A stretch of DNA of 64,000 bases from positions 2,294,001 through 2,358,000 of the forward strand of contig NZ_CP033219.1 in the NCBI RefSeq assembly GCF_004006175.1. Reading direction: 5' to 3'. Positions 1 to 64,000 of this stretch are shown here, in pieces (the stretch's first letter is position 1; the number at the start of each line of letters is the position of its first letter). The DNA comes from Parasedimentitalea marina (lineage in GTDB: Bacteria > Pseudomonadota > Alphaproteobacteria > Rhodobacterales > Rhodobacteraceae). The position numbers and the translations under genes were made by a program. Below the pieces are notes generated by a model. It had not been told where the DNA came from. It was given only the letters and a program-made list of their open reading frames with translations, and ran no database searches.

Positions 1-1
1 G

Positions 2-109
2 TCGATTGTTGTGCAAGACGTTCCCCCAGGTGCACTTGCCGTGGGACACAAAGCCCGAATCCAGGGCGAGGCCCAAATTAGTTTCAGCCCCAAGCCGGAG
101 ATCTCATAA
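2..109 (+). CDS. C-terminal end of a hexapeptide-repeat acyltransferase (partial)
   Basis: The open frame enters from the left edge and stops at TAA 107-109. The visible 35 residues contain VVQDVPPGALAVGHKARI, the usual ending of left-handed beta-helix acetyltransferases (serine O-acetyltransferase or GlmU-like), where a final coil and the phrase DVPPGALAVG close the active-site trimer interface. The stop overlaps the start of the next gene (TAATG), so the two are probably cotranscribed and translationally coupled. Which acyltransferase it is cannot be told from this short piece. Confidence 0.55.
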   Translation, partial: SIVVQDVPPGALAVGHKARIQGEAQISFSPKPEIS

Positions 110-990
110 TGAATGCGTCCTTTGGCATTGATCATCCGTTGCTTGCAACCAACGACATCGAAGGACTACGTAAAAGGCTGATATCACTGGGGTTTAACAT
201 GACCGCCATCGGGAGGCACCCATGGGGTACCAGCACCAGCCTTGCAATGTTCAACGGGTGTTTGATTGAAATTATGGGCATATATGACGAAGCCCTTTTG
301 GACGAGGTCCCCTCTGGTAATTTCCGCTTTGGTCGTCATGTTTATGAGCATCTTCAGATCCGTGAGGGCGTCGCGTTGTCGGCCTTGCACAGCACCGATT
401 CAATTGCCGATGCCCGAAAGGCAAAGGCAGCAGGCTTCATCGTTGCCGGGCGTCTTGAATTTGGTCGTAATGTGATCCTGCCAGATGGGACCGAAGGACG
501 AACTAAAACCACCCTCGCGTTGCTTCCTGACGAAAAGTTCCCGCGCCTGTCACTGTTCCTTTGCCAACAACATCGCCCTGAATTGATCTATGTGCCTGAA
601 TGGTTAGAGCATCCAAATAAAGTCAGTGGAATATGTGGGGTCAACATACTGGCAGGTAAACAATTTCACGCTGAATTAAAGGCACGGTTTGAAGGTATAT
701 ATAAAAGTTGCAATTTGATAAATGGTGGATTTCAATGCCAGACGGCCAACGGCATCATCCGTATACTGGAGATCGATACATTCGAACAGGTCATTGGACC
801 TCTTCCCGATGGGTTACGAAAGGACAATTCCCCCTGCATCGCAGGCATGGATTTAGTCATGTCCGATCCAAATATGACGCATGAATTCCTAAAGAAATCC
901 AACATTGAATTCCGTATCATCGAAAATGGATTTACACTTACAAATCCGTCATTGACCGCGAATACAATCCTACGAATGCTCAATAAATAA
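109..990 (+). CDS. VOC-superfamily (glyoxalase-like) protein
   Basis: A 293-residue soluble protein with no signal peptide. It begins IDHPLLATNDIEGLRKRLISLGF, the opening strand-helix of a VOC beta-alpha-beta-beta-beta module with the metal-ligand type His at residue 9. A second GRHVYEH segment near residue 75 and a repeat of the fold in the C-terminal half (CGVNILAGKQFHAELKARF) fit the two-module Glyoxalase_3 type. The substrate is unknown; these proteins are usually cytosolic metal-dependent lyases, isomerases or dioxygenases. It overlaps the upstream acyltransferase stop by one base, suggesting a shared operon. The family call is confident, the function is not. Confidence 0.7.
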   Translation: MNASFGIDHPLLATNDIEGLRKRLISLGFNMTAIGRHPWGTSTSLAMFNGCLIEIMGIYDEALLDEVPSGNFRFGRHVYEHLQIREGVALSALHSTDSIADARKAKAAGFIVAGRLEFGRNVILPDGTEGRTKTTLALLPDEKFPRLSLFLCQQHRPELIYVPEWLEHPNKVSGICGVNILAGKQFHAELKARFEGIYKSCNLINGGFQCQTANGIIRILEIDTFEQVIGPLPDGLRKDNSPCIAGMDLVMSDPNMTHEFLKKSNIEFRIIENGFTLTNPSLTANTILRMLNK

Positions 991-1328
991 ACGATTTTCA
1001 CGCACATCCGCTTGCTCACTGACGATATATCTCGCTGTCAGTTTAAGCGTGATCAATAAGCCATCAGCCCCCCGTCTGTCACATCCCAACCGTTAAGAAT
1101 TAAATATAATTCAATTAAAATGATTAATCTTTCGCCCAGCTTTCGCCACAAACAAACCGCTTCAGCACTGCATTTATTGACCATACCTTAACACAATCCC
1201 AAGTTTGGAAATTCACTTGGGAATTAAGTCATGTGTCCAAAGCCCAGCCAGAATGCTGTGCAGTGCTTCTCTGCATATGAGGAGAACTCGGTTTTTGGCA
1301 GTGTTTCTCAAAATGAGGTCAATCAAAT
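991..1328. other. Intergenic region upstream of flagellin
   Basis: No coding frame is convincing here. Positions 1092-1130 are very AT-rich and contain several TTAA half-sites, but none has the N7 spacing of a CtrA box. No good sigma-28 promoter is recognisable. It presumably holds the flagellin promoter. Confidence 0.4.
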
Positions 1329-2174
1329 ATGACAAGTATCAATACCAATTCAGGTGCGCTGACCGCGCTGCAAATGCTTGGGGGAACCGTCGAGCAAAGA
1401 GAGGTCGTCCAGGAAGATATCGCGACCGGAAAAGAGGTAGACACAGCAAAAGACAACGCCGCACTGTGGGCCATTTCACAAGTTATGGAAGTAGATGTAG
1501 CTGGATTCGCTGCTGTTTCTGGTTCCCTGACCCTGGGCGAGGCAACTGCATCGGTGGCCGCAGTCGGCGCCGAACGGATGACTGACGTATTATTGGAAAT
1601 GAAACAGCTGACCATAATAGCTGGCAGCGGTGCCGTGGATTATGGTAAAATCGAAGCCCAGATGGCCCAGAAAACGGAACAGCTGAATTCGATTATTTCC
1701 TCGACACAGTTCAACGGTGTAAACCTGCTTAAGACGGATATCGACGGGGCTGGAAACTCGTCGCTTACGATTGCATCATCGATGGATCGAACTGGGTCAT
1801 CGGCGGCCAATCTTGCGACTATTTCCGTCGACAGTCTTAACTTTGAAGGAAGTACCAGCTTCGACATCAACAACCGAACCGCGATAACGGACCCCGCCAG
1901 TGCCCAGATGGCGCTCAGTGAAATCGAAGGTTTTTTGAATTTTGCGATCGAGGGTGCAGCCTCCCTTGGGGCCAGTGCCAGTAAAATATCGAGTCAGAAT
2001 GACTTTATTGGCAAACTATCAGACAGCATGGAACTGGGTATCAGTGCGATAACGGATACTAACATTGAGCAAGCCTCTGTTCGTCTTGCCACCCTCAATG
2101 CTCAGCAACAACTCGGCGGTTTATCACTCTCTATTGCAAATGCATCGCCACTTAGCTTGCTAGCACTTACCTAA
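1329..2174 (+). CDS. Flagellin
   Basis: A 281-residue flagellin, the self-polymerising subunit of the flagellar filament, exported by the flagellar type III system. The N-terminal D0/D1 helix reads MTSINTNSGALTALQ with the hallmark IATGKEVDTAKDNAALWAIS (residues 31-50). The middle has QFNGVNLL and the C-terminal helix ends in SVRLATLNAQQQLGGLSLSIAN. The short variable region is typical of roseobacter flagellins, close in length to their usual 270-290 residues. It is monocistronic, with a strong hairpin just downstream, and no other flagellar gene lies within the window. That suggests either a supernumerary filament gene or one separated from the main cluster. Confidence 0.93.
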   Translation: MTSINTNSGALTALQMLGGTVEQREVVQEDIATGKEVDTAKDNAALWAISQVMEVDVAGFAAVSGSLTLGEATASVAAVGAERMTDVLLEMKQLTIIAGSGAVDYGKIEAQMAQKTEQLNSIISSTQFNGVNLLKTDIDGAGNSSLTIASSMDRTGSSAANLATISVDSLNFEGSTSFDINNRTAITDPASAQMALSEIEGFLNFAIEGAASLGASASKISSQNDFIGKLSDSMELGISAITDTNIEQASVRLATLNAQQQLGGLSLSIANASPLSLLALT

Positions 2175-2183
2175 CACATATTT

Positions 2184-2205
2184 GGGCCGGGATCTGTCCC
2201 GGCCC
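2184..2205 (+). terminator. Hairpin terminator after flagellin
   Basis: A perfect 9-bp stem (GGGCCGGGA / TCCCGGCCC) with a TCTG loop lies ten bases after the flagellin stop. Only a weak T-rich tail follows, so it is a strong hairpin with moderate terminator character. Confidence 0.7.
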
Positions 2206-2293
2206 GTCCATCTTTCAGTAGTCAGAGTGTCAGCAAAAGGTAACCAGACATGATTGAATTCCTGGTAGACCGCGATACCGAGGCCTTCGAAAA

Positions 2294-2488
2294 AAAGCCA
2301 CCACTGACTTGGGTGGTGCCTCTGAAAACCTGCGGCTTCTTACGGCAGATGTTACTGATGAAAAGATCTCAATGGGTCATCATGGTCGGCCTGAGGAAAT
2401 TGCACAATCGGTACTTTTTCTGGCCTCCAAGCAAAGCAGCTTTACCACTGGCACCACGTTCTTGGCTGATGGCCGGATGAACATCTAA
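2294..2488 (+). pseudogene. C-terminal fragment of a short-chain dehydrogenase/reductase
   Basis: Read in the frame ending at TAA 2486-2488, the sequence gives HHGRPEEIAQSVLFLAS followed by FTTGTTFLADGRMNI. This is the classical C-terminal end of an NAD(P)-dependent SDR (GRPEEIA...FLAS...SFTTG...LADGG), with R in place of the usual second G. There is no Rossmann domain or catalytic YxxxK upstream, so only about the last 60 residues survive. It sits beside the decayed liv and GMC genes and probably belonged to the same catabolic locus. Confidence 0.8.
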
Positions 2489-2586
2489 AAAGTGCAACCC
2501 TGTCCATATAAAACCGAGCAGATCGGAAACCCAACTGCTCGTCATTTCCACATTCATTTTATCGACTCTTTCAGAGAAAACGCAGG

Positions 2587-2709
2587 TTAACCCGCCCCGT
2601 TCGCCCCAAGGACGGCCGTGACCTGTCCGGCCTCCAGAGGCAGGTTCATGGCTGACACCAATGAACAAGGTCCGTCATTTATGGATATTTTTGCAAGTTT
2701 CAGTGACAT
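2587..2709 (-). pseudogene. LivF-type ABC ATPase, N-terminal fragment
   Basis: Only 40 residues remain: a start at 2709, the opening MSLKLAKISI, and EAGQVTAVLGANGAG, which is a Walker A loop cut off before its GKT by a stop at 2587. In an intact branched-chain amino-acid transporter this would be the second ATPase. It follows the livG remnant with the usual close spacing (TGATTATG). Confidence 0.8.
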
Positions 2710-2711
2710 AA

Positions 2712-3372
2712 TCAGACCTCCTCTGTACCAAGATAAGCAGCTTTTACTTTGGGGTCAGACAGCACAGCCGCTGTCGGCCCAAGGGCAATTTTCTTACCGA
2801 AATCCAGCACCAGTGTTTCCGCATGGATCCGGGCGATCGAATCCACATCGTGGTTAATCACCAATGTCTGTGCCCGGTCCGGTCATGAATGCCCAAGAAC
2901 AGATCCCCCAAGCGGGCGGTTTCTTCGAATGACAAGCCGCCCGCCGGTTCGTCAAACATGATCACTTTGGGCTTTCCAACAAGGCATTTGGCGACATCGG
3001 TCAGCCGCCGTTCAAACGAATTGCGCAATGTGCCTGATTTTTCCACGCGATCTGCCATGCCGACGATCTCCAAAACCCGCAACACCTCCTGACGTTTTCG
3101 CGCAGCTCCCTGTGGTGAGTGATCGGTTTGAACCAGCACATTCTCGGCAATGGTCAGGTCATCGGCAATTTCTTCCTTTTGAAGCGACCGCCGCAGCCCC
3201 CAATGTGCGCGTTTGTATGGGGCGAGCCCCATCAGGTTTTCACAATTCCGGATGATCTGACCACCCTGGGTCGCAACAAAACCGGACACCACGTTCATCA
3301 ATGCCGTCTTTCCCGCCCCGTTTGGGCCGATGATACCGCTCACCGGTTTTGAGAAATTTGCATCAACTCCGT
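2712..3372 (-). pseudogene. LivG-type ABC ATPase remnant
   Basis: It contains Walker A (IIGPNGAGKTALMN), KCLVGKPKVIMFDEPAGGL (Walker B and D-loop) and the C-terminal stretch TLVINHDVDSIARIHAETLV. The last part is in a different frame from the first, so a frameshift lies near 2872. The usual LSxGQ signature is replaced by SFERRLTDVAKCL. The 5' end is fused in frame to livM sequence and the normal start is missing. As an enzyme it is dead; as a relic its identity is clear. Confidence 0.8.
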
Positions 3373-3580
3373 CAGGCGCAGCGGCTATCACAGCCCCGAA
3401 CCAGTACCGAGCACCACCCACCACGGCGAGCGCAAAGAGCAAGATACTCTCACTGGCCTTAAAGGTGCCGCCATTTGGAAACTGAAACGTTGCCAGAATG
3501 ATCTCCAGCCCGCCAGCTACCATCAACGTAATCAAAGCAAGGTAAAGTCCGAGCACTCGAAGCACTGCCAGCGCCAGCAC
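3373..3580 (-). pseudogene. LivM-type permease fragment
   Basis: About 70 residues of LivM-like membrane sequence (VLGLYLALITLMVAGGLEIILA, then SILLFALAVVGGARYWFGAVI), joined in frame to livH sequence on one side and livG on the other. A normal LivM is over 300 residues. The hydrophobic segments and the family-typical 'ALITL' and 'GG...GAVIAA' phrases give the assignment. Deletions have produced a chimeric open frame that could be misannotated as one gene. Confidence 0.65.
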
Positions 3581-4064
3581 CCAGCCCTGGACCATCATTG
3601 CCAGACTGGTAGTCCCAGCAATCACACCCGACAGCCCCCAGGCAATGGTTTCTGCCTTCAAGATCGGAATACCGACCAGCGCAAACCCCAAGGTCGCCAC
3701 TGCCTTTACCCCGGTTCGCGCCACGCCAGCACAGGTGCGATCATGCGCCCGTAAAGCAGCGATATCGACAAGGATACAGACCAGCCAAGTAATCGGCGTC
3801 CAGACGCCCCATTGGACCAGTTGCCAGGCGGTCACAACACCTGCAGCCCTTGCAGAAGTTCAGGACCCCGGTGGCGCGAAACAGCACCACCGAACCAATT
3901 CCGCCCAGTGCATACAATAACCCAACCGCAAGGCCGGATACAAAAAAACCGATAAACTTGGGCGGTTTAACCCAACCCAGACAGGTGACAATGGCCACGA
4001 TAAGCACGGTGTATAACAGCCAGTTGATGTAACTCATCTTGGTCACGGCGTCTGTCCCATTCAC
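3581..4064 (-). pseudogene. LivH-type permease remnant, frameshifted
   Basis: The frame starting at 4064 gives an N-terminal membrane segment and LYALGGIGSVVLFRATGVLNF, the family-typical start of LivH-like permeases (LiaLaaiGlvLiyratGvlNFAQG). After about residue 70 the homology continues in another frame (MTAWQLVQWGVWTP..., then GVKAVATLGFAL and AETIAWGLSGVIAGTTSL). A frameshift near 3840 and loss of the C-terminal half make it a pseudogene. It precedes livM/livG as in intact liv operons. Confidence 0.75.
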
Positions 4065-4390
4065 ACGTCACCAGCGTCATGGACCAGTTTAGCTGCAACC
4101 TGTGCGGCAAGTTCCGGAGTCCATTGGTCGTTTTCCACGCGGTAATCAATGGGGCGTCCAATGATACCACCATTGGCATTAAAGCAGGAAAAATAGGCTG
4201 CCACCGCATCAGTCGAAGTAGAAAAATCACAAGGTGCGGCAGTCCCGTGAATACCTCCAACTATGACGGGCTTTCCGGTTGCGGCGGCGCCAGTATTGGC
4301 GCCGCACGATGGTGCTGTTGCGGCCTGATCGGCAACGGCCAGACCAAAAAGGCCCGCCGTTGCCGACAATACGATATTCAGTTTCTTCAT
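4061..4390 (-). pseudogene. Truncated branched-chain amino-acid type substrate-binding protein
   Basis: It starts with a signal peptide (MKKLNIVLSATAGLFGLAVA) followed by KPVIVGGIHGTAAPCDFSTS and GGIIGRPIDYRVENDQWTPE, matching the N-terminal lobe of LivK-type periplasmic binding proteins. It stops after 109 residues, where the family has about 380-400, so the hinge and second lobe are gone. It is the first gene of the decayed liv set on the minus strand. Confidence 0.8.
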
Positions 4391-4458
4391 GGTGTCCTCC
4401 CTAGGTGTGTCGCTTTGTTACGACGTCTTTTGTCCCGGCCCTCCGGGGAACAAGATTA

Positions 4459-5851
4459 CTAGTCAGCGATTGAGCTGCTCAGAGCCTCCTTGTCCGTAAA
4501 GAAACGAGCAACGCGCTCGGCTATCATCATTGTGGATGCGTTTGTATTGCCTGACACCAGTCGCGGCATGATGGAGGCATCGGCAACCCGTAGGCTTTGA
4601 ACACCCCGCACGCGCAATTCAGCATCAACAACCGCCATACGGTCGGTAACCGTGCCCATCTTCGCGGTGCCAACCGGATGAAACACGTTTTTTGCAGTCC
4701 GACGGACATAGTCCCTTAAGGCGTTGTCGCTCTTCTCAATCCCTGGCACAGGCAGGGCCCTGCGCTTGATCAAGCGCGCCAGTGACGGAGCCTCCGGGAT
4801 CTCGATTGATTTCTTCACGCCCCATACTAGGATCTCAAGTTCATCTGAGTTTGAGAAAATACCTGCATCGAACAGCGCTGGGTCTTTCGAATTTGCCGAC
4901 CTCAGCTTGACTGACCCGCGAGACTTGGGCCGCAAGAAGCACAGGCCAATGGTAATGCCGTGTTCTTCAATGGGCGCACGATCCGTCCAACCCGCCATGA
5001 CCGGCAGAACGTGCAATTGCAAATCTGGTAGACCTGCATCCGAGACATCGATGAAACCGCCGCATTCGATGCCAATAGTCCGGTGCGCGTTGCCAAGTAC
5101 TGCACCATATGCAGCGCCCCCCGGACGCCTTTGTCTTGGCGATAAAAGGAAATCGGGTCGTGGGTGACGCCCTGAACAGTGGTTTCCAGATGATCCTGAA
5201 AGTTCTCGCTACCCCCCCGGCAGATTTGCAACCACGTCGATGCCATGGCCTGACAGGTGATCTGCATCGCCAATACCTGACAGCTGCATCGGACGGGGCG
5301 TTTCTATGGCGCCATCTCACAAGATCACTTCACCGGCAGCGCCTTTGCGGGTGCCATTTTCCAGTTCAACACCGATCGCCCGTGTTCCCTCAAACAACAC
5401 GCGGGCAACGCGGCTCTCAGCCAGGATCTTGAGGATTTTCCGCGCTTCAGCTTTTCTTAAGGACGCATCCGCTGCTGCCCAACGGCGACCATTGTGAGTG
5501 GTTGTCTGGTAGAACCCTACCCCGGTTATGCGCGCAGTCATTGAAGTCAGGATTGTAAGGGATTCCAGCCCCTTGCGCGGCGCGGATAGAGGCCCGGCTT
5601 AACGGGTGGTGAAACCCGGTTTCCGAGACATGCGGCCCACCCTCGGTTCCGTGGAACTGTCCGGAGAGCTCAATATTGCTTTCCAGATCACGAAACACCG
5701 GCAGCACGTTCGAGTAAACCCGGCCGCGATTTCCGTTCTGGGCCCAGCCGTCATAATCCTCGGCCTGTCCACGCACATACAGCATAACATTCACCGATGA
5801 GCTGCTGCCGATCACATTGCCCTGGATCACAACCGAGGATCGCCCGCTCAC
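4459..5851 (-). pseudogene. GMC-family oxidoreductase (choline dehydrogenase-like), multiply frameshifted
   Basis: Four successive pieces on the minus strand match a GMC flavoenzyme in order. They are GNVIGSSSSVNVMLYVRGQAEDYDGWAQ (5851-5600); ITGVGFYQTTTHNGRRWAAADASL with ARVLFEGTRAIGVEL (5541-5317); NFQDHLETTVQGV (about 5200); and the C-terminal domain with VFHPVGTAKMG and ADASIMPRLVSGNTNASTMMIAE (5022-4459). They lie in different frames. The N-terminal FAD-binding GxGxxG segment is absent, because the 5' end is truncated at about 5850 against an AraC fragment. The enzyme would have oxidised an alcohol using FAD. Confidence 0.88.
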
Positions 5852-5869
5852 AGCTTAAGACAATTCTCC

Positions 5870-6174
5870 GACGGGGGTTGGCAGTTATCGATCTGAGTTT
5901 CACAGACGACGAATTTACGATACCACAGATTGCGGAACGGCTTGGCATATCAATGCGGAAGTTGCAGCGCAGCTTTGCCCTAATCAGAACAACGCCAACC
6001 GATTATCTGATCCAAAAAAGGCTGGAACACGCCTGTCAGTTGCTTCGGGCGCGTCGATCAAAACAAGGGACCCAACTGGTCTCGACTATCGCCTACGCCA
6101 GCGGATTCAACGATGTTTCATATTCTAACCATCAGTTTCGACGGGCCTTTGGCTGTGCACCAGGTCAATTCTGA
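5870..6174 (+). pseudogene. AraC-family regulator, C-terminal DNA-binding domain only
   Basis: The reading frame gives FTIPQIAERLGISMRKLQRSFALIRTTPTDYLIQKRLEHACQLL and AYASGFNDVSYSNHQFRRAFGCAPGQF, i.e. both helix-turn-helix motifs of an AraC/XylS domain. The ligand-binding N-terminus is missing: homology begins at about 5870, exactly where the divergent GMC gene is also cut. A single deletion appears to have removed the 5' ends and the shared promoter of both genes. An ATG at 5797 opens the frame but the first 25 residues are unrelated. Confidence 0.75.
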
Positions 6175-6189
6175 AGTTCCCTGTCGATG

Positions 6190-7134
6190 TCAGGACTGGC
6201 TGCGCAATTGGCGCGGCGTCAGATCAAACTCTGCTTTGAAAGCACGGGTCATAGCGCTGGCATTTTCATACCCACATCGGGCAGCGATTTCAGTCACCCG
6301 TTGATCCGTGTCGCTCACCAGTTTTCGAGCCAAGTTCAACCGGAGCCTGCGGTAAACAGCCTGTGGCGTGGCCTTCAGTTCTGCCCGGATGCGCTGTTCA
6401 AGTGTTCTTTGCGTGCAACCCACCAACTGAGCAATATCTGCAATAGAGACAGGCCGTTCAAGATGTTCCTGCATGATTGAAATCGCCCGATCCACGGATC
6501 TAAGTTTGGTGCGCGAGACCGAAGGCTGCGACTGTGCCGTATCCCGGGACATGAACAATTGCGCCACTTCCATCGACAATAAAGGGTCGTGCGTTTCGCC
6601 TATCAGGTGCATGATAAGGTCGAAAGCTGCCATCGCCCCTGAACAGGTAATCCGGTCGCGATCTATCACAAATCGTTCACGCTGTGCGTTAACATCCGGA
6701 AATGTCTCGGCAAAACCGGTTAGCTCCTCCCAGTGAATTGTCGCGCGATACCCGTCTAGCAAACCTGCACTGGCCAAAAGCCAACTGCCCGTGTCCAACC
6801 CTGCCAGATAGGTATATCGGTTTGCAGCGGCCCTTAGGCCCTTGGTTATGTCCCATCCGCCAAGACCGCGAAACCCATACGATGGCATGACCATCAGGGC
6901 TGTGCCTGCCCCCTCTTTAAGCGCGGCATGAGGGGCGACCTGCATACCGCTGGAGCTGACAACTGGCGCGCCACCCAGTGTCAGGAACCGCCATTGATAC
7001 AGCGTGTTCCGTGACAACGTATTTGCCGCCCGCAAAGGCTCCACTGTGTTTGCCAGGCAATGAATGGAGAAATTGTCAAAAAGCAAGACATCGAAACTCT
7101 GTGTCCGGTCATCAATTTTTGTCAAACTCTGCAT
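6190..7134 (-). CDS. GlxA-family (DJ-1/PfpI plus AraC) transcriptional regulator, CdhR/GbdR-like
   Basis: A 314-residue regulator with a DJ-1/PfpI-like sensing domain (residues 14-185; FDVLLFDNFSIHCLANTVEPLRAAN) and a C-terminal AraC DNA-binding domain (about 215-314; SIADIAQLVGCTQRTLEQRIRAEL and EIAARCGYENASAMTRAFKAEF). In Pseudomonas, regulators of this architecture (GbdR, CdhR, ArgR) control glycine betaine, carnitine and arginine catabolism. It is divergent from the acyl-CoA dehydrogenase/CoA ligase/CaiD operon, so activation of that operon by a quaternary-amine ligand is the natural inference. Three AACTCTG direct repeats lie across its start and the intergenic region. The ligand is not visible from sequence. 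Confidence 0.88.
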   Translation of the reverse strand: MQSLTKIDDRTQSFDVLLFDNFSIHCLANTVEPLRAANTLSRNTLYQWRFLTLGGAPVVSSSGMQVAPHAALKEGAGTALMVMPSYGFRGLGGWDITKGLRAAANRYTYLAGLDTGSWLLASAGLLDGYRATIHWEELTGFAETFPDVNAQRERFVIDRDRITCSGAMAAFDLIMHLIGETHDPLLSMEVAQLFMSRDTAQSQPSVSRTKLRSVDRAISIMQEHLERPVSIADIAQLVGCTQRTLEQRIRAELKATPQAVYRRLRLNLARKLVSDTDQRVTEIAARCGYENASAMTRAFKAEFDLTPRQLRSQS

Positions 7135-7154
7135 AGTTTACGTCTAACTCTGCA
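7091..7154. promoter_or_regulatory. Direct repeats in the regulator/acyl-CoA dehydrogenase intergenic region
   Basis: GTCAAACTCTGCA (7121-7133) and GTCTAACTCTGCA (7142-7154) are near-identical and spaced 21 bp, two helical turns, with a third weaker copy TCGAAACTCTGT at 7091-7102. Phased direct repeats are the usual operator form of AraC-family activators. The first strong copy overlaps the regulator start codon, which would allow autorepression. Confidence 0.6.
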
Positions 7155-7216
7155 CGACACGGCAGCGCAAGACGCTATTTCATTCAGGGAAAATCATCGA
7201 CAAAGGAACCCGAGAA

Positions 7217-8377
7217 ATGCATTTTGGCTTGTCCGAAGAACAAGAGATGATCGTCTCGACTGTTCGCAGTTTCGTAGAAAAAGAAATCTACCCCCATGAG
7301 GCCGAAGTGGAGCGGACCGGTCAGGTTCCGATCGAGTTGGGTAACACAATCAAACAAAAGTGCATCGATCTGGGCTTTTACGCCTGTAACTTCCCTGAGG
7401 AGGTCGGCGGCGCGGGGCTAAGTCACACGGATTTCACCCTGGTCGAACGCGAGTTGGGCCGCGGATCGATGGCGCTGACGCATTTCTTTGGGCGCCCACA
7501 GAACATTCTGATGGCTTGTAACGACGAACAGCGCGAACGCTATCTGCTGCCGGCCGTACGTGGCGAGCGAATGGATGCGCTGGCGATGACGGAACCGGAC
7601 GCCGGATCGGATGTACGTGGCATGAAATGCCAGGCTATACGCGACGGTGGCGATTGGGTTGTGAACGGCTCAAAGCACTTCATCTCTGGCGCGGAACACG
7701 CTGATTTCTTTATCGTATTCATCGCGACCGGTGTGGATGAAACCCCCAAGGGGCCCAAGCGCCGGATCACCACTTTTCTGGTGGACCGTGATACACCGGG
7801 GTTTAATGTGCGCGATGGTTACAACTCGGTCAGTCACAAGGGCTACAAGAACTGTATCCTGACATTTGACGATTGCCGCCTGCCCGATGCGCAGGTGCTG
7901 GGTGAGGTCGACGGCGGTTTTGCGGTAATGAACGAATGGCTTTATGCCACCCGTTTGACCGTCGCGGCCTTCTCGGTTGGTCGGGCACGACGCTGCTTTG
8001 ACTATGCGCTGAACTATTCTGCCGAACGCAAACAGTTCGGCCAGCCGATTGGGAAATTTCAGGGCATCGGTTTCCAGATTGCGGACATGATCACCGAAAT
8101 CGACGCCGCCGAGTGGTTGACCCTGGCCGCAGCCTGGCGTCTGGATCAGGGCCTGCCCGCCAACCGCGAGATTGCATCTGCCAAGCTCTATGCCTCGGAA
8201 ACACTGGCGAGGGTCACCGACACCACCTTGCAGATCTTCGGTGGCATGGGGCTGATGGATGATTTCCCGATCGAACGTTTCTGGCGTGATGCCCGGGTAG
8301 AACGGATCTGGGACGGGACCTCGGAAATCCAGCGACATATTATCTCTCGCGATCTGCTGCGCCCACTCGGCGCCTGA
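7217..8377 (+). CDS. Acyl-CoA dehydrogenase, probably acting on gamma-butyrobetainyl-CoA
   Basis: A 386-residue FAD-dependent acyl-CoA dehydrogenase of normal length, with the N-terminal helical domain (MHFGLSEEQEMIVSTVRSFVEKEI), the FAD/substrate loop ALAMTEPDAGSDVRGM, and the C-terminal GGMGLMDDFPIERFWRDARVERIWDGTSEIQR. The usual catalytic glutamate of the YEGT motif is Asp here (WDGT). The start follows AAAGGA. It heads an operon with an acyl-CoA ligase and a CaiD homologue, so the likely reaction is alpha,beta-dehydrogenation of gamma-butyrobetainyl-CoA to crotonobetainyl-CoA, or the reverse as in CaiA. General acyl-CoA oxidation remains possible; the substrate is inferred from neighbours only. 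Confidence 0.9.
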   Translation: MHFGLSEEQEMIVSTVRSFVEKEIYPHEAEVERTGQVPIELGNTIKQKCIDLGFYACNFPEEVGGAGLSHTDFTLVERELGRGSMALTHFFGRPQNILMACNDEQRERYLLPAVRGERMDALAMTEPDAGSDVRGMKCQAIRDGGDWVVNGSKHFISGAEHADFFIVFIATGVDETPKGPKRRITTFLVDRDTPGFNVRDGYNSVSHKGYKNCILTFDDCRLPDAQVLGEVDGGFAVMNEWLYATRLTVAAFSVGRARRCFDYALNYSAERKQFGQPIGKFQGIGFQIADMITEIDAAEWLTLAAAWRLDQGLPANREIASAKLYASETLARVTDTTLQIFGGMGLMDDFPIERFWRDARVERIWDGTSEIQRHIISRDLLRPLGA

Positions 8378-8484
8378 ACCTGCTTTTCCCAGCGGTATTT
8401 TGCGGTTTCGATTGGCGGACTTTCTGCGCCAATTGGGACCCTACACCGCTGGGGCTCATTCAATTCTCGCTATATGGCCCGCGC

Positions 8485-10500
8485 ATGTCCAATATTCTTA
8501 GCCGTCTGTTCCAACCCAAGACTATCGCTATTGTCGGCGGTGGTGCCTGGTGTGAGCAGGTCATCAAACAATCTCAGGGAATGGGGTTCACTGGCGAGAT
8601 CTGGCCGGTTCACCCGCGCTCTGATGAAATCGCCGGGTACCCAGCCTATAAGTCCCTTACGGACCTACCGTCGCCGCCAGATGCAGTGTTCATCGGCATC
8701 AACCGCCATGCCACCATCGAACTGGTCGCCAGTCTTGCCGCTATGGGCGCCGGTGGCGCGGTCTGTTTCGCCTCGGGCTTTTCCGAAGCCGCAGCAGAGG
8801 ACACCACAGGCGATGACCTGCAGGCGCAATTGGTTGCCGCTGCCGGGGAGATGCCCATTCTTGGGCCCAATTGCTATGGCTTTATCAACGCTCTGGACGG
8901 CGCCCTCCTTTGGCCTGATCAGCATGGGTGCCAAAGGGTCGACCATGGCGTTGCGATCCTGACGCAAAGCTCGAACATTGCGATCAATCTCACCATGCAG
9001 CAACGCGGCCTGCCGATTGCCTATGTGGTGACCTGCGGAAACATGGCGCAGACCTCGCAGGCACAGATCGCCTCGGCATTGATCGACGATCCCCGCGTCA
9101 CCGCCGTGGGCCTGCATATCGAAGGGTTCTCGAACCTGCGAGAGTGGGAGGCGCTGGCCGCCAAGGCCCACCTCAAGGGCGTACCGCTGATCGCGCTAAA
9201 GGTCGGCGCGTCGGAGCAGGCCCAACAGGCAACCGTGTCCCACACCGCGTCATTGGCTGGTAGTGACGCCGGTGCGCAAGCCTTTCTGGACCGGCTGGGC
9301 ATTCCCCGGCTGAGTGCCCTACCCGACCTGCTGGAAACACTGAAACTACTGCACTGCTATGGTCCTTTGCCAAGTGGCAATATCGCCTCGATCAGCTGTT
9401 CCGGCGGCGAGGCAAGCTTGATCGCCGACATGTCAGTTCAGACAACCCTGAACTTTCCACCGCTATCTCGTCGGCAACAGGTCGAATTGCGCGAGGCGCT
9501 GGGGCCGATGGTGGCCCTGAACAACCCGCTGGACTATCACACCTATATCTGGCGCGATCAGAAGGCGATGGCGCGGGCCTGGTCGGGTTTGACCGGTGAT
9601 GACATCGGAATGACGTTCTCTATCGTCGATTACCCCACGACCGACGCCGCAGACTGGATCTGTGCCACCCAGGCCGCCCTAACCGTGCGCGTCAATACCC
9701 AAGCTCGGTTCGCCGTGGTCGCAACCCTGCCAGAGCTAATGCCGGCAGATGTCGCCGCTGACTTAATGGCGGGCGGAGTGGTGCCCTTTCTGGGCCTACG
9801 TGAGGCGCTATCCGCGACCCAAGCGGCGGCAAGTCTTGGAGTGCCAAAACAAGCGCCAGTCTGTTTGCCGGGAACTGCTACTCCGACGCAGACCTTGACC
9901 GAGGCCGCCTCGAAGCGGGCCCTTGAACAGCATGGCCTTCAGGTGCCACAGAACCGCTCGGTCCATGGGCAGACAGCAATTTCAGCTGCCGCCGCTGAAC
10001 TGCGCCCTCCCTTTGCCATCAAGGGCGTTGGGCTGGCGCATAAATCGGAACATGCCGCCGTGCGACTGGCTGTGATGCCCGAGGACGTCGTCGCAATTGC
10101 AGCAGACATCGGCACAGACGACGTGCTGATCGAAGAGATGGTCACCGGCGCTGTCGCTGAACTTTTGGTCGGCGTGACCCGCGATGACGCCCATGGCTAT
10201 GTGCTGACACTGGGCGCTGGCGGCGTGCTGACAGAAATCCTTCGCGACACTGTGTCCTTGCTGTTACCGGTACAATCCACAGAGATTGAGGTCGCCCTGA
10301 ACACCCTGAACTGTGCCCCACTACTGGCCGGTTACCGTGGCAAACCAGCCGCCCATATGGCCGCGATTGTCGAGGCGGTGCTGGCTGTACAATCCTACGT
10401 GCTTGCAAATGCACAAACCGTTAGCGAAGTTGAAATCAACCCCCTGCTCTGCACGCCTGATCGGGCCGTGGCAGTTGACGCCCTTATTCGAAAGGCCTGA
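8485..10500 (+). CDS. NDP-forming acyl-CoA synthetase
   Basis: 671 residues with the ADP-forming acetate-CoA ligase layout. There is an N-terminal CoA-binding Rossmann domain (PKTIAIVGGGAWCEQVIKQ, residues 12-130), a succinyl-CoA-ligase-like domain containing the phosphorylatable His in VSHTASLAGSDA (about residue 252), and a C-terminal ATP-grasp domain (from about 470, ending EVEINPLLCTPDRAVAVDALI). Such enzymes make acyl-CoA from acid, CoA and ATP with ADP release. Here it probably activates gamma-butyrobetaine, crotonobetaine or carnitine, taking the place of the AMP-forming CaiC or CoA transferase CaiB of enterobacteria. Three bases separate it from the next gene. Confidence 0.88.
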   Translation: MSNILSRLFQPKTIAIVGGGAWCEQVIKQSQGMGFTGEIWPVHPRSDEIAGYPAYKSLTDLPSPPDAVFIGINRHATIELVASLAAMGAGGAVCFASGFSEAAAEDTTGDDLQAQLVAAAGEMPILGPNCYGFINALDGALLWPDQHGCQRVDHGVAILTQSSNIAINLTMQQRGLPIAYVVTCGNMAQTSQAQIASALIDDPRVTAVGLHIEGFSNLREWEALAAKAHLKGVPLIALKVGASEQAQQATVSHTASLAGSDAGAQAFLDRLGIPRLSALPDLLETLKLLHCYGPLPSGNIASISCSGGEASLIADMSVQTTLNFPPLSRRQQVELREALGPMVALNNPLDYHTYIWRDQKAMARAWSGLTGDDIGMTFSIVDYPTTDAADWICATQAALTVRVNTQARFAVVATLPELMPADVAADLMAGGVVPFLGLREALSATQAAASLGVPKQAPVCLPGTATPTQTLTEAASKRALEQHGLQVPQNRSVHGQTAISAAAAELRPPFAIKGVGLAHKSEHAAVRLAVMPEDVVAIAADIGTDDVLIEEMVTGAVAELLVGVTRDDAHGYVLTLGAGGVLTEILRDTVSLLLPVQSTEIEVALNTLNCAPLLAGYRGKPAAHMAAIVEAVLAVQSYVLANAQTVSEVEINPLLCTPDRAVAVDALIRKA

Positions 10501-10503
10501 CAG

Positions 10504-11283
10504 ATGTCTCCTATTAAAACCAAACGCGATGGCGCCATTTTGGAGGTCACTCTGGATCGCCCCAAAGCCAATGCCATTGATCTTGCCACCAGTCATGTCA
10601 TGGGTGAAGTGTTTCGTGACTTCCGCGATGACCCTGAATTGCGCGTGGCCATCCTGACAGGTGGCGGCGAGAAATTCTTCTGCCCTGGCTGGGACCTGAA
10701 GGCTGCTGCCGATGGCGATGCCGTGGATGGTGATTACGGCGTTGGCGGCTTTGGCGGCCTGCAGGAATTGCGCGACATGAACAAGCCAGTGATTGCGGCT
10801 GTGAACGGCATTGCCTGTGGCGGCGGGCTAGAGCTGGCCCTGTCGGCAGACATGATTCTGGCCGCCGACCATGCCTCGTTTGCCCTGCCGGAAATCCGCT
10901 CGGGCACGGTGGCGGATGCGGCCAGCATCAAATTGCCCAAACGCATTCCTTATCATATCGCAATGGAGTTGCTGCTGACCGGTCGTTGGTTTGACGCAGA
11001 CGAGGCACGTCGCTGGGGGCTGGTGAACGAGATCGTCGCAGCCGATCAGCTAATGGATCGAGCATGGGAATTGGCGCGCCTGTTGGCCAGTGGCCCACCG
11101 CTGGTCTATGCGGCAATCAAGGAAATCGTCCGCGATGCCGAAGACAGCAAGTTTCAGGACGCGATGAACCGGATCACCAAAAGCCAGCTCGCCTCGGTTG
11201 ATGTGCTGTATCGCTCGGATGATCAGATGGAAGGCGCGCGTGCCTTTGCCGAGAAACGTGACCCGGTTTGGACCGGCAAGTAA
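10504..11283 (+). CDS. caiD: Carnitinyl-CoA dehydratase / crotonobetainyl-CoA hydratase
   Basis: A 259-residue crotonase-fold protein that closely follows Escherichia coli CaiD. Shared phrases are LDRPKANAID, the MGEVF..FRDDP block, RVAILTG, GWDLKAAA, NKPVIAAVNGIACGGGLELALSAD, SFALPEIRSG and the ending FAEKRDPVW. Members of the crotonase family use two backbone amides (around AACGGG here) as an oxyanion hole; CaiD interconverts L-carnitinyl-CoA and crotonobetainyl-CoA. Being the third gene after an acyl-CoA dehydrogenase and a CoA ligase, it supplies the hydration step of a gamma-butyrobetaine-to-carnitine route. No carnitine dehydrogenase gene is in the window, so the product must be handled elsewhere. 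Confidence 0.92.
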   Translation: MSPIKTKRDGAILEVTLDRPKANAIDLATSHVMGEVFRDFRDDPELRVAILTGGGEKFFCPGWDLKAAADGDAVDGDYGVGGFGGLQELRDMNKPVIAAVNGIACGGGLELALSADMILAADHASFALPEIRSGTVADAASIKLPKRIPYHIAMELLLTGRWFDADEARRWGLVNEIVAADQLMDRAWELARLLASGPPLVYAAIKEIVRDAEDSKFQDAMNRITKSQLASVDVLYRSDDQMEGARAFAEKRDPVWTGK

Positions 11284-11294
11284 CCAAGATCCTA

Positions 11295-11326
11295 GAAATG
11301 GCCTCGGTTTAAACCGAGGCCATTTC
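11295..11326. terminator. Bidirectional terminator between convergent operons
   Basis: A perfect 32-base palindrome (arms begin GAAATGGCCTCGG) lies between the caiD stop and the stop of the convergent ABC permease gene. The outer A/T bases give a T-rich tail in both directions, so it can end both transcripts. Confidence 0.85.
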
Positions 11327-11338
11327 TGTACTTACAGG

Positions 11339-12109
11339 TTAGTGTGGGACCTGAACCTCGAACCGTTTGAACGCCAGGGTGATGAGGCCGGCAATGACCA
11401 TATAGACAATGGCCAGCAAAAGCAGCGGTTCATAGACAATGAACGTGTCAGCACGGACGCGAGACGACACCGAATAGATATCGATCACTGTGATTGTGGC
11501 CACCAGCGGCGTTGCCTTCAACTGCAGGATGGTTTCTCCACCCAAGGTGGGCAAAACGTTGCGAATGGCCTGCGGAAGCCAGATCCGGCGGAACATGGTG
11601 GACCGGCGCATGCCAAAGGACTTAGCAGCCTCTAGTTGGCCTTTGGCCACGCCAGAGAATGCGCCGCGCATCACCTCGCCCTCGTATCCAGCATAAGACA
11701 GTGTCAGCGCCAGCACCGCATAAGGCCAAGCCTGCCGCAAATAGGGCCAGAGCTCGCTACTGCGTATCCATGGAAATTGTGGGAAAAGCGATCCCAGACC
11801 GTAATACAGCAGCCAAATCTGCAGCAATAGCGGCGTGCCCCGAATGATGGTGCAGAAACTACGCGCGGGGATAGACAGATACCAAGGGCCAATCGCCTGA
11901 GCCAACCCCAGCGGAACGGCCAGTATAAAACCCAGTACAGTCGTCACCGCCATGATCCAAATGGTAGTCCATAACCCCTCAAGCGCGAGAGGGGCGTATT
12001 TCGGGATCCAATCCCAGCGCAGCGTAATGGCGCACCAGACAACCAGCGCTGCAAACAGCGCCATCATCACAATGCGATGGGGTTGCAATAACGATTTGAG
12101 CGCGATCAT
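11339..12109 (-). CDS. Polar amino-acid ABC transporter permease (HisM-type)
   Basis: An inner-membrane permease of about 256 residues with five to six hydrophobic segments. The EAA loop GAFSGVAKGQLEAAKSFGMRRSTMFRRIWLPQAIRNVLP, the contact site for the ATPase, is typical of the histidine/arginine/opine family. I place the start at ATG 12109, which overlaps the stop of the preceding permease gene (ATGA) and follows a G-rich ribosome-binding site (GGGAGGGCAGGGG). A longer frame from 12151 lacks support. It is the last gene of the transporter operon. Confidence 0.9.
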   Translation of the reverse strand: MIALKSLLQPHRIVMMALFAALVVWCAITLRWDWIPKYAPLALEGLWTTIWIMAVTTVLGFILAVPLGLAQAIGPWYLSIPARSFCTIIRGTPLLLQIWLLYYGLGSLFPQFPWIRSSELWPYLRQAWPYAVLALTLSYAGYEGEVMRGAFSGVAKGQLEAAKSFGMRRSTMFRRIWLPQAIRNVLPTLGGETILQLKATPLVATITVIDIYSVSSRVRADTFIVYEPLLLLAIVYMVIAGLITLAFKRFEVQVPH

Positions 12110-12858
12110 CCCCTGCCCTCCCGTAGCGACGGCTGGCCACGCCGAGCCCATTTTTCAATCCAGCCAAACACCACGCCGGAACACAGGGTCACCATCAGAT
12201 ACAGACCACCTGCCGCGAGGAAAAAGGTAAAATATGCCCGGGTGCTACTGGCCGCTTGGCGGGTTTCCAGCGTGAGCTCCGAGAATCCAACGATGGCCAG
12301 CAAAGCTGTGTCCTTGGTGGCAATCAGCCAGAGGTTCGCCAGCCCCGGCGTGGCAAAAGACATCATTGCGGGAATGGTGACGCGCCACATAGTCATCATA
12401 GGCGGCATACCAAAGGCCCGGGCGGCCTCAATTTGGCCTGGCGGGACAGCTTGAATGGCGCCACGCAGCACTTCGATTGAATAGGCTCCCTGGACGATGC
12501 CCAGCACCCAGATACCCGCCACGATGCCACTGATTTCAACACGTCCATAGCCCAAAGCGGCAGACAGCTGGTTGATCAGATCGGTGCCAACGTAATACAG
12601 GATCAAGATCAGGACCAGCTCGGGAACCGCCCTGATAACGGTGGTATATATGGCCAACAGGTCTCGCAGAACCGGCCCGCCATATAATTTTCCATAGGCC
12701 CCGAAAAGCCCGATCAGCAGCCCAAAACCAAAGGCTCCGAATGCGATTTTCAACGAGTTCGCCAAGCCGCGTAGCAGATTGGCGCCCCATCCCGGAGCCG
12801 AGAGCGACAGCAATTGTGCGCTCTCGGTCAGGCCGAGCGTTTCGAGGATCAGTTCCAA
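12106..12858 (-). CDS. Polar amino-acid ABC transporter permease (HisQ-type)
   Basis: A 250-residue inner-membrane permease with the HisQ-like N-terminus (WGANLLRGLANSLKIAFGAFGFGLLIGLFGAYGKLYG) and the EAA loop RGAIQAVPPGQIEAARAFGMPPMMTMWRVTIPAMM. It forms the heteromeric channel with the next gene, whose start overlaps its stop. The binding-protein gene lies ten bases upstream. With the neighbouring arginine-catabolic genes, arginine or a methylated/guanidino relative is the likely cargo. Confidence 0.9.
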   Translation of the reverse strand: MELILETLGLTESAQLLSLSAPGWGANLLRGLANSLKIAFGAFGFGLLIGLFGAYGKLYGGPVLRDLLAIYTTVIRAVPELVLILILYYVGTDLINQLSAALGYGRVEISGIVAGIWVLGIVQGAYSIEVLRGAIQAVPPGQIEAARAFGMPPMMTMWRVTIPAMMSFATPGLANLWLIATKDTALLAIVGFSELTLETRQAASSTRAYFTFFLAAGGLYLMVTLCSGVVFGWIEKWARRGQPSLREGRG

Positions 12859-12867
12859 GGTCAGATC

Positions 12868-13638
12868 TTATTCGCTGTAGATACTGGCGTTGAAGTAGCG
12901 CGCGGTGATCTTCTCGTGGGTACCGTCAGCCAGAATGGCCGCAATCCCCGCATTCAAAGCCGCCTGCAGCGCCTCATCGCCTTGACGGGTGCCAGCGCCG
13001 ACACCTTTGCCAAGAATGGCCTCGTCATTGGCCACTGCGCCTTTGATTTCACAGCATCCTCCAGCGTCTGAACCGACAAAATCCGCCATCGCAATGCTAT
13101 CTGCCTGAGTGGCGTCAATACGACCGGCAAACAGATCCTGGTTTGCTTCGTCCTGGGTCTGATAGACGCGCAGTTCAGAATCCTTGAAATAGGCTTGTGC
13201 ATAAGCCTGGTGAATGGTCGATGCCTGAATGCCGATAATTTTGCCTGCCAGCGATTCCGGAGAGGCGTCGATATCCAGCGATTTATCGGCGACAATCACG
13301 GCTGGTGTGTTGTAGTAGGCATTGGAAAAGTCGATGGTCTTGGCGCGCTCGGCGGTGATCGACATCGAGGCCATGATTGCGTCAATTTGCTTACCGGTCA
13401 GTGACGGAATGATACCGTCCCAAGCAACGGGCGTGATCACACAATCCAGTTCAGCAGCGGCACAAACGGCGTCGATGACTTCAATTTCCCAGCCAACCCA
13501 CGTGCCGGAGGAATCAACCGATGCAAACGGCGGATAGGCTTCGGCGGCGATGCCAATCTTGACCTGCTCAGCGGTGGCCGCACCCGCAACCAGTGTGGCG
13601 GCAGCAACGGTCGCGGCTAGAATGGTTTTTAGTGTCAT
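12868..13638 (-). CDS. Periplasmic amino-acid-binding protein of an ABC transporter
   Basis: 256 residues with a cleavable signal peptide (MTLKTILAATVAAATLVAGAATA). The family-3 solute-binding fold shows in VKIGIAAEAYPPFASVDSSGTWVGWEIEVIDAVCAAAELDC and IIPSLTGKQIDAIMASMSITAERAKTIDFSNAYY. The adjacent cysteines near residue 196 (GGCCEIKGAV) could form or rearrange a disulfide. It resembles lysine/arginine/ornithine binding proteins; exact specificity is not readable. A half-site of the TetR operator lies about 25-35 bp upstream of its start. Confidence 0.9.
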   Translation of the reverse strand: MTLKTILAATVAAATLVAGAATAEQVKIGIAAEAYPPFASVDSSGTWVGWEIEVIDAVCAAAELDCVITPVAWDGIIPSLTGKQIDAIMASMSITAERAKTIDFSNAYYNTPAVIVADKSLDIDASPESLAGKIIGIQASTIHQAYAQAYFKDSELRVYQTQDEANQDLFAGRIDATQADSIAMADFVGSDAGGCCEIKGAVANDEAILGKGVGAGTRQGDEALQAALNAGIAAILADGTHEKITARYFNASIYSE

Positions 13639-13660
13639 AAGGTATTCTCCCTGATGTATT

Positions 13661-13672
13661 AGTTATACACTC
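13661..13672. promoter_or_regulatory. Possible TetR half-site upstream of the binding-protein gene
   Basis: The sequence here contains TTATACACT, the exact complement of AGTGTATAA from the palindrome at 14530-14555. One arm only is present, so binding would be weak or cooperative. Confidence 0.35.
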
Positions 13673-13687
13673 TGTTGATGCAGAGCT

Positions 13688-14485
13688 TTAGGTGACGGAG
13701 CTGAGAAATTGCTTCAGCCGCTCCGATTGTGGATTGCCAAAGACCTCGGCAGGTGGGCCCTGCTCTTCAATGCGGCCTTCGAACAAATACACGACGTGGT
13801 TTGCAACCTCGCGTGCGAATTTCATCTCGTGGGTGACCAACAGCATGGTGCGGCCTTCGGCGGCGAGATCTCGAATCACAGTCAGCACCTCGCCTACAAG
13901 TTCCGGGTCCAGCGCCGAGGTCGGCTCGTCAAACAACATGACATTGGGATCAACGGCCAAGGCCCGTGCAATTGCTGCACGCTGTTGCTGACCACCGGAC
14001 ATAAAGGCCGGAAATGTATCTTCCTTGTCGCTTAAACCAACGCGGTCCAGCAATTCCCGGGCGCGTTTGATCGCTTCGCCACGTGGCACCTTAAGAACAT
14101 GAACCGGCACCTCGATTACGTTTTCCAACAGGGTGCGATGCGTCCAAAGGTTGAATTGCTGAAACACCATAGCCAGCCGGGTGCGGATGCGTTCGATCTG
14201 GCGCCGACTGGCCGGGCTACCGTCCGCATTCATCATGACTTCTTCGCCGTCGATGACGATTTGACCCGACGATGGGGTCTCTAGGAAATTGATGCAACGT
14301 AACATCGTCGATTTGCCGGACCCCGAGCCACCGATAATGGCGACCACATCCCCCTTTTTTGCGTTCAACGACACGCCCTTCAGCACCTCTAGGGAACCAA
14401 AGGATTTGTGCAAATCCTTAACATGAATGACCTCGGCCCGCGTGTCGGGGTCAGGTATTGGCTCTGCTGATGCAGCTGTCGGCAT
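13688..14485 (-). CDS. Amino-acid ABC transporter ATP-binding protein (HisP-type)
   Basis: 265 residues with Walker A GGSGSGKST (52-60), Q-loop MVFQQFNLWTHRTLLENV, signature SGGQQQRAAIARAL, Walker B VMLFDEPTSALDPE and the H-switch LLVTHEMKFAREV. All catalytic motifs are intact. The length and the 'VFGNPQSERLKQFLSSV' ending are those of HisP/OccP-like ATPases for basic amino acids and opines. It is the first gene of the minus-strand transporter operon and is divergent from the tetR-aruH-aruI-DDAH operon. Confidence 0.92.
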   Translation of the reverse strand: MPTAASAEPIPDPDTRAEVIHVKDLHKSFGSLEVLKGVSLNAKKGDVVAIIGGSGSGKSTMLRCINFLETPSSGQIVIDGEEVMMNADGSPASRRQIERIRTRLAMVFQQFNLWTHRTLLENVIEVPVHVLKVPRGEAIKRARELLDRVGLSDKEDTFPAFMSGGQQQRAAIARALAVDPNVMLFDEPTSALDPELVGEVLTVIRDLAAEGRTMLLVTHEMKFAREVANHVVYLFEGRIEEQGPPAEVFGNPQSERLKQFLSSVT

Positions 14486-14529
14486 TTTCCGGCGTCCTAA
14501 TTTTTGTGCTTGTAGTAAGGCTTAAGTTT

Positions 14530-14555
14530 AGTAATTATGCAAGTGTATAATTACT
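14530..14555. promoter_or_regulatory. Palindromic operator between the divergent transporter and catabolic operons
   Basis: Perfect 9-bp arms AGTAATTAT (14530-14538) and ATAATTACT (14547-14555) flank an 8-bp spacer. The site is 22 bases before the tetR start, in the only gap between the two divergent transcripts. Length, symmetry and AT-rich arms match TetR-family operators, so the adjacent TetR protein is the likely ligand-responsive repressor of both sides. Confidence 0.65.
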
Positions 14556-14576
14556 GAAATCAAGAGAGGATGCCCA

Positions 14577-15224
14577 GTGAGCGACGAACGCCGCAAGTTC
14601 AAACGCGAGAGTGCCGATCAGCGCAAAGAGGCGTTGATCGTGGCGACGCTATCGCTGGTGGCTGAAGGCGGCGTTCGTGGTGCCACCGTGCGGGCCATTG
14701 CTGAACGGGCGAATGTGACACAGGGTTTGATCCGGCATTACTTCAGATCCAAAGAGGACCTGATCATCGCTGCTTATGATCACCACATGACCAATATGAC
14801 CGACCAGACTTTTGCTTTTGCAGCTGCAGTCGACAAATCGGCGCGTGATCGTCTGGCGGCACTGGTGAATGCATCACTGCAGCCACCGGTGGCTGATCCC
14901 CGTGCCGTTGCCCTGTGGGCCAGTTTTCTGAACAAGGTGCAGCAGGATGCACAGATGAAGGCCATGCACGAACGCACCTACGTGTACTTCCGCGACCAGC
15001 TGCAGGAGCTTATTCGCGCCGCGCTGGAGGAGGCAGGACAACAGACATCACCTGCACGCCTGCGCCATCTGGCGACGGCCTGCAACGGCGTTATCGATGG
15101 GCTTTGGATGGAAGGCGGCGCATTGCCGGATGCCTTTGCGCCGGGTGAATTGCCAGGCATCGGGGTGGAAGCCGTTGGTGCAATAATTGGATTAGACTTA
15201 GATCAGAAGGCAGAACAGCCATGA
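14577..15224 (+). CDS. TetR-family transcriptional regulator (BetI-like)
   Basis: 215 residues with an N-terminal helix-turn-helix (ALIVATLSLVAEGGVRGATVRAIAERANVTQGLIRHYFRSKEDLIIAAYDHH, about residues 20-70). The BetI-like C-terminal domain includes RAVALWASFLNKVQQDAQMKAMHERTYVYFRDQL and ACNGVIDGLWMEG. It is the first gene of the catabolic operon and overlaps the aminotransferase start by four bases (ATGA), so it is made together with the enzymes it probably controls. The effector may be arginine, a methylarginine or a keto-acid intermediate. Confidence 0.88.
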   Translation: MSDERRKFKRESADQRKEALIVATLSLVAEGGVRGATVRAIAERANVTQGLIRHYFRSKEDLIIAAYDHHMTNMTDQTFAFAAAVDKSARDRLAALVNASLQPPVADPRAVALWASFLNKVQQDAQMKAMHERTYVYFRDQLQELIRAALEEAGQQTSPARLRHLATACNGVIDGLWMEGGALPDAFAPGELPGIGVEAVGAIIGLDLDQKAEQP

Positions 15225-16408
15225 AAACAACTGCGATCACCACTCGACTGGCCGGTTTGGGAGGCGCCAAATGGGAATTGCATCTTAAAGCGCGGGACAT
15301 GATCGCCGCCGGGGCCGACATCGTCGAGATGACCATCGGCGAACCGGATGTGCCAGCACCAGCTGCGCTGATGGATACAGCTGTTAGTGCAATGAAAGCC
15401 GGTCGCACCGGATACTCTAACGGGCGTGGCGAGAACAATCTGCGCGCCGCTCTGGCAGATCGCTACACGGCCAGCATTGGTCGCAAATTTGCGCCCGATA
15501 ATTTCCTGTGTTTTCCCGGAACACAGACCGCGTTGTTCACCGTGATGATGGGCGTTGCCGAGGCGGGCGACGAGGTGCTGGTGGGCGATCCGCTGTACGC
15601 CACTTACGAAGGCGTGGTGCAGGCCTCCGGGGCTGAAATGGTCCCGGTGCCTCTGCGCCCCGAACATGGGTTTCGTATGCAGGCGACGGATCTGGCCGAA
15701 CGAATCACCCCGCGCAGTCGCGCCATCCTGCTAACTTCGCCGCATAATCCAACTGGGGCCATCCTGACGGCCTCCGACATCGAGGCCATCGGGGAATTAG
15801 CGATCAAACACGATCTGTGGATCATCTCAGACGAGGTCTATGAGCACCTGGTCTTTGATGGCTCGACTTTTGTGTCGCCACTGTCCAACCCGACCATTGC
15901 AGATCGGGTGATTGCGGTGTCATCGATCTCAAAGTCACACGCCGCGCCAGGGTTCCGCAGTGGCTGGTGTGTGGCCTCGACAGCGTTTTGTGACGCGCTG
16001 CTGCCGGTGTCAGAAACCATGTTGTTCGGCAACCAACCCTTTATCGCTGATATGACTGAACAGGCCGTCCGCGAGGGGTCTTCGGTGGCCGAAGGCATGC
16101 GCACACGCTACGCCTCACGAGCGGTCAAACTCAGTGAGCGCCTGAGCCAAGAGACCGGATTGACAGTTCACCAGCCCGAGGCCGGTATGTTTGCGATGAT
16201 CAATGTCGCCTGCACCGGGCTGGACGGGCAAACCTATGCTGAAGATCTGCTGGAAAACGGTGGCGTGGCGGTGATGCCCGGAGTCTCATTTGGCACCACA
16301 ATGACAGATTGGGTGCGCGTGGCCCTGACCATTGACGATACCCAATTTGACCGGGCAATCCAGCGGATCATTTCACATGCCAACACCCTGCAAAGGAATG
16401 TCGCATGA
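15221..16408 (+). CDS. aruH: PLP-dependent aminotransferase, arginine:pyruvate transaminase-like
   Basis: A 395-residue class I fold-type I aminotransferase with GEPDVPAPAALMDTAV near the N-terminus, the NPTG motif (SPHNPTGAIL), DEVYEHLVFDG and the PLP lysine in VSSISKSHAAPGFRSGW. The wording follows Pseudomonas aeruginosa AruH along its length (TGYSNGRGENNLRAALADRY, VGDPLYATYEGVVQASGAEMVPVPLR). AruH moves the alpha-amino group of L-arginine to pyruvate, giving 2-ketoarginine. The next gene encodes a 2-ketoarginine decarboxylase-like enzyme with a four-base overlap, which strongly supports the assignment. Confidence 0.82.
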   Translation: MKTTAITTRLAGLGGAKWELHLKARDMIAAGADIVEMTIGEPDVPAPAALMDTAVSAMKAGRTGYSNGRGENNLRAALADRYTASIGRKFAPDNFLCFPGTQTALFTVMMGVAEAGDEVLVGDPLYATYEGVVQASGAEMVPVPLRPEHGFRMQATDLAERITPRSRAILLTSPHNPTGAILTASDIEAIGELAIKHDLWIISDEVYEHLVFDGSTFVSPLSNPTIADRVIAVSSISKSHAAPGFRSGWCVASTAFCDALLPVSETMLFGNQPFIADMTEQAVREGSSVAEGMRTRYASRAVKLSERLSQETGLTVHQPEAGMFAMINVACTGLDGQTYAEDLLENGGVAVMPGVSFGTTMTDWVRVALTIDDTQFDRAIQRIISHANTLQRNVA

Positions 16409-18003
16409 CCACCATCGGCGAGGCGCTTGTGACCCAACTGGCCGAACGCGGTGTCGAGACCGTCTTTGGCATTCCCGGTGTCCACACAGTAGAACTGTAT
16501 CGCGGGCTTGCCACCTCGGGCATTCGTCATGTGACCCCGCGCCACGAACAGGGTGCGGGTTTCATGGCAGATGGCTATGCCCGAGTATCCGGAAAACCCG
16601 GTGTGGCCTTTGTCATTACCGGACCGGGCTTGACCAACACCCTGACCCCAATGGCGCAGGCGCGCGCCGACAGTGTGCCGATGCTGGTGGTCTCCGGCGT
16701 AAACAGCGTTTCCTCTCTGGGTAAGGGAATGGGCCATCTGCATGAGCTGCCAGATCAGCAAAAGATGATGTCGACGGTGGCTTTGCTTTCCGAACAGGTG
16801 CGCACAGGGGACCAGCTGACACCCGCACTGGATCGGGCATTTGAGCCGTTCTCATCAGGGCGACCGGGACCAACCCATATTGAGATCCCGCTGGACGTTG
16901 CCGGAGAAGATTATTCTGCCGCCGCTGAACGGACTGTACCGTTAGATCCTGCCCAAGCAGACGCCACGCGGGTTGAGCAGGCAGCACACCTGCTGGAGAC
17001 CGCCAAATCTCCGGTCATTCTGGCCGGCGGTGGAGCCGTGGCCGCAGCCGAGGTTTTGCGTGAATTGGCAGAACGACTGGATGCGCCTGTGGTGCAAACT
17101 ACAAATGCGCGGGGGATTATGTTCGATCACCCACTGGGCGTGCCAGCCAGTCCCAGCCTTAAGGCAGTGCGTGAGTTGATCGGAGGCGCAGATGTCGTCC
17201 TGGCCGTCGGCACCGAGTTGGGCCCGACAGATTACGACATGTATGCCACCGGAACCATGGCCCAGATGCGCAATCTTATCCGGATCGATAGCTGCGCGCA
17301 GCAATTGAACCGGCATGAAGCTGAAATAGGTCTGCAAGGCGATGCCAAGACCACTCTGGTCAATCTGGAACAGGCGATCCGGCGCAAGAACGCCCCCTCT
17401 GCAACAGGTGCCGACAGGGCCGCGCAAACCCGCACTGCCGCCTATGGCGAATTAGGCACGGCCTATCAGGCCCAGGTGCAGATCCTCAACGCGATGCGAG
17501 ACGCCCTGCCCGGCACCATCATGGTCGGTGATTCAACGCAGCCCATCTATGCCGGTAACCTGTATTACGATGCCGCCCGCCCGCACGGCTGGTTCAATGC
17601 AGCCACCGGATACGGTGCTTTGGGCTATGGCATACCAGCCGCAATCGGCGCCGCAATCGCCGAGCCAGGCACCCGGATCACCTGCATCGTTGGCGATGGC
17701 GGGGCCCAGTTCAGCCTGCCCGAGATCATGGCCGCGGTTGATGAACAACTCTCCATCACCTTCGTTATCTGGAACAACCACGGCTACCACGAGATTGCCA
17801 CGTCCATGCAGGATGTCGGTGTCACTGTGGTGGGCTGTGATCCAACCCCGCCAGATTTCGAAGCAACCGCAAAATCCTTTGCCATTCCCCATCACCGCTG
17901 CGCTGCCGATCCGCAGGCCGTGGCTGATGCGATGGCGGCCGCGGCCCAACTGACCGGGCCCAGTATGATTGAAATCGAGGCTCCGGTATTCCGGGCTTCT
18001 TAA
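16405..18003 (+). CDS. aruI: Thiamine-diphosphate enzyme, 2-ketoarginine decarboxylase-like
   Basis: A 532-residue TPP-dependent decarboxylase. The catalytic Glu of the PYR domain is in TPRHEQGAG (E48), the central domain follows, and the TPP/Mg motif GDGGAQFSLPEIMAAVDEQLSITFVIWNN is near residues 431-459. It is the size of acetolactate-synthase-fold enzymes such as AruI, which converts 5-guanidino-2-oxopentanoate to 4-guanidinobutyraldehyde. It lies directly after an AruH-like transaminase. The aldehyde dehydrogenase and guanidinobutyrase needed to finish the route are not in this cluster. Confidence 0.83.
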   Translation: MTTIGEALVTQLAERGVETVFGIPGVHTVELYRGLATSGIRHVTPRHEQGAGFMADGYARVSGKPGVAFVITGPGLTNTLTPMAQARADSVPMLVVSGVNSVSSLGKGMGHLHELPDQQKMMSTVALLSEQVRTGDQLTPALDRAFEPFSSGRPGPTHIEIPLDVAGEDYSAAAERTVPLDPAQADATRVEQAAHLLETAKSPVILAGGGAVAAAEVLRELAERLDAPVVQTTNARGIMFDHPLGVPASPSLKAVRELIGGADVVLAVGTELGPTDYDMYATGTMAQMRNLIRIDSCAQQLNRHEAEIGLQGDAKTTLVNLEQAIRRKNAPSATGADRAAQTRTAAYGELGTAYQAQVQILNAMRDALPGTIMVGDSTQPIYAGNLYYDAARPHGWFNAATGYGALGYGIPAAIGAAIAEPGTRITCIVGDGGAQFSLPEIMAAVDEQLSITFVIWNNHGYHEIATSMQDVGVTVVGCDPTPPDFEATAKSFAIPHHRCAADPQAVADAMAAAAQLTGPSMIEIEAPVFRAS

Positions 18004-18018
18004 ACGGATGAGACTACA

Positions 18019-18801
18019 ATGAGTGATCCAACATTTGAATTCCGACGCGCCATCACCCGACGTCCCTCGGCCAGTATCGTCGAAGGCCTGCGCGCCCAGG
18101 ACATTGGCACCCCCGATCTGGACCGGATGCAACAGGCCCACACGGCGTATGTTGCCGCGCTGAAAAGAACCGGGGCTGATGTCACCGAACTGGCCCCGCT
18201 CGAGGATTTCCCCGACGCGGTGTTTGTCGAAGATACTACTTTATGCCTGCCACAAGGCGCGATCCTGATGCACCCCGGAGCGCCCTCGCGGGTCGGAGAA
18301 GTAGCAGAAATGGCCACAACTGTGCGCGGCCTTTACGAGGACGTCCGTCAGATTCAGGGCCCCGGTCATATTGAGGGCGGCGACATTCTGGTCACCGCTC
18401 GGGAAATTCTGGTTGGCCGCTCGGACAGAACAGATGCAGCGGGTGTTGCAGAGCTTGCCGAGATTGCTGCCGAATGGGGCCACTCTGTGCGAGAGGTCTT
18501 CACCCCCCCTGGTGTGCTGCACTTCAAGACCGATTGTTCACTGATGGACGGTGAAACCATTCTGGCTACCAAGCGTCTGGATGCATCGGGATGCTTCAAG
18601 GGCTACCGGGTTTTGCATGTCGCTGAAGGTGAAGAACCCGCCGCCAATGCGATCCGTTTCAACAATCTGGTGCTGATGGCCGCTGGTTTCCCCCGCACAG
18701 CCGAAATGCTGAACACGGCAGGCTATGAAGTGGTCGAAATCGACAATACCGAATGCGCCAAACTGGACGGCGGCATGTCCTGCCTGTCGCTTAGGTTCTA
18801 A
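18019..18801 (+). CDS. Dimethylarginine dimethylaminohydrolase (DDAH) family enzyme
   Basis: A 260-residue pentein-fold hydrolase with all catalytic positions of bacterial DDAH: FVEDTTL (70-75), the acid in GHIEGGD (E119), the His in GVLHFKTDCS (H168) and the nucleophilic Cys near the C-terminus in GGMSCLSLRF (C255). DDAH hydrolyses asymmetric N-omega-methylated arginines to citrulline and methylamines. Sitting after aruH/aruI and opposite a basic-amino-acid transporter, it points to use of methylarginines or arginine derivatives. An arginine deiminase-like role is possible, but the short length favours DDAH. Confidence 0.88.
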   Translation: MSDPTFEFRRAITRRPSASIVEGLRAQDIGTPDLDRMQQAHTAYVAALKRTGADVTELAPLEDFPDAVFVEDTTLCLPQGAILMHPGAPSRVGEVAEMATTVRGLYEDVRQIQGPGHIEGGDILVTAREILVGRSDRTDAAGVAELAEIAAEWGHSVREVFTPPGVLHFKTDCSLMDGETILATKRLDASGCFKGYRVLHVAEGEEPAANAIRFNNLVLMAAGFPRTAEMLNTAGYEVVEIDNTECAKLDGGMSCLSLRF

Positions 18802-18902
18802 AATCTGGGGTCCCTTGGGATTGAACCTTAGGGCCCTTTTTCCAGACCGTGGAGCATGAAACGACAGTTGAAGTCGGGCCTTGCAGCACCGATACTAGGC
18901 CC

Positions 18903-19163
18903 ATGGCGGAACATCACAAAGAAGGTCAGCGTAAGCGAAAGGCCCATCTTGCTGGACATCCAGAATGGATGGACTACCCACGCACGCGGCCCAGGGCCTT
19001 GAAGGCAGGCGTAGATTTCTTCTTTACTGGACGCATGTGCAAGAACCGTCATTACAACCTGCGCACTGTCTTGGGGTCACGCTGTGTTGCCTGCGACAGC
19101 CAAGCGCAGGACGTCAGCCCTTCGCTTGAGACCTTTATGCGGGATTGGATTTGTAAATCCTAG
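18903..19163 (+). CDS. Small zinc-ribbon-like protein
   Basis: An 86-residue basic protein (an earlier ATG at 18849 would add 18 residues). The segment FFFTGRMCKNRHYNLRTVLGSRCVAC has a CxxxH...CxxC pattern seen in small zinc-binding modules that accompany HNH nucleases (typically 'tGkpCknGH...R....gkCvaC'). No HNH catalytic residues follow, so it is either a stand-alone binding module or a nuclease remnant. Function unknown. Confidence 0.5.
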   Translation: MAEHHKEGQRKRKAHLAGHPEWMDYPRTRPRALKAGVDFFFTGRMCKNRHYNLRTVLGSRCVACDSQAQDVSPSLETFMRDWICKS

Positions 19164-19262
19164 CGATACAGCTTGCCACCATGGGGTTGCTTGACCCAAT
19201 TCGATCTCAGGACGTTAAAGTGTGTACATGGCGGAGGCCTGCCCCGCCATGTACCGCAAAAC

Positions 19263-20567
19263 TTACTTGACCAGAGCCCTATTCAACAGCCAGGCCGCAA
19301 GTTTACGCAACCCGACACCTGATCTGATTTCAAACTCTTCAAAGTGGAACCGCCGGGATGACACACCAAGGCGACTTAGCCCCTGCGCCAAGAACTGACG
19401 CATTCTTTGCGGACCGCAGAAATAGACTTTGGCCTGGGCAATATCACTGACATAGCTCTCTATAGCCTCGGCATTGACCCGACCCTGCGACCGGGAGGCG
19501 TGCAGAACAACCCGAAAGTTAGCCACTTTTGCTTCGACAGCCCGAAGTTCGTCCAGGTGATTTGCGTCTCGGTCTTCTGAAACACAGTAGACCAGTGTCA
19601 CGGGGCCATCGGCATCGGTGAGAGCCTGTGCCCAGGCGACAAAAGGTGTAATGCCAATGCCTGCAGCGACCCAGACTTCGGGTGCCTGCGTCGCGCGGCG
19701 TTCAAATCGTCCATAGGCACCTTCCAGGCGGGCGCCTGTGCCGACTTTTAGGTGATTGCTCAGGCTATGGGAAAAGTCGCCAAGATCCGCAATGGTCATG
19801 CGAATATTGCCCTCTTTGTCCGGCGCATTACTGATTGTAAAGGGATGCGGTTCCGACACGGCGGCATGATCAAATGTCACAAATGAAAACTGGCCCGGAC
19901 GGTGCTTAAGCGGACGGCTCTCTGGCGACATGGTAATTGCAAGTGCGGTCCCGGTCTGTTGGATATCAGAAACCTTGTATTTCCTTGACGACCGCAATGA
20001 TGCAGGTAGCTGCTTGTAAACAAAGGCCAGAATACCCACCGCGCAAAATGCAGAGACATACAGAGCTAGTGGGTCGCCGTTGGAAAACGGCTTGAGGATA
20101 AACAGGTAATGGAAGGTCGACATGATAAAGAACACTCCCATAATCCGGTGTGTCCAGCGCCACAGGTGGTAAGGAATGAAAGTTGCGATCGTAATGACAA
20201 CAAGGATCAAAAGCCCATAGAGCGAGATTTCACCCATGGTTTCAGCCACGTCGGTCAGGGCTGTCTCGCGCCCTAGCCCGTCCATATCCGCATCGATGGT
20301 ATCATGTAGCAACAGCGCTCCCATGGACAAGATGCCCAACCATTTGTGCAGGATGTAACATCGGTCCAACCCGCCAAACAGTTGTTCAACAAAACTGAGT
20401 CTGGTGGCAATCACTTGCGTCAACGCCATCCCGATCAGAGCAGCCATTCCCAAATACTGACTGAATAGCGCACCCGTATCGTATTTTTGCGCGAGGGGAA
20501 GCAGCCAGATAACAGGTAGTATCAGGGCTGAGGTTACACCCACCAGGCCAAGTGGTTTCAGGCGCAT
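19263..20567 (-). CDS. Ferric reductase-like transmembrane protein with FAD/NAD(P)-binding domain
   Basis: 434 residues. The N-terminal half has about six membrane segments with paired histidines (CYILHKWLGILSMGALLLHD and RWTHRIMGVFFIMSTFHYLF) that can hold two haems. The C-terminal half is an FNR-type reductase: HRPGQFSFVTF with HPFTISNAP (FAD) and VWVAAGIGITPFVAW with VYFCGPQRM (NAD(P)). It would carry electrons from cytosolic NAD(P)H across the inner membrane. Its start overlaps the histidine kinase stop by one base, so it is the third gene of the response-regulator/kinase operon. Confidence 0.87.
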   Translation of the reverse strand: MRLKPLGLVGVTSALILPVIWLLPLAQKYDTGALFSQYLGMAALIGMALTQVIATRLSFVEQLFGGLDRCYILHKWLGILSMGALLLHDTIDADMDGLGRETALTDVAETMGEISLYGLLILVVITIATFIPYHLWRWTHRIMGVFFIMSTFHYLFILKPFSNGDPLALYVSAFCAVGILAFVYKQLPASLRSSRKYKVSDIQQTGTALAITMSPESRPLKHRPGQFSFVTFDHAAVSEPHPFTISNAPDKEGNIRMTIADLGDFSHSLSNHLKVGTGARLEGAYGRFERRATQAPEVWVAAGIGITPFVAWAQALTDADGPVTLVYCVSEDRDANHLDELRAVEAKVANFRVVLHASRSQGRVNAEAIESYVSDIAQAKVYFCGPQRMRQFLAQGLSRLGVSSRRFHFEEFEIRSGVGLRKLAAWLLNRALVK

Positions 20568-21940
20568 TATGACGTTCCTTCTTTCATCGGTATGTGTTGT
20601 TGTGATCGGGTAAAGGCAACGCGGGCCTCAAAACCTAACTGTTGTCCGGGTATTGGCGAATACAGCTCTAGCTGACCTTCACAATCACGTAATATTGCCG
20701 CGACGATAGACAGCCCGAGGCCCGTTCCACGGTGTTCGGTCTGACCGCGTACATAGCGGTTCGTCACTGTTGTCAACAGTTCTGTCGGCAGTGTGTCGCA
20801 TTCATTGGTGATCCGTATCTCTCGATCCTCAACCACCAGCTTGAGTGGGGTGCCTGATGGCGCGTAGGTCAGTGCATTTTGCAGCAAATTGCGCAGCACA
20901 ATTGCAAAGGCATCAGCCGTGATAAACGCTTTGAGTGACGTGTTTTCGGAGCCCGCAATCAAAATTCGATCTGCCGCATCGGCAAATGGTTTTTCGCGCA
21001 GGACGATGTCGATCACTACGCCCAGGCTGGTTTCTTTTTCAGAAGAAGCAAAGCCCGCCTCCAGCCGGGAAAATTGCAGCAGGTTTTCCGACAGGTGTGA
21101 AAGATGACGCAAGGCCTCTTCGGCCTGTTCCAGATGCTGCACAGTATCAGCGCGGTCAACTTTGGATTGAAGAACCTGTATCTGTGCCAAGGCCCCGGCG
21201 ATGGGGGTCCGTAACTCATGTGCACTTTCGGCAGCAAAGCTGCGTTCGGCGTCCAGCGCTGATTTCAATCGGACCAACAAATCCTCAACCTCGGACACAA
21301 TCGGTTGCAACTCTTTTGGCTGCGCTCCCATGTCCATGGGAGCAAGATTGCGACCGTGGCGGCGGGCAATGGCTGCACTCAGACCCAGGATCGGTGCCAT
21401 GGCCGCCTTTACAATGACAAAGACCAACCCGGCAAGAATTGGGATCAGGACTGCCAGCGGCAGGAACATCCGCAGGATGCTTTCGATCAGGATATTGTCC
21501 CGCAGCCCAGCGCGTTCACTGACAACAATACCAAACCCGGACTCTGCATCCGTCAGGGCGTAGGCCCGGCTGCCGCTCCATTCGGAGAACCCAAGCGGGA
21601 TGGAGCCGGAGGAGATGTCCGTTGGACGTGCGCCGGAAAACAGCAGAACCCGGTTTGATCGGTCGAGAATAAAGTAATCAAGATTTGCATCGTCTCGGGT
21701 GAGATTGGCAATGAAATTGGCTTCGCTATCATCAGCGTCCCCTTCCAGAACCTCGTCCAGCTCATGCATCGCCAAGGGTAGCAGGCGCAGTGCACTTTGA
21801 CGCATGGTCTCGTCAAACGCGGCGTTCAGCTCGCCCCTAAGGACAACTGCTGCGATGACAACCGAGATCAACCATAGCGCACTGACACTTAGGGATAAGA
21901 TCAACGCCAAACGTCCAGCAATAGAGCGTTGTTGCTTCAT
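20567..21940 (-). CDS. Two-component sensor histidine kinase
   Basis: 457 residues: N-terminal membrane helix (LALILSLSVSALWLISVVIAAVVL), a periplasmic domain of about 120 residues, a second helix (FLPLAVLIPILAGLVFVIV), a HAMP-like linker, the DHp H-box AESAHELRTPIAGAL, and the ATPase with N-box LRNLLQNALTYAP and G-box HRGTGLGLSIVAAIL. It resembles QseC/PmrB-class kinases. It probably phosphorylates the response regulator that overlaps its start. The signal is unknown; neighbouring redox genes suggest a metal or redox cue. Confidence 0.92.
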   Translation of the reverse strand: MKQQRSIAGRLALILSLSVSALWLISVVIAAVVLRGELNAAFDETMRQSALRLLPLAMHELDEVLEGDADDSEANFIANLTRDDANLDYFILDRSNRVLLFSGARPTDISSGSIPLGFSEWSGSRAYALTDAESGFGIVVSERAGLRDNILIESILRMFLPLAVLIPILAGLVFVIVKAAMAPILGLSAAIARRHGRNLAPMDMGAQPKELQPIVSEVEDLLVRLKSALDAERSFAAESAHELRTPIAGALAQIQVLQSKVDRADTVQHLEQAEEALRHLSHLSENLLQFSRLEAGFASSEKETSLGVVIDIVLREKPFADAADRILIAGSENTSLKAFITADAFAIVLRNLLQNALTYAPSGTPLKLVVEDREIRITNECDTLPTELLTTVTNRYVRGQTEHRGTGLGLSIVAAILRDCEGQLELYSPIPGQQLGFEARVAFTRSQQHIPMKEGTS

Positions 21941-22596
21941 TTCGCGGCCACAGCGTAACCCAACCCACGTGAGGTGGTCACAAAATCATGTCCCAGTTTT
22001 TTACGAATACGACTAACGAATACTTCAACTGCATTGCTCTCTATCTCGGCGCCAAAGGCATAGAGGCTGTCCTCGATGACTGACTTTGGCACAATGGCAC
22101 CCCTATTGCGCACCAGACAATCGACCACGGCCCACTCGCGTGAGGTCAGGATGATGTCGCGCCCGTTCGAGGAAATCTGGCGGCGACCTAAATCAACCTG
22201 CACGTCGCCAATCTGAGTTGCCGGATCCGAACTGGCGCTATAACGCCGCGCAACTGCTGACAACCGCGCCGTCAGCTCGCCCAGATCAAACGGTTTGACC
22301 AGGTAGTCATCAGCCCCGGCATTCAAACCTTCGATCCGAACTTCGATCTGGTCTTGTGCCGTGGTGATAATAACGGGCGTGTCATCGCGCCTGGCCCGCA
22401 GCTGCTTTAGGAAATCCAGACCACGCCCGTCAGGCAAGCCAAGGTCCAGCAGGATCAAACCATAGGTTTGCGTGGCACAGGCATCCTCCGCGTCGTCAAG
22501 CCGCTTCACCCAGTCGACGCCGTGACCTTGATGTTCAATATGGCTGTGAATGGCCGAGCCAAGCACATGATCATCCTCAACCAATAATACGCGCAT
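21937..22596 (-). CDS. OmpR/PhoB-family response regulator
   Basis: 219 residues. The receiver domain has the phosphoacceptor Asp in LILLDLGLPDGRG (D51) and the switch Lys in DDYLVKPFDLGEL. A C-terminal winged helix contains LTSREWAVVDCLVRNRGAIVPK and NAVEVFVSRIRKKLG. It is the first gene of the operon and is divergent from the DUF2271/PepSY/ApbE operon, which it presumably controls. Confidence 0.94.
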   Translation of the reverse strand: MRVLLVEDDHVLGSAIHSHIEHQGHGVDWVKRLDDAEDACATQTYGLILLDLGLPDGRGLDFLKQLRARRDDTPVIITTAQDQIEVRIEGLNAGADDYLVKPFDLGELTARLSAVARRYSASSDPATQIGDVQVDLGRRQISSNGRDIILTSREWAVVDCLVRNRGAIVPKSVIEDSLYAFGAEIESNAVEVFVSRIRKKLGHDFVTTSRGLGYAVAAK

Positions 22597-22639
22597 CTCG
22601 CTTCCCCATCTCGCACTTCAAGTCCGATATATGGCTTAT

Positions 22640-22655
22640 CTGAACCCTACCTGAA
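22640..22655. promoter_or_regulatory. Tandem CTGAA repeats in the divergent promoter region
   Basis: CTGAA at 22640-22644 and 22651-22655 are spaced 11 bp, the phasing at which OmpR-family regulators bind as tandem dimers. They lie 44-60 bases before the response regulator start, between it and DUF2271. Short motif, so tentative. Confidence 0.35.
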
Positions 22656-22741
22656 TAGAAAAAACGCTCCCCTTCAGCCTGTCGTCAGTTTGGGCGTCCA
22701 ATCAACGCTTACTAGAGCTACTGGATGAAGGAAACGTTTCG

Positions 22742-23203
22742 ATGAAACACCACTTACTAGCAACAGCAGTCAGCCTTGCGGCCCTGCTCTCTGCCGGACA
22801 AGCGGATGCGCGGCAGGTTACCATTACCACGCAGTTGAATTCTTTTGCAGGACCGCGAGCCTACGCAGCGGTTTATTTGACGGATCCTGCTGGGACGGTT
22901 GTAGATACGTTGTGGGTCGCAGGCGGCAAGAGCAAATATTACAAACACTTGCGCTCTTGGGCGCGCGGCAGCAAGGCCTCGCGGTCAAACCTGCACAGTG
23001 TAACGGGGGCCAGTGTTGGCTCTGGTGGAAAACTGCGTGTCAGTGCTGACATCGCCGACACGATGATCGCTGACGGCTATCAGATACGGGTTGATACCTC
23101 TGTCGAGGACAATGCTGATCATCCTCGGTCTGCGGTCCTGACATTGGGCCAGCAGACATCGGTACCGGGTCGCGGGTTTGTTCATACATTGAGCCTGAAA
23201 TGA
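22742..23203 (+). CDS. DUF2271 periplasmic protein, probable flavinylation substrate
   Basis: 153 residues with a signal peptide (MKHHLLATAVSLAALLSAGQADA). The body matches the DUF2271 family (VYLTDPAGTVVDTLWVAGGKSKYYKHLRSWARGS). Residues around 85-90 read HSVTGASVGSG, close to the (S/T)GA(T/S) motif to which ApbE attaches FMN in NqrC, RnfG and related proteins. An ApbE gene is two genes downstream, so covalent flavin attachment to the Ser or Thr of this motif is a good inference. It would then act as a periplasmic electron carrier for the PepSY/FNR protein. The stop overlaps the next start (ATGA). Confidence 0.83.
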   Translation: MKHHLLATAVSLAALLSAGQADARQVTITTQLNSFAGPRAYAAVYLTDPAGTVVDTLWVAGGKSKYYKHLRSWARGSKASRSNLHSVTGASVGSGGKLRVSADIADTMIADGYQIRVDTSVEDNADHPRSAVLTLGQQTSVPGRGFVHTLSLK

Positions 23204-25395
23204 GTGTCTCGATGCGCGGACTGCACCGGTGGGTCGGTTTAACTTCAGCGCTATTTGGTATCGCGATGGCAGTCACTGGCGTCATTCTAAGCATTGATCC
23301 CGCAACCGAAGCCGCAACAACCGGATCCCTGACGGCTCCTCCTGATATTACGGTTGCCCAATTGGCCCAGGCTGTAAGCGATCAAGTTCCTGGGCTGGAA
23401 CGGATTGAGAAAACTGCCAATCATACCGTGATTGCCCATTTTGCGACAGCAGAAGGGTTTGGCCAGACCTATTTCAACGCTACAACGCTGACCCCGATCG
23501 ATAGCACTCCGAACTCCCCCTTCCTTGGCTATATCAAGGACTTTCACCGCTCGCTTTTCCTGGGTGACTTTGGACGCGGTGTTGTCGGGATCAGCGCCCT
23601 GGCAATGTTTGTACTGTCAGTGTCGGGTCTTGCGATGATTGTGCGCAAGATGGGCGGATGGCGCGCCGTTATTTCCCCCCCTAGATCCGGAGGCTATCAG
23701 ACCCTGCATCTGAATGCCGGAAGGATTGCTGTGATCGGACTGTTGATCGTGTCCCTGACAGGTGTCGTGATGTCACTCACGACATTCGACCTGATCCCCT
23801 CACCGACCGCGGCAAATCCTGAACTCCCGGTAATCCAGGCAGCCGATGCTGCGCTCTCAATCGGCGATCTGTTGGCGCTGCAGTCTCTACCGCTGACTGA
23901 GCTGCGCGAATTGGTTCTCCCCTACCCCGGTGATGCAACAGATGCCTATAGCCTGACCACATCCCAGGGCAGCGGATACATTGACCCCGTAACCGGTCAA
24001 ATGGCCAGTTTTGCGCCCAACGGTCCCGGCTCCCGCCTGTATGAGTTCATTTACCTCCTGCACACAGGACAAGGCACATGGCCCATTGGTCTGCTGCTGG
24101 GCCTTTCTATGTTGGCCGTTCCCTTTGTAATCGCCAGTGGTATTGCAATGACATTGCGGCGCCCTGCCAATCCTCTACGTTATGTCAAGAACACACCCGC
24201 ATTGGCCGCCGACACGATTGTCCTGGTGGGCTCCGAGGGGGCGACAACCTGGGGTTTTGCTGCTGAGCTATCGCGCAAGTTGGCTGCTGAGGGCCATAGT
24301 GTTCACGTCACCGATATGAACTCGCGGGCAGATACCTATCCAAACGGCAAATACCTGTTTGTGCTTACCGCGACCTACGGCAAAGGCGAGGCTCCCACCA
24401 ACGCGCAGCATTTTCTGGAACGGCTTAACGATTTTCGCCCAAATGGCATGCGCTACTGTGTACTCGGGTTCGGTGACACCTCATTCCCAGATTTTTGCAA
24501 ATTCGCAAAAAATGTCGACGCGGCACTACACCAAACCGGACTGCAACAGTTTCATTCCTATGCCACCATCGACCGTCAATCCTCCCAAAGTTTCCATTCA
24601 TGGGGCCGTACTGTTGGGCAGAGCCTTGGGCTAAACCTAAGCCTTGATCATTGCGCAGAGACACCCAAGACAACACATGTGCAATTGGTGTCCAAGCGAT
24701 CTTACGGACAAGAGGTTCAGGCCCCTGTCGCCATCCTGCGACTTGGCACAAAATGTGCACGAAGCCTGCCGAAACATTCCGCCGGCGATCTGCTGGGTGT
24801 CATCGCACCCGGTGCATCGTTTCCCCGGTATTACTCGCTGGCCTCGGACAGTCGCGATGGCTGCATTGAAATTTGCGTTCGCAAACAACCTGGCGGCCTG
24901 TGCTCGGGCTATCTGGCCGACATCATGGTTGGCGATACCGTTGAGGTCTTTATCAAGCCAAACCCTGAGTTCCGGCCCGCTAAGTCAAATGCGCCCCTTA
25001 TTCTAGTAGGCGCTGGTGTGGGGATTGGCCCCTTAGTGGGGTTCTTGCGCTGCAACTTGCAAAAACGCCCCACACATCTGTTCTGGGGCGGGCGCGATCC
25101 CAGCTCTGATTATCTGTTCCGCGAGGAATTGGATGTCCTGAAAACCGGTGGCCAGATCACGCAAATCACCACAGCGTTTTCACGTATCGCAGGTGGCGGA
25201 TATGTTCAGGGCAAGCTGCAGAGCGCCTCGCGAGATCTACAAACCCTTATTCAATCCGGTGCCCAGATTATGGTCTGCGGCGGCCGGGTAATGGGAACCG
25301 ACGTACAGTCCGCGTTCAATGAGTTGCTTTCGCCCATTGGACTGGACGTCGCCACACTCAAACAGCAAGGACGGTATCTTGAAGATGTCTATTGA
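23200..25395 (+). CDS. PepSY-TM / flavodoxin / FNR-type reductase fusion
   Basis: 731 residues. The N-terminal half has PepSY-associated membrane helices (WVGLTSALFGIAMAVTGVILSID; GRIAVIGLLIVSLTGVVMSL; GLLLGLSMLAVPFVIASGIAMTLRR). A flavodoxin domain follows from about residue 345 (TIVLVGSEGATTWGFAAELSRKL), then a cytochrome-P450-reductase-like FNR domain with FPRYYSLAS (FAD), ILVGAGVGIGPLVGF (NADPH) and the end ASFNELLSPIGLDVATLKQQGRYLEDVY-like tail. It should take electrons from cytosolic NADPH through FAD/FMN to the periplasm. It lies between DUF2271 and ApbE, both overlapping it. Confidence 0.9.
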   Translation: MSVSMRGLHRWVGLTSALFGIAMAVTGVILSIDPATEAATTGSLTAPPDITVAQLAQAVSDQVPGLERIEKTANHTVIAHFATAEGFGQTYFNATTLTPIDSTPNSPFLGYIKDFHRSLFLGDFGRGVVGISALAMFVLSVSGLAMIVRKMGGWRAVISPPRSGGYQTLHLNAGRIAVIGLLIVSLTGVVMSLTTFDLIPSPTAANPELPVIQAADAALSIGDLLALQSLPLTELRELVLPYPGDATDAYSLTTSQGSGYIDPVTGQMASFAPNGPGSRLYEFIYLLHTGQGTWPIGLLLGLSMLAVPFVIASGIAMTLRRPANPLRYVKNTPALAADTIVLVGSEGATTWGFAAELSRKLAAEGHSVHVTDMNSRADTYPNGKYLFVLTATYGKGEAPTNAQHFLERLNDFRPNGMRYCVLGFGDTSFPDFCKFAKNVDAALHQTGLQQFHSYATIDRQSSQSFHSWGRTVGQSLGLNLSLDHCAETPKTTHVQLVSKRSYGQEVQAPVAILRLGTKCARSLPKHSAGDLLGVIAPGASFPRYYSLASDSRDGCIEICVRKQPGGLCSGYLADIMVGDTVEVFIKPNPEFRPAKSNAPLILVGAGVGIGPLVGFLRCNLQKRPTHLFWGGRDPSSDYLFREELDVLKTGGQITQITTAFSRIAGGGYVQGKLQSASRDLQTLIQSGAQIMVCGGRVMGTDVQSAFNELLSPIGLDVATLKQQGRYLEDVY

Positions 25396-26350
25396 TGCGA
25401 TGCTCCCGCTCGAACACCTTTCAGGCCCCACAATGGGCACGCGATTTTCAGCCCAGTTCCCCGCACCTGATCGAGCCTGGACCGGCAACTTGCAAGACGC
25501 GCTGCAACAGGCGGTGGATCGTGTTGACCAACAAATGTCACCCTGGATAACCACATCAGTTGTGAACCAGATTAACAACGCCCCTGTCGGTGCTTGGATC
25601 GCACTGCCACCAGAAGCACAGGCTGTTCTGCATGCCGCGCTAAGGATAGAAGTTCTAAGTCAGGGTTCGTTTTCTATGGCCGTAGGTCAACACAGTAGCC
25701 ACCATGGCTTTGGTCCAGGAATGCCTGGCCTCCTAGACGCCACGTTGCCGGTACCGCCCAGGGGCCGTGACAGTGTTTACATTTACGGCGCACGACTTCG
25801 AAAGCTCCGCCCAGTTCAGATTGATCTATGCGGGATTGCAAAGGGCTTTGGTGTTGATGAGTTGGCGCGCGTGTTATTGGCACATGGTATCACCGATTAT
25901 ATGGTTTCGATTGACGGAGAGCTACGCTGTGCAGGCTCCCCGGACGGTGTCAGCGGCTGGAAGGTTGGACTAGAGCAACCATCGGTCGATATGCGCCAAA
26001 TTGCCCATGTCCTGGAGTGTTACGACCTTTCGCTTGCCACATCAGGCGGCTACCGCAATTTCAAGGAAAGGATCGATGGACCAATCACCCACACAATTGC
26101 CCCAAAGTCGGGCAAACCATTGGCCGAAGTAGAAACCTCGGTCACTGTGGCGCATCAGGATTGCATGATGGCTGATGCTTGGGCGACAGCTTTCCTTGTC
26201 ATGGGGGTGAAAAAGGGGCTGATGTATGCAGAAGACCACGGGCTGCATGTGCTTTTCATGGACAACTCAGGGCCAGTTCCAGTCACAAACGGCAGCGGAA
26301 TTTTCGCCGGCTTTGCAGGGACATCACACTCGGAAGCACACAGGTTGTAA
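25385..26350 (+). CDS. apbE: FAD:protein FMN transferase (ApbE family)
   Basis: 321 residues from ATG 25385, overlapping the PepSY-FNR stop by 11 bases. Family motifs present are GPTMGTRFSAQF, DLCGIAKGFGVDELA, ATSGGYRNF, HTIAPKSGKPL and the Mg/FAD region SVTVAHQDCMMADAWATAFLVMG. The usual GG(E/D)xR motif reads SIDGELRC. ApbE attaches FMN to a Ser/Thr on exported proteins. No lipoprotein or signal peptide is evident at the chosen start, which is unusual because most ApbE proteins act in the periplasm. The neighbouring DUF2271 protein is the obvious substrate. Confidence 0.88.
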   Translation: MSIDAMLPLEHLSGPTMGTRFSAQFPAPDRAWTGNLQDALQQAVDRVDQQMSPWITTSVVNQINNAPVGAWIALPPEAQAVLHAALRIEVLSQGSFSMAVGQHSSHHGFGPGMPGLLDATLPVPPRGRDSVYIYGARLRKLRPVQIDLCGIAKGFGVDELARVLLAHGITDYMVSIDGELRCAGSPDGVSGWKVGLEQPSVDMRQIAHVLECYDLSLATSGGYRNFKERIDGPITHTIAPKSGKPLAEVETSVTVAHQDCMMADAWATAFLVMGVKKGLMYAEDHGLHVLFMDNSGPVPVTNGSGIFAGFAGTSHSEAHRL

Positions 26351-26804
26351 CCCAAGCATCTTTTTATCGCGTCCTCTCGCGACATCTGAACCTACATCAG
26401 ACTGCACAGAATTCTGATCATCCAATGCCCAGCCAAGTACCGATGATATCACCACGAAGTGGAATGCTGTGCAGCCAGCCTGCCTCCCGCCGTCACCAAG
26501 TTTATCGATTTCGGGCCGAAAAAGCACCATCGCTGGCAAGCTGGTGATGACGCCAAGAAAGTAGAGTGTCAAATTTTTGACGACGTAACGGATTGAGATC
26601 TGATTTGACATTAAGTCGCCGGAAAAGTTGACGATAATGATGACCAGCATTTTGACTTTTAAAACAGTTGGATGTTGACCGAGGTTACGCAGCCTAGACG
26701 TCAGGGTATTTCGACAACAGAAATTACCAGTTTATCAAAGAAGGTATCCGTGAGGTGTTACCTTTCGCCAGGCCGTTACCCTAGAACGGCAGGCGACACG
26801 GTTT
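26351..26804. other. Intergenic region without a supported gene
   Basis: A 108-codon frame crosses it on the minus strand, but its composition is unlike a protein and it overlaps apbE. I see no RNA gene or clear hairpin terminator. Confidence 0.4.
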
Positions 26805-27251
26805 CTAAAATAGACGTGTTGACGCCTTGGCCTTACCAGATTTTCCGCGCAGCCGATCGACGATTGAATTGCCTTGCGGCGGGATAAAATCACGAATTGA
26901 AACTATTCCCAGAACCTGACCGTCCTCACAAATCGGCAAATGACGGAACTTACCTTTGCTCATAATTTGATAGGCTTCGTCTGGCTTTGCATCCGGCGCC
27001 AGCCATTGCGGATTGGGTGTCATAACCTGTTTGACAAGAGTCGTCGTCGATGGGCGATACACGATGATGCTACGTTGAATAACATCTCGTTCGCTGAGTA
27101 TTCCGACAAGGACGCCTTCGTCATCCACAACTGGAAGGGCCCCAATATTCGCCGAGGTCATGATAATGCAAGCAGTCCGCACGCTATCTTCGGGGGACGT
27201 CTTGTGTACGCGTTTACCGGCGATCATGTCAGCCATTGTAGAAGGCTTCAT
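26805..27251 (-). CDS. Tandem CBS-domain protein
   Basis: 148 residues from ATG 27251 (MKPSTMADMIAGKRVH). Two CBS motifs are visible: VRTACIIMTSANIGALPVVDDEGVLVGILSERDVIQRSI, and EAYQIMSKGKFRHLPICEDGQVLGIVSIRDFI after the linker QVMTPNPQWLAPD. Such stand-alone CBS pairs bind adenosine nucleotides and regulate partner enzymes or channels. It is monocistronic, with no partner visible. An upstream extension to 27320 lacks domain support. Confidence 0.88.
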   Translation of the reverse strand: MKPSTMADMIAGKRVHKTSPEDSVRTACIIMTSANIGALPVVDDEGVLVGILSERDVIQRSIIVYRPSTTTLVKQVMTPNPQWLAPDAKPDEAYQIMSKGKFRHLPICEDGQVLGIVSIRDFIPPQGNSIVDRLRGKSGKAKASTRLF

Positions 27252-27362
27252 TGGCTGTGATCCTATTTTTGTTCGATTGGGAACATCAAGGTAGCATAAT
27301 AATTGCCCGCCTAGTGCCATGAAAAGTTTACATTTTTAGGAAAAAAGTCGTGAATTGTTGGC

Positions 27363-27390
27363 GGGAGCAACTGCCCCCAGCTTTGCTCCC
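27363..27390. terminator. Hairpin downstream of the LLM/ALDH operon
   Basis: An 8-bp stem GGGAGCAA / TTGCTCCC encloses a 12-base loop between the ALDH stop and the CBS gene. There is no strong T-run, so terminator function is uncertain. Confidence 0.35.
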
Positions 27391-27486
27391 CCTCCACAAG
27401 GGACAGAAATCATTGTCAAAAGTTCCAGCACCGCTGCAAGAGCGACGGCGTGAGAAACGGGTTCAACCGTGGTTCAAATTATGGAC

Positions 27487-28953
27487 CTAACGCATGACAA
27501 ACGGGTCGGGAATGGCCTCGTCACTGGTGCGCAGCCAGACTGCCTTGGTCTTGGTGTAATCCAATGCTGCCTGCATTCCGCCTTCTCTTCCATGACCGCT
27601 AAGTCCATGGCCACCAAAGGGTGCAATGGGGCTGACGGCCCGATATGTGTTGACCCAGACAATACCCGCCCGAATGCCACGGATCATCCGATGGGCGCGG
27701 GTTAGATCTTTGGTGAAGACGCCAGAGGCCAGGCCAAATGCAGTATCGTTTGCCAGATGCAGCGCCTGTTTTTCGGTGTCAAATCCAAGCACGGACAGAA
27801 CAGGACCAAAGAATTCATGGGTCAGGCACGGCGCATTGGGTGCCTGTGAGCAATCGATGATTGTCGGCGGGAAATAGCTGCCGTCGCGGTCCAATTTCTG
27901 CCCCCCTGTGATGACAGTGGCCCCCGCTGCCTTTGATTTTGCCACAAGATCCACGGCCGTCTCGAGTTGTCCAAGTGTACAAAGTGGACCGACCTCAGTT
28001 GCCATGTCATCCGGTGCGCCGATGATCACCGCCTCAGCTTTTTCCTTGAGGCGCGCTAGAAAAGCCGCTTTTATCTTGTTTGAGATGATCAAACGCGATC
28101 CTGCCACACAGCTTTGCCCGGTCGCCGCAAAAATACCCGAGACCTGTGCATTGACCGCGCTTTCGATGTCAGCGTCCTCGAACACAATAAACGGCGACTT
28201 ACCACCGAGTTCCAGCGAGGTGGTTGCCAGGTTCTCAGCAGAATTGCGCACGATACGACGGGCGGTTTCTGGTCCGCCCGTAAAGGCAATGTGATCCACC
28301 TTAGGATGGCTCGTCAGCACAGCGCCACACTCGGCCCCAAACCCGGTGATCACATTCAACACTCCAGGCGGGAAGCCCGCCTGGTCAAAGATCCGCGCAA
28401 ATTCCAACAACGGAGCGGGCGCTTCTTCCGAGGCTTTCAAGACCACGGTACAGCCTGCAGCCAGAGCGGGACCTATTTTGACGGCCGACAGAAATAACTG
28501 CGAATTCCACGGCACGATGGCCGCCACAACACCGATGGGTTCGCGGCGCAGCCAGACCTCCATATCCGGCTTATCGATAGGCAGATGGGCGCCTTCGATC
28601 TTATCCGCCAGGCCAGCGTAATAACGATAATAATCGGCAACATAGGCAATCTGCGCCGATGTCTCACGGATGATTTTGCCCGTATCACGGGTCTCAAGCG
28701 CAGCCAGTGCTGGCGCGTGTTCAGAGATCAGGTCAGCAAGCCGGTACAGCAGTTTCCCCCGTGCTGATGCCGTCATTCCCGCCCAGTCTGGCGAGACAAA
28801 AGCAGCCTGCGCGGCATCGACGGCAGCATTCACATCATCGCCGCGCGCCTCGGGCATCATTGCCCAGACATGCCCCGTTGCAGGATCACGGCTTTCAAAT
28901 TGCGCCGAACCATCCAAGAATGCGCCACCAATATAGTGCTGAAACTGCTGCAT
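27487..28953 (-). CDS. NAD(P)-dependent aldehyde dehydrogenase
   Basis: 488 residues from ATG 28953, preceded by AAAGGACAGGTT. It has the ALDH superfamily core: NSQLFLSAVKIGPALAAGCTVVLKASEEAP, GFGAECG, FTGGPETARRIV, the catalytic Glu in LELGGKSP and the nucleophilic Cys in GQSCVAGSR, and a C-terminal PFGGHGLSGHGREGG. It is the last gene of a five-gene minus-strand operon with an LLM monooxygenase, flavin reductase, hydrolase and DUF1185. It presumably oxidises the aldehyde left after monooxygenation or hydrolysis. Substrate unknown. Confidence 0.92.
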   Translation of the reverse strand: MQQFQHYIGGAFLDGSAQFESRDPATGHVWAMMPEARGDDVNAAVDAAQAAFVSPDWAGMTASARGKLLYRLADLISEHAPALAALETRDTGKIIRETSAQIAYVADYYRYYAGLADKIEGAHLPIDKPDMEVWLRREPIGVVAAIVPWNSQLFLSAVKIGPALAAGCTVVLKASEEAPAPLLEFARIFDQAGFPPGVLNVITGFGAECGAVLTSHPKVDHIAFTGGPETARRIVRNSAENLATTSLELGGKSPFIVFEDADIESAVNAQVSGIFAATGQSCVAGSRLIISNKIKAAFLARLKEKAEAVIIGAPDDMATEVGPLCTLGQLETAVDLVAKSKAAGATVITGGQKLDRDGSYFPPTIIDCSQAPNAPCLTHEFFGPVLSVLGFDTEKQALHLANDTAFGLASGVFTKDLTRAHRMIRGIRAGIVWVNTYRAVSPIAPFGGHGLSGHGREGGMQAALDYTKTKAVWLRTSDEAIPDPFVMR

Positions 28954-28963
28954 AACCTGTCCT

Positions 28964-30001
28964 TTATGAAAACGCGGGCATGACGTCATTAATGAACCGC
29001 TCAAGCGAGGCCTTCTTGCGGTCGAAGCTCATGCCGCTGTCAATCCAGAAGGCGTATTCATCATAGCCCATTTCTTCATATGTTTTGAGCTTGGAAATCG
29101 CGCCATCGGCTGTGGCTATGACGTTGTCTCGCATCATGGCCTCGGCGGAATAGAAGGGATGATTGGCAATTTCTTCTTCCGTTAGCCGTTCAATCAAACC
29201 TTGCGAAACAGGGCGTTCGTTTTTGAACCATGCGCCAAAATAGCAATAGAACCGATTGATTTCTTCTGATGCCAGCTGCGCATCCGCAGCATCAGCTGCG
29301 ATATATGTATGATTGAGCAACATGATATTCGGCCGAGGCATATCGGGAAACTTTGCACAGGCTGCGTTGAAGATCTCCATCAGATTGGTGATCTCAGCGT
29401 CGCCTTGCCACAGCGGCGTCACTTGCACATGGCAGCCATTGGCTACCGCAAATTCATGGCTGTTGGGGTCCCGTGCCGCAACCCAGATTGGCGGGCCATT
29501 TTCTTGCACAGGTTTCGGAGACGAGGTTGTGGCAGGGAAGGAATGATACGTGCCCTCTTGGGCATAATCACCCTTCCACAATGCCTGAACAGCAGGCACC
29601 AACTCGCGCATGCGCAGTCCTGCGTCCCAGGCATCCATGCCCGGCACCATGCGTTCGTATTCATAACTGTAGGCACCACGGGCAATACCAAGATCCAACC
29701 GCCCATCAGTAATCATGTCTGTCATCGCCGCCTCACCCGCCAGACGTACCGGGTGCCAGAACGGAGCGATAATCGTACCGGTGCCAAGGCGCACATTTTT
29801 CGTTTGCCGAGCGAGATCAATCAGGTTCAGAAACGGATTCGGCGCTATGGTGAAATCCATTCCATGATGCTCGCCGGTCCAGACCGCATGCATCCCGCCC
29901 TCATCCGCGATTTTGGACAGCGCTATGAAATCGTCATAAAGCTGTTTTTGATCCTGATCAGGCGAGGTGCGTTCCATGTGCACAAAAAGCGAAAACCGCA
30001 T
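28964..30001 (-). CDS. LLM-class flavin-dependent monooxygenase
   Basis: 345 residues from ATG 30001 (MRFSLFVHMERTSPDQDQKQLYDDFIALSKIADEGG). The luciferase-like TIM barrel is seen in GMHAVWTGEHHG, PNPFLNLIDLARQTKNVRLGTGTIIAPFWHPVRLAGEAAMTD and GRLDLGIARGAYSYEYERMV. Such enzymes use FMNH2 delivered by a separate reductase. The next upstream gene encodes a flavin reductase, making a two-component monooxygenase. The frame can be extended upstream to 30094, but that would overlap the reductase gene. Confidence 0.92.
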   Translation of the reverse strand: MRFSLFVHMERTSPDQDQKQLYDDFIALSKIADEGGMHAVWTGEHHGMDFTIAPNPFLNLIDLARQTKNVRLGTGTIIAPFWHPVRLAGEAAMTDMITDGRLDLGIARGAYSYEYERMVPGMDAWDAGLRMRELVPAVQALWKGDYAQEGTYHSFPATTSSPKPVQENGPPIWVAARDPNSHEFAVANGCHVQVTPLWQGDAEITNLMEIFNAACAKFPDMPRPNIMLLNHTYIAADAADAQLASEEINRFYCYFGAWFKNERPVSQGLIERLTEEEIANHPFYSAEAMMRDNVIATADGAISKLKTYEEMGYDEYAFWIDSGMSFDRKKASLERFINDVMPAFS

Positions 30002-30014
30002 GTGATCATTTCCC

Positions 30015-30923
30015 TTATGTAACTGCGCGGACTTCGCCGCTTTTTTGATCGCCAAAGTAGACACCATAATTGCCCAGCACAGATTCAGCTGCAAACCGCT
30101 CTAGCATCGTTAGAATGGCCGGGTCTGTCATATCATCCAGTGCTGACCCCGTCAGGGGCACAAAAACACCCTTGCTGGGCTCCCCCTCTGCGGTTTGGCA
30201 CAGGAACGAGATATGTTGGCGTTTGCGGTCCAGGTCCTCGAACACGGAATATACAAAACCCGGTTGGGCCTGCAGTCCAGTCGAAGAGATGAGTGTCTTA
30301 ATCGCAGCCGAAGCCCCCTGACCTTCGACCACACATTCTGGCAAAGCCAACCCGCCATTGCCGTCATCCACCAAAAGAACATGACCATCTTTCTCGATTA
30401 GGGCCGAGACAATCAAATTGGGGCTGTGCTCCAGTGCCTCAGCGGCTGTGGACGGTGTGACGTAGGCACCACGTGCATAGCCCAAACCCGGAGTGGAGTT
30501 GGCATCGAAGGCTTCGACCTGGCCGATCAGGATCACATGATCTCCGGCGTCGACCGTCTTGTGCATGCTGCAATCGAACCAGCTCGACACGCCGTCCAGG
30601 ATTGGTGATCCCTGTGGACCATTGTGCCATTTCACCGTTGCAAACCGATCCTCGACAGGGCGTGCAAAGGTGTTGGAGATCTCAATCTGGTTTTCGGTCA
30701 GGATATTCACGGCAAATCCATCCGCAGTCACCAGCGCGTCATAGTTTCGCGACGTACTCGCAAGACATACCAACACCATTGGGGGATCCAGTGAGACCGA
30801 GGTAAAGGAATTGGCGGTAAAGCCAAGTGGCGCGCCGTCGTTATCATGAGCGGTCACTACGGTTACACCTGTCATAAATGTACCAAATGCGGTGCGCAGA
30901 GCGCGCGGGTCAAGCGGGGTCAT
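30015..30923 (-). CDS. Flavin reductase fused to a degenerate Nudix-like domain
   Basis: 302 residues from ATG 30923 (MTPLDPRALRTAFGTFMTGVTVVTAHDNDGAPLGFTANSFTSVSLDPPMV). Residues 1-165 are an HpaC/RutF-type flavin reductase supplying reduced FMN to the LLM oxygenase next door. Residues 170-302 (LIVSALIEKDGHVLLVDDGNGGLALPECVV...SVFEDLDRKRQHISFLC) resemble a Nudix fold. Its Nudix box is degraded, with no REUxEExGU (ASAAIKTLISSTGL instead), so it is probably non-hydrolytic and may bind a nucleotide or ligand. The length is about twice that of a normal flavin reductase. Confidence 0.85.
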   Translation of the reverse strand: MTPLDPRALRTAFGTFMTGVTVVTAHDNDGAPLGFTANSFTSVSLDPPMVLVCLASTSRNYDALVTADGFAVNILTENQIEISNTFARPVEDRFATVKWHNGPQGSPILDGVSSWFDCSMHKTVDAGDHVILIGQVEAFDANSTPGLGYARGAYVTPSTAAEALEHSPNLIVSALIEKDGHVLLVDDGNGGLALPECVVEGQGASAAIKTLISSTGLQAQPGFVYSVFEDLDRKRQHISFLCQTAEGEPSKGVFVPLTGSALDDMTDPAILTMLERFAAESVLGNYGVYFGDQKSGEVRAVT

Positions 30924-31732
30924 TGCAGTTCCTTTTGGGTCATAGGCTGATTGAGCCACGCAAGAAGATGTGCATTGACCTCAGCCACGGCAGTGAGATT
31001 GATCATGTGACGATGGCCTGAGATGGTCACTGCGGTTCCCTGTTCAACCTTTTCGGCCATCGTTTGAGACATCGCCGGAGTGGAATTGGGATCACCCGCC
31101 CCGGTCATCGCCAAAAACGGACAAGCGATCGCCTGTATTTGCTCGGCATAGGTCGCATCCCCATGGGCAAAAGCGGCGTAAGCTGTGGCGTATCCAGATA
31201 AATCGAGGGCATTTAACCAGGCCGCAACTTTCGCCTGTGCCGCGATCTCAACTGGCGTATCACCAAACCACCGCGCCAAAGGCGTTTTCAAATCGACTAC
31301 TCCGGATTGAATCTCAGATGCGCGGGCTCTGACAGCCTGTCGTGATGTTTCATCGCGGCAGTACACACCGTTGAGCAAAGCTACACGACGTGTCAGGTCG
31401 GGAAAACTTGCGGCAAAGCCAGTTGCAATCAATGCCCCCATGGAATGGCCCGCTAAATTGACCGGGGCCAGCCCCATTTCCAAAATCACTTCATGGCACC
31501 ATGCCACGTAGTCAGGCAACTGGCTGCCGACAGGCAACGGATCACTGCCCCCATGCCCTGGCATATCCAAGGCGATGACATGATAGCGGTCCTGAAGTAC
31601 GGCAATCTGCGGCCCCCAAGCCGCTGACTGCAGTCCCACCCCATGGATTAATACCAATGGCTCACCCGCACCGTGATCGCGGTAGCTGACCTTGCGGCCA
31701 GAACTAGACAGCCGCAGGGTTGTCAGCGTCAT
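30920..31732 (-). CDS. Alpha/beta hydrolase
   Basis: 270 residues from ATG 31732, seven bases after AAAGGAG. It has the oxyanion segment PLVLIHGVGLQSAAWG, DMPGHGGSDPL, the nucleophile elbow GHSMGALIA, and the late Asp/His pair in GAGDPNSTPAMS and SGHRHMINL. It is small and soluble, of the RutD/esterase type. It sits between DUF1185 and the flavin reductase with start/stop overlaps at both ends. The likely role is cleaving an ester, amide or carbamate-like intermediate of the pathway. Confidence 0.9.
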   Translation of the reverse strand: MTLTTLRLSSSGRKVSYRDHGAGEPLVLIHGVGLQSAAWGPQIAVLQDRYHVIALDMPGHGGSDPLPVGSQLPDYVAWCHEVILEMGLAPVNLAGHSMGALIATGFAASFPDLTRRVALLNGVYCRDETSRQAVRARASEIQSGVVDLKTPLARWFGDTPVEIAAQAKVAAWLNALDLSGYATAYAAFAHGDATYAEQIQAIACPFLAMTGAGDPNSTPAMSQTMAEKVEQGTAVTISGHRHMINLTAVAEVNAHLLAWLNQPMTQKELQ

Positions 31733-32306
31733 GGCCAAGCTCCTTTAGATCCTGATACCGATCCCCAATTCTGTGATGCGGACGGCCACCGATAGAGGCC
31801 CCCAAGGCAATCAGTATTTCATCCGCCGCAGGCGCATCAGCTACGGATGCTTGGATCGTCAAATAATGCGAGCGTCTGCCACCATCATTTTTATCCATCA
31901 GCGGGATCATCAGCGGCGCATTCGCCGGGCCACGTGTGTTGCAGAAAGACAGATATGACTTAGCGCCAACAGCGTTGCGATAGTGATTGCCGAAATGCAA
32001 CGTGTGAATAAGCGCCGAGGCATGCTCGACCTCGCCATTCAGACCTACAATGGCCGCCTTTCCATAGCCCTCAACCTTGTCACCTCCACCCGCCGCGTCC
32101 AGCACCATCTCAGTCAACAACGCACCCAGTCCCGGTGCGCAATCGCGAATTGCCGGTGCCAAATCGTCAACAAACCCCTGACCTGCCCAGGGGTTCCGGA
32201 TCACCGCCATCGCCGCGATCATTTTAAGGGGCGTCTGTGCGGCCTTACCGCCTTCGATCAGGGTGTTTTCAACGTGAAGAAGGGTTTTTCTGATTTCGGC
32301 AGGCAC
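31704..32306 (-). CDS. DUF1185 ('amino acid synthesis') family protein
   Basis: About 200 residues if translation starts at GTG 32306, eight bases after AAGGA (reading VPAEIRKTLLHVENTLIEGGKAAQTPLKMIAAMAVIRNPWAGQGFVDDL). This matches the usual DUF1185 N-terminus and length. The C-terminal half has NARGPANAPLMIPLMDKNDGGRRSHYLTIQASVADAPAADEI-like family sequence. The family is structurally known but biochemically uncharacterised as far as I know. It is the first gene of the operon, with the GntR operator about 40 bases upstream. Confidence 0.82.
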   Translation of the reverse strand: MPAEIRKTLLHVENTLIEGGKAAQTPLKMIAAMAVIRNPWAGQGFVDDLAPAIRDCAPGLGALLTEMVLDAAGGGDKVEGYGKAAIVGLNGEVEHASALIHTLHFGNHYRNAVGAKSYLSFCNTRGPANAPLMIPLMDKNDGGRRSHYLTIQASVADAPAADEILIALGASIGGRPHHRIGDRYQDLKELGHDADNPAAV

Positions 32307-32340
32307 AGGCGCAATCCTTTGGTGTGTGAGTCGCACTGAC

Positions 32341-32364
32341 TTATGGTATACCATCATACCATAA
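32341..32364. promoter_or_regulatory. GntR-type operator
   Basis: The arms TTATGGTAT (32341-32349) and ATACCATAA (32356-32364) form a perfect inverted repeat, and within it ATGGTATACCAT (32343-32354) is a second overlapping palindrome. TGGTATACCA is the classic form of a FadR/VanR-class GntR site. It lies between the divergent DUF1185 operon and the gntR gene, so both are probably repressed from it. Confidence 0.75.
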
Positions 32365-32411
32365 GTCAATCATCCTTGTTGATCCACGGGTCAGCTGTTA
32401 GAGAAACCCTC

Positions 32412-33116
32412 ATGTCCTCAAAAATAAACACCTTAGAAAAAATCAACAAAGCGCCGCAAACCTTGCGCGATATTGTGCAAGAGCGGATGAGAGCAGCGAT
32501 CATCGAAGGTCACTTTGCACCGGGTGAAAGACTGGTAGAGCGCCCGCTATGTGATCAACTTGGGGTCAGTCGCACGGTAATCCGTGAGACAATTCGCTTT
32601 CTTGAAGCCGAAGGTTTGGTCGAGATTATCCCAAACCGAGGCCCAATAGTCGCGACATTCGATTGGGATCAGGCCAAACAGATTTACGACATCCGCAGAC
32701 AGCTTGAAGCCTCGGCAGCAGCAGCCTGCGCCACATCCCAAAACGCGGACTTCCCTGTCCAGCTGGGCGATGCATTGCGCGCCCTTGAGGCCACGATGAA
32801 CGACACCACATGGACAGAGCTATTGCAGGCTAGCACAAGGTTTTATGAAATAATCTTCAAAGAAGCTGGTCATTCAGTCGCCTGGGACATCGTGCAACGG
32901 CTCAATGGTCGTATCAGCAGACTGCGGGCGCTGACACTGTCATCTACGGACCGAAAGCAGCCCGGCATTGCGCATATGACCACGATTCATAATGCCATCC
33001 TGAGTAAGGATCCAAAGGCCGCACGCAGAGCTGTCGACGCGCATATTGATGATGCGTCCCAAACCGCGTGGCGCGTTCTTTCCAAAGAAACAACAATCAG
33101 GCCAATGGATTCTTAA
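32412..33116 (+). CDS. GntR-family transcriptional regulator (FCD/FadR subgroup)
   Basis: 234 residues from ATG 32412. The winged helix is RDIVQERMRAAIIEGHFAPGERLVERPLCDQLGVSRTVIRETIRFLEAEGLVEIIPNRGPIVA, followed by an FCD effector domain (IYDIRRQLEASAAAACA..., then HMTTIHNAILSKDPKAARRAVDAHIDDA with the metal-ligand histidines). FCD regulators usually sense carboxylic acids. It is divergent from the five-gene LLM operon and is expected to repress it until the substrate or an intermediate binds. The usable start avoids the operator overlapped by an earlier ATG. Confidence 0.92.
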   Translation: MSSKINTLEKINKAPQTLRDIVQERMRAAIIEGHFAPGERLVERPLCDQLGVSRTVIRETIRFLEAEGLVEIIPNRGPIVATFDWDQAKQIYDIRRQLEASAAAACATSQNADFPVQLGDALRALEATMNDTTWTELLQASTRFYEIIFKEAGHSVAWDIVQRLNGRISRLRALTLSSTDRKQPGIAHMTTIHNAILSKDPKAARRAVDAHIDDASQTAWRVLSKETTIRPMDS

Positions 33117-33534
33117 GGTCCGTAAAAACGACAATGATACCATGGTAAACCCAAATAACGGCACACCGTACAACCAGCGTTTACAAAATGCATCGCAGAG
33201 CTTTATTACCAGAAATTTCGGGAAGGACGAGGACTGACGGCATGATCTGAACGGGTCGTCTTAAGCCTCTGTAGACCCAGGGATCTGCACTCTCAGGGTT
33301 CTTTTGAACCCAACAAACGCACCAGGCTATCAAGCGCGATGCCGCAACAGTTTGGGTACAATATTAGTCCAACGAACTTTGCATGGCACCTCTTTCCTCG
33401 CCACTTGCTATTTGTCCTATATTTAGCAATCGGCTGACCAATTCAGACCACCTTATCGCATGCATTTACGGAAATGTTGGTCGCATCCGCTCTGGAGTGT
33501 TAGTGTCAGGAATTGATTAGGCTTGGAGAATGAA
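33117..33534. other. Intergenic region
   Basis: No supported gene. TACCATGGTA at 33139-33148 recalls the GntR operator half-sites but in inverted order. The rest shows no recognisable RNA or repeat. Confidence 0.35.
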
Positions 33535-34386
33535 ATGAATTATTCGATCAAGAATTTAGGAGCAGGCATCGGCCTGTCGGTTTTTTGCACCCTGCCCGCC
33601 TATGCCGATGGCATAGACCAAATGTTTACGGCGGATGGGAATTATATTGACGAGATTGAGGTCATCGGTGACGTGGAGGTAGCGTCTGGTGAAACCATGG
33701 CCCTATTGGAGATGCGCGCGCAACACATGAAATTTTACGTAGATCCCGATGCAATCTATGTGACGATGGATGAAAACAATCCTATCCTAACCGAAAACAA
33801 ACCCTTTTTTGGCTTTTGGGTCAGCACCCAGTCTCCCGACATCTCCGATTGGCCCAATTGTGGATACAATGTCGTGGATGAACACGGAACGCCCTACGAC
33901 GCGCATGGGACGTTAGTCTGGACCAATACCGATATTGCGCCAAACGGTTATAGCTTAGCCTACAGCATTGACATCGGCATATGCGAGAAAGGCCAACAGC
34001 CATGGGCGTACAGCCGCGCGTCCATCGAGATGTCGCCAGATGCCGGTGTCCCGCATGGTGATATTCCCGATCAAAACATCTACACAATAACCGACTCCAA
34101 AGGTGCAGAATACACCGTTGAAGCCAATGACGGCTGGGCCGTTCTGACCTCGGTAGAAGCCCGCGAAATCGTTGTCCCCATGGCTGACACAGAGCAGAGT
34201 TCTCAAACCTACTTCGAACAAGACGTCCTGAATATGTATGCGGACTGCGTGACTGGCAGTGTCCACTACGGTTACGGAACTTGGAGTTGGGCAAATGGAG
34301 GGTTTATAATCGATTTCGACAACGTCAGTTTTTCCTTCCCACGTATGGATGCTCCACCGAACAACGACGGTGCCTGTCGCATGTAA
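33535..34386 (+). CDS. Secreted protein of unknown function
   Basis: 283 residues from ATG 33535, following GGAGAATGAA, with a signal peptide MNYSIKNLGAGIGLSVFCTLPAYA. The mature part is acidic and beta-rich, with only three or four cysteines (NCGYN, IGICEKG, YADCVTGS, GACRM), possibly two disulfides. I recognise no domain. A hairpin follows it and a smaller secreted protein lies downstream on the same strand. Confidence 0.7.
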   Translation: MNYSIKNLGAGIGLSVFCTLPAYADGIDQMFTADGNYIDEIEVIGDVEVASGETMALLEMRAQHMKFYVDPDAIYVTMDENNPILTENKPFFGFWVSTQSPDISDWPNCGYNVVDEHGTPYDAHGTLVWTNTDIAPNGYSLAYSIDIGICEKGQQPWAYSRASIEMSPDAGVPHGDIPDQNIYTITDSKGAEYTVEANDGWAVLTSVEAREIVVPMADTEQSSQTYFEQDVLNMYADCVTGSVHYGYGTWSWANGGFIIDFDNVSFSFPRMDAPPNNDGACRM

Positions 34387-34413
34387 CCCCGACGGAGTCT
34401 TGTGTTTGTTTAG

Positions 34414-34438
34414 CCGCGACTGTCTTTTCCAGTCGCGG
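34414..34438 (+). terminator. Hairpin after the secreted-protein gene
   Basis: A perfect 9-bp stem CCGCGACTG / CAGTCGCGG with a T-rich 7-base loop, but no T-tract after the stem. It is an mRNA-stabilising hairpin or a weak terminator between two secreted-protein genes. Confidence 0.5.
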
Positions 34439-34458
34439 ATTCAATTGAAGGATACGAT

Positions 34459-34863
34459 ATGCGTTTAGTGACCAAAATATTACGTTTGGCCTTACCTCTG
34501 ACCGTCTCGATGCCACTTGCAGGCTATGCCGCTGACGATGGCGGCTGGCACTGCACCAATGCTGAGTTTGAGATCAGTTGTAGCGATGGAAAATGCACAC
34601 AGTCCGACGCACACACACCGATGAGCATCGATGTCAGCCGGGATGAGATCAGCTGGTGCGCCTACTCCGGCTGCTGGACTGGACCTGCAGGTGCTACGGT
34701 GTTGTCAGGCCCGTTCATTTCGTTCCATGGGCTTGCATTGGAAAACAACGTAGATCCAAGTTACATTGTTGATGTCGCGGTTATCATTGACACAAGGTCG
34801 AAGTCAGCGAGCGTCATGGCGTCTGAACTTTTTACAACGCCGGCAACTTGTGAGCCAATGTGA
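34459..34863 (+). CDS. Small secreted cysteine-containing protein
   Basis: 134 residues, with AAGGA before the ATG and a signal peptide (MRLVTKILRLALPLTVSMPLAGYA). The mature protein of about 110 residues has six or seven cysteines (WHCTN, ISCSDGKCTQ, WCAYSGCWTG, ATCEPM), suggesting a disulfide-rich periplasmic or secreted fold. No family recognised. It follows another secreted protein on the same strand. Confidence 0.65.
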   Translation: MRLVTKILRLALPLTVSMPLAGYAADDGGWHCTNAEFEISCSDGKCTQSDAHTPMSIDVSRDEISWCAYSGCWTGPAGATVLSGPFISFHGLALENNVDPSYIVDVAVIIDTRSKSASVMASELFTTPATCEPM

Positions 34864-35042
34864 CATCCAACTGCGGGGGGCTTTGGCGTAGCTCGTTCTC
34901 TCTGTCTGGTCAAAAGCGCGCACTGAAGGCGCAGTTGCTCCTTGGGGTATTCACAGCCCATTCCGCATTTTTTGTCGGGTTTAAACCAACGTTGGATGCA
35001 GAATGGGCCAATGGATTTCTTCAGTTTTTAGCACTCAACAAC

Positions 35043-35453
35043 TCAGGACCGCGACGGGAAGGTGCCAACCAATGCGATAATGCAATTTATGCCGAGATTA
35101 GACTCATAATAATTTCCTTCACCTACGGGTAGACTGCTCTTTTGACCCAACTGTTTATCTTCAAGTCCAGGTCCACGGCCCGCGTGGACCGGAGAGCGGC
35201 CACGCATATCGGGCAGCGCAAAATTGGTACGCCCGTCACCGCCATAGATCGTACCTATGATGGAAAATAGCGCTGTATATTGATCAATAGGCAACAGTTG
35301 ACCGTCGCAGAATGCCCAGCCACGTGGGGCAAAATTCCCTGCAAACCACGAAATTTCACCTATATACGGTGTCTCACCAGCTTGTGCCGGCGTGCTGGCC
35401 AATGAAGTGAAAATCGTTGATGCCAACGCGATCGATGCAAGTAGTTTTTTCAT
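35043..35453 (-). CDS. Exported phage tail-collar-like protein with a shortened middle
   Basis: 136 residues from ATG 35453. A signal peptide (MKKLLASIALASTIFTSLASTPAQA) precedes YIGEISWFAGNFAPRGWAFCDGQLLPIDQYTALFSIIGTIYGGDGRTNFALPDMRGRSPVHAGRGPG, the standard tail-collar (MdpB-type) domain. It then jumps from LGQKSS to SNLGINCIIALVGTFPSRS, which is the normal last 20 residues of the family. About 40-60 residues that usually lie between (the SHTH region) are missing. It is either a natural mini-form or an internal deletion. Confidence 0.65.
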   Translation of the reverse strand: MKKLLASIALASTIFTSLASTPAQAGETPYIGEISWFAGNFAPRGWAFCDGQLLPIDQYTALFSIIGTIYGGDGRTNFALPDMRGRSPVHAGRGPGLEDKQLGQKSSLPVGEGNYYESNLGINCIIALVGTFPSRS

Positions 35454-35776
35454 TAGTTCCTCCAAGATATAGTCAAGTATTGAGTTAAATTTTCCAGAAT
35501 TAAGTTGGAATTCCGGAAGGTAATAATGAGATTATTTTAGAAGGTTAGTGCGAAATCAACTCAAGGCTATACATTTACGATATGTAAAGAAAATTCAACT
35601 TCGAGCCGCACCGACATCCATTGAGCAATCCAAGCAATGCCCTTCGACTTTAGTGGGTAGTAGATTGGCATCGCTGTAGATTGGCGATACCATGTTCACA
35701 CCAGTATTAAGGGATGCGTGTCTTCATATGGGGCTCCTTTTTGATAACTTAATTGTCGAATTGATTACGCTGTTGG
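35454..35776. other. AT-rich intergenic region
   Basis: Between the tail-collar gene and the two-repeat secreted protein. I see no gene; the DNA is markedly AT-rich around 35460-35600, which is compatible with a promoter region or with acquired DNA. Confidence 0.35.
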
Positions 35777-37006
35777 TCAGTTTGCCCCGCTGACAACAGT
35801 TACCGCAATTGACGCAGTCACTCCGGGCGCGTTTATAAATGAAAGCAGCAGGTTCGCAGTCCCTGTGCCACGACCAGTTGACGTCAACTGCCCTGCGAAT
35901 TGGGGTCCATGTGGGTTGTTGTCAAAAACGGGCCATTGTACAATTTCGATCAGATCATAGGGGTCACCGCTCACATCATCGACGATCACATTGTCGGCGA
36001 AATCTTTTTGGTAAAAATGATCAACCGATGTGCCGTCTTCAAACTGAGCAGTCACATAAATGGCTGGAAACAAATCAAGCTGAGACACCGTATAGGCGCG
36101 ATCACGGCGGCTGAGGGGTAATGTATAAGACTGCAATGCCAATGCCGCACTGACTGGCGTTTTGACCTGCGGAATTGCACTGACCACTGTAGCTGTCACC
36201 GATGCTGTAACATATGGCGCATCCCTGAATGACACCAAAAGTTCAGCCGTTCCCACGCCATTTCCGGTCGATGTCAACTGCGCCGCGTATTGACCAAGAC
36301 CGGGGTTGTTCGAGTCGATATCCCAGTAATTGATCTGGATGATATCGTTCGGGTCGCCGGATACATCGTCAAACATGATATTGCTGGCCGAAAATTTCTT
36401 GTACTCATAATCCCCAGATGTCCCATCCGAGAAATTCACATCCAGATAGATTGCAGGGTTCTTGTCGAGACCCTGAACCGTATAGGCAGGGTCATCGACG
36501 CTGAGGGGGATATTGTCCGATTGCAGGGAAAGCCTGGCCGCAATTGGTACAACGGGTTCGTTGGTTGACTGGTCCCATGCATATCGCCCGACAACTTGCA
36601 GATCCAGTGACGTCCCGTTACACCGCCATTTTTGCAAAATGAACTCATCGGAACTTATCCACTCCATCCGCGCAGAGCCCCATTCCCTTGCGTCATACCC
36701 AAATGCGTCAGTGATAGTTGTTCCGCACGGACGCAAAATTTCTTCAGGCATATCAACGGTGAAATATCCATCATAAGTTCCACCTGACCACCCATCTCTG
36801 CCGCCAGTTGGATTGTAGATAAAGAAACTTTCCTGGCCTTCCTCATTTGGCCAAATCCAGTGGGTGTATTCGCCAACAGTTTCCTCGAAAGTCAACTCAC
36901 CCCATTTGTCGCCGTGTGATCCGAAAAGATCGTAATAGCCATCGGCCAAGCCCGACGTTGAGATCGACATCATAGATGCGGTTGCTGCGCCAAATAACTT
37001 TTTCAT
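35777..37006 (-). CDS. Secreted protein with two internal repeats
   Basis: 409 residues from ATG 37006 (an ATG four codons upstream is possible) with a short signal peptide (MKKLFGAATASMMSISTSGLADG). Residues about 165-285 and 290-409 are copies of one module. Each has PxxxLSLQS, AYTVQGLDKNPAIYLDVNFSDGTS, DDVSGDPNDIIQINYW, and AQLTSTGNGVGTAELLVSF, ending ASVTATVV. The modules look like bacterial Ig-like folds with an acidic, perhaps calcium-binding, loop (DDVSGDPND). Function unknown; a surface or extracellular role is likely. Confidence 0.72.
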   Translation of the reverse strand: MKKLFGAATASMMSISTSGLADGYYDLFGSHGDKWGELTFEETVGEYTHWIWPNEEGQESFFIYNPTGGRDGWSGGTYDGYFTVDMPEEILRPCGTTITDAFGYDAREWGSARMEWISSDEFILQKWRCNGTSLDLQVVGRYAWDQSTNEPVVPIAARLSLQSDNIPLSVDDPAYTVQGLDKNPAIYLDVNFSDGTSGDYEYKKFSASNIMFDDVSGDPNDIIQINYWDIDSNNPGLGQYAAQLTSTGNGVGTAELLVSFRDAPYVTASVTATVVSAIPQVKTPVSAALALQSYTLPLSRRDRAYTVSQLDLFPAIYVTAQFEDGTSVDHFYQKDFADNVIVDDVSGDPYDLIEIVQWPVFDNNPHGPQFAGQLTSTGRGTGTANLLLSFINAPGVTASIAVTVVSGAN

Positions 37007-37053
37007 TTTGAGGTCCATTATATTTGATTTTCAGATGTTGTGACGTCAGGCAC

Positions 37054-37632
37054 CTAGCTTTTGTCCCGAAGGCTGGACAGAAGTTCGCGGATATCTGTCC
37101 TCTGGTCTTCGCCTAATCGATCTGCGCCACAGATATAGTCGCTTAGTTCGTCGGCATCCCAAGAATGTCGTTCAATCACACAAGGATCTATCGCGATCTC
37201 ACGGCAGATTGGATCGGGATCTTTATAGAAATCCACATCGGCAAAGACTGCGCTAACCTGACTGGCCTCTTGGCTGCTTAATGTTCTCGAGGGTTGGGGT
37301 TTGGGCCGCAGACATCCCTCTTGTGCAGCGACACCGTCTTCACATTGCTCTGGATCTGGACCGGAAAAAACCAGAACAGAGTGAACAAATGCCATTGTTC
37401 CATCCGCTTCACGGGTAATTCTGGCAGAAAATACCAGGTCTTTGTTGGCGCAAAATCCAAGTCCGGGAGTTTGTTGAAACTGGTATGTCTGAAACGTCGA
37501 ATAGTCGCGTGTTGTAACATCGCCGGGCAAACAACCAGCCAACATCAGGGCTGGAATAACCAATCCGGCGCTCCACGCTTTGCAGTAAACTCGTGATGCA
37601 AAAATTCCAAAAGTCCCTTGGTTGGCTGCCAT
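37054..37632 (-). CDS. Putative lipoprotein
   Basis: 192 residues with a late hydrophobic segment and lipobox (SAGLVIPALMLAGC, Cys 34), an unusually long n-region for a lipoprotein signal. The mature part contains several cysteines (FCANKD, QCEDG, GCLRP, ICREIAIDPCVIE) and an acidic C-terminus. No domain recognised. It lies downstream of DUF3592 and upstream of the two-repeat protein, all on the minus strand. Confidence 0.6.
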   Translation of the reverse strand: MAANQGTFGIFASRVYCKAWSAGLVIPALMLAGCLPGDVTTRDYSTFQTYQFQQTPGLGFCANKDLVFSARITREADGTMAFVHSVLVFSGPDPEQCEDGVAAQEGCLRPKPQPSRTLSSQEASQVSAVFADVDFYKDPDPICREIAIDPCVIERHSWDADELSDYICGADRLGEDQRTDIRELLSSLRDKS

Positions 37633-37804
37633 TGATAACCCCTTTTGCTGTGCTGTAATTCACTGGATGTAGAATAATCTGTAACGCAGGCAATCAAGTG
37701 TCTCAAAATCCGGGTCGCCTCCGTCTATTGAAACCGCCGTCAGGGTCAAATTAGACCCCATCCGCACGACCAGCCGAGGCGCAAATATTTGCCCAAAGGC
37801 CGCC

Positions 37805-38242
37805 CTAAATCATGGAAAATACAGCGCTAAGCCCAAAGGCCGCTGCAATGCCACCGAGCAAAATACACATGACTCCAATAATTAAGGCATGATTGCCTTT
37901 GGTGTGCACAGTGGCGGGATCGTCGAAATCGACCAAAATCGGATGTTGGCTGCCGATGGTGTAATTCATATTGCTGCTGATGCTAGCGGACTTCCCACGT
38001 AAGACAGACCCATCCGGCATCGGAAATTCGAATACCGGCTGATAGACGAATTGTTCACTGTGTCTGTCGGCTGGACTATTGGTTTTTATGATCTCAACAA
38101 CCGTGCCAGTGATTGATTGAGCACGCTCTTTGAATCGAAGCGTCTTAAGTGTCAGACGACTGCCTATAACAACAAAGTATATTGGCAGGGCGACAAATAA
38201 GATGAAAATTAAAACACGAATCCAAAACGACGGAGTTTCCAA
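37805..38242 (-). CDS. DUF3592 membrane protein
   Basis: About 145 residues if started at TTG 38242, which follows AAAGGA by seven bases; an ATG at 38320 is an alternative. There are two membrane helices (FWIRVLIFILFVALPIYFVVIG and ALIIGVMCILLGGIAAAFGLSAVF) around a soluble domain with GTVVEIIKTNSPADRHSEQFVYQPVFEFPMPDGSVLRGKSAS and GSQHPILVDFDDP. This is the DUF3592 pattern (T-V-E...y.P.v.f...G........). Role unknown. Confidence 0.78.
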   Translation of the reverse strand: METPSFWIRVLIFILFVALPIYFVVIGSRLTLKTLRFKERAQSITGTVVEIIKTNSPADRHSEQFVYQPVFEFPMPDGSVLRGKSASISSNMNYTIGSQHPILVDFDDPATVHTKGNHALIIGVMCILLGGIAAAFGLSAVFSMI

Positions 38243-38333
38243 GTGCTTTCCTTTAGTGTTTAAGCGACACTCCCAAATGCAGTGCCCTTTCTTGAAAGTT
38301 GCCTCTGTTTTACATTTCAATCAAGTCGCATGC

Positions 38334-38610
38334 GCAAAGCTCTGTTGCACAAATCAAGTGAGGGATTCACCTAACGACTCCAGCCTGACAGCTGGAAGCT
38401 ATGAGCAGTTGGCCCTCCACGAGATAGAAGACCACGAACTGGTCGTTCTATAATTACAGCCTGAAACAGCGTGGAACGCTCTCGATCTGGTTCGATCCCG
38501 ATATGGAGCGGGTGCCGCCGCCGAGCAGTAGAAAGCGTTGCGGCAAACCATTGCGCCACAACGGCTTGCCTAAAAGTTTTAGCTGCGTGCCGCTGTTATT
38601 GAACTGCAGG
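38334..38610 (+). mobile_element. IS5-family insertion sequence remnant (left end and transposase N-terminus)
   Basis: It begins with GCTCTGTTGCACAAATC, the usual terminal sequence of one group of IS5-family elements. After about 110 bases it gives YNYSLKQRGTLSIWFDPDMERVPPPSSRKR, the N-terminus of their transposase (normally ...YN.sLr.RGslt.W.d..m.w.pp..gkrGr). It then runs into unrelated sequence at about 38600. No right end was found. It is an inactive fragment between DUF3592 and the next gene. Confidence 0.75.
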
Positions 38611-39045
38611 CGTGATCCTCAAGCGAAAGTTGGGGCAGCTCCCCTCCATTTCAACGATATAGTTCAATTGATAGCCAAGTTGTGCGGCCCGATCATGCGG
38701 GTCAACCAGACATCCATCCGATGTATAGGAGATTGGCAAAGGCACTGCTTTGTATGTCGGCATAGGCATCTGCAACAAAAAGACACCTTGCTCGCCATTG
38801 CAACCGTGGCCATCTTTACGCAAAATTTTCAACGCGACTTCGGCATTTGGATCCGCGGAAATAGAGACACCGCGCAGCGGTGCGTCATTGCAGTTCCAGC
38901 CATCACTCATCACCGTATAATTCATGAAATAAGGTGAATCGTTGGCAAGGGTGATTTGCCCCCAATTGTTTGCAGAAGCTGCTTGGGCGAATGCCCCGAC
39001 AGAAATTGCGGCTACGGCCAGGGTCGTGGAGATAGATTTGAACAT
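38596..39045 (-). CDS. Small secreted protein sharing a domain with its upstream neighbour
   Basis: 149 residues from ATG 39045 (AAGGAAGAG upstream). The signal peptide is MFKSISTTLAVAAISVGAFAQAASA. The mature domain includes FMNYTVMSDGWNCNDAPL and LKILRKDGHGCNGEQGVFLLQ. The last phrase matches IARRNGHGCDGENAVLFARA in the adjacent 457-residue protein, so the two share a module of about 120 residues. It might be a surface-binding beta-sandwich. Family not recognised. Confidence 0.68.
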   Translation of the reverse strand: MFKSISTTLAVAAISVGAFAQAASANNWGQITLANDSPYFMNYTVMSDGWNCNDAPLRGVSISADPNAEVALKILRKDGHGCNGEQGVFLLQMPMPTYKAVPLPISYTSDGCLVDPHDRAAQLGYQLNYIVEMEGSCPNFRLRITPAVQ

Positions 39046-39123
39046 AGATCTCTTCCTTATTGAGTTTGGTTGCAATGTTGTAAAAATAAGTTTGGCACTG
39101 GTTAAAGACGTCACTTTGCTAGG

Positions 39124-40497
39124 TCAGTCACAGACTGCACTTTGGTACAAAGTGCTGATTTGTTTGCCGGGGAGGCATTGGGCTGAAACGTCCCATCGTT
39201 CTAGTTTGTCGATGGGGCCGGTCGGTCCATCCTCCAGACGGCAAGCTCCTGCGGCATCCTGATAGATCTTCAAAACACCGCCGCAGCCGTTTTCACCGTT
39301 GCCCCAGCGATAGATTGGACCCGCTCCAGGGGCAGTGTTTATAGGACTGGAATTTGAAAGCGGTTGTGAGACGTTCATCCATTCTGGCCAATTAGATCCA
39401 GCAACGCCTTGTTTTGCGTTGAAGTTGAATCCAACCAAGTTTGTCTGGGTGTCCCAAACCGTGCCAACGCTGGTCTCATCGACCAAAGGTGGATTGCTGT
39501 GATACTGGTGATTGCCGGGAGATGAATAATAACCATGCGATCCCGCTGCCGCATAGACAATTGGATGCGTATCAGCGGATTTTGGGATGTCAGCCCAGGC
39601 CACCATTTCGCCCTTGTCATGTTGAGAAAGGTAGACTGCTGTGGGATTGAGGTTCTGATCTAATCGAACCACAACGTTTTCCCAATCCCCCACGTGATTG
39701 CCAAAGACTGAATCATTCAGAAGCTTGATATGTTTACCACGGTTGTAAGGGTAATACGTAAAATACACCAAGTCATAGACTGCGGCCTTGCGGACAACAA
39801 AGCCATAGACCGTGGCATTTGCACCCTGCCCCTTAAAGACCTCCAGATCGCCGTCAGTTGGGCTGTCGAGTTCCTGTTTGGTGTAAAGCCAGTATTTGTC
39901 TCCGCGTCTTACCCGGACCAAATATGGGAATGCCCAGTCAACAGACGAGGGATTATAATCTTCTCCTTTGGCCAAGTAGACCGTCGGCGCATACTTGCGA
40001 AGCAGATCAGTCATGACGTCTGCGGACAGGGGCGCCAACGGCTCGGTCAGAACCCACTGGAATGTCTGGCCAGATCCGGTTTGCTTGAAGAACCCAGGGA
40101 GACCAGTGCGTTTGGTGTCCACCCACATTCCACCGTCACCCGATATGTGGAACGTGCGTTCACGATCACTAAATGCCACAGCGTCGGTGCTTGGGCCATC
40201 GCTTTTAGCCCTGGCAAACAAGACCGCATTCTCTCCGTCGCAGCCATGACCATTGCGTCTGGCGATATCGACGGACCACGTCCCTCCATTTGCAGGCAAA
40301 TTGACCACCTTGCCGATGAAGGGTTTCATCATGCTAGGTTCCAGGCAGTTTTGCCTCTCGGAAAAGGTGACAGTGACCCGATGTGACGTTTCATTTCGAA
40401 TCTCAAATGAGATCGAAGTTCCTGCGCTTGAAGCCGAGTTCAATCCCGCGGAAAGCAAAGCCAATACTGACAAAGTAAAAGCTGCACTGAGTTTCAT
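39124..40497 (-). CDS. Secreted Vps62/DUF946-related protein with N-terminal 'GHGCxGE' module
   Basis: 457 residues with signal peptide MKLSAAFTLSVLALLSAGLNSASS. Residues 28-150 form the module shared with the neighbour (RRNGHGCDGENAVLF). From about residue 160 the Vps62-like domain follows: LLRKYAPTVYLAKGEDYNPSSVDWAF, VYFTYYPYNRGKH, FGNHVGDWENVVVRLDQN, AVYLSQHDKGEMVAW and YAAAGSHGYYSSPGNH. In fungi Vps62 proteins are linked to vacuolar sorting; bacterial homologues are uncharacterised, and some are secreted. Histidines in HVGDWE and GSHG are conserved-looking and may bind metal. Confidence 0.78.
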   Translation of the reverse strand: MKLSAAFTLSVLALLSAGLNSASSAGTSISFEIRNETSHRVTVTFSERQNCLEPSMMKPFIGKVVNLPANGGTWSVDIARRNGHGCDGENAVLFARAKSDGPSTDAVAFSDRERTFHISGDGGMWVDTKRTGLPGFFKQTGSGQTFQWVLTEPLAPLSADVMTDLLRKYAPTVYLAKGEDYNPSSVDWAFPYLVRVRRGDKYWLYTKQELDSPTDGDLEVFKGQGANATVYGFVVRKAAVYDLVYFTYYPYNRGKHIKLLNDSVFGNHVGDWENVVVRLDQNLNPTAVYLSQHDKGEMVAWADIPKSADTHPIVYAAAGSHGYYSSPGNHQYHSNPPLVDETSVGTVWDTQTNLVGFNFNAKQGVAGSNWPEWMNVSQPLSNSSPINTAPGAGPIYRWGNGENGCGGVLKIYQDAAGACRLEDGPTGPIDKLERWDVSAQCLPGKQISTLYQSAVCD

Positions 40498-40801
40498 ACC
40501 AGCTTTACTTTCGCGTCATACCGCTTTGCTCGCGAGAGAAGCGGGCTGATCCTTAGCGTTTGTGTGAGGGTTACACTCAAACTTTGTCTTGGAATATTAT
40601 ACATAAAAAGACCACTCGTTACCCGACTCAGAGCTTAGTTGGGGCCGTGCAAGTTTCGCGTCAAAGATTGGGTGCTGAACCGCAAGAAATCCGTCAAAAA
40701 TGGACTTGATCCACTGGTTAAGCCTGGTCAGAGCAAAACAAAGGCCATACCGCGCCTATGGCACTGCCTAAAGCGATCTGGAACTGCCATAGATGAAGAG
40801 A
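40498..40801. other. Intergenic region between the DUF946 gene and the first BTAD regulator
   Basis: No convincing gene or terminator. An open frame on the plus strand runs into the regulator's antisense and lacks any protein-like feature. Confidence 0.35.
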
Positions 40802-43800
40802 TCAAAACGGATCTGAAAACACAGTATAGTTTTCGTCGGACGCAAGCTTTTCCAGTGCCAGCTCTCGTGCAACCTGTGCCGCTGAATCAAAAAAGCATTC
40901 CTGTGATACAGCGGTGAACTCTCTCAGTTCATCAAGTTCCATCAGGGCCTCACGATATAGACGCCTTCTAATCATCGCTTCTGCGATCCAAACCTGCATG
41001 TAGGGGCGCGCCAAAACCATGTTTGCCTGTCGGTACTCAGACATAGCCTCCTGAAGCGCCTCTAGTGCGCCTGGATCACCCATTAGATCGGCCACGCGTG
41101 CCAATTGCATTTTGGACTGTGCGATCCATTGTTTGAACTGCATCTCCTGGGCGCCCTTAAGGCCGATTTCAGCCAGCCGTCGCGCTTCTTTTAGCTGACC
41201 AAGGAACAGGCATTTGGTCGCGGAAAAAACATGTGCAAAAACATGACTGAGCCCATTTTTGTTTCGCTTCGCCCGATCCAAAGCACGCTGCGATGCGGCA
41301 GCTGCATTATTGGTTTGCCCCTGAAGCGCGTAAACCCACGCAAGAAAGCTATCAGCGGTAAGTCTGATATCCATTCCAAAGCGGTTGAGCAAATCATCGG
41401 TCATAGATTGGTTATCATAGCCACCAACATTCTCAAGGTGCTCTGAAGCCAGATTGAGCGTCCCACGATAGGCATGGGTAACGCCCAGCATATAGTCGAC
41501 AATCAATCGTGCCACTGGTGAGGCTTGCCAATCCAAGCCCTCCTCCGCAGCAGTCACAATATTCAGACAGTCGTCCAGTTCGGCGACCATCAAGTGAATA
41601 CTCCAAAGCCCCCAAGCAGCATTCACAGCTTCTTCCTGATCCGCAAGTTCACGGCTAAGTTCATTCGCAATAGTGTAAAACGGGGTGGCTTCGCTGGTTG
41701 GGATGCCATGCAAGCCAATGATCTGGGCTGCGATTTTTCGGTTCAGCAGCAGTTCTTTGTACATGCGATCCCGCGACAAGGGTAAATGCCCGATCATCGC
41801 AAGTGCATCGGAGTATTCAAAAATGGCCTCTGCGTGAGCAGAGACACGACCTGCTTGATCTCCAGAGCGTTCAAAAAAATGCCCCGCATCTTTATGCGCA
41901 TTCGCAGCCCGGTAATGGCGCGCCACTTTGCCGTCATTCACAGGCATTTCATCGCTATTCAACGCCAGTGCCGCAGACTTGTGCAGGATGGAACGGCTGC
42001 GCATAGGAATTGTCGAATAGATCGCCTCATTGATCAAAGCGTGTTTGAAGATATAGGTAGTGTCGCGTCCACGGTTCGTCGCAAAAATAATTCCAGCGGC
42101 TTCAAGCTCGTTAAACAAAGACGACAGAATGGCGACTGGGTGCAGGATCTTGGAGAGCTGACTAAGCGAGAAGCGCCGCCCCAGTATCGACGCGTGCTGT
42201 AAGACTCGCACCGCGCCAGGAATGATATCTATACGAGACAAAAGAAGTGGTGAAAGCCGATCCGGGGTGCCTATCACCTCTTCTCCACTGATCGGGTCCA
42301 CAATGGAATTGTCAACCTCACCCAAGACGCTTCGTTTGCTGCGAGCTTCCGCTGCTTTTGCAAACTCTTCGAGAAACAGTGGATTGCCTTCGGCCCGTTC
42401 CAGAATGTTGGACAGCGTAGCTGTGGAAACCTGCGTGTCTTTGAGTAACCCGCGCAGCAATGCTTCTGCACTTTGAACATCAAGTGGCGAAAGGGTTATA
42501 TTTTGAACCAATGGGTGCCCCAAAACCTCTGGAAATTCCCCATCACGCGCAACCAACAGTACACAAACGCAAGACCTACCTAGGGCTTCGATTAATCGCC
42601 CTATTGCCTCGCAAGTTGTCGGATCAAACCAGTGAATGTCTTCAAAAACCATCAGAACTGGCTGCTGCACAGTGGCGAGACCCGCATGCGTAGCAAAAAA
42701 GTCCAACGCCCTTTCCTTGACTGATTTGGGTATTGGTGCTCCGTTCGTTGCCGTCCTAGTAGAATTGCCCGTGAGAGACGCAAAATAGTCGGCCGCCATT
42801 GAGAGTTCCGGGTCCACATTCGACAGCCACTGCTCCAGTCTATGCGCCACAGGCATATTTTCCGGATTTCCGAATGCGCCTGCGCGTTGCATGTAGTCGA
42901 TGACCGGCGCGAGCGTTGACTGCTTTTCATTCATGTTGCCATGAAAGTATTTGATGTCGAACCCTTGGTCACGGGCGACAACTGCAACTTCTTCAACCAG
43001 TCTCGATTTACCGGTCCCCGGAGCTCCAGTAATTGCAACAGCACTCCCTACGGCTGATTTGGTCAGCGTCAGATTGCCCAATATCTGCGCCAATTGTGCT
43101 TCGCGCCCAACCATCACATGGCTTTTGCCTTGTGACAGATCCCAAGGCTGGCCATTCTTTGGCAAATGGTTTGCAATGGCCTCCTGAACACCGTCAACGC
43201 CGTCAACGCCGTCAACGCCGTCAACTTCCTTGAGCCGGATCGCAGGTGACAACAAGCTCTTTACCGCGGTGCTGACATAGACGGCCCCTGGCGGTGCGGC
43301 GCGCGCCAGATCCTCGGCGTCCCGCTGAACGGCACCGGACACTTTGAAGTCAGAATGGCCTGTCTGGTCATCAATAGAAACCAGCGCCAGTCCAGCTGAT
43401 ATGCCAATCCGGCAGGTCGAATATCTTGCGGGTTCCTTACCCATGGCAAGACCGATATCGAAAGCTGCACCAACCGCCGCATCTGCGATCTTGTCATGTG
43501 TGGTTGGATACCCGAAACAGGCGTGAATGCGGTCATTTCCCAAGTGTAGTTGGACGCCACCGCGGGCTTGGATGATCTGATTAGTAAGTGCGGCTAAATC
43601 CTTCGCGATCTGTTCATACTCTTCCGGATCTTCACTGCGATTATCCGCAAGAACCGATAGAATAAGGACAAATCGCCTTTGTTGCGCTGGGAAAGCTTGC
43701 TCTTCAGGTCTAGATGGGCGGATAATTTGGCGGCGCGGCTCAATGGATTTTTTTTCCAGCGTTGCCGCCAAACGCCTTGTTTCAAAAGAGGGCTCTGTAT

Positions 43801-44476
43801 CCAGATGTGTTTTCAGCGCAACCTCACATTGTCGCATCTGATGCTTGGCAAGATGAAAATCACCTTGTTTGACGTAATACTCAACAAGCCCGCAGTGCGC
43901 TGGCTCATATGTCGGATCAATCCTGCAGAGATGTTGTGCGATCTCGGTCAGGTTATCTGCAAAGCCAGCGTCAGCCCATTGAGCCATCAGGGTATCGCCA
44001 AACCTCAACGCCCTCGCTTCTTGCGTTTGGCGTGTTGCCCAGACCCAATCGGAAAAGGGTTGGCTACGAATTCGAAAAGTATCCAGAAATGGGGCGGTGT
44101 ACAGTGCGAGCAGTTCTTTTCGCCCATCACGTGATACAGTTTCGCTATCGATCTCGTTAAAGCACCACAGGTCGACCACTGCGTCACCTTCAGAAAAACC
44201 GATCCGATCACCTTCAGAAAAAATACTGGCAACATTGTCAGCGCCAAGCGCTTTGCGCACCACCGAGATCTCTTGCCTTAGGCTTGCACGCGCCTGATCA
44301 GGGCCGCTATACGGCCACAATAGGTCGGCCAATGTCTCTCGGGAAAGTGCTTTGCCTCTTTGCTCGACCAAATAGGCCAACAGAGCTTCGGATTTCCGGG
44401 TCGGAAATTGTAACAACTGACCTGTGTCATTGATGACGACTGGTCCGCCAAAAAGCTTTATCTGAAGCGCCATCAC
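40802..44476 (-). CDS. Large BTAD/SARP-type transcriptional regulator with cyclase-like, AAA ATPase and TPR domains
   Basis: 1224 residues. Residues 1-85 form an OmpR-type winged helix (LFGGPVVINDTGQLLQFPTRKSEALLAYLVEQRGKALSRETLADLLWP), and about 95-240 a bacterial transcriptional activation domain. About 270-430 resemble a class III nucleotide cyclase but lack an obvious catalytic metal pair, so it is probably inactive. An AAA/STAND ATPase follows with Walker A ITGAPGTGKSRLVEEV and Walker B VLMVFEDIHWFD. The C-terminal 450 residues are helical repeats. A VDG tandem tract joins the cyclase and ATPase regions. It is divergent from the transglutaminase gene and could activate it. Confidence 0.88.
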   Translation of the reverse strand: MMALQIKLFGGPVVINDTGQLLQFPTRKSEALLAYLVEQRGKALSRETLADLLWPYSGPDQARASLRQEISVVRKALGADNVASIFSEGDRIGFSEGDAVVDLWCFNEIDSETVSRDGRKELLALYTAPFLDTFRIRSQPFSDWVWATRQTQEARALRFGDTLMAQWADAGFADNLTEIAQHLCRIDPTYEPAHCGLVEYYVKQGDFHLAKHQMRQCEVALKTHLDTEPSFETRRLAATLEKKSIEPRRQIIRPSRPEEQAFPAQQRRFVLILSVLADNRSEDPEEYEQIAKDLAALTNQIIQARGGVQLHLGNDRIHACFGYPTTHDKIADAAVGAAFDIGLAMGKEPARYSTCRIGISAGLALVSIDDQTGHSDFKVSGAVQRDAEDLARAAPPGAVYVSTAVKSLLSPAIRLKEVDGVDGVDGVDGVQEAIANHLPKNGQPWDLSQGKSHVMVGREAQLAQILGNLTLTKSAVGSAVAITGAPGTGKSRLVEEVAVVARDQGFDIKYFHGNMNEKQSTLAPVIDYMQRAGAFGNPENMPVAHRLEQWLSNVDPELSMAADYFASLTGNSTRTATNGAPIPKSVKERALDFFATHAGLATVQQPVLMVFEDIHWFDPTTCEAIGRLIEALGRSCVCVLLVARDGEFPEVLGHPLVQNITLSPLDVQSAEALLRGLLKDTQVSTATLSNILERAEGNPLFLEEFAKAAEARSKRSVLGEVDNSIVDPISGEEVIGTPDRLSPLLLSRIDIIPGAVRVLQHASILGRRFSLSQLSKILHPVAILSSLFNELEAAGIIFATNRGRDTTYIFKHALINEAIYSTIPMRSRSILHKSAALALNSDEMPVNDGKVARHYRAANAHKDAGHFFERSGDQAGRVSAHAEAIFEYSDALAMIGHLPLSRDRMYKELLLNRKIAAQIIGLHGIPTSEATPFYTIANELSRELADQEEAVNAAWGLWSIHLMVAELDDCLNIVTAAEEGLDWQASPVARLIVDYMLGVTHAYRGTLNLASEHLENVGGYDNQSMTDDLLNRFGMDIRLTADSFLAWVYALQGQTNNAAAASQRALDRAKRNKNGLSHVFAHVFSATKCLFLGQLKEARRLAEIGLKGAQEMQFKQWIAQSKMQLARVADLMGDPGALEALQEAMSEYRQANMVLARPYMQVWIAEAMIRRRLYREALMELDELREFTAVSQECFFDSAAQVARELALEKLASDENYTVFSDPF
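43191..43225. repeat. Nine-base tandem repeat inside the BTAD regulator gene
   Basis: Four copies of CCGTCAACG (the last lacks its final base) encode the VDGVDGVDGVDG linker on the minus strand. As the unit is a multiple of three, slippage would change linker length without breaking the frame. Confidence 0.8.
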
Positions 44477-44662
44477 ACCCTATATAATCAGTAATATCAA
44501 TGTTTTACTAAAGCTATACACTGGACTTACCTTTTCAGAATTCACTTCATTCTTCAAGCATATTGAGGTCTCCGTACATTTTTGACGCATTTCTTGCACC
44601 CGCTTTGCAAAGAAAACCGTTACCAATCAAAAGGATAGATAGGCTGATTTTTTGAGGGTTTT
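44477..44662. promoter_or_regulatory. Divergent promoter region between BTAD regulator and transglutaminase
   Basis: 186 bases separate the two divergent starts. The part next to the regulator is AT-rich. I cannot define operator repeats with confidence. Confidence 0.35.
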
Positions 44663-46120
44663 ATGATGCAATCGGGCTTGTGGATTGGCGGGGTTTCTAT
44701 TGGACGAGGGGATGCGCAATTTCTGTCCCTTTTGAAATATGCATGCATCCCAGAAGCGTCCTGGGAGCAGCCGGCCTTCAGCTCAGGGGATGTTGCCCAG
44801 GTCATGACCCTGGCCGATAATCTCTCAGTTGAAATCATTTCCTCGATGATAAACGACTATTTGGTCCATGAATTTGAGACTACAGCGGAGCTGGCGCAGA
44901 ATATTTCTCTGCGCAAAGGTGTGATTGCCGCGATGAGCGCGATTTGCTCGGGCGAAATCGATGGTGATTACGCCGAAGGCTCCGTTGGAATACCTCCGAC
45001 GCTAGGATATCTTGAAAACCTCGAAGTGCTTTACACTCCTGAGGCCGCGACGGGTGAAGGGATTCTGACCACGCCAGCGCCGTTTGAAGCACCTGACTGC
45101 GCTTGGGAGCGCCTGCAAACAGGCAATCCCTGGGTGGGTAATGCATTTGTGCAAAACCAAAATATTGCACTGTCCGAAGCGCTTGACGAGATCACACCAT
45201 TTCGGGGCGAATGCGCTGGTGCATTGCAGCTGTCGGTGCTGAAGGGCTGCCTTTTGGCGCTCGGGGCAGAAAAACTGGACGCATTAAGCCCCAGTTCGGG
45301 ACCAGCCTTTATTGGCCTCTGGCATGTAAAATTAGAAAATAGCGACACCAAGATCGATACGCTTGCAACGCGTTTTCTAACTCAACTTACTGACGTGCCT
45401 GAGGACTACACACGAAGTACCGTCATTGGGGTGCCAGGTGACTATTTCTATTTCAAGAACAAAGATGACTACCCTTCCAAGGCTCCTATTGGTGGCTGGC
45501 AAGGCGAAAACTGTATCTACATGGGGCAAGACGCCCTTGGCGGTCCTCACTACAGCGGCCTAGGGCTGGGATGGAAAACCGAGTTTGCGTTGCGTATGTT
45601 TTTGGGCAATGCCTACTTCAATGACTGCAATGCAGACTACATTGAAGCCCTGCGCCAGGGAGAAGCACCTCAGGTTACACCCGCAATTGTAGAAGAGCCT
45701 CAGGCGCAAATCAGGTTCACTAGTCGCGGTGTGATGCGATATCCAGAGATTCAATCTGGGGCCGCACCCAAGATTCAAATCCCAACGTATACTCCTCAGC
45801 CTTTGTCCGACGCCGAGTACCTCAAAAGGCTCATGGAGCTGGGTTTTCAGGACCCGACCGGACACAGCACCAATCAACATCTGGTAAATGAGCTACCAAT
45901 GCATGTTTTGGTCGAAGCGCTGGAATTCCCCGAAGTCGCGTTACATCAGTCCATAAGTGCTGGAATGACCTCCGCGACATTGCACATTGCCCTTGGGCAC
46001 TGGACCCTCACTATTCGGGCAAAGGACCCAAAACTTCACCATATTTCAATGCACGACCTTGTCGAAGTTGTTGCTCGTTCAGCGGACCAACCTGTGCAGA
46101 TCCAGACCTCTCCCGTGTAG
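44663..46120 (+). CDS. Tgl-type protein-glutamine gamma-glutamyltransferase with C-terminal extension
   Basis: 485 residues. The segment ITPFRGECAGALQLSVLKGCLL (178-198) corresponds to the E-C catalytic pair of Bacillus Tgl (FECATA; here E183, C184). GVPGDYFYFKNKDDYP...GGWQGENCIYMG (257-288) corresponds to its GDCVYFKNP...WQGEN, giving the second catalytic acid E282. GPHYSGLGLGWKTE (294-306) matches its HGIG region. Tgl enzymes cross-link proteins by Gln-Lys isopeptide bonds. The N-terminal 130 and C-terminal 150 residues are additional to the core of about 245 and unrecognised. No signal peptide. GAGGG-like ribosome-binding bases precede the ATG. Confidence 0.83.
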   Translation: MMQSGLWIGGVSIGRGDAQFLSLLKYACIPEASWEQPAFSSGDVAQVMTLADNLSVEIISSMINDYLVHEFETTAELAQNISLRKGVIAAMSAICSGEIDGDYAEGSVGIPPTLGYLENLEVLYTPEAATGEGILTTPAPFEAPDCAWERLQTGNPWVGNAFVQNQNIALSEALDEITPFRGECAGALQLSVLKGCLLALGAEKLDALSPSSGPAFIGLWHVKLENSDTKIDTLATRFLTQLTDVPEDYTRSTVIGVPGDYFYFKNKDDYPSKAPIGGWQGENCIYMGQDALGGPHYSGLGLGWKTEFALRMFLGNAYFNDCNADYIEALRQGEAPQVTPAIVEEPQAQIRFTSRGVMRYPEIQSGAAPKIQIPTYTPQPLSDAEYLKRLMELGFQDPTGHSTNQHLVNELPMHVLVEALEFPEVALHQSISAGMTSATLHIALGHWTLTIRAKDPKLHHISMHDLVEVVARSADQPVQIQTSPV

Positions 46121-46144
46121 TATTACCTCTATCGGGACAACTCA

Positions 46145-46170
46145 GTGGCCCTGAAAAGGGCCACCTTTTC
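46145..46170 (+). terminator. Rho-independent terminator after the transglutaminase gene
   Basis: A perfect 8-bp stem GTGGCCCT / AGGGCCAC closed by a GAAA tetraloop, followed by CTTTTC. It begins 25 bases after the stop codon, so the transglutaminase gene is transcribed alone. Confidence 0.85.
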
Positions 46171-46529
46171 ATATAACTATTCGATCCGAACTCTCGCCAA
46201 TTGAATACCTCGAGCGACAAAAATTGGCCAAATCAAGCAAGCTCAGCACGAAGGTATTATTAGACTTGTAGGACATCCGAGCATGTCTAGACGACTAAAT
46301 GCTATCAAAGGAGTGGCATCAAACCGCGACAGGTCCAACATCCCGCATCGGTACAGCCTGGCGCGGCATATGAGCCACGAAACGGATTTCGGTTTTCGTG
46401 GCGTCTGCAAGGGTGTGCAAGCGACACCAACAAAGCAGACAATCAGATCACTTCTAAACAGGCCCGCTCCCAGTTGCCCCAGGCAGGCGATTTTGTTGAC
46501 AACGCCATAGCGAAATTATGGATCAAACC
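46171..46529. other. Intergenic region
   Basis: A 75-codon frame (46283-46510, plus strand, AGGA nine bases upstream) is the only candidate. Its sequence is basic and low in hydrophobic residues and I do not accept it as a gene without comparative support. Nothing else is visible. Confidence 0.35.
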
Positions 46530-47186
46530 CTACGCAATATTCACTGGATCCCAAGGGTTGTCGCGAAACCAGAAAGTGATAATCCGTTTGTTTCCTTTCG
46601 TCACTGGGCACCCTTGATGCATGCTGAGGGTATGCACTGTGGCGGCTCCCGGCTTGGTGTTTTGCCAAAATGCCAGTCTTCCAAGTTTTGGCTGCAATTC
46701 AACATCTAGCCGCGGAAAACGTGTTGTGCCGCCAGAGAAATCCTGGTTCAGATACAACACGCCGGTGAATACTCTTTGACTAGACGCCGTATTATCCGTT
46801 CTGCGACTAGGCATTGAGCCAGACAATGCCGCATCAAAATGCCGTTGAAACTCTCCCCCTTCTTGATAGGAGATGAATTCAGGGTATTCACAAAGGTTGT
46901 TCTTTAGCCTGAAAAGGCGCGCTATTTTGTCAGTGACGTCCTCAACCACGGGAATCGTTCCAGGCCGTATCTTATAGTTTTCCGCTGTCCTGTTTTCCGA
47001 AACGACTGCGCCAGTTGAGCTTGCGACGGCTGCGGATTGAAGGTCAACGGCTTTAAGCGCTGCTTCAATCTCTACAATGGTTTTTTGTGGCACGAAGTTA
47101 TCGATACATCCAACCAGCGGGTTAACGCTATAGAGCTGTGATTCACGAAGAATTTCTTGATACAACGTTTCCGCCGAGTGCCTCAC
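46530..47186 (-). CDS. 2-oxoglutarate/Fe(II) dioxygenase of the prolyl-4-hydroxylase type
   Basis: 218 residues from GTG 47186; the frame stays open to an ATG at 47291, which lacks a ribosome-binding site. The P4Hc core is complete: EFISYQEGGEFQRHFDAA gives H116 and D118, RVFTGVLYLNQDFSGGTTRFP the central strands, and VHTLSMHQGCPVTKGNKRIITFWF the distal H190 and the 2-oxoglutarate-binding K200. It would hydroxylate a prolyl or other side chain, in a peptide or a small molecule. It lies downstream, on the same strand, of a 36-codon frame with a proline-rich tail. The GTG start overlaps the TGA of another tiny frame (GTGA). Confidence 0.87.
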   Translation of the reverse strand: MRHSAETLYQEILRESQLYSVNPLVGCIDNFVPQKTIVEIEAALKAVDLQSAAVASSTGAVVSENRTAENYKIRPGTIPVVEDVTDKIARLFRLKNNLCEYPEFISYQEGGEFQRHFDAALSGSMPSRRTDNTASSQRVFTGVLYLNQDFSGGTTRFPRLDVELQPKLGRLAFWQNTKPGAATVHTLSMHQGCPVTKGNKRIITFWFRDNPWDPVNIA

Positions 47187-47315
47187 GATGTCATGACTCC
47201 CATTTCCTTTGTCACAAGCCGACAGGGGCCGAAGATATTGTGGACAATTTCGGATGTGTAATTTGACATTGCGGCAACTACGGGACTGCATGCTTTCAAG
47301 AGAAATACGCAGCCC

Positions 47316-47390
47316 TTAGGAGTAGAACCAATCAATATTTTTGGCTTTCGAGCGCTCTGCCTGTGTAATCTGATGAGGAAACGCAAACAT
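47316..47390 (-). other. 24-codon open frame between peptide and dioxygenase
   Basis: ATG 47390 opens MFAFPHQITQAERSKAKNID followed by WFYS and a TAA at 47316. Its ribosome-binding site is poor. It is recorded because of its place between the candidate precursor and the hydroxylase; it may be chance. Confidence 0.2.
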
Positions 47391-47408
47391 GGCACTACCA
47401 AGTAATCT

Positions 47409-47519
47409 TTAGTCCGACGAACTGGATGGCGCTACGGGCTCCGGGGGCATGCCGATTTTTGCGGTGCGCGCAGCCGCAGAACCCTTTAGTAGAAGCAGTT
47501 TTGAAGTTTCGATTTTCAT
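47409..47519 (-). CDS. Candidate RiPP precursor peptide (36 residues)
   Basis: The frame runs from ATG 47519 to TAA 47409, with AAAGGG six bases before the start (a second in-frame ATG at 47525 abuts that site and would add two residues). The peptide opens MKIETSKLLLLKG, passes through an Ala/Arg/Lys region, and ends MPPEPVAPSSSSD. A charged amphipathic leader and a compact Pro/Ser-rich tail are typical of ribosomal peptide precursors. The next accepted gene on the same strand is a prolyl-4-hydroxylase-type dioxygenase, which could act on the PPEPVAP prolines. It is on the opposite strand to the thioesterase-like gene, sharing a promoter gap of about 63 bases. Supported by position, ribosome-binding site and composition only. 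Confidence 0.5.
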   Translation of the reverse strand: MKIETSKLLLLKGSAAARTAKIGMPPEPVAPSSSSD

Positions 47520-47588
47520 TTGCATCCCTTTCTAAAAATTGGAATTGTGCCAGTACAATATAATGCACGGTAGGAGCCGCAAACTATA

Positions 47589-48302
47589 ATGTCCAGCTTG
47601 GATCCGACCCTTGCCCAACAAAAGCTGATGTCATCCTGGAACGGGCGGGCGATCGATGATCGTGGCATACTCAGAACCCTAAATGAAGGTGGGTCTCGAC
47701 CGCCGCTGTTGTGGATATTTAACTCAGCAGAAGAACCGGTACGTTTTGCAAAAGCCTTAGGCGATGACCAACCTTTAATCTTTTCCCGCTCTTCGCACTT
47801 ACTTGTTCCACCAGACGATGACCCGACAGAAGTCAGAAATATCCTGACGGAGTATCTGTTTGGAGAACTCAAAAAGCAGTTTCCTGGTAGTCATTTTGAT
47901 ATGGGTACAAGTTGCCAGGGAAGCGGTATTGTTATGAAACTCAGCAATAGGCTTCGTGAGGCCGACATCAGTGTCGGGCACCTTTGCATCGTCAATTGCT
48001 CGTTACCCCAAATCGATACGAATCTTCCGGCGCTTTTAGTCTATGGGGACGAAGACGAGGGGCACAATCCTTTTCAAAGAGATTCTGGCGCTGCCGAAAC
48101 GCGCGCAAAAATGGTTTTTTCAAAGTATCGAAAGTTGGTGCTGAAAACCAGACACGGCCAATACTACCTGCCGGAAAACGCGAAAGAAATAATCGCTCAG
48201 TTTGATTTATTCAGATCACAGCCCCCCCCGGCAATGCTTCAATGGCGGCGGCTAGCTCTTCTACTGTTGGGTGGTACAAAAGCTTGGAGGGGGGGATATT
48301 GA
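47589..48302 (+). CDS. Thioesterase-like alpha/beta-hydrolase-fold protein
   Basis: 237 residues. The pattern is that of a free-standing NRPS/PKS thioesterase domain: RPPLLWIFNSAEEPVRFAKALGDDQPLIFSRSS at the N-terminus, a nucleophile-elbow position reading DMGTSCQGSGIVM, LPALLVYGDEDEG, and a late His in LKTRHGQYYLPENAKEIIAQF. The elbow deviates from GxSxGG, so the catalytic residue is uncertain. The last 30 codons run across the antiparallel carrier-protein gene, next to a run of eight C at about 48223-48230; natural 3' overlap or a length change in that run could explain it. It probably releases a thioester from the neighbouring carrier protein. Confidence 0.62.
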   Translation: MSSLDPTLAQQKLMSSWNGRAIDDRGILRTLNEGGSRPPLLWIFNSAEEPVRFAKALGDDQPLIFSRSSHLLVPPDDDPTEVRNILTEYLFGELKKQFPGSHFDMGTSCQGSGIVMKLSNRLREADISVGHLCIVNCSLPQIDTNLPALLVYGDEDEGHNPFQRDSGAAETRAKMVFSKYRKLVLKTRHGQYYLPENAKEIIAQFDLFRSQPPPAMLQWRRLALLLLGGTKAWRGGY

Positions 48303-48459
48303 AACCCATCTTGACCTCAAGGGATGCGCAAAGACTCACAAGCGTTAAGGAATCTCCCCCAAGGTCGAAAAAATCGCTTTCAAGGTCAATTGCATCATCG
48401 GGGAAGCATTCTTGAAAGGCTCTGGTTACCTGTTGCGAAATACTATCAGAAGTCGACAA
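48211..48459 (-). CDS. Acyl/peptidyl carrier protein
   Basis: 82 residues with the phosphopantetheine site DLGGDSLTLVSL (Ser 37), preceded by the helix FQECFPDDAIDLESDFF and followed by LLYHPTVEELAAAIEAL, the standard four-helix carrier fold. The GGDS form is commoner in peptidyl carrier proteins of NRPS systems. Its start overlaps the end of the adenylation gene. No phosphopantetheinyl transferase is in the window. Its partner should be the adjacent adenylation protein, with the antiparallel thioesterase-like protein for release. Confidence 0.92.
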   Translation of the reverse strand: MSTSDSISQQVTRAFQECFPDDAIDLESDFFDLGGDSLTLVSLCASLEVKMGFNIPPSKLLYHPTVEELAAAIEALPGGAVI

Positions 48460-49905
48460 ATTGGGTTTCCTCTTCTATTGCCATGTTCTTTACAGTACGC
48501 AGTGCAATCTTGTTCGAAGAGTTGCGCGGCAAATGCGAACAAATCATAATTCTATCTGGTCGACGATAAGATGCCAAAGAAGATTTCATTTGTTTTTTTG
48601 CCCGATCTAAGTCGATCTTGGTCTCGACAGCCAAGAAAATCATGTCATCCGGAGAACCATCCGCCTGAACCGCAAACGCAATGCAATCCCTGACACCCAT
48701 TATTCGCTTCACATCAAATTCCAAGTCCAAAAGGTTCACATTGATCGAATTGCGACAGGCGGTTTGTTCTGACCGCCCTTGGATGAATAAATACCCGTCT
48801 TCGTCAATCCAACCATAGTCACCCGTGTCGATTGGCGCAGCACCATCTTTCCAATTTGGCTTGGCGACGATGCGCCCGATCTGGCCGATTGGGCATAATC
48901 CACTGGTTTCATCCTCAATACGAATTGTAACTTCCGAGAACGGTTTTCCAACCGAGTTAGGCTTTTCAAGAACCTCATCTCCGGACAGGATAGACACTGC
49001 ACCCACGCCAGACATCGAATACATGTTTTTCACACCAGGTGTGAGCATCCGATAGGCTTGCACCAGCTTATCAGGTGAAATTGGCCCCCCCAGCGATGCC
49101 ATTCGTGTAATATGCGGATAGGCAGGCCCATCCTGAGCTGCGGTGTTTTCCTTATGAAATTCAAGCAAATCTGTGATCAAAACAGGAGGCAATCCGACAG
49201 ATTGGATGTCTGATCTGGTAAGGGCTTGATGCAGTTCCTGAACCCCGAATATCAATGGCAGACTAAGTAAAAACTTGCCGTTGATCAAAAGTTTGATCCA
49301 GTGGGACAACACGGCACCAAAGGCAAGACTTCCGACACTTACCGCCGACAGCGGAATTTGATTGTTCAATAGTTGCCCTGATGCCCAGAGCCCTTCCAGA
49401 AACGCCTGATGAGTCACCCGTCGAAACCGCGGAAATCCCGTTGTGCCTGATGATGACAAGATCAGCGCATCACAGTGCTGAGATCCGGACGAGAAATGCA
49501 GGCCCATAGCGCATTTCATTGTGGAGTCTCTTGCTGGAATAAGGTCGAACCCCCCTCTTCGAGCGAAGCTTTTTGAGTCTGTAAAGACAGAGTCGAGGCC
49601 GACCTTCTCTTTTACGGTTTGGATTTCCCCTATCGGCTGCCTTGGATCAAGTAAAAGAACTGCAGCATCCAGAGACCACAGTGCGATCATGGCTTCCAAC
49701 GCCCTAAGACGGTCAACGGCTACAATTGCAACCGAAGCGCCGGCAGTGACACGGTGACCTTTGAAAAAATCGACAAGCACCGCAGCAGAATTGATGACCT
49801 CTGCGCGTGAATGGCATATTCCGTCTTGCTCGACGCAGGGCGCGTCGGGATCGGATATAGCCAAGTCCGCAATAAGGGAGCCGATGTTACGTTCTTCAAA
49901 TGGCA
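48446..49905 (-). CDS. Stand-alone adenylation (AMP-binding) protein
   Basis: 485 residues from ATG 49905, overlapping the HExxH gene by ten bases. ANL-superfamily motifs are in order: A3 ALILSSSGTTGFPRFRRVTH, A5-like KNMYSMSGVGAVSILSG, A7/A8 DTGDYGWIDEDGYLFIQGRSEQTACRNSINVNLLDLE, and A10 LPRNSSNKIALRTV with the adenylation lysine. It activates a carboxylate as the AMP ester and would load it onto the carrier protein encoded immediately downstream. The signature region is not one I can read for a substrate. The C-terminal subdomain is shortish but complete. Confidence 0.87.
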
Positions 49906-50888
49906 TGGATAGTTTCTCGTGCGTTTTCAAACAGTTCGAGGCCGAAATCCGACAGTTCACCATGTTCAGCAACAGTCTGTTCACAGTCCCGAAACGCTTC
50001 AAGTGCGCGCGCTTGATGCTCAAGCAAATCTTGCGCCCAGGTTGGTCTACTGGGGGACTTCAACACCGTCTCAGCCGCAAGAACCATACGGGCCGAAACC
50101 CACAATGCATGGAAAATACCTTCCATTGGGCGTGGCTGCGCACGCAGCGGAGACGAAAAAGTTGCGCTTGCATCGTTCAGTAAAACTGGGTCGTCGAGAT
50201 GAAACAGGAACATTTGCTGATGTGAGCTTTCGTGAATTAACGCCATCAGCACAGTAGCAGGATCCCGGAACGCCAGCGGGTTCATCAAGACCGCGCCAAA
50301 GGCATCAAAGACTGCCGCCCCCCCGAACAGAAGCTCTCCTTCTGACTCGGCCACAGCAAAATAAACTTGATTTGCTAGCAACAGCAGCTCCTCCATCCAA
50401 GGTCTCGCACCAAGGTCGAGTGCATTGATCGCCTCGCTCACCAAGGCTGTGGCGCGCTCGACCTCTGGCGACGGCGGCGCCATCAAGCTTGTCGTCAAAC
50501 CTATGTCATCCGCAAATGCTGATTTCAGAAGAAAAACTTCGTCCTGGTGCATGCTGTTGCTTGAAAGTGGCGTGACGTTGATCGTGCCTGTCTCTTCAGT
50601 ATCCCGGAGCCTTTGATCTTTCAGAATTCGAAAAAGCTCGGGAACATCTGACGTATGAGCGTTGATTGCTGCATTGAGCAAGGATCCATGAAGGGCGAAT
50701 ATCGCCGGTTTCGGAAAATTCGACCCACCCAATATCATACCTTTAAGTTCCTGTTCTGAAACCGGTGGGCTGAACTTTGTGGCCAAAACATCATATATCA
50801 GGTGGTGGAGTGACTCAAATAACTTCAATCGTATTCGGTGTCTGGTTGCCGCGACAAATGTAACGTTTGGAAAGAGATAGTTTTGCAT
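49896..50888 (-). CDS. HExxH-motif peptide beta-hydroxylase-like protein
   Basis: 330 residues from ATG 50888 (a TTG at 50903 is possible). The core ATVLMALIHESSHQQMFLFHLDDPVLLNDASATFSSPLRAQPRPMEGIFHALW holds HExxH (H219-H223), DDP, PLRxxPRPMEGIxH and a third His (H260). This is the pattern of the 'HEXXH motif putative peptide modification' family (TIGR04267 from memory), more recently described as 2-oxoglutarate-dependent peptide beta-hydroxylases in RiPP clusters. Here it is translationally coupled to an adenylation protein and carrier protein, an unusual setting: the substrate may be a peptide or a carrier-bound amino acid. The family match is strong; substrate inference is open. Confidence 0.8.
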   Translation of the reverse strand: MQNYLFPNVTFVAATRHRIRLKLFESLHHLIYDVLATKFSPPVSEQELKGMILGGSNFPKPAIFALHGSLLNAAINAHTSDVPELFRILKDQRLRDTEETGTINVTPLSSNSMHQDEVFLLKSAFADDIGLTTSLMAPPSPEVERATALVSEAINALDLGARPWMEELLLLANQVYFAVAESEGELLFGGAAVFDAFGAVLMNPLAFRDPATVLMALIHESSHQQMFLFHLDDPVLLNDASATFSSPLRAQPRPMEGIFHALWVSARMVLAAETVLKSPSRPTWAQDLLEHQARALEAFRDCEQTVAEHGELSDFGLELFENARETIHAI

Positions 50889-50918
50889 CGGGCCACAACT
50901 CAATTTTCATAAAACACT

Positions 50919-51332
50919 TCACCCAGATGCAAGCGTGGCGCTCAATTTGTCAACTCTGGGCGCCATCGGATCCCAAGAAGTCATCTGGTCAGATACACTC
51001 CAAGCCTTCGTCCTTTGTAAAACAATTATAGCATTGTTTAAGGGACGGTTTTCAACACACCTCAGTGTTGTTTTGACCGGCTGTAAAACGGTATCGTAAT
51101 TTCTGCGCAGTGTACCATTGGCCGTGACGCGGCTCTCGAGCCACTGGTGAACGGTCGCAAAGGGCCGTTCGCTTCTTATCAGGGCGAGCCGTGGCCAGAC
51201 TTTGCAAAGGTCGCATTCTGCGCATTGCTGCCGTCGAAGAGTACCTAAGTGAAGATCCAGAACCCGACCCGCGACACTTGTAAGTAAAGCAGTGATGCCC
51301 AGTCTTAAAGTGTTGCGTCGAGTCATAGTCAT
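50919..51332 (-). CDS. Possible Tat-exported small protein upstream of the HExxH gene
   Basis: 137 residues opening MTMTRRNTLRLGITALLTSVAG, a good twin-arginine signal (TRRNTLRLG plus a hydrophobic run). CAECDLC follows, then a polar region (FATVHQWLESRVTANGTLRRNY). It ends 30 bases before the HExxH gene on the same strand and might be its first operon partner. The ribosome-binding site is weak and the C-terminal half does not resemble any family I know, so a decayed gene is possible. Confidence 0.35.
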   Translation of the reverse strand: MTMTRRNTLRLGITALLTSVAGRVLDLHLGTLRRQQCAECDLCKVWPRLALIRSERPFATVHQWLESRVTANGTLRRNYDTVLQPVKTTLRCVENRPLNNAIIVLQRTKAWSVSDQMTSWDPMAPRVDKLSATLASG

Positions 51333-51577
51333 TCGATTTACTTATTCCACTGCAGGTTAGTTCAATGGAGCGTTTCTCGGCAGTAAACTGAACCGCTTGA
51401 TGCCGCACTTTCTTGCTAGCAGACCATCGCCGCAACGCAGTATTAGTGCAAGAAAGGGCTCGTTCCTGCCTTTCGCTGCGGTCAGATCCAAATGGGGATT
51501 ATGGGCAGATTGCGGGCTTTGCAAACTCCGTCGTTCTTCTCGAAAGCTGACGTTAGTGTGACGGCCCATAGAAACAT
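51333..51577. other. Region without a supported gene
   Basis: Open frames on the minus strand here have the low-hydrophobic, Arg/Ser-rich composition of non-coding DNA. The stretch recalls degenerate intergenic repeats of roseobacter genomes, but I cannot define a unit. Confidence 0.3.
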
Positions 51578-52474
51578 TCAACCAAGTTTTCGTATTAGTC
51601 GGTTGGTCAAATAGTTCCAAACACATTTGACTTTAGGGGTTCGGTACAGGTTTTCCTGGGCCGCAAGCCAAATCGGCAGACAAGGGAGCTCGGGTTGGTA
51701 TGCGAGCTTTTGCACCAGTGGTTCAGCATCACCGATGACGGTCTGCATAGCGCCAGCGCCGCAGCCTGCGCGAACAAGTTCCCAATATGTGGCTTGGTCA
51801 TCGCAACGGACACCAAAAAAATGCCGGTCTACCATGAGGCCAATTTCGCGCATGCTGCGAATAATCATATCGGACCGATCGAAGCCCACAAACGGCATAG
51901 CAGCCAGGTCCTCAAAATTCTGCGGTTGACCAAGGCGCCCCAAGAGTTCGTGCGAGGCATAGATTGCCAAGGGCTGTTCTGCAATCTTGCGCGTTACAAT
52001 GTCCAATTGGGTGGGACGATACATACGGATAGCAATATCCGCATCGCGGTACATCAGACTCTCTGTCGTGTCAGACGGCACGAGTTCAATTTCGATATCT
52101 GGCTCTGCCAAGCGTATCTCTGCAATGATCTCGGGAAGCAAATAGTGTGATACAACAACGCTTGCCGTGATCCGCACTGTGCCAGAAAGCTGGGTATCGC
52201 TGCCTGCGGCAAGAGTGGTAAGTCGGGCGGATGCCTTGGCCATGTCTCTCGCCGGTTCCAACAGCGTCAACCCAGTCTTTGTCAATTTGAGGCCGTTGGA
52301 CGCGCGGACAAAGAGTTCAGTACCCAAGCTGGCTTCAGCGGCCTTTATGTGCCGTCCTAGCGTTGGCTGGCTCTGCCCGGTTGCCCTTGCTGCAGCAGTC
52401 AGAGAGCCCTCTTCGGCAACAGCCAGAAAAGAGCGGATGTAGGTCCAATCTAAGTCTTCAATACGCCTGTCCAT
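51578..52474 (-). CDS. LysR-family transcriptional regulator
   Basis: 298 residues: winged helix MDRRIEDLDWTYIRSFLAVAEEGSLTAAARATGQSQPTLGRHIKAAEASLGTELFVRASNGLKLTKTG, then a periplasmic-binding-like effector domain (LSGTVRITASVVVSHYLLPEIIAEIRLAEPDIEIELVPSD). It resembles the AlsR/DsdC-like subgroup regulating neighbouring oxidoreductases. It is divergent from an NAD-dependent epimerase-like gene and probably controls it through AATACCAT repeats in the gap. Confidence 0.93.
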   Translation of the reverse strand: MDRRIEDLDWTYIRSFLAVAEEGSLTAAARATGQSQPTLGRHIKAAEASLGTELFVRASNGLKLTKTGLTLLEPARDMAKASARLTTLAAGSDTQLSGTVRITASVVVSHYLLPEIIAEIRLAEPDIEIELVPSDTTESLMYRDADIAIRMYRPTQLDIVTRKIAEQPLAIYASHELLGRLGQPQNFEDLAAMPFVGFDRSDMIIRSMREIGLMVDRHFFGVRCDDQATYWELVRAGCGAGAMQTVIGDAEPLVQKLAYQPELPCLPIWLAAQENLYRTPKVKCVWNYLTNRLIRKLG

Positions 52475-52483
52475 TCAAAATTG

Positions 52484-52515
52484 AATACCATACAGTCAAT
52501 TTAGTGCAATACCAT
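52484..52515. promoter_or_regulatory. Direct repeats in the LysR/NAD-epimerase gap
   Basis: AATACCAT occurs at 52484-52491 and 52508-52515, and ATTG...CAAT symmetry surrounds the first copy (52480-52500). LysR regulators bind such paired sites upstream of divergent targets. Confidence 0.4.
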
Positions 52516-52564
52516 TTCATTACTGTCTCTCTTATCTTCTCCTCGAAACATTCTGGAGAACACA

Positions 52565-53419
52565 ATGACTGGAAAAGTATTGATACTGGGCGCGTCGGGG
52601 AAAGTAGGCCGACACTGTGCGCAGGCGTTTGAAGCTGCAGGTTGGTCCATCAGGCGGTATGACCGTAAGCAAGGTCATATGACTGCTGCGGCACAGAATT
52701 GCGACGTGATCGTCAATGGACTGAACCCGCCGAACTACCACAACTGGAAAACCATCATCCCTCAGATCACACGCGAGGTTATCAACGCGGCGCAGGACAG
52801 TGGTGCAACCGTCCTATTGCCTGGGAATGTGTACCACTTTGGCGACCAGCCAGGCGTTTGGTCTGAAACCACGCCAGCCGACCCCATCAGCAGAAAGGGC
52901 GAGATCCGGCTAGCAATGGAGCATGAGTACGCAACGAGCGGCGTCCAGACCATTGTTCTACGCGCCGGGAACTTCATCGACCCCAATCGTCAGGGGTGCA
53001 TCATGTCACAAGTCTACCTGCGCGATCTCCGGCGGGATAGAGTCACGCTTCCAGGACCCGCAGAGACGCGACAAGCGATGTGCTACTTGCCTGATTTGGC
53101 CCGAGCAGCCGTTGCGCTGGTTGAAAAGCGCCGCACACTTTCTCAATTCGAAGATGTGCCTTTTTCTGGTCATACTCTGAGCGCTCTGGATATCAAATCC
53201 GAGGTTGAGCGCATTCTGAAACGGGAATTGAGGTTCGTACAGTTTCCCTGGTGGATGTTTAAGATCACGGCTCCTTTTTGGGAACTTGCGCGCGAGATGA
53301 ATGAGATGCAGTACCTTTGGAACACTGACCATGCTCTGTCGGGCACGCGGCTGACGCAAATTTTGCCGGATTTCGAAGTAACGCCTGTGGGCGAGGTTTT
53401 TCAAAGTGTCCTCCCCTAA
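52565..53419 (+). CDS. NAD(P)-dependent epimerase/dehydratase-like protein
   Basis: 284 residues with an N-terminal Rossmann fold (KVLILGASGKVGRHCAQAFEAAGW), DVIVNGLNPP, and the extended-SDR-like body (VLLPGNVYHFGDQPGVWSETTPADPISRKGEIRLAMEHEYATSGVQTIVLRAGNFIDP). The YxxxK active site of true epimerases is not evident (RKGEIRLAMEHE at that position), so it may be an atypical reductase or NmrA-like protein. GGAG lies before the ATG. It is controlled, presumably, by the divergent LysR. Substrate unknown. Confidence 0.85.
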   Translation: MTGKVLILGASGKVGRHCAQAFEAAGWSIRRYDRKQGHMTAAAQNCDVIVNGLNPPNYHNWKTIIPQITREVINAAQDSGATVLLPGNVYHFGDQPGVWSETTPADPISRKGEIRLAMEHEYATSGVQTIVLRAGNFIDPNRQGCIMSQVYLRDLRRDRVTLPGPAETRQAMCYLPDLARAAVALVEKRRTLSQFEDVPFSGHTLSALDIKSEVERILKRELRFVQFPWWMFKITAPFWELAREMNEMQYLWNTDHALSGTRLTQILPDFEVTPVGEVFQSVLP

Positions 53420-53474
53420 ATAAGTATACACGCATTTCTGTACGAAGTGATCGTCTGATCATGGACTTGAGAAG

Positions 53475-54157
53475 ATGGGCGGCCAGCTCATCAGGTCCAT
53501 GCCCTATCTGCCCGTCACAAAGCTGTGGCCCGAACTAACCCATGTAACTTTTCCAAAGTTGCGCTCTCGATTGTCTGCGTCAGCACCCGTGGGCAGAACT
53601 GAGGGTTTGAACAAGAAACCCGGAACCAGCAAAGCTTCGGCTACCAGGCTGGTCAAATCCATCCGCCGCAAGACCCTGCGCGGCCGCCGATTGGGATTGT
53701 ACGGCTATGGGCGGATCGCCAAAACTGTCGCGGGCTATGCGCGGTTCTTTGGTATGGATGTTGTCTGGTGGGCCTCCGAAGACGGGCGGCAACGGAAGAC
53801 GGAGAGAAAGTGGCCACTAGCCGGGACCAGTTCTTTGCGGATTGTGATGTGGTTTCGCTACACGTCCGGCTAAAGCCCTCAACCAAGGGGCTGATAACTG
53901 CTGCTGATCTAACCCAGATGCAGCTAGATCGCCTGTTGGCAAACACGTCCCACGCTGGATTGATTGTACCGGGGGCCTTGCTGCAGGCATTGAATGCTGC
54001 TCGACCGGGAAAAGCCACCGTTGATGTGTTCGACACCGAGCCTTTGACGGATCCGAACGATCCATTGCTGTCTCATCCCAATCTAATCGCGACGCCCCAT
54101 ATTGGATTTATCACCGAAGATGAATTCGACATGCAATTCTCGGATATATTTGACTAG
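53475..54157 (+). pseudogene. D-2-hydroxyacid dehydrogenase, frameshifted fragment
   Basis: One frame gives the nucleotide-binding motif GRRLGLYGYGRIAKTVAGYARFFGMDVVWWASE. After a frameshift near 53770 another gives FADCDVVSLHVRLKPSTKGLITAADLTQM and TVDVFDTEPLTDPNDPLLSHPNLIATPHIGF, with the catalytic Glu and His of the family. The N-terminal substrate domain is largely missing. In its intact form it would be related to phosphoglycerate dehydrogenase-like enzymes. Confidence 0.85.
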
Positions 54158-54215
54158 ATCAACGCCTATGCCCAAGGGGATCCAATGCATATGATCAACC
54201 CGCAGGTTTTAGGCA

Positions 54216-54866
54216 GCTAGACCGCTGCTCGGATCGCTTGTTTCAGGGCTGCCGCGACCGCTGTCTCTGATTGTGCCAATCTGGTCAGCAAGCCAATCGG
54301 GCGGGTGATACCGGCGTTTGCAATTGACAAATCGCCACCTGTGTAGCGTCAACGGCGAATTTTGATAGCAGTGCCGCACTAACACCTTCGCGTACCAATT
54401 CCATTGCGGTGGAACTGCGCCCGACTTCATATGTCCAATACAAGGGGCGTTTGACGCGCGCCATGGCTTCGTCAATCAGCAACCGGTTCCCAGTGCCGCG
54501 GGCAGGCAGGATCAGCGGCGTTTCTTCCAAGTCTGATAGGTCCAGGACTTCCCGCCGGGCCAGAGCGTGATCCAAAGGCAAAGCCAGAACTATCGGGTCG
54601 TTAAATAGCAGTTCAAACCGGGTGGTGGGTTCCAGCATCGGGATCGAACAAATACCAAAATCGGCTTCTCCTGCGGCCACGGCTTCGGCCACTTCGTTGG
54701 CGGCACTGTCGAGCAAACGAATACGGGCTGTCTGCCCGGTGGCCCGAAATGCATTCATCGCAGGTATCAGAAGTTGAGCAACCACAGTGCGGACCGTCGC
54801 CATGGTCACCACGCCCCACGTTGATGCGCGTGAGGCATCAATGTCGGAGAAACCGGCATTAATCAA
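54216..54866 (-). pseudogene. LysR-family regulator effector domain remnant, probably tcuR
   Basis: It lacks the DNA-binding domain. The effector domain is clear (VVTMATVRTVVAQLLIPAMNAFRATGQTARIRLLDSAANEVAEAVAAGEADFGICSIPM). A frameshift near 54310 separates it from the last part, which reads TRPIGLLTRLAQSETAVAAALKQAIRAAV in another frame. It is divergent from a tricarballylate-dehydrogenase fragment, the arrangement of tcuR and tcuABC. Confidence 0.78.
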
Positions 54867-54910
54867 ATTACGTGCAGATTGTTAGGTCTGAGCCAGCGAG
54901 GACCCCAATT

Positions 54911-55219
54911 ATGACAACCCAGTATGACATTGCAGTGATCGGCGGCGGAAATGCCGCGCTTTGTGCAGCCATGACCGCTGCCGTAGCTGGCGCCAAAGTT
55001 CTGATCCTGGAAACCGCGCCCAGGGCGTACCGCGGCGGAAACTCCCGGCACACCCGCAACTTTCGCTGCATGCACTCAGGTCCACTTGGCCCACTGATCG
55101 AAGACTACAGCGAGGACGAGTATTTTGTTGATCTGATGAAGGTCACTGGCGGCAAGACCAACGAGAAACTTGTGCGGCTGGCAATGCCGTCAGACTGGTC
55201 GTTCGACGGTACGATCTGA
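54911..55219 (+). pseudogene. TcuA-like FAD-dependent tricarballylate dehydrogenase, N-terminal fragment
   Basis: About 102 residues: YDIAVIGGGNAALCAAMTAAVAGAKVLILETAPRAYRGGNSRHTRNFRCMH, the FAD-binding start of TcuA, and DYSEDEYFVDLMKVTGGKTNEKLVRLA. The frame ends soon after, where an intact protein has about 460 residues. Together with the LysR remnant it is the decayed head of a tricarballylate-utilisation locus. Confidence 0.82.
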
Positions 55220-55346
55220 CCTTAACCAAAACCGTACTTTCACTGCGGCATGATCCGAAAAACAGAATTCGGCCAAGGGGAGCAATCAACATTGGGCATC
55301 CGTACCTTGAGAGAAATGCAGAAGATACGGATGCCAAAGACTGTAG

Positions 55347-56807
55347 TCAGATTGCTCTGCGTATGCTGCGCAAAACATACTTGGTCGCTCCGAGTTTCCC
55401 GTTCTTTGGATAGGTCGATATGCGAACACGGTTGTTTTGGTTGCCACCCAGCACAGACACACTGTCCCCCCTATCAGCGACCAGAAACCCAACATGCCCT
55501 CCTTTGCCAACGCGCTCAAAGACAACGATATCGCCTTCTTGCGGGTCGTTTTCAGCTGACTGGCCCCAGTCTTCCCAGGACAGCGCCCTCTGGCTATCTG
55601 TTCCCACCATGCCTGATTGTTCGACACAGTAGTTCACGAAGGATGAACACCAAGCGACACTATCATCGGTTCCAGACCAAGGGTTCGTTGATTTGTGGTA
55701 CATCACAACCCGTGGATTGTTGCCAGGTCCAGCAACCTCGCGCACGTCGAGGGCAAGTTCGGCCTGAGCAACGCTATAGGGTACGGTTGCTCCTGCTGCA
55801 GTCGCAGGAGCCGCAGCGGTTGCTGTCGAGCCCGGAGCCGAAGGCCAAGTTGGCCATTTGGGCCATGTGGGCCAATTCCCAGCAGTGTTCCCATTTGCTG
55901 AGCTCAGTAACGGCAGGCCGCCGGAAACGGGCTTCAGGTAGCCACTGTGAAGGTATCCATCCGACAATCCGTCACTGTTCACGTCGACATTTGCCCAATC
56001 TCCTGATGTGCTGACAACCTGAACAATTTGCCCCTGCGCTAATGTGGAGTCGACACCATAATTGGTTCCAGGGCCGCGCCGCAAGTTCAAGCCTGACCGC
56101 GCCGTGACTTCCATCAGCGCAAATTGAAAAGACCCAGCATCATCGCGCCAGTCTACGGGCGCAGACGCCGCAGCGCCACCTGGAGTGAATTGACCAAAGT
56201 CGCCCCAAGCTGGGGACAGTTCATTGCCATCATGCCGCAATACTGCTGTTTGCTCTGGATAAGTTTGGCGTAAGGTCCAGGCGTCCGTGGCCAAAAGCGC
56301 TTTTGTTCCGCTCCAGCCCACCGACATTGACAGCCAGATAAAGTCAACCAAACCGGCACTCTTCAATGTCTTGCCAACCAAACCAGAGCCATAGACGCCA
56401 ACACGGTAGTCCGCCCCTAAAACCCTGCGCACTTCGGCAAAGTACTCCGAAATGGATTTGAGGTCTGTTGGGCGGAAGTAATCCCAATCTACAGCAAAGT
56501 AAATTGCAGAGCCTATGGGTTGGCCAATCTGTGTTGCCTGTTTTACCGCACGTGTAGCATCTGCATTGCCGCTTTTCGCATTCAGATCGTTTATGTTCCC
56601 GCCAGAACCACCGCGTTGCTGGTAGACTACGGCGAGTGTCATTCCAGCATCAGCAATAGCTGCCGCTTCGGCTGGCTCGAGTCGCTTCTCGGGTAGCTGA
56701 TTTGAATTGGCGCGATTAAAATACCGAATGATTGTTTCGACGCCACGTGCGCGAAGCTCGTCGAGATTTGATGTTACCCGCCAAGGGGTGTCGATGATTT
56801 TATGCAT
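55347..56807 (-). CDS. Cell-wall hydrolase-like protein: DUF1906, SH3 and CHAP/NlpC-like domains
   Basis: 486 residues from ATG 56807. Residues 1-200 match the DUF1906 glycoside-hydrolase-like (Rv2525c-type) barrel: RARGVETIIRYFNRANSNQLPEKRLEPAEAAAIADAGMTLAVVYQQRGG and AIYFAVDWDY. About 225-300 form a bacterial SH3 (ARSGLNLRRGPGTNYGVDSTLAQGQIVQVVSTSGDWANVD). After a Pro/Trp/Ala-rich linker, about 345-486 is a CHAP/TIGR02594-type amidase domain with AWCSSFVNYCVEQSGM (Cys) and GHVGFLVAD (His). It lacks a signal peptide, as do phage endolysins, so release probably needs the nearby holin-like protein or lysis. Confidence 0.83.
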   Translation of the reverse strand: MHKIIDTPWRVTSNLDELRARGVETIIRYFNRANSNQLPEKRLEPAEAAAIADAGMTLAVVYQQRGGSGGNINDLNAKSGNADATRAVKQATQIGQPIGSAIYFAVDWDYFRPTDLKSISEYFAEVRRVLGADYRVGVYGSGLVGKTLKSAGLVDFIWLSMSVGWSGTKALLATDAWTLRQTYPEQTAVLRHDGNELSPAWGDFGQFTPGGAAASAPVDWRDDAGSFQFALMEVTARSGLNLRRGPGTNYGVDSTLAQGQIVQVVSTSGDWANVDVNSDGLSDGYLHSGYLKPVSGGLPLLSSANGNTAGNWPTWPKWPTWPSAPGSTATAAAPATAAGATVPYSVAQAELALDVREVAGPGNNPRVVMYHKSTNPWSGTDDSVAWCSSFVNYCVEQSGMVGTDSQRALSWEDWGQSAENDPQEGDIVVFERVGKGGHVGFLVADRGDSVSVLGGNQNNRVRISTYPKNGKLGATKYVLRSIRRAI

Positions 56808-56834
56808 GACGTCCTCCACTTAATAGTCTGAAAA

Positions 56835-57347
56835 TTAACTGCTGCCTGTACTGCTGCCTGTACTGCTGGTTGACGCAGGGGCCGGTGTTTGCGTGTGGCT
56901 CGTTGTGTTGTGACAATGTTCCGACGCCCGACCGTCGGAAGCAGCGCAAGCGAAACCCTGTGACAGATTTTGAGCAGCTGCCCCTGTGGCGAAAAACTTC
57001 TCAAGCGCAAACGAACCATTGCCGGAGGTGGTTTTGCCCCCTCTTGCTCCAAACTGGCCAAAAACCGAATATGTATCGTTTGGAGCGTTGCCTGCGTTCG
57101 GGGCCCTTGCGCCCAGTTCCTGCGTGGTTCCTGGCGCAACCTCGAGCCCAGTGGGCAATATCGCGATGTTTGCGTCCGAATACCCAAGCGTGAATTCCGG
57201 TGCGGGCGTGCCTACACCCTGGCCGACCGACACACCAAGTGTTTGGGCTTGCCCAAAGACGACAGGGTTACCTGGAGTCGGGCCGCATGCACCTAACCCA
57301 AGCAAACCCATGGCTGAAAACACTAAGGCTCTCTTACTTATTGTCAT
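56835..57347 (-). CDS. Putative lipoprotein with tandem-repeat tail
   Basis: 170 residues from ATG 57347 (AAGGAATTCGCA upstream). The lipobox is LLGLGAC (Cys 21). The mature part reads VVFGQAQTLGVSVGQGVGTPAPEFTLGYSDANIAILP and YSVFGQFGARGG, a recurring but unnamed proteobacterial lipoprotein pattern in my memory. The C-terminus is a Ser/Thr/Gly tail encoded by a 12-base tandem repeat. It lies between the hydrolase and a second small lipoprotein on the same strand. Confidence 0.72.
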   Translation of the reverse strand: MTISKRALVFSAMGLLGLGACGPTPGNPVVFGQAQTLGVSVGQGVGTPAPEFTLGYSDANIAILPTGLEVAPGTTQELGARAPNAGNAPNDTYSVFGQFGARGGKTTSGNGSFALEKFFATGAAAQNLSQGFACAASDGRASEHCHNTTSHTQTPAPASTSSTGSSTGSS

Positions 57348-57364
57348 TGCGAATTCCTTTTTGT

Positions 57365-57718
57365 TTATGAAACACTGTCGATCACGCAACTTCTGGGAAG
57401 CGTCGGGACAGCGCGTAGAATTGCGGTTGCTTGTTCAGCGGTGGCTGCAAAAAAAATGGCTGAACAACTGCTGGTCGGCAGGCACGTGATATCGCGAGAC
57501 ATCACTCCAGCGCTGAGACTGTTGGTTTCGAACAAAACGCCAAACGTGAGCCAGGTGGTTCGCACTCCTTGGCTACTACACACATCCACAGATTTGGTTC
57601 CGAATTGCAGGCGCTTTTCGCTTCCGCCGTCTGGAAGCGTTTGGGTCACGATGGAGCAGGCAGCGACCTGCAACACAATGCACGCATTCAAAACGAAACG
57701 TCTCAACACTTTCATCAT
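57365..57718 (-). CDS. Small cysteine-rich putative lipoprotein
   Basis: 117 residues from ATG 57718 (MMKVLRRF). The signal and lipobox are VLNACIVLQVAAC. The mature part has VDVCSSQ, ITCLPTSSC and RSCVIDSVS, so several disulfides are possible. It ends 17 bases before the next lipoprotein gene, suggesting an operon with it. No family recognised. Confidence 0.6.
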   Translation of the reverse strand: MMKVLRRFVLNACIVLQVAACSIVTQTLPDGGSEKRLQFGTKSVDVCSSQGVRTTWLTFGVLFETNSLSAGVMSRDITCLPTSSCSAIFFAATAEQATAILRAVPTLPRSCVIDSVS

Positions 57719-57845
57719 GCCCCCTCTTGGACAAAGGCGCGTGCATACAGCGAACGCGTTTGTGTGTCGGTGTTCTTGAACCCTGCTGCTACGCCGACCC
57801 TTGTGCCGCAGGCTACTGCGACCCACATGGATGCCTTCAGACGGC

Positions 57846-58058
57846 TCACGCCGGTTCCTCTAGACGGTCAAGGCTAGACGGAGGTGTGAAATATCCGGTC
57901 ACAAAAACAAGGATCATGAGAATTGCAGCTTCGACTGATGGGGGAATGTCGATGCCAGTTGTTGTTTCAACTACCCAGATCAGAAGTATGGAAATCGGAG
58001 CTGACAAAGAACTGCTCACGACCTTCCGCGTTGGAGTTTGTGTTACCATACGTGCCAT
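57846..58058 (-). CDS. Holin-like small membrane protein
   Basis: 70 residues with AAAGG ten bases before the ATG. The layout is a short basic N-terminus (MARMVTQTPTRKVVSSSLS), a first membrane helix (APISILLIWVVETTTG), the motif IPPSVEAAILMILVFVTGYFTPP, and a charged end. That PPxVxAAI...GYFxPP pattern is what I recall from a family of small phage-holin-like proteins. Directly upstream of two lipoproteins and an endolysin-like hydrolase, it fits a lysis cassette. Function is inferred. Confidence 0.65.
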   Translation of the reverse strand: MARMVTQTPTRKVVSSSLSAPISILLIWVVETTTGIDIPPSVEAAILMILVFVTGYFTPPSSLDRLEEPA

Positions 58059-58494
58059 GTCGAACGCCTTTCAGTTTTAGTTACGTGAAATGGTGCGGAC
58101 GGGGCTTTTGATCGTGTCCGCATGAACTGACCGAAGCGCAAGGAGGATCGCCTTGGGCTTTAGCGTTGTCCCGATTGCTATGTTGCTTTGCGCTAGGCTC
58201 TTTCGCCCCGCCTTTGCAGACGGCCGCTCAGCGTTGTATTTTTTCTTGTGTGAAAATGAAGTCATCAAATGGCCCCGCCCCTCTTGTCCGAAACCGTGCC
58301 ATCGCTGGCAGAACAACTGTGGCGCGGCCGCGCGAATGAATCGCAATTTGATCGTGATTGCTGCGTTAGTTGTTGGTGAATTGACTATGGTTTTGCGTTT
58401 ATTAGCATCAGGATTCATTGCTTTCCGGGTGGCGGCATGGTTCACGGCTCGAAAACGAGTGGTACACATGTCTGATCGTTACTGATTGAGCGAC
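58059..58494. other. Region without a supported gene
   Basis: Frames of 110 and 130 codons exist on opposite strands, but both are poor in protein-like features and probably non-coding or insertion-sequence debris. No clear terminator or RNA. Confidence 0.35.
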
Positions 58495-58790
58495 GCGCAG
58501 ATGGCGCGCCTTGAACACTTTTCCCGAATTACCACAGCAAGCCACGCGTAGACGGCGCCGGGTTATGGGTTGAATTTATTGATCAATAACAATTGGTTGC
58601 GCTGGCAGCTTGCACCTAAGGAGCATGGCGTACTCAAGACGATCCACAACCGCTGGAAACGGTGGAGCGACAATGGTGTGTTCGCTTTGATGATGGCGGG
58701 ACTGGCTGCCGAGCACGACAAAGAGAAAACCGCGAGGATCGACGCAACCTATCTGAAGGCACACCCCACAGGCACAGCAATCCCGCTCTC
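58495..58790 (+). mobile_element. IS5-family transposase remnant
   Basis: Pieces of a DDE transposase can be read: MARLEHF, then LLINNNWLRWQLAPKEHG, TIHNRWKRWSDNGVFALMMAGLAAEHDKEKTARIDATYLKAH. These are the N-terminal half of the IS427-group transposase, with the first catalytic Asp in MIDATYLKAHRT-type sequence (here RIDATYLKAHPT). Frameshifts separate the first pieces and homology ends at about 58790. Downstream DNA to 58990 is unassigned. Confidence 0.78.
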
Positions 58791-58993
58791 CATTTTCGTC
58801 AAGTTCTGCCTACGAAGCTTTACACCGTTGATCCAGTAGCCTGATATCAGGAGCAACGTCGTGGCGATGATACTGCGCATGCCTAACAGCTTGGAGTGAT
58901 GCACTTAATCGCTTGAATTGCCAGAGCGGAAAGTCGGTGGCGCACCAAAACCCACGGCACGCTGCAAAGCTTGCACAATCAAGATTTGCACAT

Positions 58994-60031
58994 TTAGAGT
59001 TCGTTGCGACGAACGTAGAGCAGCTCCCAGCAGTGGTTCTGCAGATGCGTCCCCGATATTGTGCCGTAGCCTGCACGGGGTGGTGGAATGAGGGCCTTGT
59101 CATAGGCTCGCGCAAAACGGTTTCCCCAACTGTTTCGGAAGACAAAGCGTTCGTCGTTTATGCCGCTGCCTGGACGAGTTCCTACGATGCACACTGCGTG
59201 ACCGCCTAGGACACTTTCTGTTGCAATCCCTGCATCGTAAACGTCTACTATGTGGGCTGGCCAGCTCGGGTCCTGAATTTCACCATATTTCCAACCGTCG
59301 CTATGAAAGTTCGTCCAGCTATTGCTTTTGTAGTAGATCGGAAAGGAGGCCACTACAGGATTGCCGGCTTTCAGCTCTCTTCGCACGATTCCGTTGATGT
59401 CCTCGCCACGCCATTCGGCGGGATCTTTGCGCCGAAGACGCAGGTACTGGAAGGAATCTACAGGGAATTTTCGGGTCGCTGCCTCGCTTTTTGCATTGCC
59501 AGTCGGGACTTGAGTGTAATCTGGCCGTGACGCTCCGGTGTCATAAGGCATCGTCCTTTCGTCGCACACACCGGAGGCGATCAACGCGTCAGCCGCCTGG
59601 TCCAGAAACGTGCTTCCAGAGTTATAGTTGTGAGCATCGATCGTTGGCTGGTGATCGACCCGCATTTTCGCGTACAAGAACTCCTCCGAGTAATTGGGAA
59701 ATTCCAACGCGGCGGTGCTTAGCCGTTCACGCAGCTCGATCATCGCCAGCACGGCAAAGGGCACACAGGTCGACCGGTTCCGCCCCTGATCCTGTGCGGG
59801 CCAGCTTTCGAGAAGCGCCCAGGTGGCGTCGGTGAGAGAGGCCAGTGACACTCCTGGTAACCGAACCAGTCTTTCGGCTGTTTTTTGGGGATCGAACCTA
59901 TCAGGATCGTCTCGTTCTGCCCGCGAAAGAGCAGCCAATTCAGCAATCAGGGATGCCTGGGATTGATCGAAGCGATCGCTCGTGTTTCCGGGTTTCGCAC
60001 CACCAAAGCGTTTTTGTGACGTGTTCCGCAT
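58994..60031 (-). CDS. Papain-like (C1 family) cysteine peptidase
   Basis: 345 residues from ATG 60031, two bases after the upstream stop. The C1 catalytic set is present: oxyanion Gln and Cys in AQDQGRNRSTCVPFAV (Q82, C89), the His in VLGGHAVCIVG (H278) and the Asn in FVFRNSWGN (N300). There is no signal peptide or classical propeptide; the first 70 residues are charged and could be inhibitory or a targeting segment. It is cotranscribed with a PAP2/haloperoxidase-fold protein. An effector-like or self-processing protease is possible. Confidence 0.86.
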   Translation of the reverse strand: MRNTSQKRFGGAKPGNTSDRFDQSQASLIAELAALSRAERDDPDRFDPQKTAERLVRLPGVSLASLTDATWALLESWPAQDQGRNRSTCVPFAVLAMIELRERLSTAALEFPNYSEEFLYAKMRVDHQPTIDAHNYNSGSTFLDQAADALIASGVCDERTMPYDTGASRPDYTQVPTGNAKSEAATRKFPVDSFQYLRLRRKDPAEWRGEDINGIVRRELKAGNPVVASFPIYYKSNSWTNFHSDGWKYGEIQDPSWPAHIVDVYDAGIATESVLGGHAVCIVGTRPGSGINDERFVFRNSWGNRFARAYDKALIPPPRAGYGTISGTHLQNHCWELLYVRRNEL

Positions 60032-60032
60032 A

Positions 60033-60950
60033 TCAGCCCACAATTTGATCCTTGTTAATCGGGTGACCGGCATCAACGAAGTCTGAAAGCTCAGTTGTGC
60101 AGTCAGTGAGCAGATTGTCGAGAACGCCAGATGTCACGATCTGCTTTTTGATTTCAATGGCCAGGACCCGGCCTTGCGCGCTGTCGGAAGAATAGTGGAC
60201 GCCCGCGATTTCGCGGTTCACCGCAATGCGGCGTGCCATGGTTTCGACGTACCGACGCAGGGGATCCTTCGTGGCCGCCGGGGCTGCATGAACCAGCATT
60301 TCCGCGACCAGGAAGGACTGCGTTGAGTGGTTGCTCGGGAAAGAAGAGTGCGCCGGTGTGGGGATCAAAGGCAGCATACCAGGAAAAATTTGGGCTGGCC
60401 GCGGACGTTGGTACATCCATTTGAAGTGCAAGCCGACAACGCTCGCAACTTGCAGGCAAACGAAAATCAAAACCGACGTCTGCGTGCGATACCGAGCGCT
60501 GCAATTCAATAGAGTTAAAAAATAATGCGCAAAGTTTCCGCTCTGATCGATGATCTCAGCAGCTTTGGATTGGTTTGCCTCAGAGAGGCGAAGCTCAAGA
60601 ATGTCTTCGATTTGTGTTTGCAGGTTTTCGCGGAGCTGCTTTTCTTCGTCGGCTGTCGGCATATTCATGGTCGTCAAGTTAAGCTGTCCAAGAACACTGT
60701 GTATCATGCTCGTTGCCTGTAGGTCAGGGCTCCATTCCGCCTTGGGGAAATCGCCGCCGTTAAGCAGCAGGAAGTCCTCGCGATCTGCAGGTCCCCGCTC
60801 GTCGTAAAACGGTTCCATGAACGGAAATGCGGCGCCACCCGAAAGCCCAACGCCCACTCCCGCGCCGTTTCCAGCACCGTTGCCTGCGCCATTTCCCGCA
60901 CCATTGCCTGCGCCGTTCCCCGATGCCAAGATTGCTGCTGCATTCGACAT
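60033..60950 (-). CDS. PAP2 / vanadium haloperoxidase-fold protein
   Basis: 305 residues. Three motifs of the family are present: KWMYQRPRP (K177...R182 P183), FPSNHSTQSF (205-212, where His replaces the GH pair as NH) and REIAGVHYSSDSAQG (R246, H252, D256). Helix-rich sequence surrounds them without clear membrane spans, favouring a soluble vanadium-haloperoxidase-like or acid-phosphatase protein over a lipid phosphatase. The N-terminus carries a GNGA tandem repeat (residues 11-31). AGGAGAAACAC precedes the ATG. It is the first gene below the second BTAD regulator and is coupled to the C1 peptidase. Confidence 0.82.
   Translation of the reverse strand: MSNAAAILASGNGAGNGAGNGAGNGAGNGAGVGVGLSGGAAFPFMEPFYDERGPADREDFLLLNGGDFPKAEWSPDLQATSMIHSVLGQLNLTTMNMPTADEEKQLRENLQTQIEDILELRLSEANQSKAAEIIDQSGNFAHYFLTLLNCSARYRTQTSVLIFVCLQVASVVGLHFKWMYQRPRPAQIFPGMLPLIPTPAHSSFPSNHSTQSFLVAEMLVHAAPAATKDPLRRYVETMARRIAVNREIAGVHYSSDSAQGRVLAIEIKKQIVTSGVLDNLLTDCTTELSDFVDAGHPINKDQIVG
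60857..60920. repeat. 12-base tandem repeats encoding GNGA
   Basis: Five imperfect copies encode GNGAGNGAG-type sequence at the N-terminus of the PAP2-fold protein. In-frame expansion or contraction would not disrupt the gene. Confidence 0.75.
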
Positions 60951-61044
60951 GTGTTTCTCCTAATCTATATGTTTTTGATCTTTCGCCCACGCCGTAACAG
61001 AAACGTTAAAAAAGTGTATGTTGTACCCTGCCCAACGGTAATCG

Positions 61045-63057
61045 CTACGGGTTTAGGCCCGCATCGACGAGGTGCCGCCCGTACCGAATTCGTTTATCCT
61101 GGCTTTGAAAAGGGTGGCGCGAGATCATTTTGGACACGCTGAAATCTGGCTGGATCTCGTGATGGTATGTAACGAGCTCCTTGGCCCGTGATCTTTGACC
61201 TGATGCGTGTAACGAGGCGATGGTGAACCTTAGATTTGATACGTAGGTCGGGTTGTCTTCAAAGCTTCTCAATCCCAGTTCGGCGGCGCGTTCGAAATTG
61301 CGTTGCGCGTAGTGGGCGATACTCAAAAAGTGCTGATTTCGAAATCGGAACGGATCGAATGGAGATAGCACCAGCGCCCGCTCGCCGTTTTTAATCGCTT
61401 CGCTTGGGTTGCCAGAATAAGTGAGCCCGGGCACAGTCCAGTTCAAAGTCTCGGCATCGCTAGGCATATACCGCAAAGCATTTTCAAAGTAGCTTTGCGC
61501 TTCTTTGTATTTATACGAGAAGATTAATCTGTTGTGGCCGAGGAATGCCATTGTGCGCCCGTCTGCAGGGTTGAGGTTGATTGCTTTCAGAGCATGTCGT
61601 TCAAGCAGCCTTTGGTCTGTTTCCGGATCTTCAGACCATCCCTGCCAAATCCGAACAGAGTGCCAATCGGCCAGGGCTGCAAAGCCAGGCGCATAGCTTT
61701 GCCCCTTGCGTGTGGCGGCTTCCAAGAGCAATCCCGCCTCTTGGAACGTATCCGTGGATAAATTGAAAATTAGATCACGGGCTCGTAAAACCAGTTGAAA
61801 CGGCTCCAGATCTTCCGGTGACAAAGAGCTCGTCCTTCCCAGTTCAGCTCCGTGCAAAGATGGAGTAAATGAGGTTACGATCTTTGCAGCGATTGGCATT
61901 TCAAGATTCACAACCTCGGCGAGCGGTCGGTGGTAAATCTCTGCCCAGATAACTTGCTCGCTCGACGTATCGGCCATCTGGACCGCAACCCTCGCGTCGA
62001 CACCATCTGAGCGAATTGATCCGCTTACAACGTAACGCGCGCCGGTCTCTTGGCCTACCTGAGCGGCGCTCAGGTTTGGTTGGTCCAAAAATCGGCGCAT
62101 GGAGTTTGAAGAAAGCGGCGGAGGCGCAACGGCCCCGGCCAACGCGCAGGTGACTTCATCGAGCAACCCGAGCTGAACGTAGCTCGGCAAGTCATGGGGA
62201 CCCAAAGATTCAAAAGGCAGCACCGCTATTGCGTTTTCTGTCTTGCGAACAGTTCCCGAGATGGTTTGCAGCAGAGATGTTGGATCCGTTGCTGAAATCC
62301 GTTCGGGCACATCGAGATTTAACTTGATCTGGGCCACCAAATCCTGAGTTCGCAGGGATGGTTCGGCGTCCAGCTCCCTTTCAAAAGTAGTGTAAAGATC
62401 ATCGTAAAACGCCAGGGCTTTGGGAAGCTCATTTAGCTCCGCGAATGATTTGATAATCGCTCGTGCGGCGGATTCATCGAACCCATCTAGTGCAAAAACA
62501 GTCTGCGCGACGCGGAGGCGTATGTTTGGCTCGATATCACTCTCTTCGTAAACATTCCTGAGCCCGTCAATGCAGCGGCTTTGCAAGCTCGCACGGGTCT
62601 GGGTAGCCCAATCGTCAAAATCTTCACCGATGGCGTGAAAATCCACCAGAAGATCAGGCAGCTGGAGCAACGACTTGAGGATTTCGTCTCCCACCGATCC
62701 ATCGTGGATTTCGGCCACCATAGTTTCCACATCCAACTGAATGATGTTGGAGAGCATCTGGAGTTCGGAATGGCCCGCATTGATCAGGGCGGGCGATGTA
62801 TCGGTGCAGCGTCTAATTTCAGCGAGCGACTGTCGAAGAGAAGCCAGCGCTTGCGTGTCACTGAGACTAGGCCAAAACAAATTTGCCAATCGACGACGTT
62901 GATGGGTTCTGAATTGAGAAAATGCGAGGAAGGTTATCAGAGCTTTTGTCTTGCGCCCCCGAATGGGAATTTCTCGAGCGTCTTTCTCCAGCCGCCATTC
63001 GCCTAGTGTGACAAGGTGATAGCCACTGCTTTCTTGATCCACGCCTTCCCCCCACAC
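61045..63057 (-). CDS. BTAD/SARP-type regulator with TolB-like and TPR domains
   Basis: 670 residues. The N-terminal winged helix reads HLVTLGEWRLEKDAREIPIRGRKTKALITFLAFSQFRTHQRRRLANLFWPSLSDTQALASLRQSLAEIRR. It is followed by a BTAD domain to about residue 245, then a TolB-like segment (AIAVLPFESLGPHDL...GLLDEVTCALAG, ARYVVSGSIRSDG) and TPR-like helices (ALKAINLNPADGRTMAFLGHNRLIFSYKYKEAQSYFENALRYMPSDAETL). It is the first gene of the minus-strand block with the PAP2-fold protein and peptidase, so it probably controls them. It is a smaller relative of the 1224-residue regulator at 40.8-44.5 kb, without the ATPase. Confidence 0.87.
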   Translation of the reverse strand: MWGEGVDQESSGYHLVTLGEWRLEKDAREIPIRGRKTKALITFLAFSQFRTHQRRRLANLFWPSLSDTQALASLRQSLAEIRRCTDTSPALINAGHSELQMLSNIIQLDVETMVAEIHDGSVGDEILKSLLQLPDLLVDFHAIGEDFDDWATQTRASLQSRCIDGLRNVYEESDIEPNIRLRVAQTVFALDGFDESAARAIIKSFAELNELPKALAFYDDLYTTFERELDAEPSLRTQDLVAQIKLNLDVPERISATDPTSLLQTISGTVRKTENAIAVLPFESLGPHDLPSYVQLGLLDEVTCALAGAVAPPPLSSNSMRRFLDQPNLSAAQVGQETGARYVVSGSIRSDGVDARVAVQMADTSSEQVIWAEIYHRPLAEVVNLEMPIAAKIVTSFTPSLHGAELGRTSSLSPEDLEPFQLVLRARDLIFNLSTDTFQEAGLLLEAATRKGQSYAPGFAALADWHSVRIWQGWSEDPETDQRLLERHALKAINLNPADGRTMAFLGHNRLIFSYKYKEAQSYFENALRYMPSDAETLNWTVPGLTYSGNPSEAIKNGERALVLSPFDPFRFRNQHFLSIAHYAQRNFERAAELGLRSFEDNPTYVSNLRFTIASLHASGQRSRAKELVTYHHEIQPDFSVSKMISRHPFQSQDKRIRYGRHLVDAGLNP

Positions 63058-63348
63058 GCCCCAAACGGTGCGACTTGCATTGTCCCTTTACCTACGGACA
63101 GAGCTTCACTCGCAATGGAAACTTCGTCAACACCGAAGCCCTATGGTTACCGCAGCGCCTGGCAGCCGAGTTTCGGCAAATATCGGCAGTTTCACACCCT
63201 AACATTCCCGCTTCCAATCAGCAAGTTAACGCCCGATCAACGCCAGGAACCATCCGCCATGGATATGCAGACCTTCTTGCGGGAGCGCCTTGGCAAGTAG
63301 GCCTATGCGGCGGCTCTCGTTGACGCAGCCGAGGAAATTTCACACAGG
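63058..63348. other. Region without a supported gene
   Basis: A 94-codon frame and a shifted companion exist on the plus strand but look non-coding. It may be further debris of the recombinase or its element. Confidence 0.3.
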
Positions 63349-63573
63349 GGATTTGTGACTTATGATTGCTGCCGCCACCAGCTCACTGTTTATTGGGCCA
63401 AGGGGCGCGACAAGCGTTATCCCTACTATAAGTGATTCAACAAGCAGTTTGATGAATGCAGAAAACCCATTCGTAAGGAAATACTGGAAGGCGCGTTCGA
63501 GGAGCTAATCAAACGGATGCGCCCATCGGCAGGACTGATAACCACAGTTAGTGCGATGTTCCGAGATATTTGA
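63349..63573 (+). pseudogene. Serine recombinase (resolvase family) C-terminal remnant
   Basis: The frame reads CCRHQLTVYWAKGRDKRYPYYK, an in-frame TGA where the family has Cys, then FNKQFDECRKPIRKEILEGAFEEL and LITTVSAMFRDI. This is the zinc-ribbon and following helix of large serine recombinases (...L.gcwskGr.krYpYY.Cfnk.C....ksIrr..iEg.FE.LL). The catalytic domain is absent. It lies about 220 bases from a tRNA-Ser gene. Confidence 0.78.
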
Positions 63574-63790
63574 GACCATCGCCGTCAAAGTTACGAGGAG
63601 AAGCAAGGCGAACAGAAGAGGGCACTGACTGGTATCGATAGACGTCACCAAACCCTGATAGCCGCAAGACCCAGCTAATACTGGTCTTTGCAGCCCCATT
63701 ACCAAATGCGCAGAAACGAGGCTTTCGGACTGCGAAAACCACAAGCCCTTCAATGTGTTAAGGTCCTTGGCTGAGGATAAAGAGATTATG

Positions 63791-63878
63791 GCGGACAGAC
63801 AGGGATTCGAACCCTGGAGACGGTCTCCCGCCTACACACTTTCCAGGCGTGCGCCTTCGACCACTCGGCCACCTGTCC
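63791..63878 (-). tRNA. tRNA-Ser(GGA)
   Basis: On the minus strand the sequence starts GGACAGGTGGCCGAGTGG, has a long variable arm, the anticodon GGA in CTGGAAAG, the T-loop GGTTCGAATCC and a 7-bp acceptor stem (GGACAGG with TCTGTCC). Discriminator G and an encoded CCA end it. Class II structure and the anticodon give serine. Confidence 0.97.
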
Positions 63879-64000
63879 ACTGCGCGGTATTTGACCGATG
63901 CTCGCCTAGAATGCAAGGGCCAACATTATAAAAAGGTCAGCTCCACAGCCGATTATTTCATCCGTCCAAATGCAGATAGACACGTCGGTTCAATTTGCCC

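Follow-up and report, generated by a model that had tools for sequence, protein, structure and literature searches.

A conserved short peptide beside an aKG-HExxH enzyme and an adenylation, carrier and thioesterase set in Parasedimentitalea marina: a probable RiPP pathway

Described systems closest to the cassette

Characterised aKG-HExxH enzymes take peptides as substrates, according to the available sections of PMC12636437 and PMC13060819, and ChlH, BpmH/BipH, PflC/PosC and PesO stand in a RiPP context in the sections available of PMC12636437, PMC12257519, PMC12707348 and PMC13060819. A cassette in a window of 64,000 nucleotides from Parasedimentitalea marina (the whole stretch of DNA analysed) encodes an HExxH protein that has the family model, motif and fold in common with these enzymes and, like them, lies in an apparent RiPP context, but is free-standing, with no radical SAM fusion. 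It is paired with adenylation (A), carrier (PCP) and thioesterase-like (TE) proteins, a pairing not found in those sections of the four papers. Among the papers listed in literature searches, mostly open-access, neither A/PCP/TE with an aKG-HExxH enzyme nor precursors of the kind reported here were found described.

The precedent for delivery of an acid to a ribosomal peptide is NosI/NosJ/NosK, the nosiheptide side-ring module (excerpts of PMC5585349 and PMC11406533). There, as proposed for the window, a stand-alone adenylating enzyme, a carrier and an alpha/beta-hydrolase-like protein serve a ribosomal peptide, and the acid is without an alpha-amine; the window has a stand-alone ANL protein with its A10 Lys and a carrier with intact Ser. 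Fused carrier-hydrolase versions (NocK, PerK) are reported in the excerpts, comparable to a fused A-PCP-TE in one related locus (L082). The TE is likened to NosK by its fold and proposed role. Unlike in the nosiheptide system, the cassette showed no thiopeptide enzymes, acyl transfer would fall to a Cys-type thioesterase, the oxygenase is of the aKG-HExxH type, the precursor family with its LDxxKLL leader is new, and sister clusters have an ATP-grasp-like counterpart. NosK released the acid, and in vitro no transfer to the precursor in its unmodified form was observed (PMC5585349, in the part available), which counts against the reading preferred below.

CmaE/SyrC aminoacyltransferase systems likewise bring together an A protein, a carrier, a non-haem iron oxygenase and a shuttle enzyme (PMC8748450, excerpt), whereas the present cassette is without a multidomain NRPS, its A protein is missing the Asp that binds the amino acid, and its likely acceptor is a ribosomal peptide. 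Acyl groups are placed onto ribosomal peptides in selidamides (on Lys or Orn side chains), lipolanthines and goadvionins as well, there by a GNAT acyltransferase (PMC13060382, excerpt) and here putatively by A/PCP/TE; a Pfam scan of the cassette found neither a GNAT acyltransferase nor a lanthipeptide synthetase. As in graspetides, a small precursor is accompanied by an ATP-grasp-like protein in the sister clusters, whereas four ATP-grasp queries (E 1e-3) gave no match in the window.

Genes and proteins of the cassette

All five genes named by the first-pass annotation are present in the order it gave. The HExxH gene (49896..50888, minus strand, ATG start) encodes an aKG-HExxH-type peptide beta-hydroxylase of 330 aa. 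It overlaps by 11 bases the gene of a stand-alone adenylation (ANL) protein (48446..49906, minus strand, ATG start; PF00501, 79.1 bits), which overlaps by 14 bases that of a peptidyl/acyl carrier protein (48211..48459, minus strand, TTG start; PF00550, 57.4 bits), so the overlaps claimed for these three genes hold. The claimed convergence of the TE-like gene (47589..48302, plus strand) was also borne out; it overlaps the PCP gene by 92 bases and encodes a thioesterase-fold protein with a Cys nucleophile, the proposed acyltransferase. A 36-codon ORF, the putative precursor gene, lies at 47409..47519 (minus strand) with AGAAAGGG upstream, and a prolyl-4-hydroxylase-type Fe/2OG dioxygenase (P4H; PF13640, 55.9 bits) is encoded at 46530..47291 (minus strand).

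The HExxH protein carries the motif HESSH and a SPLR..RPMEGIFHA motif, scores 78.5 bits against a cut-off of 40 with TIGR04267, and has the ChlH fold. H219, E220 and H223 are invariant in 36 aligned HExxH sequences. An assignment to an unrelated metalloprotease family, which would have spoken against the initial reading, did not emerge from the HMM comparison, TIGR04267 being the aKG-HExxH family.

In the window A protein the A10 Lys and A7 Asp are retained, and the equivalent of Asp235, the residue that binds the alpha-amino group, is G, as is the A5 Glu position. Among 16 aligned A proteins, A10 Lys and A7 Asp are conserved throughout, the Asp235 equivalent is absent throughout (column G/S/P), and the A5 Glu is missing in 14, so activity of the A protein is not certain. 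The protein resembles enzymes activating small acids, and its substrate is unlikely to be an ordinary alpha-amino acid. A plasmid search with the A protein gave, as the best 10 of 681 records, distant adenylate-forming enzymes of less than 26% identity. The carrier has its GGDSL Ser, within a DFF..GGDS pattern that does not vary among the 14 proteins aligned, and the genome encodes two ACPS-superfamily phosphopantetheinyl transferases.

The TE-like protein combines C109 as nucleophile with His189, both present in all 15 TEs aligned; a Cys nucleophile is also used by CmaE/SyrC-type aminoacyltransferases. Comparison of the TE model by VIA-align gave a thioesterase fold of the alpha/beta-hydrolase type. 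The best nine TE matches in 390 genomes of the order fall in the same nine genomes that have HExxH and A; TE relatives without HExxH also exist (68 of the 390 genomes, E 1e-5), mostly as weak matches in long NRPS-size frames, with one (G092) at E 2e-51. That the A protein has ceased to be catalytic, so that A and PCP merely scaffold the HExxH protein, would fit the lost A5 Glu and Asp235 equivalent, but is highly improbable given the A10 Lys, A7 Asp, carrier Ser and TE Cys/His kept in every aligned sequence (16, 16, 14 and 15, respectively).

The 36-aa peptide MKIETSKLLLLKGSAAARTAKIGMPPEPVAPSSSSD has an LDxxKLL-like leader and the core AKIG, and belongs to a conserved family with the consensus MKLDxxKLLxLKGSAAAxxPKVG; its N-terminal IETSKLLLLKG corresponds to LDxxKLLxL of the family and the following AAARTAKIG to AAxxPKVG. 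A peptide HMM recognised the family in 14 of the 15 A-containing contigs of a genome-collection scan, and in L087 and L088. Strong peptide matches occurred in eight of the 390 genomes, all within the nine having HExxH and A; the ninth has a copy that the genome-wide peptide search missed. A conserved, encoded precursor thus stands beside modifying enzymes, as expected of a RiPP. The precursors scanned had no Pfam/NCBIfam match, and their C-termini vary freely, so the limits of the core are uncertain. Across the loci, neither a peptidase nor an exporter keeps a constant position next to the cassette, the sole recurring transporter family being ABC ATPases of mixed types (5 loci, 1 to 6 kb away); this is unusual for an exported RiPP and counts against the preferred reading.

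Related loci and the proposed pathway

HExxH, A, PCP and TE-like genes occur together in 18 loci (the window and 17 others) in three gene orders, so the case named at the outset as a refutation, HExxH never accompanying A and PCP elsewhere, did not arise. Of the 19 loci in the genome-collection scan, 15 had A adjacent to HExxH, and all of these had PCP and TE matches as well, an arrangement therefore far from chance. The peptide was found in 17 of the 18 loci, the contig of the last ending inside the TE gene. L033, L037 and L087 have all five genes on one strand, with the peptide between TE and HExxH, and in L082 (genome G008) a fused A-PCP-TE, whose A-PCP part is most similar to the one in McyG, lies next to HExxH.

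Another 13 related HExxH loci carry an ATP-grasp-like protein in place of A/PCP/TE, with no A, PCP or TE match in any of them; the ATP-grasp assignment of the 325-aa family is weak (best Pfam E 0.03). Ten of the 13 carry a peptide with a similar leader and a K-x-G core, under a leader pattern formulated after inspection of some of these sister precursors; none was found in L034, L035 and L112. The cores of L141 (AASPKLG) and L038 (AASAKIG) are similar to those of the window peptide family. No locus has both ligase types, and on the HExxH tree the partner type switches once (support of the A-type clade 100/99).

Two routes had been offered at the outset: hydroxylation of a ribosomal peptide with addition of an adenylated unit, or action of the HExxH enzyme on a PCP-bound amino acid by NikP1/NikQ logic. 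The first is upheld by the conserved peptide in 17 of 18 loci and by related HExxH genes with similar peptides and no A/PCP found. The second is weakened and less likely than peptide hydroxylation. SyrB2- and NikQ-type enzymes do oxidise carrier-bound amino acids, but the A domain with an alpha-amino-binding Asp that marks NikP1/NikQ or SyrB-type systems was not found. In a version in which the HExxH enzyme hydroxylates a PCP-bound acid and the Cys-TE then hands this hydroxylated acyl unit over to the peptide or another acceptor, following SyrC/CmaE logic, the overlapping HExxH, A and PCP genes, the L082 fusion beside HExxH and the shuttling of carrier-bound units by CmaE and SyrC-like aminoacyltransferases (PMC8748450, excerpt) would find an explanation. 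We consider it unlikely in view of the 13 loci without A/PCP matches, ten of them with a similar precursor, the Asp235 equivalent missing in all 16 aligned A proteins, and the peptide substrates of characterised aKG-HExxH enzymes (PMC12636437 and PMC13060819, sections available).

The exchange of A/PCP/TE for the ATP-grasp-like protein, and the capacity of TE domains for cyclisation, could also mean that A activates a carboxylate belonging to the peptide, at its C-terminus or on a side chain, and tethers it to PCP, and that TE releases a cyclic or modified peptide in place of graspetide-like intramolecular ligation. Graspetide ATP-grasp ligases form lactam and lactone linkages (PMC8939145, excerpt). 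This is quite unlikely, however, as no acidic residue is invariant among 17 aligned peptides, sister cores such as GLKMGGKG have almost none, the C-termini are unrelated, and the A protein resembles small-acid-activating enzymes. A slimmer chance is given to a reading in which A/PCP/TE produce an independent small acid or amide with no contact with the peptide, which would be a signal or regulator only: many loci do not have the peptide gene in one same-strand run with HExxH-A-PCP, but the set is kept in three gene orders with the peptide in all 17 loci reaching far enough, and ten of the 13 ATP-grasp-type HExxH loci retain a related peptide without A.

The cassette is thus best explained, and probably, as a RiPP pathway in which HExxH serves as hydroxylase of the peptide and A/PCP/Cys-TE, in place of an ATP-grasp ligase, supplies an acid. 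This reading draws on the joint retention of peptide, HExxH, A, PCP and TE, on the gene overlaps, the L082 fusion and the single swap, and on the ChlH fold, the TE Cys/His, the two phosphopantetheinyl transferases and the NosI/NosJ/NosK precedent; from the observed co-occurrence, peptide conservation, folds, motifs and partner swap we infer every reaction, the acid and the acceptor. The 36-aa peptide would be the substrate, with IETSKLLLLKG as leader and AAARTAKIG as core, and a core residue would be hydroxylated by the aKG/Fe(II) HExxH enzyme. A carboxylic acid, probably no ordinary alpha-amino acid, would be adenylated by A and loaded on PCP, and the Cys-thioesterase would move the acyl group to the peptide, the first candidate acceptors being Lys21, which is conserved, and the hydroxyl introduced by HExxH. 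A/PCP/TE would thereby act in the role of the ATP-grasp-like ligase of the sister clusters.

P4H is an accessory gene, present in 5 of the 18 A-type loci: besides the window, four of the 17 others have relatives at 47-59% identity, and 14 sister loci have none. Among proteins of solved structure, those nearest to it in sequence are prolyl 4-hydroxylases, and where present it may perform a further, perhaps prolyl, hydroxylation.

More tentatively, the loci might together form a RiPP class of short precursors (leader LDxxKL[LY], core K-[VILM]-G) with an aKG-HExxH hydroxylase and an interchangeable carboxylate-activation module, either ATP-grasp-like (two families, several lineages) or an NRPS-derived A/PCP/Cys-TE relay (one alphaproteobacterial clade), the acyl group going to the conserved Lys or a newly made hydroxyl. 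If true, the class would have precursors of about 30 to 80 residues, add a further case, after nosiheptide-type thiopeptides, of NRPS-style proteins decorating a ribosomal peptide, and offer a natural experiment on the replacement of one ligase chemistry by another on a similar peptide. The whole set comprises five small genes, so direct in vitro tests are feasible.

Flanking frame and other HExxH contexts

The upper limit of 51332 first given for the cluster was wrong: it takes in ORF 51332-50919, which has no Pfam/NCBIfam match, is without a relative at any of the other loci, overlaps a dispersed repeat spanning roughly 51149-51269, and is outside the cluster. A search with the 674-base stretch 50904-51577 gave 27 matches in its own genome (self included) and 38 in one genome of the same genus, most, not all, on that repeat.

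Wider searches gave HExxH loci that do not follow the rule of one ligase type or the other and were kept in view. L113 to L118 and L142 have no A, PCP, TE or ATP-grasp match. Also outside the rule are L036, which is a fragment, L084, in which HExxH adjoins an RTX protein, and L110, L111 and L143, with a radical SAM-like frame fused or adjacent to HExxH (frames judged by eye). The same applies to a Photobacterium plasmid match that carries no annotation and to Pantoea and Xenorhabdus plasmid matches, in which HExxH occurs with an MFS transporter.

Gene content and distribution of the cassette

All genes reported in the first-pass annotation were found in the window: the overlapping minus-strand genes for the HExxH protein (50888-49896), the stand-alone adenylation protein A (49906-48446) and the carrier protein PCP (48459-48211), the convergent plus-strand gene for the thioesterase-like protein TE (47589-48302) and, beyond them, the minus-strand gene for a prolyl-4-hydroxylase-type dioxygenase (P4H; 47291-46530). 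HExxH overlaps A by 11 bases and A overlaps PCP by 14 bases; the tails of PCP and TE share 92 bases (48211-48302). This tail-to-tail overlap also occurs in loci sharing the gene order of the window, despite the otherwise poorly conserved C-terminus of TE. A 36-codon peptide ORF (47519-47409, minus strand) is preceded by AGAAAGGG. Searches of Pfam and NCBIfam confirmed the family proposed for HExxH (mod_HExxH, 78.5 bits, cut-off 40); A, PCP and P4H matched AMP-binding, PP-binding and 2OG-FeII_Oxy_3, respectively, and TE alone had no match. The upper limit of the cluster, previously set at 51332, was not upheld: the ORF at 51332-50919 lies outside the cluster and overlaps a dispersed repeat (51149-51269) with many short matches in its own genome and in one same-genus genome.

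The cassette is bounded by short repeats at approximately 46296-46338 and 51149-51269, which recur in same-genus genomes, and has a G+C content of 0.493, below that of the window (0.535). None of the four same-genus genomes of the sample yielded an HExxH match, and short repeats alone matched when a 19.5-kb stretch was compared with same-genus genomes. Horizontal gain of the cassette is consistent with these features.

The neighbourhood search suggested earlier was run with 36 aligned HExxH relatives (38 were found, the two weakest being excluded) against genome contigs, one genome per species, and gave 19 HExxH loci. HExxH does co-occur with A and PCP: A, PCP and TE adjoin it in 15 of the 19 (L020 to L033 and L037; genera including Shimia, Tateyamaria, Cognatiyoonia, Pseudophaeobacter, Rhodobacter and Gemmobacter), the remaining four being L034, L035, L036 and L038. 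With two extra loci from genomes of the same order (L087 and L088) and the window, 18 distinct A/PCP/TE loci are obtained. Three gene orders were seen: that of the window, with TE convergent; one in which both PCP and TE are inverted (L030, L032); and TE, peptide, HExxH, A, PCP on a single strand (L033, L037, L087). When all frames of at least 60 aa in L020 to L038 and the window were clustered, only three families recurred beyond the cassette genes and frames overlapping them: P4H (5 loci), ABC-transporter ATPases of mixed types in no fixed place (5 loci) and an ATP-grasp protein (L034, L035, L038). Of the 17 other A/PCP/TE loci, 4 hold a P4H relative at 47 to 59% identity; none of 14 sister loci (described below) does. 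The best nine TE matches among 390 genomes of the order fall in the same nine genomes that hold HExxH plus A; the TE family is wider than the cassette, since 68 of the 390 have some match at E 1e-5. A stand-alone TE relative (E 2e-51) is present in L092 (G092:C16:4000-20000), from a genome without an HExxH match.

The peptide family

Relatives of the 36-aa peptide, sought by iterated profile search of small ORFs, were found in 14 of the 15 A-containing contigs, the exception (L020) stopping within the TE gene. L087 and L088 each hold one, so that, counting the window, 17 of 18 loci carry the peptide. Two peptide genes occur in L021 and L030, and a tandem repeat within one ORF in L023 and L088. 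M1, K7, L9, L11 and K21 are invariant in 17 aligned peptides. The profile matched 10 of the 390 genomes at E 0.01. Eight of these matches are strong (E at most 1.2e-11), and each is in one of the nine genomes holding HExxH plus A (hypergeometric P 7e-16, with the reservation that HExxH neighbourhoods supplied the profile). In the ninth of these genomes (G062) the search overlooked a local copy; it gave no match in the seven other genomes with an HExxH match.

The leader motif was compared with 20 Markov replicates, using a pattern composed after some precursors had been seen. The A loci gave 15 matches in 13 of 17 loci (null mean 2.1), and the sister loci 14 matches, two of them plainly unrelated ORFs, in 8 of 11 loci (null 1.25). 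Three later-examined loci (L141, L144 and L145, the last two close kin of L080) all match a slightly wider pattern; L142 and L143, without ATP-grasp, gave no convincing match. A Celeribacter MAG has the peptide motif LDLARLFYLQGSAAARSAKIG at the N-terminal end of a 137-aa frame (L036:2287-2700) that continues into repeat-domain-like sequence, close to a 50-residue HExxH fragment; the frame is possibly a remnant, or the motif possibly also tags larger proteins.

Sister loci and exchange of the partner

The informative comparison is with HExxH relatives that lack A. L080, L081, L083, L085 and L090 carry a 325-aa protein weakly resembling ATP-grasp (Pfam E 0.03 in L080, 0.2 in L085, no match in L081) and peptides with an LDxxKLLGF-type leader and K-M-G, K-V-G or K-I-G cores. 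L038 encodes a 621-aa protein with ATP-grasp domains above the Pfam cut-off, with relatives in L034 and L035. Five more loci (L109 and L112 from a class search, L141, L144 and L145) bring the ATP-grasp loci to 13; a precursor was found in 10 and not in L034, L035 or L112. The order ATP-grasp, peptide, HExxH is shared by L038 (Neptuniibacter) and L141, whose cores (SSAASAKIG and STAASPKLG) resemble those of the window (GSAAARTAKIG) and L027 (GSKAAAAPKVG). M1, K7, K21, G23 and P28 are invariant across 11 chosen precursors of all types. No ATP-grasp match was found in the A/PCP/TE loci, and no A, PCP or TE match in the ATP-grasp loci.

L082 serves as the bridge: its HExxH gene overlaps one for a fused A-PCP-TE protein (841 aa, with GVCQGG; A-PCP closest to that of McyG), and its precursor-like ORF has two core repeats. 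An HExxH tree of 30 rows places the 18 A/PCP/TE rows on one side of a branch (support 100/99) and L082, subject to a long-branch warning, as sister to them (96/88). Partner type changes once on this tree, which gives no direction of change.

Six precursor-like ORFs with differing cores lie in tandem in L083 (8733-9967), beside two ATP-grasp-like genes and an HExxH gene; elsewhere the same genome (G229) has a third HExxH gene as well as an A/PCP/TE cassette. Pantoea and Xenorhabdus plasmids (L146:5965-8076, L147:5629-7958) carry distant HExxH genes close to an MFS transporter and without an annotated ligase, which represent a different system type.

Proposed chemistry and flanking genes

HExxH most likely acts on the peptide, given that one of similar type occurs alongside it irrespective of the ligase. 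The peptide residues that known family members hydroxylate are His, Asp, Phe, Gln and Pro (PMC13060819), and PflC/PosC additionally cleave the backbone (PMC12636437). As A/PCP/TE replaces an ATP-dependent ligase, it would most likely join a carboxylate to the peptide. The Asp lost from the A protein argues for an acid without an alpha-amine, a Cys-TE adjoining the carrier would fit a transacylase role, and Lys21, the only side-chain nucleophile that never varies within the proposed core, is a candidate acceptor. The precedent for A/PCP/TE on a ribosomal peptide is nosiheptide NosI/NosJ/NosK: according to PMC5585349, NosI loads an indolic acid on NosJ and NosK removes it, acyl transfer to the unmodified precursor not being observed; according to PMC11406533, NosK passes the acid to Cys8 of the core peptide. 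Carrier shuttling is known for CmaE and SyrC (PMC8748450). The acylated RiPPs of PMC13060382 employ GNAT enzymes, unlike the present system. No description of this gene combination appeared among the literature matches listed; its parts and logic have precedents, and what is new is the family of peptides and the exchange of ligases.

Adjoining the cassette are a protein-glutamine gamma-glutamyltransferase (TGL) Pfam match (44663-46120), with no match in the other loci, and a regulator of 1224 aa that contains BTAD and AAA_16 domains (40802-44476) and might control the cassette. Farther out are a Vps62 domain match (39124-40497; PF06101, a family named after a vacuolar sorting protein) and a cell-wall-lysin-like protein combining Rv2525c-like glycoside hydrolase, SH3 and CHAP domains (55347-56819).
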